A program made the translations under genes and the position numbers. A stretch of 38,541 nucleotides of DNA from an uncultured Alphaproteobacteria bacterium (GTDB lineage: Bacteria > Pseudomonadota > Alphaproteobacteria > Rhizobiales > Aestuariivirgaceae): the NCBI GenBank assembly GCA_937873445.1, contig CALMWF010000047.1:1-38541 (forward strand), written 5' to 3'. Within the stretch, counting starts at the first letter, position 1. Each line of letters begins with the position of its first letter. The notes beneath the pieces were generated by a model that was given only the letters and a program-made list of their open reading frames with translations, ran no database searches and had not been told where the DNA came from. This document shows positions 1-38,541 of this stretch, in pieces.

Positions 1-143
1 TCTATCGCCTTGCTTTGGGACAGCCGGACCAGGAGGACCTGGTCGAGCTGTTGACTCATCACGATGTGGAAACGACGCGGTCGCTACAGGCGTTGACGCT
101 CGATCTGTCCGCATTCTCAAGAGAGAAACGCCTCGATGAATAG
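1..143 (+). CDS. C-terminal end of an unidentified protein (partial)
   Basis: An open frame enters from the left edge (first full codon at position 3) and ends at TAG 141-143, giving 46 residues that finish LSAFSREKRLDE. The piece is hydrophilic and rich in Leu, Asp and Glu, with no motif I recognise. It lies on the integrated-element side of the integrase, on the same strand as the AlpA-like gene that follows after about 290 bp, so it is probably cargo of the element. The frame is too short to exclude a chance reading, and no function is proposed. Confidence 0.4.
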   Translation, partial: YRLALGQPDQEDLVELLTHHDVETTRSLQALTLDLSAFSREKRLDE

Positions 144-435
144 CGTGCGTGCCGGCCGGCGCTCCCGGCACGTCCGTCTTGTTCATGCGGAGCAAGCAGC
201 CCCTGACGCGGCCAGATCATATGACGACCGGCCTAGGGGGCTTCATGCGGGTTCGCCGCCATTCAGGGACGGTTGCTGGACGACTGCCAGGAAGAGATGC
301 TGTCACCGTGCTCCTCGGGCTTGTCCGATTTGCACGCCACAGCACGACGCGCTGCTACGCCCGAATATTCGAGCTTCCATTCAGCATGATCTATCGCCTT
401 CTATCCGCTTAGAGAGGCGATCGAGGGAATTTGGC
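144..435. other. Intergenic region upstream of the AlpA-like gene
   Basis: I see no convincing gene here; the short frames present have no recognisable product. Just before the AlpA-like gene there is a 7-bp inverted repeat, ATCGCCT (393-399) and AGGCGAT (415-421), separated by 15 nt. It could be an operator for that gene, but this is only inferred from its position. Confidence 0.35.
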
Positions 436-720
436 ATGAGGCAGCAAGTCGAGCCCATCATGAAGCGCACCATCCGGCGGCATCAACTCCGGGAAATGGT
501 CCCTCTCGCCGACACCACGATCTATGACATGGAACAGCGCGGCGAATTTCCCCAGCGCTTCTATCTCACGTCCCGCTGCGTGGTCTGGGATCTAGCCGAG
601 GTCGAAGCCTGGTTGGAAGAACGGCGCCGAGCTTCACGCGCCAAGGCGGTGAAGCGTGCGCCCATTCCGGACGTCCAGCTCCGCAAGACCCGCCCCATCA
701 AACATCCGGCTCGGGCGTAA
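436..720 (+). CDS. AlpA-family excisionase/transcriptional regulator
   Basis: A 94-residue protein with the short winged-helix layout of AlpA/phage MerR-like DNA-binding proteins. A helix-turn-helix region (LREMVPLADTTIYDMEQRG, about residues 17-35) is followed by GEFPQRFYL and the typical VVWDLAEVEAWLEER segment, then a basic tail. AlpA proteins act as excisionases or activators of integrase genes in P4-like elements. ATG 436 is chosen because GAGGG (423-427) lies 8 nt upstream; an in-frame ATG at 460 is the alternative. The gene converges on the integrase and their 3' ends overlap by 23 bp. The family call is firm, but the role as recombination directionality factor is inferred from the neighbour. 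Confidence 0.8.
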   Translation: MRQQVEPIMKRTIRRHQLREMVPLADTTIYDMEQRGEFPQRFYLTSRCVVWDLAEVEAWLEERRRASRAKAVKRAPIPDVQLRKTRPIKHPARA

Positions 721-1954
721 GCAGGTCCATCGTCGGCGGATAGAGGGTCGGCGTGTATTTTTGGCCGGCAACCCAGGCGTCCACCAGGTTGGACCATTCC
801 TGCATCATATGCCGGCGCTGATGCTCGTATTCCGCCTTGTTGTAGATGCCCCGTGAGGATCGCCCGTCCTCATGCGCCAGACACTTCTCGATCCAGTCGC
901 TGTTGAAGCCCAACTCGTTCAACAGGGTCGAGCCGGTGCGCCGGAGATCGTGAACCGTAAAGGACTCCAGTGGCAGCCCTTCCTTCTTGGCCCGCTCCAC
1001 CACCGCCGTCGTGATCCGGTTGAACGTCGCCCGCGACATGGGCGCGTCGGCGTCGTAGCGCGACGGCAGGACGTATTTGGAATTGCCGGCGCAGGTCTTG
1101 AGAGCGATGAAGATGTCGAGCATCTGCTGAGACAGATAGACGTTGTGCGCTTTCGAGCGCTTCATCCGCTCCTTGGGGATCGACCAGACGGCGTTCTCGA
1201 AATCGACCTCATCCCAAACCGCGTCCTGCAATTCGCTCTTTCGTACCATCGACAGCAGGATCAGCTTTATCCCGAGCCGGATCGTCGGCAGCGTCGCCAC
1301 ATGCTCGATCTGGCTGAGCATGATGCGGATCTCCGCCGGAGACAGGGATCGGTCCTTCGGCACGAAGGTCGCGATCGACGCCGGGCCAACTTCGTCGGCC
1401 GGGTTGGCGACCTTCTCGCCATGCAGGATGGCGAAGGCGAAGACCAGCTTCACGATGTCCCGGACATGAACCGCCGTTGCCGGCGCCCCGCGCTCTTTCA
1501 CCTTTGCGCAAAGTGCGCGCAAATCCTCCGGCAGAATTTCCGGCAGTAGCCGGTTGCGGAACGCCGGCAGGATGTCTCGCTCGAAGATCGAACGGCGCAT
1601 GGCGCGCGTGCTGTCCGCCATTCGGGCTTCCTGAAGCCAGCGCTCACCGAACTGGCCGAAGCTCTTCGCCTCCTGGAGGCGACGCTTCTCGCGCTGCTTT
1701 TCCTGCGCCGGCGAGCGGCCCTCCGAAATGGCGCGTCGAGCATCGACCACCTTCTCACGCGCCCGAGCCAGGGAGAGCCCAGCGGGACCGTAGCGCCCCA
1801 GCGTCAACGTCTCCCGGCGGCCGTTCAGTCGGTAGTCCAGGCGGAAGACGATCGCGCCTGAGGGCTGGACCACGACATACATACCGTCACGGTCCACGAT
1901 CTTGTATAATTTCTCTTTCGGTTTCAGGGCCTTAATAGCAGCATCGGTCAGCAT
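698..1954 (-). CDS. P4-type tyrosine recombinase/integrase
   Basis: A 418-residue site-specific recombinase that would insert and excise the element. The N-terminal arm-binding domain (DUF4102-like, about 1-90: LTDAAIKALKPKEKLYKI, then LTLGRYGPAGLSLARAR) precedes a core-binding domain (about 100-195) and the catalytic domain. All expected active-site residues are visible: Arg238 (SMVRKSEL), Lys265, His335 and Arg338 (HDLRR), His361 (LAHED) and the nucleophile Tyr371. ATG 1954 is preferred over GTG 1960 because GGAG sits 7 nt before it. The length is normal for the family and no break is seen. Its upstream side faces the 3' end of guaA, the arrangement expected when guaA is the attachment site. 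Confidence 0.95.
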   Translation of the reverse strand: MLTDAAIKALKPKEKLYKIVDRDGMYVVVQPSGAIVFRLDYRLNGRRETLTLGRYGPAGLSLARAREKVVDARRAISEGRSPAQEKQREKRRLQEAKSFGQFGERWLQEARMADSTRAMRRSIFERDILPAFRNRLLPEILPEDLRALCAKVKERGAPATAVHVRDIVKLVFAFAILHGEKVANPADEVGPASIATFVPKDRSLSPAEIRIMLSQIEHVATLPTIRLGIKLILLSMVRKSELQDAVWDEVDFENAVWSIPKERMKRSKAHNVYLSQQMLDIFIALKTCAGNSKYVLPSRYDADAPMSRATFNRITTAVVERAKKEGLPLESFTVHDLRRTGSTLLNELGFNSDWIEKCLAHEDGRSSRGIYNKAEYEHQRRHMMQEWSNLVDAWVAGQKYTPTLYPPTMDLLTPEPDV

Positions 1955-2272
1955 CCACACTCTCCAGATTGGTCAAAATATGCCGGAGAGCGCCCGATTA
2001 TACCGTCAGGCCAAAAACGGCCCTTCCGATATGATATTTTCCCTGTATTTACAGAGTTTTATGCCAAGAAATATACCGTCAGAAGCTCTCTTGGCCCTGA
2101 CGGTATATGCGATTTTCGACTGAGACAAGATGCGCCATACCGTCAGCCATGCCGTCATTCCGGAGGCTAACCCAGCGATAGTTGTCGAAAGATTCAGGGA
2201 TATTATTTTATAAATTTCAGTCTCTTATGTCGCATCATGGCGTAGTTTCGGATACCCTCGGATGGGCAAAAA
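1955..2272. other. AT-rich junction between integrase and guaA
   Basis: No gene is visible. The stretch is noticeably richer in A and T than the flanking chromosome, consistent with mobile-element DNA. It contains the integrase ribosome-binding site (GGAG about 1963-1966), the repeated ATACCGTCAG motif described separately, and, next to guaA, TCGGAT repeated twice in the 20 bases before position 2264. It should include the integrase promoter and the attachment-site flank. Confidence 0.6.
1999..2146. repeat. Repeated ATACCGTCAG sites upstream of the integrase
   Basis: TATACCGTCAG occurs at 1999-2009 and 2072-2082, inverted at 2097-2107, and as CATACCGTCAG at 2136-2146. A near copy, ATACCGTCAC, lies at 1881-1890 inside the integrase gene. 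The central pair (2072-2107) is an inverted repeat with a 14-nt spacer. Several copies in both orientations between an integrase and its attachment site are what arm-type integrase or excisionase binding sites look like. The binding protein is inferred, not shown. Confidence 0.7.
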
Positions 2273-2293
2273 TTATTCCCATTCAATGGTGCC
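2273..2293 (-). other. Putative attachment site at the guaA 3' end
   Basis: The last seven codons of guaA (...ApoG-T-I-E-W-E-stop, read GTIEWE) lie at the junction with integrase-side DNA. The 3' end of guaA is an established insertion hotspot in which the incoming element restores the coding end. I found no second copy of this sequence in positions 1-700, so the partner site must be further left, outside the window. The exact crossover is unknown. Confidence 0.5.
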
Positions 2294-3823
2294 GGGCGGC
2301 TTCGAGGTCACGTCATAGACCACCCGCGACACGCCCTTCACCTCATTGATGATGCGGGTGGCGGTGCGGCCCAGAAAGCCCATGTCAAAGGGATAGAAAT
2401 CCGCCGTCATGCCATCCACCGAAGTGACCGCACGCAGCGCCAGCACCCGGTCATAGGTGCGGCCATCGCCCATCACCCCCACCGTATGCACCGGCAGCAG
2501 CACGGCGAAGGCCTGCCAGATCGTGTCATAGAGTCCCGCCTTGCGGATTTCATCGAGATAGATGGCATCGGCCTTGCGCAGAATATCCAGCTTCTCGCGC
2601 GTCACCCCGCCCGGCAGGCGAATTGCCAGACCGGGTCCGGGGAACGGGTGGCGACCCACAAATTTATCAGGCAATCCAAGCTCTTGACCAAGCTTCCTCA
2701 CCTCGTCCTTGAACAGCTCGCGCAGCGGCTCCACCAGTTTCATGTGCATGCGTTCCGGCAGGCCGCCGACATTGTGGTGCGACTTGATGGTGACCGATGG
2801 CCCGCCTGAAAAGGACACGCTCTCGATCACATCCGGATACAGCGTGCCCTGGGCCAGAAACTCGGCCCCGCCCAGCGTCTTCGCCTCGCGCTCAAACACC
2901 TCGATGAACAGGCGGCCAATGGTCTTGCGCTTCTTCTCCGGGTCTTCCTCACCCTCCAGCGCGGCGATGAACTCATCCGCCGCGTCCACATGCACCAGCG
3001 CCATGTTGTAATGGTCGCGGAACATCTGCACCACATCCGCCGCCTCGTTGTGGCGCATCAGCCCATGGTCCACCAGCACGCAGGTGAGTTGATCGCCGAT
3101 GGCCTCATGGATCAGCACTGCCGCTACTGAGGAATCGACCCCGCCCGACAGCCCGCACAAAACCCGGCCCTTGCCCACCTGCTGGCGGATGCGGGCAATC
3201 GCCTCCTGCCGGAAGGAGGCCATGGTCCAGTCGCCCCTGCAGCCGGCAATCTTCATGACGAAGTTGCGCAGCAGATTGGCGCCGTCCGGCGTGTGCACCA
3301 CTTCCGGGTGGAACATGGTGGTGTAGATGCGGCGCGACTCGTCGCTGGCCACCGCGAAGGGGGCGTTCTCCGAGGTGGCCTTCACCGTGATGCCCTGGGG
3401 CATGCGGGTCACGCGGTCGCCGTGGCTCATCCACACGGGATAACGGCCGCCCACCTCCCACACGCCGTCAAACAGGGCGCTTTTTTCCTTCACCTCCACA
3501 TCGGCCCGGCCGAATTCCGCCGCATGGCCGCCCTCCACCGTGCCGCCCAGCTGCACCGCCGTGGTCTGCTGGCCATAGCAGATGGAAAGAATGGGAAGGC
3601 CAGAGTCAAACACCGCCTGGGGGGCGCGGGGGCTGCCGTCGCGCGTCACCGAATCCGGCCCGCCCGACAGAATGACCGCTTTGGGCTTCAGCGCCCGGAA
3701 GGCCTTATCGGCGCTTTGATAGGGAACGATCTCGGAATGCACCCCCATTTCGCGCACCCGGCGGGCAATGAGCTGGGTGACCTGGGAGCCGAAGTCGATG
3801 ATGAGAATGTGATCGTGCTGCAT
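2273..3823 (-). CDS. guaA: GMP synthase (glutamine-hydrolysing)
   Basis: Converts XMP to GMP using ATP and glutamine, the last step of guanine nucleotide synthesis in the cytosol. The 516-residue protein has the class I glutamine amidotransferase domain first, with nucleophile Cys82 (SICYGQ), His172 and Glu174 (FHPE). It then has the ATP pyrophosphatase domain with the PP-loop LSGGVDSS (225-232), and the dimerisation domain ending GTIEWE. Length is normal. It follows mntH on the same strand after 52 bp, so read-through is possible. Its 3' end borders the integrated element, so its original terminator may lie on the far side of that element; a T-run directly follows the stop codon but no hairpin does. 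Confidence 0.98.
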
Positions 3824-3875
3824 GGCGGGTGCCTAAGCCAAACCACGGGAGTCTGCAACCCGTGCCGGGGGGCCA

Positions 3876-5165
3876 TCAACCGGCCTTGCCCAGCGCCAGA
3901 TCTGCCAGCAGCTTCACATTGAGCGCGATGATCAGCCCGGCGATGAGCCAGGCCACGGCGGTGAGCCCGCGCGGGGCCACCAGCGAGCCCATCCGGTCGC
4001 GGCTCGCCGTCATTTTCACCAGCGGCACAATGGCGAAGGGCAGCTGGAAGGCCAGCACCACCTGCGACAGGATGAGCAGCATGCCGGTGCCCGGCGGGCC
4101 ATAAACCGCAGTGATCCACACCGAGGGAATGATGGCGGCAAGGCGCGTCACCAGCCGCCGCAGCCAGGCCGCCATCCTGATCTTGATGAAGCCTTCCATG
4201 ACGATCTGGCCCGCCATGGTGGCCGTGACGGTGGAATTGAGGCCGCAGGCCAACAGCGCCACGGCAAACAGCTTGGGCGCCAGAAGCGACCCCACCAGCG
4301 GCGCCAGCATGTCGTGGGCGTGGCCCAGATCACCCACATCAACCCGGCCCGTGGCGTGGAAGGTGGCGGCGGCGAGGATCAGGATCGAGGCATTGATGAC
4401 CAGCGCAAACATCAGCGCCGCGGTTGAATCCAGCGTGGCGAAGGTCAGCGCCTCGCGCCGGTGGGCCTCGGTGTCCACCGTCTTGCGGGTCAGCACCACG
4501 CCGGAGTGCAGGTAGAGGTTATGCGGCATGACCGTGGCACCGATGATGCCCAGCGCCAGATACAGCATCTGCGGATTGTGCACCACCTCCACATCCGGCA
4601 CGAAGCCGCGCAGCACCGCCACCCATTCCGGCCGGACCAGCGCCATCTGGATGGCGAAGGACACGAAGATGACGCCCAAAAGCGACACCACAAACGCCTC
4701 CACCCAGCGCATGCCCTGTTTTTGCAGCCACAGCACCAGGAAGACATCAAGCGCGGTGATGATGATGCCCGGCACCAGCGGCACGCCGAACAGCAGGTTG
4801 AGACCGATGGCGGTGCCCACCACCTCGGCAATGTCGGTGGCGATGATGGCAATTTCAGCGAGGAACCACAGCACCACGGCAGTGGGGCGCGACACCCCCG
4901 CCGCACTGGCCTGAGCCAGATCCTGCCCGGTGGCAATGGCCAGCCTGGCCGCCAGCGCCTGCAGGATGATGGCCATGATGTTGGACAGCATGACCACCGA
5001 CAGCAGCGTGAAGCCGAATTGCGCGCCGCCGGTGATGGAGGTGGCCCAGTTGCCGGGATCCATATAGCCAACCGCCACCAGATAGCCCGGCCCGACAAAG
5101 GACAAGGCCCGGCGCAAGCGCCCCTGCGAGGGGTCCACATGAATGGTGCCGAAGGTGTTTCTCAA
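3876..5165 (-). CDS. mntH: Nramp-family Mn(II)/H+ symporter MntH
   Basis: Imports manganese (and some Fe(II)) across the inner membrane. The 429-residue protein is strongly hydrophobic with about 11 membrane segments. It carries the two Nramp metal-site motifs: DPGN (36-39) in the first helix and MPHN (213-216) in the sixth. The start taken is TTG 5165, because the frame has no ATG before MDPGN and family members need the residues before it. An 11-codon frame (ATG 5197 to TGA 5162) overlaps this TTG, so translational coupling is possible. The gene diverges from mntR, with a palindromic operator between them, which points to manganese-dependent repression. Confidence 0.93.
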
Positions 5166-5199
5166 CCCAGCCCCCGCACCCGTTCCTGATGCCGCATGA

Positions 5200-5217
5200 T
5201 TTTAGCCATGGCTAAAA
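5200..5217. promoter_or_regulatory. MntR operator, perfect palindrome
   Basis: TTTTAGCCATGGCTAAAA is a perfect 18-bp palindrome between the divergent mntH and mntR genes. Its core TAGC-N4-GCTA is the same as the core of the known enterobacterial MntR site. It ends 2 bp before the ATG of a short frame leading into mntH, so a bound repressor would block mntH transcription. Confidence 0.8.
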
Positions 5218-5221
5218 AAGA

Positions 5222-5235
5222 TTAGCACTGGCTAA
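5222..5235. promoter_or_regulatory. Second MntR operator copy
   Basis: TTAGCACTGGCTAA repeats the TTAGC-N4-GCTAA pattern of the palindrome at 5200-5217, with its centre 20 bp away (about two helical turns). This would suit cooperative binding on one DNA face. A further half-site GAGCTAA lies at 5248-5254, closer to mntR, and may give autoregulation. Confidence 0.65.
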
Positions 5236-5263
5236 AGGAATTGCAATGAGCTAATTTGCCGGC

Positions 5264-5707
5264 ATGGCCAGCACCCGTCCAAAGCCCCGCAAATTGTCAT
5301 CGGCCAAGCTGCGCTCTGCCGCCTTCCGCCGGGTGCGCGCCGATCACCAGTCTGAACTGGCCCAGGACTATGTGGAACTGATTGCCGACCTGATTGACGA
5401 GCGCGGCGAAGCGCGCGGCACCGATGTGGCGCTGCGCCTTGGCGTGGCCAATGCCACGGTGGTGAAGGCGTTGAAACGGCTTCAGGATCAGGGGCTGGTC
5501 AGCCAGGAACCCTACCGCGCCATTTTCCTCACCGGTGACGGCTGGAAACTGGCCGAGGATGGCCGCCGCCGCCACAAGATTGTCGAGCGCTTTCTGCTGG
5601 CGCTTGGCGTTTCGGCCGAGACCGCCCGCATCGACTCGGAGGGCATCGAACATCACGTCAGCCGCGAGACATTGGCCGCCATGGCCAAATTCCTGACACG
5701 AAATTGA
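5264..5707 (+). CDS. mntR: Manganese-responsive DtxR-family regulator MntR
   Basis: A 147-residue metalloregulator. A winged helix-turn-helix (about 40-90: YVELIADLIDERGEARGTDVA, then RLGVANATVVKALKRLQDQGLV; quoted in two parts) is followed by the helical dimerisation domain, with IEHHVS near the end supplying likely metal-binding Glu and His residues. There is no C-terminal SH3 domain, which fits the MntR branch rather than DtxR/IdeR. It has a basic N-terminal tail of about 15 residues. No good ribosome-binding site precedes ATG 5264. Divergence from mntH across a palindromic operator makes its target clear by context. Confidence 0.9.
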   Translation: MASTRPKPRKLSSAKLRSAAFRRVRADHQSELAQDYVELIADLIDERGEARGTDVALRLGVANATVVKALKRLQDQGLVSQEPYRAIFLTGDGWKLAEDGRRRHKIVERFLLALGVSAETARIDSEGIEHHVSRETLAAMAKFLTRN

Positions 5708-5736
5708 ATTATCCCACGGCAAACGGAGCCGACATC

Positions 5737-6039
5737 ATGCGCCTTGCCCTTGCCGTGCTTGCCCTTATCGCCACCCCGGCCCTGGCCGATCCGGCGGGCC
5801 TTACCTTTGACACCGGCAAGCTGTGCCAATGGCAGCTGGACAATAACGCCATGCCGCTGGACGAATGCAGCAAGATGGAAGGCGATGCCCAGGCCAGCGT
5901 GGCCGATCTGGAAAAGACCGCCACGGCAGAGCGCAAAACCGCATGCGTCAAGGAAGCCCAGGACTATTCCGGTGACTCCGGCTTTGCCAGCTACACCGTC
6001 TATGCCACCTGCCTTAAGGATGGCCCAGGAAATCTCTAA
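5737..6039 (+). CDS. Small secreted protein with four cysteines
   Basis: A 100-residue protein with a clear Sec signal peptide (MRLALAVLALIATPALADP, cleavage after ALA). The mature part of about 80 residues has four cysteines (KLCQW, DECSK, TACVK, ATCLK), which could form two disulfides in the periplasm. ATG 5737 is preferred over the upstream TTG because GGAG (5725-5728) stands 8 nt before it. It follows mntR after 29 bp on the same strand, so it may be cotranscribed, and its stop overlaps the rsmB stop by 4 bp. I do not recognise the family. Confidence 0.75.
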   Translation: MRLALAVLALIATPALADPAGLTFDTGKLCQWQLDNNAMPLDECSKMEGDAQASVADLEKTATAERKTACVKEAQDYSGDSGFASYTVYATCLKDGPGNL

Positions 6040-7325
6040 GTTTTTTTCCGCAAAGTGGCGATGAAGAAGCCGTCGGTGCCGTGCTGCGCCGGACTGAGCA
6101 GCAGCGCGTCATGGCGGCCATCGGCTGAAACGGGGGCCTCGCCGCCAATGGTGGCGCGCCACTGCTCCGCATACGGAACGATGCTGAAGTCAGGCTGGGC
6201 GGCGCAGAAGGCTGCCACCTGATCGGTGTTTTCGGCGGGCAGCACCGAGCAGGTGATATAGGTAAGGCTGCCACCGGGCCTGACCAGACCCGCCGCCTGC
6301 GCCAGCACAGCGCGCTGCGCCTTCTGGCGCTCGTGCAATTGTTTCTCCGTCAGCCGCCATTTGGCATCGGGCTTGCGCCGCCACGACCCGGAGCCGGAAC
6401 AGGGCGCATCCACCACCACCCGGTCAAAACCGCCCATGGCCGCCAGCTTTTCAGCCTCATCCGCCGCCACCACCTCCACCAGCGTAGCGCCAGACCGCGT
6501 CAGCCGCTCGAAGATGGGGCGCAACCGGAAACGGTCGGCATCGGTGGCAATGAGCCGCCCCCGGTTTTCCATCATGGCCGCCAGAGCCAGCGTCTTGCCG
6601 CCCGCCCCGGCACAGATATCGGCCACCGTTTCGTCCGCCCTCGCCCCGCTCATCAGGGCCGCCACCTGCGAGCCCGCATCCTGCACCTCAAACCAGCCCA
6701 TGCCATGGGCCGGATCGGCCTCAACATTGATGTGCTTCTGTTCCGGTCCCGGCGCGGCTATGCGCACGCACAGCGGCGACAGCGGCCCCGCCACGGCGCC
6801 GAACTTGGCCAGTGCGGCCAGCACCCTGTCGCGCGGTGCCTTCAGCGTATTGACGCGGAGATCAATGGGCGCCCGCGCCGACAGGGCCGCCCCCTCCTCT
6901 CCCGCGCGCGGGCCAAAGGCGCGCTGCATCTCGGCCATCAGCCATTCCGGAAAGTCGCCGCGCACCGGATCGGGCAGATCCGCCCGCACAGGCCGCGCCA
7001 GCGCCGCCTGTTCCGCTTCCGTCAGCGCCCCCGGCCCATGCTGTTCCGTGACCGCAGCGGCAATGGCCGCCGCCGTCATGCCCCAGTGATCGCGCAGCAC
7101 CGCCAGCACCAGGGCGCGCGGCCGTCCGTCGCCCATGCGCGCCGCCGCCGACAGCTTGTGGCGCAGCGCGTCATAAACCAGCGTGCCAATGGCATGGCGG
7201 TCAGCCGACCCGGCAAAGCGGTGCGCCCGGCCCCAATCCTTCAGCGCCTCGGCGGCGGGCCGGTGGCGGCTGGTGATCTCGGTCAGTATGTCAATGGCCG
7301 CCTGAATCCGGCCGGCAAGCCGCAT
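6036..7325 (-). CDS. rsmB: RsmB/NOP-family rRNA (cytosine-5) methyltransferase
   Basis: SAM-dependent methylation of a cytosine in 16S rRNA is the expected role. The 429-residue protein has a helical N-terminal NusB-like region (about 1-140), then the methyltransferase fold with SAM-binding DICAGAGGKTLALAA (236-250). Both catalytic cysteines of the family are visible: Cys309 in DAPCSGSG and Cys359 in ITCS. It is the third gene of a guaB-MAPEG-rsmB operon, with only 4 bp to the MAPEG stop. Specificity for C967, as in E. coli RsmB, is inferred from the family. Confidence 0.9.
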   Translation of the reverse strand: MRLAGRIQAAIDILTEITSRHRPAAEALKDWGRAHRFAGSADRHAIGTLVYDALRHKLSAAARMGDGRPRALVLAVLRDHWGMTAAAIAAAVTEQHGPGALTEAEQAALARPVRADLPDPVRGDFPEWLMAEMQRAFGPRAGEEGAALSARAPIDLRVNTLKAPRDRVLAALAKFGAVAGPLSPLCVRIAAPGPEQKHINVEADPAHGMGWFEVQDAGSQVAALMSGARADETVADICAGAGGKTLALAAMMENRGRLIATDADRFRLRPIFERLTRSGATLVEVVAADEAEKLAAMGGFDRVVVDAPCSGSGSWRRKPDAKWRLTEKQLHERQKAQRAVLAQAAGLVRPGGSLTYITCSVLPAENTDQVAAFCAAQPDFSIVPYAEQWRATIGGEAPVSADGRHDALLLSPAQHGTDGFFIATLRKKT

Positions 7326-7329
7326 GGCG

Positions 7330-7757
7330 TCAACCCGTCACAAAAAGCCGAACACCCAGCCACAGCCAGAAACCCAGCAGGGTGAAAACGCCCGCCCCAA
7401 ACACATAAAAACGGTGCACCACATTATTGTGGCCCAGATGGACCGCACTGTGCCCAAGGCGCAGCGCCACAAAGCCCAGGGCAAGGCCCGCCAGCGCCAT
7501 ATCCGCTGCATGGGTCACCAGCGTCAGAAGGATCCCCACATGCAGCAGCACGGGCAGTTCAAACTGGTTGTTGTAATTGTTGCCGATCTTGCGCACCCGT
7601 TCGGGCCAGGCGGTGCTGGCCAGCGCCACATCGGCAATCTTCACCTCACGCCGGCGCGCCGCGCCAACCCGCGCCACAGCCATGGCAGCGGCCAGAATGA
7701 AAACCAGCGCCACATGCCCAAAAAGCGCAACCAGCAGCAGTTTCTCGGCCTGTGTCA

Positions 7758-7758
<1 letters not shown>
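7330..7758 (-). CDS. MAPEG-family membrane protein
   Basis: A 142-residue inner-membrane protein with four predicted membrane segments. It carries the MAPEG signature region RKIGNNYNNQFELPVLLH (about residues 56-73), as in bacterial MAPEG proteins of the glutathione/eicosanoid enzyme superfamily. The substrate is unknown. Its ATG shares one base with the guaB stop (ATGA arrangement), so its translation is probably coupled to guaB. A GST-like gene sits upstream of guaB, but a joint glutathione role is only a suggestion. Confidence 0.85.
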
Positions 7759-9948
<2,190 letters not shown>

Positions 9949-9994
9949 GGCGTCCTCCCGTTTTCCGGGACCATAGCACGCAAGCACAGGAGCG

Positions 9995-10465
9995 CTAGGC
10001 TTGCCGGATATCGGCGACGGGGGCTGCCGTCATGCGCACCAGTTCAGCGCCTGTGGTTTTGAACACATGGGCGGCCGAGCCTGCCGCCGCCCAGACCGTA
10101 TCGAGTTTCAGCAGATCCTCATCGACCACGAAATGGGCGGGCGACTGGTGACCGACCGGCGCCACCCCGCCGATGGCAAAGCCGGTGACATCGCGCACCC
10201 AGCGTGCCTCGGCCTGCTTCACCTCCAGCCCGAGAAGGGCTGCCACCTTGGCCCGGTCCACCCGGTTGGGGCCGGAGGCAATGACGATGACCGGCCGCTC
10301 ACCGGCCCGGAACACAATGGTCTTGGCAATCTGCGCCACGGTGCAGCCCACAGCGCGGGCTGCATCCTCTGCCGTGCGTGTGCCATCGGGAAATTCCGTG
10401 ATGGTGTCGGCATGGCCCTGGGCCAGCAGCGCCGCCCGCACCCGCTCCACCGATCCCTCAGCCAT
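9995..10465 (-). CDS. YbaK/ProX-type aminoacyl-tRNA deacylase domain protein
   Basis: A 156-residue single-domain protein of the YbaK/EbsC/ProX family, which hydrolyses mischarged tRNAs in trans. Family features are AQIAKTIVFR with the conserved Lys48, the VDRAKVAALLG segment, and FAIGGVAPVGH with its glycine-rich loop. ATG 10465 overlaps the end of rlmE by 8 bp, so the two are probably translationally coupled; the frame extends upstream but that part is the rlmE 3' end in another frame. The exact substrate (Cys-tRNA-Pro, Ala-tRNA-Pro or other) is not evident. Confidence 0.88.
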   Translation of the reverse strand: MAEGSVERVRAALLAQGHADTITEFPDGTRTAEDAARAVGCTVAQIAKTIVFRAGERPVIVIASGPNRVDRAKVAALLGLEVKQAEARWVRDVTGFAIGGVAPVGHQSPAHFVVDEDLLKLDTVWAAAGSAAHVFKTTGAELVRMTAAPVADIRQA

Positions 10466-11162
10466 GGCCGCCCCGGAAGCCCATGGCCAGCACGAACAGT
10501 TCCGCCGAGTCGTCGCGGCTCGCCATGGGTTTGACATGGCGCACGCTGGCAAAATCCTTCTTCATCAGCTTCAGCATTTCGCCCTCGGTGCCGCCGCGCA
10601 GCACCTTGGCCAGATAGGTGCCGCCGGGCTTCAGAACCTGGCGGGCGAAGTCATAACCGGCCTCGGCCAGCGCCATGATCTGGATGTGGTCGGTCTGGCG
10701 GTGGCCGGTTGCGTGGGAAGCCATGTCGGACAATACACAATCGGCCTTCTCGCCGCCCAGCGCCTCGATGAGCAGCGCCGGTGCATCATCCTCCAGAAAA
10801 TCCTTCTTGAAGATGGTGACGGCAGCCAGCGGGTCCATGCCATGCATGTCAATGGCGATGACCTTGCCCCTGCCCTCCTCGGCCTTCACCCGCTGGGCTG
10901 CCACCTGGCTCCAGCCGCCGGGGGCCGCACCCAGATCAACCACCCGCCCGCCGGGCTTCAGGAACTTGTATTTGTCGTCAATCTCGCTGAGCTTGAAGGC
11001 AGCGCGCGAGCGATAACCCAGCCGCCGCGCCTCATGCACATAGGGATCGTTCAACTGCCGCTCCAGCCATTGCTTCTGCGACACGGTGCGGCCCTTGCCG
11101 GTCTTCACCCTGACCTTCAGGCCGCGCGCGCCCAGCTTGTTGCGGTCACCGGGACGGCTCAT
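10458..11162 (-). CDS. rlmE: 23S rRNA 2'-O-ribose methyltransferase RlmE (FtsJ/RrmJ)
   Basis: Methylates the 2'-OH of a uridine in the A-loop of 23S rRNA, on the large subunit. The 234-residue protein has the SAM motif DLGAAPGGW (76-84) and the Lys-Asp-Lys-Glu catalytic tetrad at Lys57, Asp146 (VLSDMA), Lys186 (LAKVLRG) and Glu221. A basic N-terminal extension of about 25 residues (RNKLGARGLKVRVKTGKGR) is common in alphaproteobacteria. Its start overlaps the stop of the Ppx/GppA gene in an ATGA, and its end overlaps the YbaK-like start, so the three form one compact unit. Confidence 0.95.
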   Translation of the reverse strand: MSRPGDRNKLGARGLKVRVKTGKGRTVSQKQWLERQLNDPYVHEARRLGYRSRAAFKLSEIDDKYKFLKPGGRVVDLGAAPGGWSQVAAQRVKAEEGRGKVIAIDMHGMDPLAAVTIFKKDFLEDDAPALLIEALGGEKADCVLSDMASHATGHRQTDHIQIMALAEAGYDFARQVLKPGGTYLAKVLRGGTEGEMLKLMKKDFASVRHVKPMASRDDSAELFVLAMGFRGGHG

Positions 11163-12253
11163 GGCCGGTCTCCCAGATAGCCGTCGGCCCGCATCAACTG
11201 GGTGAGAATGCCCTCGCGCAGGCCCCGGTCCGCCACCCGGATGCGCGGTGCCGGAAAGGCCTGGCGGATTTCCTCCAGAATGGCGCAGCCCGACAGCACC
11301 AGATCGGCGCGCTCCTGGCCGATGCAGGCATTGCGGCTTCTTTCCTCATAGCTCATGGCATGGAGCCGGTCTGTCACCTGGCCCACATCGGCGCTGTTCA
11401 GCCAGCAGCCATCAACCCGCGCCCGGTCATAGCGCCGAAGCCCGAGATAAACCCCGGCAATGGTGGTGACCGTGCCCGATGTGCCGAGGAGATGACTGGG
11501 CACACCATCACTGCCGGTGGCCTGCCTCACCTCCGCCAGAAACGGGGCAAGCAGATCGCGCACATGCTGGCGCATGGCGGCAAAGGAGTCGCTGGTGACA
11601 TCGCGCCCGCCGCCGAATTTCTCCGACACCGTCACCACCCCGGCCGGCAGCGATGTCCAGTGGCCGATGGCAAAGTGCTGACCCTCGGTCCGTTTCACCC
11701 ACATAATTTCGGTGGAGCCGCCGCCAATGTCGAAGACCACCGCCGTTTCAGCCCCCCGTTCAATCAGGGGTTCGGCCCCCGAAGCCGCCAGCCTGGCCTC
11801 GGTTTCCCGGTCGATGATTTCCAGTTCAAGGCCGGTCTCGGCCGCCACCCTGGCAATGAAGGCCTCGCCGTTGCCGGCCAGCCGGCAGGCTTCGGTGGCA
11901 ATCAGCCGCTGCCGGGAAACACCGTGCCATTTCAGCTTGTTGGCGCAAACCCTGAGGGCTTCGATGGTGCGGTCCATGGCCTCGGGCTTCAGCATGCCGG
12001 TGAGGCCAATGCCCTCGCCCAGCCGGACAATGCGCGAAAAGGCGTCCACCACCGTAAAACCCTGGCCCCTGGGCCGGGCAACAAGCAGGCGGCAATTGTT
12101 GGTGCCAAGGTCGAGCGCCCCATAAACCGGCCCCTCGCCCGCGGCATTGCTGCCGCGTTGGCCCTTGCCACCCCGCCAGCGGCGGGGGCGGACCGTGTCT
12201 GCCCGGTCCCTGCGCCTGCTGCGGGGACTGCCCGCAGGCTGCGTCGCGTCCAC
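11159..12253 (-). CDS. Ppx/GppA-family phosphatase
   Basis: An exopolyphosphatase/guanosine pentaphosphate phosphatase family member of 364 residues with the actin-like ATPase fold. Its two phosphate-binding loops are visible: YGALDLGTNNCRLLV near the start and VFDIGGGSTEIMWV in the middle. A basic tail of about 45 residues precedes the fold, as in rhizobial homologues. The frame is open to ATG 12313, but GTG 12253 has GGAAGG about 6 nt before it and is preferred. It is followed directly by rlmE (4-bp overlap). Whether polyphosphate or pppGpp is the substrate cannot be told. Confidence 0.85.
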   Translation of the reverse strand: MDATQPAGSPRSRRRDRADTVRPRRWRGGKGQRGSNAAGEGPVYGALDLGTNNCRLLVARPRGQGFTVVDAFSRIVRLGEGIGLTGMLKPEAMDRTIEALRVCANKLKWHGVSRQRLIATEACRLAGNGEAFIARVAAETGLELEIIDRETEARLAASGAEPLIERGAETAVVFDIGGGSTEIMWVKRTEGQHFAIGHWTSLPAGVVTVSEKFGGGRDVTSDSFAAMRQHVRDLLAPFLAEVRQATGSDGVPSHLLGTSGTVTTIAGVYLGLRRYDRARVDGCWLNSADVGQVTDRLHAMSYEERSRNACIGQERADLVLSGCAILEEIRQAFPAPRIRVADRGLREGILTQLMRADGYLGDRP

Positions 12254-12389
12254 GTTCAACCTTCCAGGCCGCCGCTCAACAGCCCAGGGCCGGAGCCGGC
12301 AACCGCCAATCATTGCGTTGGCCCCAGTCTAACAGGTTGGACCGGGAGGTAAAGTCGGGTGGCCAAAAAACTTCAGGTTGAGGCGAGGA

Positions 12390-12410
12390 TTAACCCCCTG
12401 TTGAGGGGTT
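12390..12410 (+). promoter_or_regulatory. Hairpin and CtrA-like box ahead of the histidine kinase
   Basis: AACCCC (12392-12397) pairs with GGGGTT (12405-12410) around a 7-nt loop. The same bases read TTAA-N7-TTGA (12390-12404), seven of eight matches to the alphaproteobacterial CtrA consensus TTAA-N7-TTAA. It lies 34 bp before the kinase ATG. Either reading could be chance. Confidence 0.25.
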
Positions 12411-12443
12411 GGCATTAACGATTATCGGCAGGGTGACGGCTTC

Positions 12444-13322
12444 ATGCGGAAATTCGGTGGCAGTTGGTTCAGGCAAGGTTCGCTCATGGCGGACTACGCC
12501 GAAATCTATGGTCAGTCCGCCGTTCAGCACAAGCAGGCCATGGCGCTCGAGGCCGCCAAGGTGGACGCCGAGCTGGCGTCCAAGGCCAAGTCCGAATTCA
12601 TCGCCAATATGAGCCATGAATTGCGCACCCCGCTCAACGCCATCATCGGCTTCTCCGACATGATGGCAAGCCAGACCGTGACCGCCCCGGAAAAGGTCAC
12701 CGAATATGCGACCTACATCCGCCAGGCCGCCGAACACCTGCAGGCCCTGATCAACAGCATTCTCGACGTTTCCAAAATCCAGGCCGGCAAGCTCAGTGTC
12801 GACCCGGAAATGGTGGAACTTGGCCCGGTGCTGCAGGCCTGCCTGCTCATTGCCGAGGTGAAGGCGAAGGAACGGAGCGTGCACATCGAAACCGCGGTGG
12901 CGCCCAACCTGCCCTGCCTCAACGCCGACCCGCTCCGCCTCAAGCAGATCATCATCAACATTCTCGGCAACGCCGTGAAATTCACCCCCGACAACGGCCG
13001 CATCCGCATTGACGCCGTGGCCCAGCCCCACGGCTTCGTCACCATCAGCATCAGCGACAATGGCATCGGCATGTCGGAGAACGACCTGCACACCGCCATG
13101 AGCCCCTTCGGCCAGGTCGATTCGGGATTCAACCGGCGCCACGAAGGCACCGGTCTTGGACTGCCCATTGCCTATGCCCTGGCCCGCATGCACGGCGGCG
13201 ACATGGTGGTGCAGTCCAAACCCAATGTCGGCACCCGGGTGAACATCATCCTGCCAGTCCATGCCGATCCCGCCACCCCGAAAGCAACGGCCCCTGCGCC
13301 ACAGGAAAAGGCTGAGTCATGA
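12444..13322 (+). CDS. Soluble orphan sensor histidine kinase
   Basis: A 292-residue kinase with only about 45 residues (helical, Ala/Glu/Lys rich) before the catalytic core. The HisKA phosphoacceptor is His58 in [11 protein letters not shown]. The ATPase domain shows the N box ([10 protein letters not shown]), G1 (DNGIGM) and G2 (GTGLGLP). No membrane segment, PAS or GAF domain is seen, so it should be cytosolic and sense through a partner. ATG 12444 has only a weak ribosome-binding site; ATG 12486 (after AAGG) would remove 14 residues. Its stop overlaps the start of the HerA ATPase (ATGA), and no response regulator gene is in the window. Confidence 0.9.
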
Positions 13323-15286
13323 CCGCCGCCACCATGCCCACCGCCCCCGTTTCGCCGCAGGGGGCCGCCGAGATCACCGAACGCATGGGCCGCATCGTCG
13401 CGGTCACCGGCGCGCAGGCCATCATTCTCATGGACACTGATGACCGCACCCTCGGCATCGGCGATGAGAAGAGCCCGGAAATCGGCACCCTGCTCAAGGT
13501 CAACACCCCCAATTCCGTTTCGCTGGCCCTGGTTTCGGCGCTGTCCTCGCCCACCCCCACCAACAACCGCAACGAACGCGAAGTCCGCATCATCGAGGCC
13601 GAATTCATCGGCGAACTGCCCAGGGATCAGTCCGGCAGGCTCAGGCCCTTCCGGCGCGGCATTTCAAGCTATCCGGCCCTGGGCGACGTGGTCTACCGTG
13701 CCAACCGCCACGAACTGTCGCTGGCCTACAGCTTTGATTCCGATTCATCGGTGCGCGTCGGCCACATCCAGCAGGACCGCAGCATTCCCGCCATGATCAA
13801 GGTTGATGAAATGCTCGGCAAGCATTTCGCCATCCTGGGCACCACTGGTACCGGCAAATCCTGCACGGTGGCACTGATCCTGCGCCGCATTCTGGAAAAG
13901 AACCCGCAGGCCCATATCCTCCTGCTTGATGTCCACCGCGAATATGCCCGCTCCTTCCCCGGCATGGCGGAAATCATCAACCCCGACAACATGACATTGC
14001 CGTTCTGGCTGCTGAACTTCGACGAGGCGGTTGAAATTCTCATCGGCCAGCAGTCGCACCGCGAAATCGATGTGGAAATCCTGCGCGAACTCATTCCCCA
14101 GGCCAAGGCGCGCTATTTCTCCAACCAGCGCCGCGACCGCAGCCCCCTGTCACGCACCCGCGAACTGTTTGACGCCAGCAACATCGGTGTCGATACGCCG
14201 CTGCCCTTCCGCACCTCCGATCTCATCGGCATTCTCGAAGAGCACATCGGCAAGCTTGACCTGAGAAACGAACTGGCCCCCTACAAGCGCCTGAAGGCCC
14301 GCCTCGAAGCGATCTCGCGTGATCCGCGCTATGCCTTCATGTTCGGCAGTCTCACCGTGCACGACAACATGGCCCAGGTGCTGTCGCGGCTGTTCCGCAT
14401 TCCCGTCAACGGCAAACCCATCGCCATCATCGAACTGGGCGGCCTGCCGTCGGAAATCATCAATGTGGTGGTCTCGGTGCTGGCCCGCCTCGCCTTTGAC
14501 TTTGCCGTCTGGAGCCAGGGCCGCATTCCCATCACCTTCGTGTGCGAGGAAGCCCACCGCTATGTGCCCATAGACCGGACACTGGGCTTTGAACCAACCA
14601 AGCGCGCCATTTCGCGCATCGCCAAGGAAGGCCGCAAATATGGCGTGTCGCTGTGCATCGTCACCCAGCGCCCGGCCGAGCTTGATCCCACCATCCTGTC
14701 CCAGTGCAACACCATTTACTCCATGCGCCTCACCAATGAGCGCGACCAGCAAATCCTGCGCGCCGGCATTTCCGACACGGCCGCCAGCCTCATGGAGTTC
14801 ATGAGCACCATGGGCACCGGCGAGGCCGTGGCCTTCGGCGAAGGTCTGGCTCTGCCCACCCGCATCACCTTCGACATGCTGCCCGCCGAAGTCATGCCGC
14901 GCTCCACCACCGCGTCCTTCACCCAGGGCTGGGCCCGCGACCTGCCGGACGATGGCTTCCTCAATGAAATTGTCAGTCGCTGGCGCGCCCAGACCTACAG
15001 TCCCGATGCCGCGCCGGCGGAAGAGGAAGTGGAAGCCTCCCCGCCCCCGCCGCCCGCAGCGCAACCGCACTATTCGCCTCACCCCGTGGCCCAGCCCACC
15101 CTGCGCCGCGCCCCGCCGCCCGTTCAGCCGCCGCCTGTGCATCAGGCCCAGCCCGCCGCAACCGGCTTTGGCACGGCCCCGCAGCCCCAGGTGGCGCGCC
15201 CTGCCGCCCATGCTGGCCCCGCCCAGCCCAGCCCGTCCATCAACACCCAGGGGCTGGCCAGCCTCATCCGGCAGTTGCGCCCTTAG
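13319..15286 (+). CDS. HerA-like (DUF87) ATPase with proline-rich tail
   Basis: A 655-residue hexameric-type DNA translocase/pump of the HerA-FtsK superfamily. A beta-barrel (HAS-barrel-like) N-terminal region (about 20-140) leads to Walker A GTTGTGKS (174-181), the HerA motif LDVHREYA (203-210), Walker [12 protein letters not shown] (405-415) and the sensor-like [17 protein letters not shown] (449-465). From about residue 560 the protein is Pro/Ala rich, with PPPPP, and probably disordered. Classical HerA works with the nuclease NurA on DNA ends, but no nuclease is adjacent. Translational overlap with the histidine kinase suggests a joint function. The family is sure; the role is unknown. 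Confidence 0.88.
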
Positions 15287-15309
15287 GGAAAGTCGCTGAG
15301 CGGCAGGGC

Positions 15310-15338
15310 TTGCGCTGGAAGGTGGGGGCGGCTATCTA
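15310..15338 (+). promoter_or_regulatory. Likely promoter of tRNA-Gln
   Basis: TTGCGC (15310-15315), a 17-nt spacer and TATCTA (15333-15338) give a plausible sigma-70 promoter about 52 bp before the tRNA. This fits a short 5' leader. It starts 24 bp after the HerA stop. Confidence 0.5.
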
Positions 15339-15389
15339 GCGGCAACCGAAGCGCCAGGCGCCAGCCGCCAAGGCTCTCACGTCCCGGAT

Positions 15390-15463
15390 TGGGGGATCGT
15401 CTAACGGTAGGACAGCGGACTCTGACTCCGCCAGTCTAGGTTCGAATCCTAGTCCCCCAGCCA
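15390..15463 (+). tRNA. tRNA-Gln (anticodon CTG)
   Basis: A full cloverleaf can be drawn. The acceptor stem TGGGGGA pairs with TCCCCCA; the D arm contains the GG of TAACGGTAGG. The anticodon stem GCGGA/TCCGC encloses loop CTCTGAC with anticodon CTG, which reads CAG. The T arm is CTAGG-TTCGAAT-CCTAG, followed by discriminator G and an encoded CCA. No intron or anomaly is seen. Confidence 0.97.
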
Positions 15464-15573
15464 GCCCCGCACCGTCCTTCCACCTAAACGCCACATGAAC
15501 GGGCCGTTCAGGCCGGGTTCCGGCCGCTGTCCCTATGGTCTCCTCCAACAACGAAAAATCGAGGAGACAAACC

Positions 15574-15789
15574 ATGGCCATCCGTTACCCACTGCTTCTG
15601 GTCATCAGCCTGACCACTGCCGCCACCGCCTTTGCCGCCATGCCCGGCAGCGGCCGCGTCTCGCCGCTGGCCCCCATCCTGGCCATGCCAGAGGTCGGCG
15701 CCGCCAATGTCACGGTGCTTTACAAGAACAGCCCCTTCCCGGTCATGGGCATGGTGCAGCCCCTCGACTTTCCCAACGCCCGCTACTGA
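15574..15789 (+). CDS. Very small secreted protein, unknown
   Basis: A 71-residue product starting at ATG 15574, with a strong ribosome-binding site (GAGGAGA, 15561-15567) 6 nt before it. The first about 21 residues (MAIRYPLLLVISLTTAATAF) form a signal peptide ending around AFA-A. The mature piece of about 50 residues has no cysteine and includes VTVLYKNSPFPVMGMVQPLDF. I do not recognise it. The good start signals and signal peptide argue that it is real. Confidence 0.6.
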   Translation: MAIRYPLLLVISLTTAATAFAAMPGSGRVSPLAPILAMPEVGAANVTVLYKNSPFPVMGMVQPLDFPNARY

Positions 15790-16085
15790 TCACCTCCCGG
15801 TTCCGGCACCTCGTGCCGGGGCCGACGGCCGGAGGGATGTCAGCGGGCAGCCCGCGAATTAACGCCCCCTCTCGCGGAACCCGGTTGCCGCCCTCCGGCC
15901 AGGCCCCATTCCAAAGGCAGATCCCCTGCACAGGCTCCACAGAAGCCCCGGTTCATTCTGGCCGGGGCTTCACTGGTTTCGGGGAAAGGCGGCCGTGGCG
16001 TGGGCACAATGGCCAAGGCCAGTGCCACAGCCTTGCTTCTGCACCGCTCTGGCAGACCGGGATGAGTGGGTCAGCCGCGATGCGG
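15790..16085. other. Intergenic region with two GC-rich hairpins
   Basis: No gene is supported here. Two stem-loops are visible. The first pairs CCGGCAC (15803-15809) with GTGCCGG (15813-15819), 13 bp after the small secreted gene. The second is a perfect 10-bp stem, GAAGCCCCGG (15942-15951) with CCGGGGCTTC (15962-15971), loop 10 nt. Neither is followed by a T-run on either strand. They may terminate the converging transcripts of the small protein and the PAP2 gene. Confidence 0.5.
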
Positions 16086-17183
16086 TCAGGACAAATTTTC
16101 CTGGCGCTGCGCTTCGCTGCCAGCCCTGCCGGCAAACCATTTCTTGAGGGCCAGATGGATGCTCACCACCACCAGCACCGCCACATAGCCGTCAATGGCA
16201 TAGTGCCAGCCCAGATAGACCGACGACATGATGATGATGGCAACATAGGCCGCCGCCAGCAGGCGCAGCTTCGGCAGCCGCTCGGCCAGGAACAGGGCGT
16301 TAATGGTGATGAGGGACACATGCACGCTGGGGAAGGCCGAAATTCCCGAAGCAAAGCCTGCCCGGCCCTCCTGGTAAACCCGCCACAGCAGCGTCTGATA
16401 GCGCGCGGCAACGGTGGGCACATCGCCACCAAGGGAGGCCACAAGAGGCGTAAACCGCTGGCTGTCACCCGTCACCTGCGCATAGAAGGCCGGTCCGGCC
16501 GAAAGGAATGTTCCCGCCAGCACATTGCCGACCACCACCCAGGCCACCATGAACATCAGCATGTAGCGCAGCCGGAAGGGGGCGCAGCGCTTCACCGTGG
16601 CAACATAGAAAAGCCCCCCGAAACACAGCCCGAACCACAGCACATTGTAGTTCCAGTCTATGAGAGTGCGCATGAAGCCATCACCCAGAGCACCATGCAG
16701 CAGCGCCCACGGTGCATATCCAAAATGCAGCGCCTCATCAATATTGGCGTGCGTCACATCATAGCTGAACCCCCCCTGCAGGGCGGGCAGCATGTTTTTC
16801 ATGGTGGTGAAGGCACCCTGGAACATCATCAGGGCCATCAGCAGCGCCATGCCCGCAGCCAGCCTGCCAAACCGCTCCGCCGTGTAAACGCGGGAAAAGG
16901 CCAGACGCCGGTGTTCGTCCACCCGGATGATGACGCGCATGGCGTCAAAACCAAGGGCAATCAGCGGCATGGTGATCAGGAACATCTTCGGCCAGCGCCG
17001 GAAATAGGGATAGAAGGTGGCCTGCGCCCAGTTGTCAGTCATGAGACAAAGGCCAACAACACCAATAACATAGACAGCAATCATCACGTAAATGATGAGA
17101 TCGCGCCGCATCTGCTCCAGAACCGTGGCGGAAAAATCGTGAAAAGCGGGAACCGCGCGCGGTAATGCCAGCTCATACGTCAT
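16086..17183 (-). CDS. PAP2-superfamily (inositol phosphorylceramide synthase-like) membrane protein
   Basis: A 365-residue inner-membrane protein with about six to eight hydrophobic segments. The C-terminal third has PAP2-type catalytic motifs, FPSVHVSLI (in place of PSGH) and YLGWHYAIDGY with the His and Asp of the HxxxD motif. This pattern matches the PAP2_3/AUR1-like branch, whose members transfer phospho-headgroups or dephosphorylate lipids. A likely role is lipid headgroup or phosphatase chemistry on the periplasmic face; the substrate is unknown. It diverges from carB over a 273-bp region. Confidence 0.8.
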   Translation of the reverse strand: MTYELALPRAVPAFHDFSATVLEQMRRDLIIYVMIAVYVIGVVGLCLMTDNWAQATFYPYFRRWPKMFLITMPLIALGFDAMRVIIRVDEHRRLAFSRVYTAERFGRLAAGMALLMALMMFQGAFTTMKNMLPALQGGFSYDVTHANIDEALHFGYAPWALLHGALGDGFMRTLIDWNYNVLWFGLCFGGLFYVATVKRCAPFRLRYMLMFMVAWVVVGNVLAGTFLSAGPAFYAQVTGDSQRFTPLVASLGGDVPTVAARYQTLLWRVYQEGRAGFASGISAFPSVHVSLITINALFLAERLPKLRLLAAAYVAIIIMSSVYLGWHYAIDGYVAVLVVVSIHLALKKWFAGRAGSEAQRQENLS

Positions 17184-17335
17184 GCAAACCCCTGTCTGGT
17201 GGCCTTGTGGTCAGGCGCCACATCACCCCCCAAACCATCATGTTCGTGTTAAGATTGGGTTAGGCTGCGGCCTGTTGCGAATGGCGGTGGCGGCCGAACC
17301 GGCGCCGGCGCCTGTCAACAGGTGCACTTTCAGGG

Positions 17336-17364
17336 TTCCGTTGCGCGGGACTCTCTCCTATAAG
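17336..17364 (+). promoter_or_regulatory. Candidate carB promoter
   Basis: TATAAG (17359-17364) is a good -10 element, with TTCCGT (17336-17341) 17 nt upstream as a weak -35. The start would fall about 85 nt before the carB ATG. The rest of the 17184-17456 region has no gene; it also holds TTAA-N7-TTAG at 17249-17263, which resembles a CtrA box. Confidence 0.4.
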
Positions 17365-17456
17365 CCCGGTTTAGCCCGAAATGACCCCGCTTGGCGCCCC
17401 CGGCCGGACCCCCTGGTCCTGTGCCGGTTTTGGCGCAACGACCGACAGGACTGAAA

Positions 17457-20400
17457 ATGCCGAAGCGCACCGACATTAAATCCATCCTCATCATCGGGGC
17501 GGGCCCCATCATCATCGGCCAGGCCTGCGAGTTTGATTATTCCGGCACCCAGGCCTGCAAGGCGCTGAAGACCGAGGGCTTCCGCATTATTCTGGTGAAC
17601 TCCAACCCCGCCACCATCATGACGGATCCGGATCTGGCGGATGCCACCTACATTGAGCCCATCACGCCCGAGGTGGTGGCCAAGATCATCGAGAAGGAAC
17701 GCCCCGACGCCATTCTGCCCACCATGGGCGGCCAGACGGCGCTGAACACCGCCCTGTCGCTGAACCGCATGGGGGTTCTGGACAAATTCGGCGTCGAGCT
17801 GATTGGCGCCAAGGCCGACGCCATTGACAAGGCCGAGGACCGTGAACTGTTCCGCGAGGCCATGAAGAAGATCGGCCTCGACACGCCGAAGTCGCGGCTG
17901 GCCAACGCCTCCGAGGCCAAGGACGCCGACCGCGCCCATTACGCCGTCGAAGTGGAGAAACTTCAGGCCGATGCCACGGCCCTTGCCGCCTTTGAGCGCA
18001 AGTGGGCGGGCGAGGAACCGGCACGCCAGAAGAACTACCGCAACCGCGCCCTGGTGGAGGCCTTCGAGGCCATGCTGGAGGTGGGCCTGCCCTGCATCAT
18101 TCGCCCGTCCTTCACCCTGGGCGGCACCGGCGGCGGCATTGCCTACACCCGCGACGAATTCTTCGACATTGTCGAGCGCGGCCTTGATGCCTCGCCCACC
18201 GCCGAAGTGCTGATCGAGGAGTCGGTGCTCGGCTGGAAGGAATATGAGATGGAGGTCGTCCGCGACAAGGACGACAACTGCATCATCGTCTGCTCCATCG
18301 AGAATGTCGACCCCATGGGCGTCCACACCGGCGATTCCATCACCGTCGCCCCGGCGCTGACCCTCACCGACAAGGAATATCAGGTGATGCGCAACGCCTC
18401 CATCGCGGTGCTGCGCGAAATCGGCATCGAGACCGGCGGCTCCAACGTGCAGTTCGGTGTCGACCCCAAAACCGGGCGTCTGGTGGTCATTGAAATGAAC
18501 CCGCGCGTGTCGCGCTCGTCCGCGCTCGCCTCCAAGGCCACGGGCTTTCCCATCGCCAAGATCGCCGCCAAGCTGGCCGTGGGCTACACCCTCGATGAAC
18601 TGGCCAATGACATCACCGGTGGCGAAACACCTGCGGCCTTCGAGCCCACCATCGACTATGTGGTGACCAAGATTCCGCGCTTTGCCTTTGAAAAATTCCC
18701 CGGCGCCGAACCCCTTCTCACCACCGCCATGAAATCGGTGGGCGAGGTCATGGCCATTGGCCGCACCTTCCAGGAATCCATGCAGAAGGCTCTGCGCGGG
18801 CTGGAAACCGGCCTTGCCGGCTTTGATGAGGTGGCCATTCCGGGCCTCGGTCAGGGCGACGACAAGAACGCCATCCGCGCTGCCCTGGGCACCCCCACGC
18901 CGGACCGCATCCTGCGCATTGCCCAGGCCTTCCGCCACGGTTTCACGGTGGAGGAAATCCACGCCGCCTGCGCCTATGAACCATGGTTCCTGCGCCAGAT
19001 CGAAGATCTGGTGGGCATGGAACGGAAGATCGCCGAACGCGGCCTGCCGAAGGACGCCGCCAATCTGCGGGCGCTGAAGGCCATGGGCTTTTCCGACCGG
19101 CGCCTGGCAAAACTGGTGCGCCTGCCGGAAGCCAGGGTGGCGGCCCACCGCCGCCGGCTTGGCGTGCGCCCCACCTTCAAGCGCATTGACACCTGTGCCG
19201 CCGAGTTCGCCTCGCCCACGGCCTATATGTATTCGAGTTACGAAACCGGCCTGCCCGGCGACACCGGCAACGAGGCCAAACCCTCCGACCGCCAGAAGAT
19301 CATCATCCTCGGCGGCGGCCCAAACCGTATCGGCCAGGGCATCGAGTTTGACTATTGCTGCTGCCATGCCTGCTTTGCCCTGCATGATGCAGGCTATGAA
19401 TCCATCATGGTCAACTGCAACCCGGAAACCGTCTCCACCGACTATGACACCTCCGACCGGCTGTATTTCGAGCCGCTGACCGAGGAGGACGTGCTGGAGA
19501 TCATCCATGCCGAACAGCAGAACGGCACGCTCAAGGGCGTCATCGTGCAGTTTGGCGGCCAGACGCCGCTGAAACTTGCCGACGGGCTGGAGCGCGCCGG
19601 GGTTCCCATTCTCGGCACCACACCGGACGCCATCGACCTGGCCGAGGACCGCGACCGCTTCGCCCGGCTGGTGAAGAAGCTGAAGCTGCGCCAGCCGGAA
19701 AACGGCATCGCCCACTCCGCCGAGGAGGCCCGCAAGATCGCCAAACGGATCGGCTTCCCGGTGGTCATCCGCCCCTCCTATGTGCTGGGCGGCCGGGCCA
19801 TGGAAATCGTCCGCGACATGCCCCAGCTTGAGCGCTACATCACCGAGGCCGTGGTGGTCTCGGGCGACAGTCCGGTGCTCATCGACAGCTACCTTTCCAA
19901 CGCCACCGAAGTGGACGTGGACTGCATCTGCGACGGCAAAGACGTGTTCATTGCCGGTGTCATGGAACATATCGAGGAAGCGGGCATCCATTCCGGTGAC
20001 TCGGCCTGTTCGCTGCCGCCCAACACGCTGAAGCCCGCCCTCATTGCCGAGATGGAGGATCAGGCCAGGCGCATGGCGCTGGCCCTCAACGTCGTCGGCC
20101 TGATGAACGTTCAGTTCGCCATCAAGGATGACCTTGTCTATGTTCTTGAAGTGAACCCGCGCGCCTCGCGCACCGTGCCCTTCGTGGCCAAGGTCATCGG
20201 CGAGCCGGTGGCCAAGATCGCCGCCCGCGTCATGGCGGGTGAGAAGCTGGCCACCTTCAGGCTGAAGCCCAAGAAACTCGCCCATACCGGGGTCAAGGAA
20301 GCCGTCTTCCCCTTCAACCGCTTCCCCGGCGTGGACGTGTTGCTGGGACCGGAAATGCGCTCCACCGGCGAGGTCATGGGCCTGGACAGGAACTGGGACA

Positions 20401-20852
20401 TGGCCTTCGCCAAGAGCCAGCTGGGTGCTGGCATGAAAATGCCCCAGTCGGGCACGGTCTTCGTTTCGGTCAGGGATCAGGACAAGCCGAAGATCCTCTC
20501 GGCCATGAAGAAGCTGCACGAACTTGGCTATGCCCTCACCGCCACCGGCGGCACCCAGCGCTATCTGGCAGGCAAGGGCATCCCCTGCACCAAGATCAAC
20601 AAGGTGCTGGAGGGGCGTCCGCATGTGGCGGACGCCATCAAGAACGGCAATGTGCAGCTGGTGTTCAACACCACTGAAACCAAGTCGTCGGAGTCCGATT
20701 CAAAGTCGGTGCGCCAGTCTGCCCTGCTCCACAAGGTGCCCTATTACACCACCCTGCCCGGCATTCTCGCCGCCTGCCGGGCCATTGCCGCCCAGGCCGC
20801 CGACACCATCAGCGTGCGCCCCCTGCAGGACTATTTCCGCCGCAGCGCCTGA
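17457..20852 (+). CDS. carB: Carbamoyl-phosphate synthase large subunit
   Basis: Makes carbamoyl phosphate from bicarbonate, ATP and ammonia delivered by the CarA subunit, for arginine and pyrimidine synthesis. The 1131-residue protein has the two homologous ATP-grasp halves, each starting with its own signature ([19 protein letters not shown] at the N-terminus, [19 protein letters not shown] about residue 617). An oligomerisation segment lies between them, and a C-terminal MGS-like regulatory domain ([13 protein letters not shown]) follows. It is longer than E. coli CarB (1073) because of an insert around residues 160-190, usual in alphaproteobacteria. ATG 17457 has AGGA 6 nt upstream. carA is not in the window. 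Confidence 0.98.
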
Positions 20853-20880
20853 CCGGCCGGTGCCGACAGTTTTAACCATT

Positions 20881-20901
20881 CGGTTAGCCTTGCTCTAACC
20901 G
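20881..20901 (+). other. Stem-loop just after carB
   Basis: CGGTTAG (20881-20887) pairs perfectly with CTAACCG (20895-20901) around a 7-nt loop, 28 bp after the carB stop. No T-run follows, so it is more likely a 3'-end stabiliser or weak terminator than a strong one. Confidence 0.45.
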
Positions 20902-20956
20902 GACAACCGCCAATTGTTTGCTTTTCCTTCGGCCCGCGTTCACTGTTGAAACAACG

Positions 20957-21040
20957 GCCCCGGTAACCATGGATGCGATCATCCCGCCGGGGCTGCATAG
21001 AGTGGGCCGGAGGGTGGCAGAGCCTCCGGCCTTTCCTTTT
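20957..21040 (+). ncRNA. Candidate small RNA downstream of carB
   Basis: A compact folded segment. GCCCCGG (20957-20963) pairs with CCGGGGC (20987-20993), enclosing a nested GGATG/CATCC stem (20971-20975 with 20980-20984) with a 4-nt loop. Eleven bases later comes a 9-bp hairpin followed by a pyrimidine run TTTCCTTTT. Structure ending in a terminator fits a small RNA or a processed carB 3' UTR. No strong promoter is obvious directly upstream, so the 5' end is unknown. Confidence 0.35.
21005..21040 (+). terminator. Rho-independent terminator between carB and the SDR gene
   Basis: GGCCGGAGG (21005-21013) and CCTCCGGCC (21023-21031) form a 9-bp stem with a 9-nt loop, followed by TTTCCTTTT on the plus strand. 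It lies 5 bp beyond the stop of the convergent SDR gene, so the hairpin may serve both directions, but only the plus side has the T-rich run. Confidence 0.8.
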
Positions 21041-21045
21041 CAAAA

Positions 21046-21813
21046 TCAGATGGCGGTGAAGCCGTTATCAACGAACAGATGGGCGCCGTTGATGAAGCTC
21101 GCCTCGTCGGAGGCAAGGAACAGTGCTGCCCTGGCCACCTCCTCCGGCTCGCAGATCCGCCCCTGCTGGGCGGCCAGCGCGGCATCAGACACATCAACCC
21201 CCGCCGCCTGCAACTCCTTCACCTCGCGCAGGCCATGCGGCGTGCGCACAAAGCCGGGGCACACGGCATTGCAGCGGATGTTCCGGTCGCGGAACTCCAC
21301 CCCTATGGCGCGGGCAAACATGTGCACCGCCCCCTTGGTGGTGTCATAGAGCACCTCCATGGGCGTTGCCGCCACGGCGGAAATGGACGAGGTGCAGACG
21401 ATGGCGCCGCCGCCCGCCCTGATCATCTGCGGCAGCACCGCCCGCGTCATCAGGAACATGCTCTTGACGTTGATCTCGGTCAGCCTGTCCCATTCCGCCT
21501 CGGTGGTTTCAAGGAAAGGTTTGATGACGATGGTGCCGGCATGATTGAACAGCACGGTGATGGGCCCGAAGGCCTGGGCCACCGCGGCCACGGCATGCTC
21601 CACCTGGTCAGCCTTTGACACATCGGCCTGCACAAAGACCGCCGCGCCGCCCGCCGCCCTGATCTCCGCCACCGCGCTGGCACCCGCCGCGGCATTGATA
21701 TCGACAATGCCCACCCTCGCGCCCTCCGCGGCAAAGAGGCGGCTGGCCGCCCCGCCCATGCCCGTCGATCCGCCGGAAACCAGCGCCACCTTGCCCTGAA
21801 GCCTGCCTGCCAT
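21046..21813 (-). CDS. Short-chain dehydrogenase/reductase
   Basis: A 255-residue classical SDR oxidoreductase. It shows the NAD(P) loop SGGSTGMGG (about 13-21), the acidic DIN after the second strand (suggesting NAD preference), NHAG (90-93), the catalytic Ser (TSSIS, 141-145), Tyr156 and Lys160 (YDTTKG). ATG 21813 is preferred to ATG 21825 because GGAGG lies 5 nt before it and inside the longer frame's codons. It diverges from the pirin gene. The substrate is unknown; family members act on many alcohols and ketones. Confidence 0.9.
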   Translation of the reverse strand: MAGRLQGKVALVSGGSTGMGGAASRLFAAEGARVGIVDINAAAGASAVAEIRAAGGAAVFVQADVSKADQVEHAVAAVAQAFGPITVLFNHAGTIVIKPFLETTEAEWDRLTEINVKSMFLMTRAVLPQMIRAGGGAIVCTSSISAVAATPMEVLYDTTKGAVHMFARAIGVEFRDRNIRCNAVCPGFVRTPHGLREVKELQAAGVDVSDAALAAQQGRICEPEEVARAALFLASDEASFINGAHLFVDNGFTAI

Positions 21814-21880
21814 GTGGTCCTCCATAAGCTGTCACTATCGGTCTGTTTTCCGCCGCCACGCAAGACGCGGTAATCGGTAG

Positions 21881-21908
21881 TTGAAAATGTTACATAATCT
21901 CCTATATC
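21881..21908 (+). promoter_or_regulatory. Candidate pirin promoter
   Basis: TTGAAA (21881-21886) and TATATC (21903-21908) are separated by 16 nt, about 34 bp before the pirin ATG, in an AT-rich patch between the divergent SDR and pirin genes. Confidence 0.5.
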
Positions 21909-21941
21909 AGGCGCAATTCATCCGCAATTCTGGAGGTCATC

Positions 21942-22808
21942 ATGAAAACCATCCTCACCGTCAAATCCGCTCCCGGCGGCCATTGGGTCGGCGACGGCTT
22001 TCCGGTCCGCTCGCTGTTTTCCTATCAGGGCGACACGGCGGCGGTCAGCCCCTTCCTGTTGTTCGACTTTGCCGGTCCCCATGACTTCGCCCCTGCCGCC
22101 GCACCGCGCGGCGTCGGCGCCCACCCGCACAAGGGCTTCGAGACCGTGAGCATCATTCTGGAGGGCGAAGTGACCCACGGCGACAGCACCGGCAACGGCG
22201 GCACCATCGGCCCCGGCGATGTGCAGTGGATGACGGCGGGCAACGGCATCGTCCATCAGGAATTCCACTCCGAGGCCTTCACCCGCCGCGGCGGCCGTTT
22301 TCACATGGCCCAGCTCTGGGTCAATCTGAAGGCCAGCGACAAGGCCGCCCCGCCCGCCTACCAGTCGCTGCTGGCCAGGGACATTCCGGTGGTCACCCTG
22401 CCCGATGGTGCCGGCACCGTTCGGCTCATCGCGGGCGACCTTGGCGCGGTGAAGGGCGCGGCCAAAACCTTCACCCCCATGATGGTGTGGGACGTGACGC
22501 TTGCCCCCGGCGGCACGGCCAGCCTGGCCACGCCCGCTGCCTATAACACCCTGCTTGTGCCCATGGCGGGCGAGGCCACGGTGAATGGCGCCGACACGCT
22601 GCGCCAGGCCGATCTGGCCATCTTCAACCATGACGGCGACGACTTCACCGTGACCAGTGTTGCGGGCGCGCGCCTGCTGCTCCTGGCGGGCGAACCCATT
22701 GCCGAGCCGGTGGTGGGTTACGGCCCCTTTGTCATGAATACCCAGGCCGAAATCCGCCAGGCCATCACCGACTACAATGCCGGGCGCTTTGGCGTCATCG
22801 CCGACTGA
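21942..22808 (+). CDS. Pirin family protein
   Basis: A 288-residue bicupin. The N-terminal cupin carries the iron-site residues His61, His63 (HPHKGFETVS), His105 and Glu107 (GIVHQEF), and the typical GDVQWMTAG segment. The C-terminal domain is the degenerate second cupin (about 170-288). Some pirins have quercetinase activity and others act as redox-sensitive regulators; neither can be chosen here. ATG 21942 has GGAGG 6 nt before it. Confidence 0.92.
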   Translation: MKTILTVKSAPGGHWVGDGFPVRSLFSYQGDTAAVSPFLLFDFAGPHDFAPAAAPRGVGAHPHKGFETVSIILEGEVTHGDSTGNGGTIGPGDVQWMTAGNGIVHQEFHSEAFTRRGGRFHMAQLWVNLKASDKAAPPAYQSLLARDIPVVTLPDGAGTVRLIAGDLGAVKGAAKTFTPMMVWDVTLAPGGTASLATPAAYNTLLVPMAGEATVNGADTLRQADLAIFNHDGDDFTVTSVAGARLLLLAGEPIAEPVVGYGPFVMNTQAEIRQAITDYNAGRFGVIAD

Positions 22809-22814
22809 CCTGAC

Positions 22815-22843
22815 TTCCTCCCCTGCCCGGTGCGGGGGAGGAA
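22815..22843 (+). terminator. Terminator-like hairpin after pirin
   Basis: TTCCTCCCC (22815-22823) pairs with GGGGAGGAA (22835-22843), with further pairing inside the loop, starting 6 bp after the pirin stop. Only a weak pyrimidine run (TCCTTCC) follows. Confidence 0.6.
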
Positions 22844-22864
22844 TCCTTCCCCAGCAGCCAAAGC

Positions 22865-22892
22865 TTGCAAATCCGGGGGTTTTGCGTAAATA
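22865..22892 (+). promoter_or_regulatory. Candidate greA promoter
   Basis: TTGCAA (22865-22870), a 16-nt spacer and TAAATA (22887-22892) lie about 130 bp before the greA ATG. The remaining 22893-23020 stretch has no gene. Confidence 0.4.
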
Positions 22893-23020
22893 TCCCCGCA
22901 TACCCCGGTCCCTTGCGCAGGTTTGAGCCAAGGCCGGGTGTCGTTTTTTCCCGTATGCGTGAACGCCACTGGCCGTGAAAGGCGGCCAGAGCGCGAGCGC
23001 CTGACAGATTGGACTGGGTC

Positions 23021-23494
23021 ATGGAAAAAGTGCCGATGACGGCGGAAGGCTACGCCGCCCTGCTTGAGGAAATGAAGCACCTGAAGGCGGTGGAACGCCC
23101 GCGCATCATCAGCGCCATCGAGGAGGCGCGCTCGCACGGTGACCTGTCGGAAAACGCCGAATATCACGCCGCCAAGGAGGCCCAGGGCTGGAACGAGGCG
23201 CGCGTGGCCGAGCTTGAGGACAAGATCAGCCGTGCCGATGTCATTGACCTGTCAAAGCTGTCCGGCGAGACGGTGAAGTTCGGGGCGCGCGTCACCCTGC
23301 TCGACGAGGACACCGAGGACGAGGTGGTCTATCAGATTGTCGGCGACTTCGAGGCCGATGTGAAGAAGGGCCGCATTTCCATTTCCTCGCCCATTGCCCG
23401 CGCCATCATCGGCAAGCGCAAGGGCGACAGTGTCGAGGTCAACACGCCGGGCGGCGGCAAGTCCTATGAGATCGTCAAGGTGGCGTGGACCTGA
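23021..23494 (+). CDS. greA: Transcription elongation factor GreA
   Basis: Rescues backtracked RNA polymerase by stimulating cleavage of the nascent RNA. The 157-residue protein has the N-terminal coiled coil (about 1-75), whose tip [14 protein letters not shown] carries the acidic residues that enter the polymerase channel. The C-terminal FKBP-like domain includes [17 protein letters not shown]. Length is standard. ATG 23021 gives the canonical [10 protein letters not shown] start; the frame extends four codons upstream without need. Confidence 0.97.
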
Positions 23495-23518
23495 CCGCCA
23501 CCACCGATGCCTGACCTT

Positions 23519-23544
23519 AAAGGGCGGCCCCTGAGCCGCCCTTT
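23519..23544. terminator. Bidirectional terminator between greA and the hydrolase
   Basis: AAAGGGCGGC (23519-23528) and GCCGCCCTTT (23535-23544) form a 10-bp stem with loop CCCTGA. It sits between two convergent stop codons, 24 bp after greA and 4 bp after the hydrolase gene, and should act in both directions. Confidence 0.8.
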
Positions 23545-23548
23545 CATT

Positions 23549-24109
23549 TCAGAGTTTTGACAGGAAGCCCGCAAAACGCATCAGCCCCTCGGGCCACGGC
23601 CCATGGCCCGATGCCACATTGATGTGGCCCTGATCGCCCGCCGCCACCAGTTCGGCCCCCAGGGCTTGTGCCAGCCGTTTCTGCTCCGCCGGGCTGGCAT
23701 AGGGATCAGAGCTGGAGGCAATGAGCAGCGCCGGAAACGGCAGCCTTGCCACCGGGCCGGCAAAGGCCGGATCAATGGCCGCCTCGGCCCTCACCTTTTC
23801 CGGGGCTGGCACCGACACCAGAAAGGCGCCCTTCACCCTGGCCAGCACGCCCGCCTGCTGCAGCGCCGGAACCGCATGGGCCACCAGTAGCACGCCGAGG
23901 GAATGGGCCACCAGCACCACCGGCCGGTCAGCGCCCTTGACCGCCTTGACCAGTGCCGCCACCCAATGGGTCAGCACCGGATGGTCCCAGTCCTGCTGCT
24001 CGACGATGCGCGCCGTGGCAAGTTTCTCCGCCAGCCGCCTTTGCCAGTGGCCCACGCCCGAACCAGTGAAGCCGGGCACCAGTAGGATATCAGTCTCGGA
24101 TGATTTCAT
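23549..24109 (-). CDS. RBBP9/YdeN-type serine hydrolase
   Basis: A 186-residue alpha/beta hydrolase. The first strand LLVPGFTGSGVGHWQ is typical of the RBBP9 family. The nucleophile is Ser70 in AHSLG, the likely acid is Asp in SSSDPYAS, and the catalytic His is in GDQGHINVASGHG. The substrate is unknown. It is the last gene of an lrp-benE-hydrolase operon, starting only 3 bp after the benE stop. Confidence 0.88.
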   Translation of the reverse strand: MKSSETDILLVPGFTGSGVGHWQRRLAEKLATARIVEQQDWDHPVLTHWVAALVKAVKGADRPVVLVAHSLGVLLVAHAVPALQQAGVLARVKGAFLVSVPAPEKVRAEAAIDPAFAGPVARLPFPALLIASSSDPYASPAEQKRLAQALGAELVAAGDQGHINVASGHGPWPEGLMRFAGFLSKL

Positions 24110-24112
24110 GGT

Positions 24113-25297
24113 TCAGGCCCTCCAGCCCAAAAGGTGGCGCGCGCCATAAAGCAGCAGGCCCGCCACCAGCCCCCAGAAGGCCGAGCCGACGCCGAACAGC
24201 GACAGGCCGGACGCGGTGACAAGAAAGGTGACGAGCGCGCTTTCAATGTCGCGCGCCTCGCGCAGCATGGCGGCCATGGCGCCCATCAGCGGGGAAAACA
24301 GCGCCAGCCCGGCAATGGCGGTGATGAGCGCGGCAGGCAGCGCCGCCAGAATGCCCACCAGGCTGGCCGCCGCCAGCCCCACCGCCGTGTAGAGCACCAG
24401 ATAGGGAAAGGCCATTTTCCAGCGCTGCGCCGGATCGGGGTGGGTTTCCGGCCCCGTCACCAGCGAAGCGGTGATGGCCGCAAGGTTGACGGCATGGCTG
24501 CCCATAGGGGCCAGCGCCGCCGAGGCCAGCCCCGTCACCAGCAGGCTTTCCCCGACCGGCGGATTATAGCCCGCCGCCCGCAGCACCGCGAAGCCCGGCA
24601 GGTTTTGCGAAGCCATGGTGACGAGATAGAGCGGCACGCCAAGGCCGATGATGGCCGCGGAACTGAACACCGGCATGTCCCAGCTCAGGCCGGTCACACC
24701 CCATGAGCAGCAGCCCTGCCCCAGAAGCCCGCCCAGCGCCGCCATGGCCACGCCCAGCCCCACCACCACCGGCACGGCAAACATCGGCACCAGGAGGCGC
24801 AGGCTGAAGAACACCACAATGAGCGGCACCACATAAACCGGCAGCGCCAGCGCCGCCTGCGGCACCCCCAGCGTATAGCGCAACAGCACCCCCGCCAGCA
24901 TGGCCGCCGCCAAAGGGGCGGGAATGCGGGCAATGGCGCGGGCCAAGGGCGTGATGAGGGCCGTGGCCGCCATCAAGAGGCCCGCCACCACAAAGGCGCC
25001 AATGGCCTGATGGTAGGAAATGCCCGCCGCCGACGTGGCAATGAGTGCTGCCCCCGGCGTGGACCAGGCGGTGATGATGGGCATGCGCGTGCGCCACGAC
25101 AGCCAGAAAGTGGTGAGCGCCATGCCGAAGCACAGGGCGGCCGCCCAACTCGCCTGCTGGGCCGGATTGGCACCCACCGCGCGGGCCGCCTCCATGATGA
25201 GCAGAATGGTGGAGGCAAAGCCCACCACCACGGCGGTGGCGGCCGATGCAATGATGCCGAACCAGCCGCCGGCGCCTTTGTCTGCTGTGGCACTCAT
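24113..25297 (-). CDS. benE: BenE-family (benzoate/H+) transporter
   Basis: A 394-residue inner-membrane protein with about 12 hydrophobic segments and the BenE pattern throughout, for example WRTRMPIITAWSTPGAAL near residue 70 and GSHAVNLAAITASLV near residue 265. Family members import benzoate with protons, but the substrate here is not proven; no benzoate degradation operon adjoins. Its start overlaps the Lrp gene stop by 4 bp, so it is probably controlled by that local regulator. Confidence 0.88.
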   Translation of the reverse strand: MSATADKGAGGWFGIIASAATAVVVGFASTILLIMEAARAVGANPAQQASWAAALCFGMALTTFWLSWRTRMPIITAWSTPGAALIATSAAGISYHQAIGAFVVAGLLMAATALITPLARAIARIPAPLAAAMLAGVLLRYTLGVPQAALALPVYVVPLIVVFFSLRLLVPMFAVPVVVGLGVAMAALGGLLGQGCCSWGVTGLSWDMPVFSSAAIIGLGVPLYLVTMASQNLPGFAVLRAAGYNPPVGESLLVTGLASAALAPMGSHAVNLAAITASLVTGPETHPDPAQRWKMAFPYLVLYTAVGLAAASLVGILAALPAALITAIAGLALFSPLMGAMAAMLREARDIESALVTFLVTASGLSLFGVGSAFWGLVAGLLLYGARHLLGWRA

Positions 25298-25767
25298 GTC
25301 AGCGGCACGCCCGGTTCATCCTTGGCCACCCGCAGGATGAGCGAGGTCTTGACGCTGGCCACATTGGGCGCGGTGGACAGCGCCCCCATGACAAAGTTCT
25401 GCACATGGCCAAGGTCGCGCGCCATGCAGATGAGAATGTAGTCGGCCTCGCCCGACACGGCATAGCATTCGCGCACGATGGGCCAGCCCTTGACCCGGCG
25501 TTCGAACTCCTGCAACTCGCCCTCGCCCTGGGTTTTCAGCCCCACCATGGCAATGAAGCGCACCTCATACCCCAGCCGGGAGGCATCCAGCAGCGCCCGG
25601 TAACCGGCAATGATGCCCGCCTTCTCCAGCGCCTGCACCCGGCGCAGGGTCGGCGGCGGCGACAGGCCGATGCGCGCCGCCAGCGCCACATTGGACAGGC
25701 TGCCGTCACGCTGCAGCTCGTTGAGGATTTTCCAGTCGGTAGTGTCGAGGGTAAGATCCTTGGCCAT
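25294..25767 (-). CDS. Lrp/AsnC-family transcriptional regulator
   Basis: A 157-residue regulator. The N-terminal helix-turn-helix domain (about 7-65: DWKILNELQRDGSLSN, then LAARIGLSPPPTLRRV) is followed by the RAM ligand-binding/oligomerisation domain (about 70-150), with the GEADYILI turn. It leads the operon with benE and the hydrolase and diverges from trxB. A palindrome 19 bp upstream of its start is a good autoregulation site. The effector, often an amino acid, is not known. Confidence 0.92.
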   Translation of the reverse strand: MAKDLTLDTTDWKILNELQRDGSLSNVALAARIGLSPPPTLRRVQALEKAGIIAGYRALLDASRLGYEVRFIAMVGLKTQGEGELQEFERRVKGWPIVRECYAVSGEADYILICMARDLGHVQNFVMGALSTAPNVASVKTSLILRVAKDEPGVPLT

Positions 25768-25786
25768 GACGCCTTATAGCAACTAT

Positions 25787-25798
25787 GTTGCGCGCAAC
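25787..25798. promoter_or_regulatory. Likely Lrp operator
   Basis: GTTGCGCGCAAC is a perfect 12-bp palindrome between the Lrp gene and trxB, 19 bp before the Lrp ATG, followed by an AT-rich AATATTT. Position and symmetry fit autoregulation by the Lrp-type protein. Confidence 0.55.
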
Positions 25799-25861
25799 AA
25801 TATTTCTCGGCGTCAGAACAGCCATGCGCACATTTGCGCTGTGCACAATCACTGGCAGATG

Positions 25862-25904
25862 TTTCAGCCCATCCCCACATAAGCTATGCTGAAAATACAT
25901 AGCT
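25862..25904 (+). promoter_or_regulatory. trxB promoter with an inverted repeat before the ribosome-binding site
   Basis: TTTCAG (25862-25867), 17 nt and TATGCT (25885-25890) form a candidate promoter. An inverted repeat, AGCTATG (25882-25888) and CATAGCT (25898-25904), overlaps the -10 element and ends directly at the ribosome-binding site CAGGAG (25905-25910), so it could be an operator or a leader hairpin. Confidence 0.45.
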
Positions 25905-25915
25905 CAGGAGTCGTC

Positions 25916-26875
25916 ATGTCCACGCGCCACGCCCGTGTTCTGGTTCTTGGATCGGGTCCCGCCGGTTACACCGCCGCCATTTATGCAGCGCGCGCCATGC
26001 TGCAGCCGCTTGTCATTCAGGGCATCCAGCCTGGCGGCCAGCTCACCATCACCACCGATGTGGAAAACTATCCCGGCTTTGCCAAGGGCATCATGGGGCC
26101 GGAACTGATGGAGCAGATGAAGGCCCAGGCCGAACATTGCGGTGCGGACATCATTTCCGACACCATCACCGAAGTGAAGCTGAAGGAGAAGCCCATCTGG
26201 CTGAAGGGCGACTCCGGCGCGGAATACACCTGCGATGCACTCATCATCGCCACCGGCGCCCAGGCGCGCTGGCTTGGCCTGCCGTCGGAAACAGCCTTCC
26301 AGGGCTTTGGTGTTTCCGCCTGCGCCACCTGCGACGGCTTCTTCTATCGCGGCAAGAAGGTGATGGTGGTGGGCGGCGGCAATTCCGCGGTGGAGGAGGC
26401 CCTGTTCCTCACCAACTTCGCCAGCGAGGTCATCGTCGTGCATCGCCGTGACTCGTTCCGCGCCGAGAAGATCATGCAGAACCGGCTCTTTGCCCATCCC
26501 AAGATCAGGGTGATCTGGGACTCGGCCCTTGAGGAAGTGATCGGCACGCAAAATCCCAAGGGCGTCACCGCGGGCCGCATCCGCAATGTAAAAACCGGTG
26601 CTGTGACCGACATCACCGTGGACGGCATCTTCATTGCCATCGGCCACAAGCCCGCCACCGAATTGTTTGCAGGCCAGTTGCCCTTCAAGCCGGGCAACTA
26701 TCTCATCACCGAACCCTTCTCCACCGCAACGGGCCTCCCCGGCGTCTATGCGGCGGGCGATGTGACCGACGACATCTATCGCCAGGCGGTCACCGCCGCC
26801 GGCATGGGCTGCATGGCCGCGCTGGAAGCCGAACGCTGGCTCCACGCCCAGGACCATGCCAGGGCAGCGGAGTGA
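25916..26875 (+). CDS. trxB: Thioredoxin reductase
   Basis: Reduces thioredoxin with NADPH through FAD in the cytosol. The 319-residue protein has the FAD loop GSGPAGYTAAIYAARA (12-27), the redox-active CATC pair Cys136/Cys139 followed by Asp140, the NADPH loop GGGNSAVEEAL, and the late FAD motif GVYAAGDVTDD. ATG 25916 follows CAGGAG by 5 nt. A LysR regulator follows after 4 bp, a pairing seen in other alphaproteobacteria. Confidence 0.96.
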   Translation: MSTRHARVLVLGSGPAGYTAAIYAARAMLQPLVIQGIQPGGQLTITTDVENYPGFAKGIMGPELMEQMKAQAEHCGADIISDTITEVKLKEKPIWLKGDSGAEYTCDALIIATGAQARWLGLPSETAFQGFGVSACATCDGFFYRGKKVMVVGGGNSAVEEALFLTNFASEVIVVHRRDSFRAEKIMQNRLFAHPKIRVIWDSALEEVIGTQNPKGVTAGRIRNVKTGAVTDITVDGIFIAIGHKPATELFAGQLPFKPGNYLITEPFSTATGLPGVYAAGDVTDDIYRQAVTAAGMGCMAALEAERWLHAQDHARAAE

Positions 26876-26879
26876 CACC

Positions 26880-27767
26880 ATGGACTGGGACAAACTGCGC
26901 ATTTTTCACGCCGTTGCCGACGCCGGCTCCTTCACCCATGCCGGGCATGAACTGGCGCTGTCGCAATCGGCGGTGAGCCGCCAGATCAGCGCCCTTGAGT
27001 CCGACCTCAACGTGCCGCTGTTTCACCGCCATGCGCGCGGCCTCATTCTCACCGAACAGGGCGAGGTGCTCTACCGCACCGCCCATGACGTGTTCTCCAA
27101 ACTGGCCGCCGCCAAGACGCGCCTGATGGACTCGCGTGAGAAGCCCTCGGGCGAACTGCGCATCACCACCACGGTGGGCCTCGGCTCGGTGTGGCTGACG
27201 CCGCGCATCAAGGAATTCGTCGAGCTCTATCCCGACATTTCCGTCACCCTCATGCTCGAGGACCGCGAGCTTGACCTGGCCATGCGTGAGGCCGATGTGG
27301 CCATTCGCCTGCGCCGCCCCACCCAGCCGGAACTGATCCAGCGCAAGCTGTTCACCGTGCATCACCACATCTATGCCTCGGTGGACTATGTGAAGCGCCA
27401 CGGCATTCCCAAATCCATCGAGGATCTGGACAACCACAAGATCATCACCTTCGGCCAGGCGCCGGGCTATCTCACCACGCTGAACTGGCTGGAAACCGCC
27501 GGCCGCGACGAAGACAATCCGCGCCCCGTGGCGCTGCGCGTCAACAATGCCTACGGCCTCCGCCGCGCCGTGCAGGCGGGTGTTGGCATCGGTTCGCTTG
27601 CTGACTACATCATCACCGACGAATTGAAGCTGGTGCAGATCGACCTGCCGCTGGAAGCGCCGCAGTTCGACACCTATTTCGTCTATCCCGAGGAATTGAA
27701 GGACACCAAGCGCGTCACCGTGTTCCGCGACTTCATTGTCTCCAAGGCCAAGGAGTGGAGTTTCTGA
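26880..27767 (+). CDS. LysR-family transcriptional regulator
   Basis: A 295-residue LTTR. The helix-turn-helix lies at about 5-62 (KLRIFHAVADAGSFTHAGHE, LALSQSAVSRQISALE), and the periplasmic-binding-like effector domain from about 90 to 290. ATG 26880 lies 4 bp after the trxB stop, so the two are cotranscribed; it may regulate a redox function, but its target is unknown. Its stop codon abuts the stop of the convergent EamA gene with no base between (TGATCA). Confidence 0.92.
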   Translation: MDWDKLRIFHAVADAGSFTHAGHELALSQSAVSRQISALESDLNVPLFHRHARGLILTEQGEVLYRTAHDVFSKLAAAKTRLMDSREKPSGELRITTTVGLGSVWLTPRIKEFVELYPDISVTLMLEDRELDLAMREADVAIRLRRPTQPELIQRKLFTVHHHIYASVDYVKRHGIPKSIEDLDNHKIITFGQAPGYLTTLNWLETAGRDEDNPRPVALRVNNAYGLRRAVQAGVGIGSLADYIITDELKLVQIDLPLEAPQFDTYFVYPEELKDTKRVTVFRDFIVSKAKEWSF

Positions 27768-28643
27768 TCAACCCGCGGTCCGGCGCCGCGGCCACAGCAC
27801 AATGGCCAGGCCGACCAGAATGAGGCCCATGCCGGCAAAGCGCAGGGGCGGAAAGCGTTCGCCCAGCACCAGCGCCGCCGACACCGTGCCGAACACCGGC
27901 ACCAGCACCGAAAACGGCGCCACCCGTGAGGCCGGGTAGTGGCCCATGAGATAGCCCCAGGCGCCATAGCCCACCAGTGTTGACAGCACCGCAATGTAAA
28001 GCAGCGCGCCGAAGCCCAGCCAGCTCATGTGGGTCAGCGCCTGCCAGTCGGCCTGCCAGCCCTCCAGCCCCAGCGACAGCAGAAAAAGCGGCACCGGCGG
28101 CACCAGGCTGAGCCAGCCCATCAGCGCCAGCGGATCGCTGCGCGGCGCACCGCGCAGCGCCACATTGCCCACCCCCCAGCTCATGGCGGCCAGCATGATG
28201 AAGGCAAAGCCCATGACCGTCACCCCCGCCGCACCAATGGTGGTGGCAATGAGAATGAGGCCGAGACCCGCCACCGCCCCGCCCAGGGCCAGCCGCCGGT
28301 CGGGCCGCTCACCCAGATAGATCATGGCAAAGACCACGGTGAACAATGCCTGCGACTGCAGCACCAGCGAGGCCAGCCCCGCCGGCATGCCCAGCTTCAT
28401 GCCGGTGAACAGAAAGCCGAACTGGGCGGCAAACAGGCTCATGCCCACCAGGACGAGGCGTCGCCACGACAGCCCCGGCCGGGGCAGAAAGGCCGCCGGC
28501 AGCGCCGTGATGACAAAGCGCAGCGCCGCCAGCAGCAGCGGCGGCATTTCCGCAATCCCCACATGGATGACCACGAAGTTGAAACCCCAGATGGCGGCGA
28601 TGAGAAGCGCCAGCGCAATGTGGCGCGGCGGCAGACTGGTCAT
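27768..28643 (-). CDS. EamA/DMT-family transporter
   Basis: A 291-residue membrane protein with ten predicted helices formed by two EamA repeats (about 8-135 and 148-285). Typical segments are AAIWGFNFVVIHVGI in the first repeat and LSTLVGYGAWGYLMGHYPAS in the second. Members export amino acids and other metabolites; the substrate is unknown. ATG 28643 is chosen because the repeat starts there and GAGGG precedes it; the longer open frame upstream adds residues with no family match. Confidence 0.88.
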   Translation of the reverse strand: MTSLPPRHIALALLIAAIWGFNFVVIHVGIAEMPPLLLAALRFVITALPAAFLPRPGLSWRRLVLVGMSLFAAQFGFLFTGMKLGMPAGLASLVLQSQALFTVVFAMIYLGERPDRRLALGGAVAGLGLILIATTIGAAGVTVMGFAFIMLAAMSWGVGNVALRGAPRSDPLALMGWLSLVPPVPLFLLSLGLEGWQADWQALTHMSWLGFGALLYIAVLSTLVGYGAWGYLMGHYPASRVAPFSVLVPVFGTVSAALVLGERFPPLRFAGMGLILVGLAIVLWPRRRTAG

Positions 28644-28794
28644 GGGCGTGATTCCCTCAAGCGCCCACCATATCGCCTCGCCCCCGGCCAAACCCATCCG
28701 CTTGGCCGGGAAATGCCCAGTCCATGAGACCATCCATTGGCCTATTTCGCAGGTGCGAAGGCCGGGCTAATGTTCCGCCATTCTGGAGGATATC

Positions 28795-29772
28795 ATGAGT
28801 TTCAAGACCATCCGCGAGGCTCCCGACCGCCTCAACCGTTCCGAACTGGCCGTGCCCGGCTCGCAGACCAAGCTGTTTGAAAAGGCCGCCCGCTCGGCCG
28901 CCGATGCCATCTTCCTCGACCTGGAGGATGCCGTGGCCCCCGCCGACAAGCCGCAGGCGCGCAAGAACATCGTGCAGGCGCTGGCCGACATTGACTGGGG
29001 CCAGAAGCTCATGTCGGTGCGCATCAACGCGCCCGACACCCACTTCATGTATCGCGACATCGTTGACCTGCTGGAGAACTGCTCCGAACGCCTTGATGTC
29101 ATCATGATCCCCAAGGTGGGCACGGCGGCTGATGTCTATGCCGTGGACATGCTGGTGACGCAGATTGAAAACGCCATGGGCCGCAAGAAGCGCATCGGCT
29201 TTGAACTCATCATCGAAACCGCACTCGGCATGCAGAACATCAGCGAGATTGCCGCCGCCTCGCCGCGCAATGAATCGCTGCATTTCGGCGTGGCCGACTA
29301 TGCCGCCTCGACCCGCGCCCGCACCACCTCCATCGGCGGCGCCAACCCCAACTACGCCATCCTCACCGACGCCGACGAGGCCGGCCACCGCCTGAACCAC
29401 TGGGGCGACATGTGGCACTATGCGCTGTCGCGCTTTGTGGTCGCCGCCCGCGCCAACGGCCTGCGCGCCATTGACGGCCCCTATGGCAATTATTCCGATG
29501 GCGACGGCTACAAGGCCGCCGCCCGCCGCGCCGCCGTGCTCGGCTGCGAAGGCAAATGGGCCATCCACCCCTCGCAGATTGCGCTCGGCAATGAGGTGTT
29601 CTCGCCGTCCGAGGCCGATGTGGCCCAGGCCAAGCGCATCATCGCCGCCATGGCCGAGGCCGAGGCCAAGGGCCATGGCGCCGTGTCGCTGGATGGCAGG
29701 CTGATTGACTATGCCTCCATCCGCCAGGCCCAGGTGCTGGTGAAAAAGGCTGAACAGATCGCCGCCATGTAA
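28795..29772 (+). CDS. mcl: L-malyl-CoA/beta-methylmalyl-CoA lyase
   Basis: A 325-residue HpcH/HpaI-family (CitE-like) TIM-barrel lyase that cleaves malyl-CoA to acetyl-CoA and glyoxylate. It acts in the serine cycle, the ethylmalonyl-CoA pathway or related C2 assimilation. It resembles methylotroph MclA end to end: RLNRSELAVPGS at the start, the FLDLEDAVAP metal/CoA segment, IETALGM with a metal-binding Glu, GVADYAASTRAR, and KWAIHPSQI. ATG 28795 has GGAGG 6 nt upstream. It stands alone, so the pathway cannot be fixed from this window. Confidence 0.88.
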   Translation: MSFKTIREAPDRLNRSELAVPGSQTKLFEKAARSAADAIFLDLEDAVAPADKPQARKNIVQALADIDWGQKLMSVRINAPDTHFMYRDIVDLLENCSERLDVIMIPKVGTAADVYAVDMLVTQIENAMGRKKRIGFELIIETALGMQNISEIAAASPRNESLHFGVADYAASTRARTTSIGGANPNYAILTDADEAGHRLNHWGDMWHYALSRFVVAARANGLRAIDGPYGNYSDGDGYKAAARRAAVLGCEGKWAIHPSQIALGNEVFSPSEADVAQAKRIIAAMAEAEAKGHGAVSLDGRLIDYASIRQAQVLVKKAEQIAAM

Positions 29773-29940
29773 TCATCCGCCAACGGAGCAGGCAGGGCCC
29801 CGCCCCCCTTGGCGGGGTCCTGCTGATTCAGCCGTGGCCACGGCGGCAAGGCCAGCGCCGGACAGCGTCCAGCCGGTGGCGGTGATGATGCTGTTGACGA
29901 AGAACACTGCCTTGCCGTTCACCCCCTGAAGCAGCAGCAC
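29773..29940 (-). CDS. Possible tiny hydrophobic protein after msrP (doubtful)
   Basis: A GTG-started frame of 55 codons begins 9 bp beyond the msrP stop. It reads a hydrophobic stretch (AVFFVNSIITATGWTLSGAG) that could be one membrane helix, then a Gly/Pro/Arg-rich tail that runs through the terminator hairpin. Without a ribosome-binding site or recognisable family, it may be a remnant or noncoding. It does not look like MsrQ, which usually follows MsrP. Confidence 0.2.
   Translation of the reverse strand: MLLLQGVNGKAVFFVNSIITATGWTLSGAGLAAVATAESAGPRQGGRGPACSVGG
29795..29820 (+). terminator. Terminator-like hairpin after mcl
   Basis: GGGCCCCGCC (29795-29804) pairs with GGCGGGGTCC (29811-29820), a 10-bp stem with one G-U pair and loop CCCCTT, 22 bp after the mcl stop. 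No T-run follows. Confidence 0.6.
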
Positions 29941-29948
29941 AGCACCGG

Positions 29949-30887
29949 TTAACGGAACAACACCTCGTCCGGCAGTTTCATGCCGGCATAGAGAGGGGCC
30001 ACCGCTTCGGCATAGCCGTTATAGAGCCGGGTCGGATAATACTCCTCTGTGCCGAGCTGGCGCTCCTCCGCCTGGCTCCAGCGCGGATGGTCCACCGCCG
30101 GGTTGATATTGGCCCAGAAGCCATATTCATCGCCCTGCAATTCCTCCCAGAAGCTCACCGGCTTCTCACTCAGGAAGGTGATGCGGTCGATGCTCTTTGC
30201 CGATTTGAAACCGTATTTCCACGGCACCACCAGGCGCAGCGGCGCCCCCATGCTTGGAGCGATATCATCACGGCCATAGGCCCCGGTGGCGATGAAGGTG
30301 AGGCCATGCACGGCCTCGGCCAGCGTCAGCCCCTCGCGATAGGGCCAGGGCATGGAGGAAAACCAGCCCGGCTTCTGGCGCGGCGCAACCGCGGGATCGA
30401 GGAAACTGGTGAACTGCACATATTTTGCCGCTGGCTTGGGTGTCACCAGCTTCGCCAGATGGTGAAAGGCAAAGCCGCGCCACGGCACCACCAGCGCCCA
30501 GGTTTCAACACAGCGATGGCGATAGAGCCGGTCTTCGATGGGCAGCCTCTTGCCGATGTCCTCAAGGGCAATGGTGAGCGGCTGTTCAACCTCGCCATCC
30601 ACCGTCAGCGTCCAGGAACTGGTTTTCAGGGCGCGCGCCGCCCGCGCCACCTTCTTGGTGGTGCCGAACTCGACAAAATTATTGTGGTTGGCGGCGATCT
30701 CCTCCGCTGTTGCCACCGGCTCATCATCAAGCGCCAGGGTCCGGCGCGGCAACAGGCTCACCCCCGCCAGCGCCCCTGCCCCGGCTAGCAGTTGCCGCCG
30801 TGACAGCCAGACGTTCTCCGGCGTGGCCATGTGTTCGGGCAGGTGCCAGACGGGGCGGCGCATCAGCGCGGGTTTCAATATCCTCAT
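29949..30887 (-). CDS. msrP: Protein-methionine-sulfoxide reductase catalytic subunit MsrP (YedY)
   Basis: A periplasmic molybdopterin enzyme that reduces methionine sulfoxide in exported proteins. The 312-residue precursor has a Tat signal (SRRQLLAGAGALAGVSLLP, twin Arg at 30-31) after the family's RRPVWHLPE start. The molybdenum-binding Cys126 lies in YRHRCVETW, and the sulfite-oxidase-like fold runs to residue 300. ATG 30887 lacks a strong ribosome-binding site. Its usual partner, the haem membrane protein MsrQ, is not found next to it. Confidence 0.9.
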   Translation of the reverse strand: MRILKPALMRRPVWHLPEHMATPENVWLSRRQLLAGAGALAGVSLLPRRTLALDDEPVATAEEIAANHNNFVEFGTTKKVARAARALKTSSWTLTVDGEVEQPLTIALEDIGKRLPIEDRLYRHRCVETWALVVPWRGFAFHHLAKLVTPKPAAKYVQFTSFLDPAVAPRQKPGWFSSMPWPYREGLTLAEAVHGLTFIATGAYGRDDIAPSMGAPLRLVVPWKYGFKSAKSIDRITFLSEKPVSFWEELQGDEYGFWANINPAVDHPRWSQAEERQLGTEEYYPTRLYNGYAEAVAPLYAGMKLPDEVLFR

Positions 30888-30936
30888 GGCCGCACGCTAG
30901 CCCCTGCTCCGCGGGGCCCCAAATGAAACTGCCGTG

Positions 30937-30979
30937 AAAAAGGGTGCGGGGTCCCTTCCGCTGCCGAAAGGAACCCCGC
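30937..30979 (-). terminator. Terminator of the EF-G-like gene
   Basis: Read on the minus strand, a stem formed by 30970-30979 and 30946-30955 (one mismatch, extendable by two pairs inward) is followed by a run of five T (30937-30941). It starts 21 bp after the stop of the EF-G-like gene. Confidence 0.8.
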
Positions 30980-31000
30980 CGTCGCCATCCCGAGTGGGGA

Positions 31001-33058
31001 TCAATTGGCCTGCAGATCGGCCTTGCGCGCCGCCACCACCTGATCGGCGCTGCGGCCCGTCAGTTCGGCCAGATGGTCGTGCCGGAAGGTGAAGGTGCCA
31101 ACACCCGCCGTGGCCGAGCGCAGTTCCACGATCAGCGAGCCGATTTCCGACTCCGGCAGCAGGCCCTTGACCGTTTCCCAGCCCGGCCAGCCGGGCCGGG
31201 CATCAAAGCCCAGCAACTGGCCGCGATGGCCGGTGACGATCTGGTTGACGCGCGGCGTGGCGTCCGCCGGCACATGCACATCCACCGCCACGATGGGTTC
31301 CAGCAGCACCGACGAGCAGTTGACGAAGCCATCGTTCATGGCGATGCGCGCCGCCTGCTTGAAGGCCATTTCCGAGGAGTCGACATCGTGATAGCTGCCG
31401 TCCGACAGGTTGACCTGGAAGTCCACCACCTCGAAGCCCAGCGGCCCCTGCGACAGCCATTCGCGGATGCCGTTTTCCACCGCCGGAATATATTGCTTCG
31501 GCACCACGCCGCCGGTGATGGTGTCGGAGAACACAAAGCCCTCGCCCCGCGCCAGCGGCTGGATTTCCACCACAATGTCACCATACTGGCCGTGGCCGCC
31601 CGACTGCTTCTTGTGGCGGCCGCGGATCTGCGTGGCCTTGCGGATCGTCTCCTTGTAGCCGATGCGGCGCGGCCGCGACTGGGCATGCACGCCGTATTTG
31701 CCTTCGAGCTTCTCCAGCGCCACGCGCAGATGCATGTCGCCCTGGCCCCACAGCACCATTTCGCGCGTGCCGGCATTGTGCTCCAGCGACAGCGAGGGGT
31801 CTTCCTCAATGAGCTTGTGCACGGCGGTGGTCAGCTTCACCTCGTCCTTGCGGTCGGTCACCGAAATCGCCAGCCCATAGACCGGCGGCGGCGGCGCGGC
31901 TTCCACCAATTGCGCTGTGCTGCCCTTGCTGGTGGAGATGGTCTCGCCGGTTGCCATGTTGTCGAGGCGGCCCAGCGCCACCGTGTCACCCGCCGCGGCA
32001 GAGGCAATCTTGCGCGGCGTCTGGCCAAGCATGGAGAACACGCCTGCGGTGCGTGCCTCCTGGCCGGTCTTGCCATAGAACACGGCACCATCGGCCACGT
32101 CGCCCTGCAGGATGCGGGCCAGCGACAGCTTGCCGCCATGGGCGGTGTGCAGGCTCTTCAGGATCAGCGCCGTGGTGCCGCTGCCCTTGAGACCCAGCCG
32201 TTCCGCCAGCGCCGTCACATTGGGCGCCTCGTGGCGGATGGCCTTCAGCAGGCGGCCGATGCCATTGCCATGGGCCGCCGAACCGAACAGCACCGGGGTG
32301 ATCTGGCCGTCCGACATTTCCTTGGCCAGATCCTGAAACACCTTGTCCTTGGGCGGCTCGATGTCGCCCAGCAGCTGTTCCATCAACTCGTCATCGTGGT
32401 CGGCCAGCCGCTCCATCATGGAGAAGCGCTCGCTCTTTTCGCCCGCCGTCAGATCAGCGGGAATGTCCACCACCTGGCTGTCGGCATGTTCGCGGTAGAC
32501 AAAGGCGCGCTCCAGCGCCAGATCGACATAGCCCGACACCACGCCATTGTTCCAGATCGGGATCTGGCGCAGCACCAGCGGGGTTGACGAGGCGGGCTGC
32601 AGATATTGCAGCACGTCATGCGGCGACACCGTGGTCTTGTCGATCTTGTTGATGAAGATGAAGCGCGGCATGCCGATCTCATCAAGCTGCTTGAGGATCA
32701 GCTGCAGCGCCGGCACCTTCTTTTCATCGGCCTCGCACACCACCACGGCAGCGTCGCAGCCAGCCAGAGCGGCGCGCGCTTCCTCGGCGAATTCCACCGA
32801 GCCGGGGCAGTCGATGAAGGTGAATTTCTCGCCCATGAAATCGGTGGTGGCGGCGTTCAATTCCACGCTCATGCCGTGGGCCTTGGCTTCCGCACTGGCG
32901 TCACCGATCATGGACTTGTCGGTGGCCGTGCCCTGGCGGGGAATGGCGCCACTCCGGTGCAGAATGGCTTCCAGCAGCGTCGTCTTGCCGGAAAGATAGG
33001 GGCCCACGATGGCGATACACCGTGACCCCGTGGCTCGTCTTGCCTGTGCGTTACCCAT
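31001..33058 (-). CDS. Elongation factor G-like translational GTPase
   Basis: A 685-residue EF-G paralogue with the five-domain layout. The G1 loop GPYLSGKTT starts near residue 19, G3 is DCPGS (83-87) and G4 is NKID. Domain II/III follow, then domain IV (about 470-590, with KKQSGGHGQYGD) and domain V at the end. The G3 motif differs from EF-G's DTPGH: Ser87 stands where the catalytic His is expected. The switch I RGITI segment is replaced by HGMSVEL. It is therefore an EF-G-like protein, not the main FusA. ATG 33058 has AGGAGG 10 nt before it. The role in translation is uncertain. Confidence 0.88.
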   Translation of the reverse strand: MGNAQARRATGSRCIAIVGPYLSGKTTLLEAILHRSGAIPRQGTATDKSMIGDASAEAKAHGMSVELNAATTDFMGEKFTFIDCPGSVEFAEEARAALAGCDAAVVVCEADEKKVPALQLILKQLDEIGMPRFIFINKIDKTTVSPHDVLQYLQPASSTPLVLRQIPIWNNGVVSGYVDLALERAFVYREHADSQVVDIPADLTAGEKSERFSMMERLADHDDELMEQLLGDIEPPKDKVFQDLAKEMSDGQITPVLFGSAAHGNGIGRLLKAIRHEAPNVTALAERLGLKGSGTTALILKSLHTAHGGKLSLARILQGDVADGAVFYGKTGQEARTAGVFSMLGQTPRKIASAAAGDTVALGRLDNMATGETISTSKGSTAQLVEAAPPPPVYGLAISVTDRKDEVKLTTAVHKLIEEDPSLSLEHNAGTREMVLWGQGDMHLRVALEKLEGKYGVHAQSRPRRIGYKETIRKATQIRGRHKKQSGGHGQYGDIVVEIQPLARGEGFVFSDTITGGVVPKQYIPAVENGIREWLSQGPLGFEVVDFQVNLSDGSYHDVDSSEMAFKQAARIAMNDGFVNCSSVLLEPIVAVDVHVPADATPRVNQIVTGHRGQLLGFDARPGWPGWETVKGLLPESEIGSLIVELRSATAGVGTFTFRHDHLAELTGRSADQVVAARKADLQAN

Positions 33059-33364
33059 AATAACCGCTCCTCCTGGAACTGAACTGAAACTGTTCCGGGA
33101 TTGCCCTGTGCGGGGTTCTGGGCCCGCGACGTGGGCCATACCGTTAGGGCCATGCTTGCGCCGTTTCCGCCATTTGGCAAGGCCCGTTTCCGGGCAGTCT
33201 GCCGCAGGTGAAAGGGGCTGTCCGGCCTTGACAGGCCTCTCCTCCGGCGGGCGCCGATTCCGCTCAGACCGGCCTGCGTCCTGAGGGCTTAAAACCGCCG
33301 CTCTAACTTAAGAGCTGGCGAGCCGCCTTGAGACTTTGCCGATTCCGTCAAAGGTCGGCCTGCG
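33059..33364. other. Divergent intergenic region, left part
   Basis: No gene is supported. It holds the ribosome-binding site of the EF-G-like gene (AGGAGG about 33069-33074) and a TTGACA at 33228-33233 without a matching -10 on the plus strand. Short inverted repeats (GCTCT/AGAGC around 33300-33315) are visible but have no clear meaning. The hairpin elements begin at its right end. Confidence 0.4.
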
Positions 33365-33442
33365 CTAGTGTCGTGGTTCCGAAGTTCGCCTCCGGTCCCG
33401 ATATCGATGATGGCGCGAACTTCGGAACCGAAACGACACTAG
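33365..33442. repeat. Hairpin element 1 (78-bp imperfect palindrome)
   Basis: CTAGTGTCGT (33365-33374) pairs with ACGACACTAG (33433-33442), and GGTTCCGAAGTTCGC (33375-33389) with its exact complement (33415-33429). This gives 25 bp of perfect stem with a 3-nt GAA bulge on the right arm and a 25-nt loop containing GATATCG. The structure is far longer than a terminator and has no T-run. It resembles intergenic palindromic or MITE-like elements and is homologous to element 2, which lies 13 bp away. Confidence 0.85.
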
Positions 33443-33455
33443 AAACATTAAATTG

Positions 33456-33530
33456 CTCGTGTCCCTTTGATTCATAAATTCGCAATCGGGTGGATATCGG
33501 GAACGGGCGAATTTATGAATCGAACACGAG
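33456..33530. repeat. Hairpin element 2 (75-bp imperfect palindrome)
   Basis: CTCGTGT (33456-33462) pairs with ACACGAG (33524-33530), and GATTCATAAATTCGC (33469-33483) with its exact complement (33507-33521). The arms are separated by a small internal loop, and the 23-nt apical loop again contains GATATCG. The layout matches element 1, and where the inner stems differ both arms have changed together. It ends 9 bp before the start codon of the next gene. Confidence 0.85.
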
Positions 33531-33539
33531 TGTCCGTCC

Positions 33540-34853
33540 ATGGCAAGCCTTCAGTCCCAGATCTTCGACCTGATTCAGGAAAGCCAGTACTGGTCGAAGG
33601 ATGCCTTGCGCGCCTATCAGGAAAGCCAGCTCTCCCAGCTCATCGCCCACGCCCGCGCCACCGTTCCCTTCTACCGCCACCGCCTTGATGGCCTGTTCCG
33701 CAGCGACGGCAGCATCGACTGGTCGCGCTGGCATGATCTGCCCGTGCTGACCCGCAGCGATCTGCGTGATCATGGTGCGGAGCTGTGCACGTCGGCCCCG
33801 CCGCCCGGCCATGGCGAGATCCGCAACAGCATGACCTCCGGCTCCTCCGGCACACCCGTCCATCTCCGCCAGAACCTTCTGTTCCTTCAGGCCACCAATG
33901 TTGCCGGCCGCCGCTTTGCCCTGTGGGCGGGCATCACACCGGAGATGACCTTCGCCACCCTGGCCGCCTATTTTCCGCGCCATCTGGATGAAACCGTGAA
34001 CGTGCACGAATTGCCCGCCCAGAGCACGCTGCCGGGGCGCGGCCGCCGCCTGGTGGTCCGGCGCACCCTGCCGCCCGCCGCCCTGCTCGACCTGCTGGCG
34101 GCCGAGGGCGTTGAGGCGCTGGGCGGCAATGTCAACCTCATCGAGATCATGGCGCGGGAGAATGCCCGCCGTGCGCAACCAGTGCGGCTGGCAGCGGTGA
34201 TGTTCTACGGCGTGCAGGTGCACGAGGCCCAGATCCGCACCATCGCCAACAGTTTTGGCGCGCGCTGCTTCGACACCTACAGCGCCGAGGAAACCGGCCG
34301 CATCGCCAGTCAGTGCGCCCCCGGCTCCGCCTATCACATCAATGCCGAACAGATGCTGGTGGAGGTGGTGGACAGCAGCAACCGCAGCGTGGCCCCCGGA
34401 CAGGAGGGCCGCATTCTGGTGACGCCGTTTCTGCTCACCGCACAGCCGCTCATCCGCTATGAACTGGGCGACCTGGCGGTGGCGGGCGAAGCCTGCTCCT
34501 GTGGCCGCAGCCTGCCCACCATCGCCCGGCTGACGGGGCGGCAGGACCCGCTGTTTCTTGATGCCGGGGGCCGCGCCATCTTCCCGCATTTCGACCATGA
34601 ACTCATCATCGAGGCGTTGCACTGTCAGGCCTATCAGCTGGCCCAGACGGCGCCGCTGGCGGTGGAGGTGCGCTACATACCCGGCTCCACCGCCCCCGCC
34701 GCCCCTGGCCTTGCCGCCATCCGCGCCATGATCCTCAAGGTCATGCCGGAACAGACCACCGTGACCTTTATGGCCGTAGAGGGCCTGCCCGATCATACGG
34801 GCCGCAAGATCCAGCGCATCGTGCGCGAGTTCTCACCTGCCGGCACACAATGA
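33540..34853 (+). CDS. PaaK/CapK-like adenylate-forming enzyme
   Basis: A 437-residue member of the phenylacetate-CoA ligase/CapK family, which activates carboxylic acids with ATP. Visible are the phosphate loop TSGSSGTP (99-106), the acyl-adenylate motif YSAEETG (247-253), RYELGDLA (306-313) and the CSCGRSLP zinc-type motif (319-326). The N-terminal LIAHARATVPFYRHRL is typical. The substrate is unknown and no phenylacetate pathway genes adjoin. ATG 33540 lacks a clear ribosome-binding site; the nearest GAG (33528-33530) is in the stem of hairpin element 2. Confidence 0.85.
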   Translation: MASLQSQIFDLIQESQYWSKDALRAYQESQLSQLIAHARATVPFYRHRLDGLFRSDGSIDWSRWHDLPVLTRSDLRDHGAELCTSAPPPGHGEIRNSMTSGSSGTPVHLRQNLLFLQATNVAGRRFALWAGITPEMTFATLAAYFPRHLDETVNVHELPAQSTLPGRGRRLVVRRTLPPAALLDLLAAEGVEALGGNVNLIEIMARENARRAQPVRLAAVMFYGVQVHEAQIRTIANSFGARCFDTYSAEETGRIASQCAPGSAYHINAEQMLVEVVDSSNRSVAPGQEGRILVTPFLLTAQPLIRYELGDLAVAGEACSCGRSLPTIARLTGRQDPLFLDAGGRAIFPHFDHELIIEALHCQAYQLAQTAPLAVEVRYIPGSTAPAAPGLAAIRAMILKVMPEQTTVTFMAVEGLPDHTGRKIQRIVREFSPAGTQ

Positions 34854-34875
34854 AAAAGGGGCCCTGCGGCCCCTT
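34853..34875. terminator. Bidirectional terminator after the PaaK-like and outer-membrane genes
   Basis: AAGGGGCC (34856-34863) and GGCCCCTT (34868-34875) form an 8-bp stem with loop CTGC. On the minus strand a run of five T (34853-34857) follows, so it is a strong terminator for the outer-membrane-type gene and may also stop the PaaK-like transcript. Confidence 0.8.
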
Positions 34876-34897
34876 CGTCTTAACATCTTGCCAAGCG

Positions 34898-35761
34898 TCA
34901 CTCGACAACGTCGACCACGTCGACCACGTCTTCACAATAGTTGTTTTCCGGCGCAGGCACGCACACCGCCGGTGTGGTCGGGCCATGGGCACCAGCCCCC
35001 GATCCGAAAATGTCGAGCACCCGGTTGCGCGGGTCATCCTCGCGGTGGCGGCGGATCAGGCTCTTGCCCTCGCCGCCGAAATACAGCGACACCCCCGCCG
35101 TGATGGCGGTGAAGTGATCCTCGCCGAAGCGCGCATCGGCCTTGAAGGACAGCGGCAGACCGGTTTCCGCCATCAGCCACTCCGCCCCGACATGACCGGA
35201 TTCAAACCCGGCGATGCTGCTGGCGCCGAGGGTGAAGCGCAGATTGTCGGTGGCATAAAAGCCGATGTCACCCAGCACGAAGGCCTTGTCCTTGGAGGGG
35301 CCGCCATCGGGATCAAAGTTCATGTAGCCTGCCGCCATTTCGAGCGACACGCTGTTAAGATAGAGTTCGGCCTCGGGGCCGACCCAGAAGGCGTCCGCCG
35401 CACCCATGTCGCCATAACCGGCGATGGCGCCCAGCAGATAGGAGCCGGGATCGCGGGTGAAGATGTGCAGATTGCCGCCCACGCCGGTCTCGTCAAAGAC
35501 ATTGACAAAGCCCACGTCGGCCTGAACGCCGATGAGATCGCCCAGCGGCAGCGACAGACTGGCCCCGCCCCGGAAAAGCGCATCATCATCAATGCCACGG
35601 AAATCGGCCCAGCCCGCACCCAGTTCCAGCTTGCCGTTTACCGCCGACACGGCCGGAAGACGAACCGGCTCAAGATCGGCAGAGGCCGCCGTCATGGCCA
35701 GCGCCAGTGGCGACAGCGCCAAGGATAACCCAAGCACAGCACGATGATATGAGAATGACAT
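34898..35761 (-). CDS. Outer-membrane beta-barrel-type protein
   Basis: A 287-residue exported protein. The signal peptide reads VLGLSLALSPLALAMTAASA. The body (about 40-230) alternates short amphipathic strands rich in Gly and aromatics (for example LGAGWADFRGI, VSLEMAAGYMNF, ITAGVSLYFGG), as in outer-membrane barrels. After the barrel come RRHREDDPRNRVLDIFG and a tail with two cysteines (AVCVP, NYCED). ATG 35761 has AGGG about 8 nt upstream. The protein ends in a Val-Asp repeat encoded by a 9-bp tandem DNA repeat. No transport role can be assigned. Confidence 0.7.
   Translation of the reverse strand: MSFSYHRAVLGLSLALSPLALAMTAASADLEPVRLPAVSAVNGKLELGAGWADFRGIDDDALFRGGASLSLPLGDLIGVQADVGFVNVFDETGVGGNLHIFTRDPGSYLLGAIAGYGDMGAADAFWVGPEAELYLNSVSLEMAAGYMNFDPDGGPSKDKAFVLGDIGFYATDNLRFTLGASSIAGFESGHVGAEWLMAETGLPLSFKADARFGEDHFTAITAGVSLYFGGEGKSLIRRHREDDPRNRVLDIFGSGAGAHGPTTPAVCVPAPENNYCEDVVDVVDVVE
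34903..34929. repeat. Three 9-bp tandem repeats at a gene end
   Basis: CGACAACGT, CGACCACGT and CGACCACGT follow one another, just inside the stop codon of the outer-membrane-type gene. They encode repeated Val-Asp-Val units. Such in-frame repeats can gain or lose copies without shifting the frame. Confidence 0.7.
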
Positions 35762-36058
35762 GATGCAGCCCTGCCGTTTGACGCGTCTGATGCGCGCTTG
35801 AACCGGCCCCCGTGCACCGAGGATAGCAATATGATTTCCACCGCAAAGTAAATTGTGCGGGCAGGCTCCACTTATTTTCAACTGTGCAGCACGAAAGTCA
35901 CAGCCTGCGCGGCGATTCAACCCAGGCTCGTGCTGCGCTGCAAAAGTCCTCCCATGCCCTTGTGCGGGGCAAAAAGAGAGGCGCGCGATGTGCTCGCGCG
36001 CCCTCGCCATCCTGCTGCCAGGCGGCTGGGCCGCCCCGGCAGGTCAGTGGTGTGCGGA
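35762..36058. other. Intergenic region between the DUF992 and outer-membrane genes
   Basis: No gene is visible. It contains the terminator of the DUF992 gene (35971-36002). Nearer the outer-membrane gene there is an AT-rich stretch (about 35825-35885, including TTGAAA on the minus strand near 35877-35882) that probably holds that gene's promoter; the -10 element is not clear. Confidence 0.45.
35971..36002 (-). terminator. Strong terminator of the DUF992 gene
   Basis: GGCGCGCGA (35980-35988) and TCGCGCGCC (35994-36002) form a 9-bp all-perfect stem with a 5-nt loop. Read on the minus strand it is followed by TCTC and five T (35971-35975). It begins 56 bp after the DUF992 stop codon. Confidence 0.85.
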
Positions 36059-36529
36059 TCAGTGGCGGATCGGGATGAGATGCAGGCTGGTGACACCCGC
36101 CGCAACATTGAGCCCGGTCTGGGCCTGCAGCGACACCGGCTGCAGGTTGATGCCGTGGCGGAAGCCGCCGACCAGCACATTGGCGCCAAGGCCGCCGCCC
36201 ACCGTGGCTTCAGCGCCAGCGCCCTGATAGGTGCCGCGCAGCGCGCCGCTGTTCACCTTGCCGGGGGCAACAACCACCCAGCCGAGAACCGTGTCACCGG
36301 TCACGCCGATGTCAACCCCGAGCTTGCCGATGGAGCCGACATAGTGCTCCTTGCGGCCGGTGTGGGAAGACGTGAAGGTGCAGCGCACATCCTTCGATGA
36401 GCCGATGATGAAACCGGCACCGCCGTCCACGCGGCAGGTCAGCAGGCCGATCTTGACGCCGGGTTTGGCTTCGGCCGCAGGGGCCAGCGCCAGCAGAGAA
36501 ACCAGGGCGCCAAAAATGATCTTCTTCAT
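36059..36529 (-). CDS. DUF992 secreted protein
   Basis: A 156-residue exported protein with signal peptide MKKIIFGALVSLLALAPAAEA. The mature part shows the DUF992 pattern: GLLTCRVDGGAGFIIGSSKD, VRCTFTS with a second Cys, YVGSIGKLGVDIGVTG, then a glycine-rich region GAGAEATVGGGLGANVLVGG. Two cysteines may form a disulfide. ATG 36529 has AAGGAGAT 8-9 nt upstream. The family is common in Rhizobiales and its function is unknown. Confidence 0.88.
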   Translation of the reverse strand: MKKIIFGALVSLLALAPAAEAKPGVKIGLLTCRVDGGAGFIIGSSKDVRCTFTSSHTGRKEHYVGSIGKLGVDIGVTGDTVLGWVVVAPGKVNSGALRGTYQGAGAEATVGGGLGANVLVGGFRHGINLQPVSLQAQTGLNVAAGVTSLHLIPIRH

Positions 36530-36636
36530 GGATGCTATCTCCTTGTTAGCCCGCCCTCTCTCGGCGGCGAATGTGACAGTAATGGGGCCGATTATCATGA
36601 CATTTTGGCCATGCGCGCCCGCACAAAACCGTTGCA

Positions 36637-36654
36637 GCCCGCCTTTCGGCAGGC
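36637..36654 (-). terminator. Terminator-like hairpin after the aminotransferase
   Basis: On the minus strand GCCTGCC (36648-36654) pairs with GGCGGGC (36637-36643) through a GAAA tetraloop, with one U-G pair. It lies 43 bp beyond the aminotransferase stop and no T-run follows. Confidence 0.45.
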
Positions 36655-36697
36655 TTCGACCGGTTAACGGTATTGCCGTGAAGAAGTTCCCCCGCGC

Positions 36698-38023
<1,326 letters not shown>

Positions 38024-38039
38024 CTATGTGCAGGATATC

Positions 38040-38541
38040 ATGACAGGTACAAACTGGCTGGTTGCAGGCGGTGGCATTGCCGGGCTTGCAGGCGCATTGG
38101 CCTTGGCCACGCGCAATGTTCCCTCACTGGTCATGGAGCAGGCCGAAGACTTCGCCGAAGTGGGTGCCGGACTTCAGCTTGGCCCCAATGCGGTGGAAGC
38201 CCTGCAGCAGATCGGCGCCTGGGATGCGGTGGCGCCCAAATGCATCATTCCGCCGGAAATCCACATTCATGACGCCCTCGGCGGCGGTCTCATGCAGCGT
38301 GTGATTCTGGGCCAGAAATTCACAGACCGGTTCGGAGCGCCCTATCGCGTCATTCACCGTGCTGAATTGCAGCGCGGCCTGCTGGAGGCCTGCCGCGCCA
38401 ACCCGCTCATCACCCTGCAGAACGGCGCAGGCGTCACCTCGGCGGTGCTGACCGGTGATTCGGTGCAGGCGGTGCTGAGCGACAACCGCCACCTGAAGGC
38501 CCCGGCCCTGCTGGTGGCCGACGGCATCCGCTCGAAACTGC
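38040..38541 (+). CDS. FAD-dependent aromatic hydroxylase (salicylate hydroxylase-like), partial
   Basis: The first 167 codons of a flavoprotein monooxygenase cut by the right edge. It starts at ATG 38040 after CAGGA (5 nt). The FAD dinucleotide loop is VAGGGIAGLAGALAL (8-22), followed by the acidic residue in VMEQA, GAGLQLGPNAV (the FAD/ribityl region typical of salicylate and 3-hydroxybenzoate hydroxylases), HRAELQRGLL, and the start of the DG motif LLVADGIRSKL. It would hydroxylate an aromatic ring with NAD(P)H and O2; the substrate is not evident. Confidence 0.88.
   Translation, partial: MTGTNWLVAGGGIAGLAGALALATRNVPSLVMEQAEDFAEVGAGLQLGPNAVEALQQIGAWDAVAPKCIIPPEIHIHDALGGGLMQRVILGQKFTDRFGAPYRVIHRAELQRGLLEACRANPLITLQNGAGVTSAVLTGDSVQAVLSDNRHLKAPALLVADGIRSKL

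Follow-up and report, generated by a model that had tools for sequence, protein, structure and literature searches.

Two long imperfect palindromes in a 38,541-nt stretch of alphaproteobacterial DNA, which we call the window, proved to be the halves of one 166-bp unit. We consider this unit very likely to be non-autonomous mobile DNA, in which two inverted imperfect hairpin arms and the AT-rich linker between them move as one unit into the tetranucleotide CTAG. The unit lies at positions 33365 to 33530 on the plus strand and scores 126.4 bits (E = 4.1e-26) with a double-hairpin model, R1, that was built from 50 rows, the window copy among them. Arm A (33365-33442, plus strand) is a hairpin of 78 nt that was delimited by sequence and fold and scores 74.7 bits (E = 1.6e-16) with a single-hairpin model, R2. 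It consists of a mismatch-free outer stem of 10 bp (33365-33374 with 33433-33442), a 3-nt bulge (GAA, 33430-33432) on the linker-side strand and an inner stem of 15 bp (33375-33389 with 33415-33429) around a loop of 25 nt (33390-33414). The AT-rich linker, AAACATTAAATTG, spans 13 nt (33443-33455, plus strand). Arm B (33456-33530, plus strand) is a hairpin of 75 nt by sequence and fold (R2 56.7 bits on the minus strand), and alignment of arm A with the reversed arm B identified it as an inverted, diverged copy of arm A. Its inner stem again has 15 bp (33469-33483 with 33507-33521, loop of 23 nt at 33484-33506). An unpaired stretch lies on its linker-side strand, and its outer stem is partly decayed, with 7 bp followed by a mismatch. 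The region 33345-33550 folds at -89.4 kcal/mol compared with a mean of -61.2 for shuffled sequences (z = -6.65), and none of 200 shuffles folded as well.

A first-pass annotation of this DNA had described two palindromes of 78 and 75 nt lying 13 nt apart, and direct reading confirmed their coordinates as well as the 15-bp inner stems, the left arms ending in TTCGC and the presence of GATATCG in both loops. It had also noted that 11 of the 15 positions match between the inner left arms and that the right arms compensate for all four differences, which holds by eye. We agree that the hairpins are related, arm B aligning to arm A as an inverted copy, and that they are no terminator. The claim of two tandem elements, however, has to be replaced: nested copies reveal the two hairpins as the halves of a single unit of arm A, linker and inverted arm B.

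The same architecture was found across the family. When A arms were aligned with reversed B arms, B was an inverted and diverged A, and the larger bulge was on the linker side in both. In the locus L065 the order is A-linker-[A-linker-B]-B, and a similar order is present in L117; these nested copies indicate that the pair of arms moves together with its linker as one unit. Among 97 parses, of which a small number arose by chance in other phyla, the spacer measured 11-14 nt in 94 and exactly 13 nt in 60, and the element was 161-169 bp long in 92, the other five being 124-142 bp. The length was always 161-169 bp in the 88 copies that we rated as good. Outer and inner stems together amount to about 25 bp, and CTAG lies within the outer stem. 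A short-loop variant of about 117-133 nt was seen in L145 and in matches in the genomes G434 and G155, so that long loops seem dispensable. In some lineages (the window, L045, L112, L148) the loops of both arms contain GATATC or a near form. Many other lineages have GCNGC there, which gives the impression that the two loops change together. L117, from a Bradyrhizobium MAG, contains a cluster of arms with very different outer stems (CTAGAGCTCC, CTAGTGCCCA, CTAGTACCGC and CTAGTGGAGC), which suggests fast turnover of subfamilies.

We analyzed the insertion site using borders and empty sites. CTAG forms the left border in 84 and the right border in 77 of the 88 good copies. It is a rare sequence, found 156 times in 400 kb of G051, a relative with a 7.2-Mb genome, where 1369 were expected (about ninefold rarer), and 10 times in the window against 126 expected. 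The joined flanks of 12 insertions were compared with five genomes of genus g7, which returned 30 loci; 16 of these were aligned. Fourteen of the aligned loci span the junction and two do not. A single CTAG is kept exactly at the junction in five of the 14, which represent three of the 12 insertions (L024, L029 and L028; the clearest of the five loci, L193, at 95% identity); the remaining nine have other letters or gaps there, by divergence or indel. Together with the nested copies, these empty sites indicate that the whole unit moves and inserts at the rare tetranucleotide CTAG, which is afterwards present at both borders; duplication of TA and of CTAG are indistinguishable in these data. Adjacent copies with one CTAG in common were found in L137 and L172.

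Copies inside a coding frame, with both flanks in one frame, numbered one of 39 in G051 and three of 67 named loci, in a test based on codon usage and of low sensitivity. The corresponding counts were 109 of 400 for random positions and 20 of 125 for control CTAG sites. A preference for stop codons was rejected, as the TAG of a coding frame was used by 15 of 39 insertions and 31 of 112 control CTAG sites (p = 0.23).

The window copy lies between a gene for an elongation factor G-like protein (31001-33139, minus strand; Pfam EFG_IV at E = 8.3e-40 and others) and an open frame of 437 aa (33540-34853, plus strand) whose first ATG is 9 nt past the element and which has no Pfam match at E ≤ 0.001. 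Its left border CTAG (33365-33368) is common to a neighbouring repeat copy at 33291-33368, and its right border reads CGAG (33527-33530), which we take as a decayed CTAG. Among 36 genus relatives checked for this site only G014 has both flanks, and the element is missing from its syntenic locus; the sequence between the flanking genes has shortened and diverged there in other ways as well, so that it does not qualify as a clean empty site. We read the window copy as old and partly decayed, inserted next to a copy of a CIR-like repeat, a kind described below.

The pairing of the arms behaved differently between lineages and within a genome. Across 50 lineages, 97.6% of 2499 cells were paired and 323 changes were two-sided; no shuffle out of 500 reached this level, and sliding the partner reduced pairing to 26-41%. 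Without four unsure pairs, the remaining 46 stem pairs gave 2299 cells, of which 2259 are Watson-Crick, 14 G-T and 26 other. Keeping the four raises the G-T count to 47 of 2499, with 25 at one pair beside the arm B bulge that is probably no true pair. Judged by the counts for this family, the pattern with its few G-T pairs is probably DNA-like. Within G051, where 40 copies were found and the 38 with a score of at least 250 were counted over 59 pairs, we observed 63 changes confined to one arm, of which 20 produced G-T, versus two two-arm Watson-Crick changes and one two-arm unpaired change. Stems there change less than the rest of the element (0.015 versus 0.078 per site). As for the covarying pairs that the first-pass annotation had proposed to count in further copies, pairing is kept across the 50 lineages, and copies within one genome lose it. 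As the arms covary across lineages and decay one arm at a time within a genome, it is along the line of active copies that pairing is kept, probably at the DNA level, rather than in each resident copy. What renews it there would be either selection for mobility or copying between the arms while the element moves.

Two other explanations of the pairing were considered. Palindromes might be re-perfected by template switching in replication, which would create the covariation with no selection at all. Such arm-to-arm copying would leave few G-T intermediates, as seen, but it does not account for the 63 one-arm changes that stand uncorrected in G051 next to two two-arm changes, nor for the persistence of the bulge across lineages, and we regard it as unlikely. 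Arms may be corrected at transposition alone. Alternatively, the pairing could be selected in a transcript, as in a structured RNA or 5' leader. Three copies in the genome of the window, namely the window copy, L002 and the fused remnant L003, end 8-20 nt ahead of an ATG by eye, which would suit a leader; and Rfam matches below the gathering score fell on elements at two of 12 loci (SNORA53 and Ms_IGR-8 on L117, mir-276 on L065), which we read as chance. The two loci had six such matches in all, four lying on elements, and the other ten had no match at E ≤ 1. No element in the loci searched matched Rfam at the gathering score, and in the window Rfam returned only tRNA. The scarcity of G-T pairs (14 of 2299), the varying orientation of the element and the decay of resident copies without compensation all speak against an RNA, and we hold it very improbable as the cause of the pairing. 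Of the possibilities that the first-pass annotation had offered, a mobile repeat family with kept pairing was supported, while neither a structured RNA as the cause of the pairing nor a REP/RAYT-like element, discussed below, was.

That annotation had proposed a search for further copies, and the unit indeed recurs both in its own genome and in other Alphaproteobacteria. The assembly that contains the window (2.58 Mb, 47 contigs) has a second full double hairpin on contig C1, a remnant on C8 in which the left part of A is fused to the right part of B, and a single hairpin on C26; R1 gave four matches there, equal to two places with both strands counted. A pattern of linker and borders matched at least 119 stretches in named genomes, 75 of which a script parsed as complete double hairpins. 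These 75 are alphaproteobacterial by name except for four MAGs named "Proteobacteria" and one named "Marinimicrobia". Of the remaining 44, 16 are genuine copies that run into a contig end, have decayed or duplicate one in the count. The other 28 stem from records that carry no alphaproteobacterial name and served as a control; not one of them gave an R2 hairpin at E ≤ 0.01. In a survey of 385 sampled genomes of the class, R1 matched at least 21, its own included, a lower bound given strict filters and seven candidates scored per genome. With both strands counted, G051 has 86 R1 matches (about 43 places), Afipia massiliensis 141, and Bradyrhizobium sp. LHD-71, Hyphomicrobium sp. CS1BSMeth3 and a Bradyrhizobium MAG at least 150 each; the poorest two of eight named genomes have 13 and 14.

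Copies were also present on plasmids and in viral contigs. One of four long-family queries found nine plasmid records (four Roseibium, four Labrenzia and one Ochrobactrum), the other three found none, and queries with a shorter family described below gave no plasmid match. A full copy on a Roseibium plasmid (R1 154.6 bits, 2946-3112) shares its first four bases with the end of a gene that stops at 2949, and a full copy on a Labrenzia plasmid (143.8 bits) occupies the same site. Both lie between two convergent genes, and the border overlaps the stop codon of the upstream gene. The gene table, which covers protein genes only, has no feature annotated on the plasmid copy. Two of the 80 viral contigs searched (out of 120 stretches) carry real copies beside terminase-like genes, identified by eye, and next to these two copies we recognised no mobility gene.

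An autonomous form was sought with R2 over 103 sources, which yielded double hairpins, clusters and a small number of hairpins on their own. In the loci searched, no transposase gene lay between the arms of an element, and by eye none of the open frames of L117 and part of L144 was recognised as a transposase.

As mover of such hairpins, a Y1 transposase (RAYT, TnpA-REP) acting on single-stranded bulged hairpins would make the unit a REP/REPIN-like element. The unit shares with these an inverted pair of hairpins with a bulge in each, and according to excerpts of one study E. coli REPs are recognised by features that include a conserved bulge and a tetranucleotide (PMC8266576). With respect to replication, 26 of 40 in G051 point the same way (p = 0.08), a lean that varies with the position assigned to the origin. 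Setting the skew change at 3.2 Mb gives 22 of 40, and the fork directions used come from noisy GC skew and GGGNAGGG counts. REP stems, however, are given as 5-13 bp with unpaired GTAG/CGTC tags (PMC3733652, in excerpt), compared with about 25 bp and a tetranucleotide inside the outer stem here. The Y1 domain (PF01797) was detected in seven of 18 element-bearing genomes (four of ten and three of eight), one of the seven with an internal stop, and was missing from five of the eight named genomes, including Afipia massiliensis and Hyphomicrobium sp. CS1BSMeth3. The first-pass annotation had suggested looking for an associated transposase or RAYT gene; among the Y1 loci examined, none has the element on both sides, and the nearest copies are about 150 nt (L329) and 2.6 kb (G051) away. 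In L329, from genome G489, a double hairpin lies about 150 nt ahead of the Y1 match, which may be chance, copies being so many there. A REP/REPIN-like identity is on balance quite improbable.

The unit could instead be a MITE of the usual sort, belonging to a DDE insertion sequence that duplicates TA (IS630 or IS5/IS427), its arms being mere long terminal repeats and its hairpins without a role. IS711 of Brucella belongs to the IS5/IS427 type. It duplicates TA in YTAR and reportedly prefers the palindromic Bru-RS repeats (PMC2266754, in excerpt), and the movement of RUP is ascribed to IS630-Spn1, with TA as the target (PMC2229807, in excerpt). Insertion at TA/CTAG with duplication was observed for our unit too, and G051 contains six near-identical IS630-type copies at a like target, with CTAG on the left in five of six and on the right where shown (L229, L232, L234, L236, L238 and L240). 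The ends of this IS630, GAGCGTTTTC and GAAAATGCTC, are nevertheless unlike the element ends GTGTGC and GTGTCC; the IS630-type domain DDE_3 (PF13358) is present in four of ten and five of eight element-bearing genomes and missing in nine of the 18; and terminal repeats alone leave the pairing within each arm unexplained. An ordinary MITE is a real possibility, though one that we would not bet on. In the 18 genomes examined, neither Y1/RAYT nor IS630 consistently accompanies the element.

Among known repeats, the closest in description are the Caulobacter CcrM-associated intergenic repeats (CIR; Chen and Shapiro 2003, as cited in a review, PMC2229807). In excerpts of that review they have about 110 bp, two long inverted-repeat arms and a linker, TA termini and GANTC at or in one terminal loop, and their target duplication is given as unknown and their mobility as unresolved (PMC2229807). 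The long family resembles them as an alphaproteobacterial, multicopy, intergenic repeat of two linker-joined arms with TA at the termini. GANTC occurs in 81 of 88 long-family copies, at 2.43 per copy versus 0.63 expected; the G051 background holds 759 versus 1369 expected. Unlike CIR as excerpted, the long family measures about 166 bp, and among the 88 copies its GANTC is found 63 times in arm B and 54 times at the linker, but in the loops of only nine (A) and two (B). Since arms, linker, TA termini, location and GANTC are shared but length and GANTC loop are not, the long family looks like a long-armed, CTAG-targeting variant of the CIR kind and no proven member, a likeness drawn from the review's description.

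The neighbouring repeat in the window (33291-33368, plus strand) belongs, in degenerate form, to another double-hairpin family of shorter length, here called the second, and was detected by blastn with a by-eye consensus from G014 (77.5% over 80 nt, E = 3.6e-10). This family is about 107 bp long, ends in CTAGAGC and has several copies in G014 (L373-L377); the window copy ends at the shared CTAG. Four G014 copies that were delimited by hand and folded measure 107-109 nt and have GATTC in or at one loop. By our comparison the second family fits the description of CIR in the excerpted review (PMC2229807). Its linker and that of the long family gave a mean local score of 5.48, compared with a mean of 4.55 and a maximum of 4.80 for shuffles, and this likeness lends modest support to shared descent of the two families. 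A third double-hairpin family of about 117 bp by eye (CTAGCGCGGGAT...CGTGATCTAG) has many copies in G051 (L246, L355, L254, L344, L277) and in some loci there adjoins or nests in the main family; in L277 a copy is nested within the element, at its inner CTAG. A possible fourth family (L355, L025) starts with CTAGAGCGCTTCC and by eye has a hairpin with a linker-side bulge; a 57-bp part of it is multicopy in G047 and G055.

RIME of Rhizobium is likewise a palindromic alphaproteobacterial repeat and shorter than the long family, a likeness by description only. Bru-RS1 and Bru-RS2 of Brucella are, in excerpts, alphaproteobacterial palindromic repeats with an associated TA-duplicating IS but, set side by side by description, are shorter (103 and 106 bp; PMC2266754, PMC10800456). 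REP/REPIN-RAYT systems as excerpted share imperfect and in part bulged hairpin pairs, high copy number and patchiness (PMC3733652, PMC8266576), whereas the long family has ~25-bp stems and CTAG borders, and lacks an unpaired GTAG/CGTC tag and a consistent Y1 partner. RUP and IS630-type MITEs are similarly small and non-autonomous with a TA-containing target, but form one end-to-end stem rather than two separate arms (PMC2229807, in excerpt); in the loci examined no IS had ends matching the long family. Br-REP1 and Br-REP2 are multicopy intergenic palindromes of Bradyrhizobium and its kin, whose consensuses as printed in excerpts of the source are by eye unlike the long family (PMC5082802). Br-REP2 is said to lie in a larger element (PMC5082802, in excerpt), the sequence of which was outside the comparison. 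Among the papers listed by literature searches of incomplete coverage, with most subscription papers outside them, we recognised no description of the long-armed element or its class, a result that does not prove it undescribed.

We favor mobile DNA whose two arms and linker move as one unit into CTAG. The element inserts at CTAG and leaves CTAG, or at least TA, on both borders. Its arms, folded or as palindromes, would be handled by an enzyme supplied in trans, so that spread would be limited to copies whose arms match, and the linker-side bulge in both arms may mark orientation. We infer recognition of folded DNA from the covariation alone. Candidate enzymes would be a TA-duplicating DDE transposase of the IS5/IS427 or IS630 type or a hairpin-specific nuclease of unfamiliar type. 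Going further, CIR-like repeats, the long family and the other double-hairpin families might form one alphaproteobacterial superfamily that shares architecture (CTAG borders, two inverted arms each with a linker-side bulge, an AT-rich linker) rather than sequence. An as yet undescribed enzyme that recognises DNA in its folded state would mobilise them, and arm sequences could then drift freely provided that pairing is kept. This is a speculative proposal, which we hold to be possible rather than probable.

The element is abundant in familiar genera such as Bradyrhizobium, Nitrobacter, Afipia and Hyphomicrobium, and no Rfam entry matched it at the gathering score. Target duplication and mobility, which the excerpted CIR review leaves open (PMC2229807), are answered for this relative by empty sites and nesting, with CTAG as the target. 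The paired evolution between lineages versus the unpaired decay in one genome makes the need for hairpins in movement directly testable.
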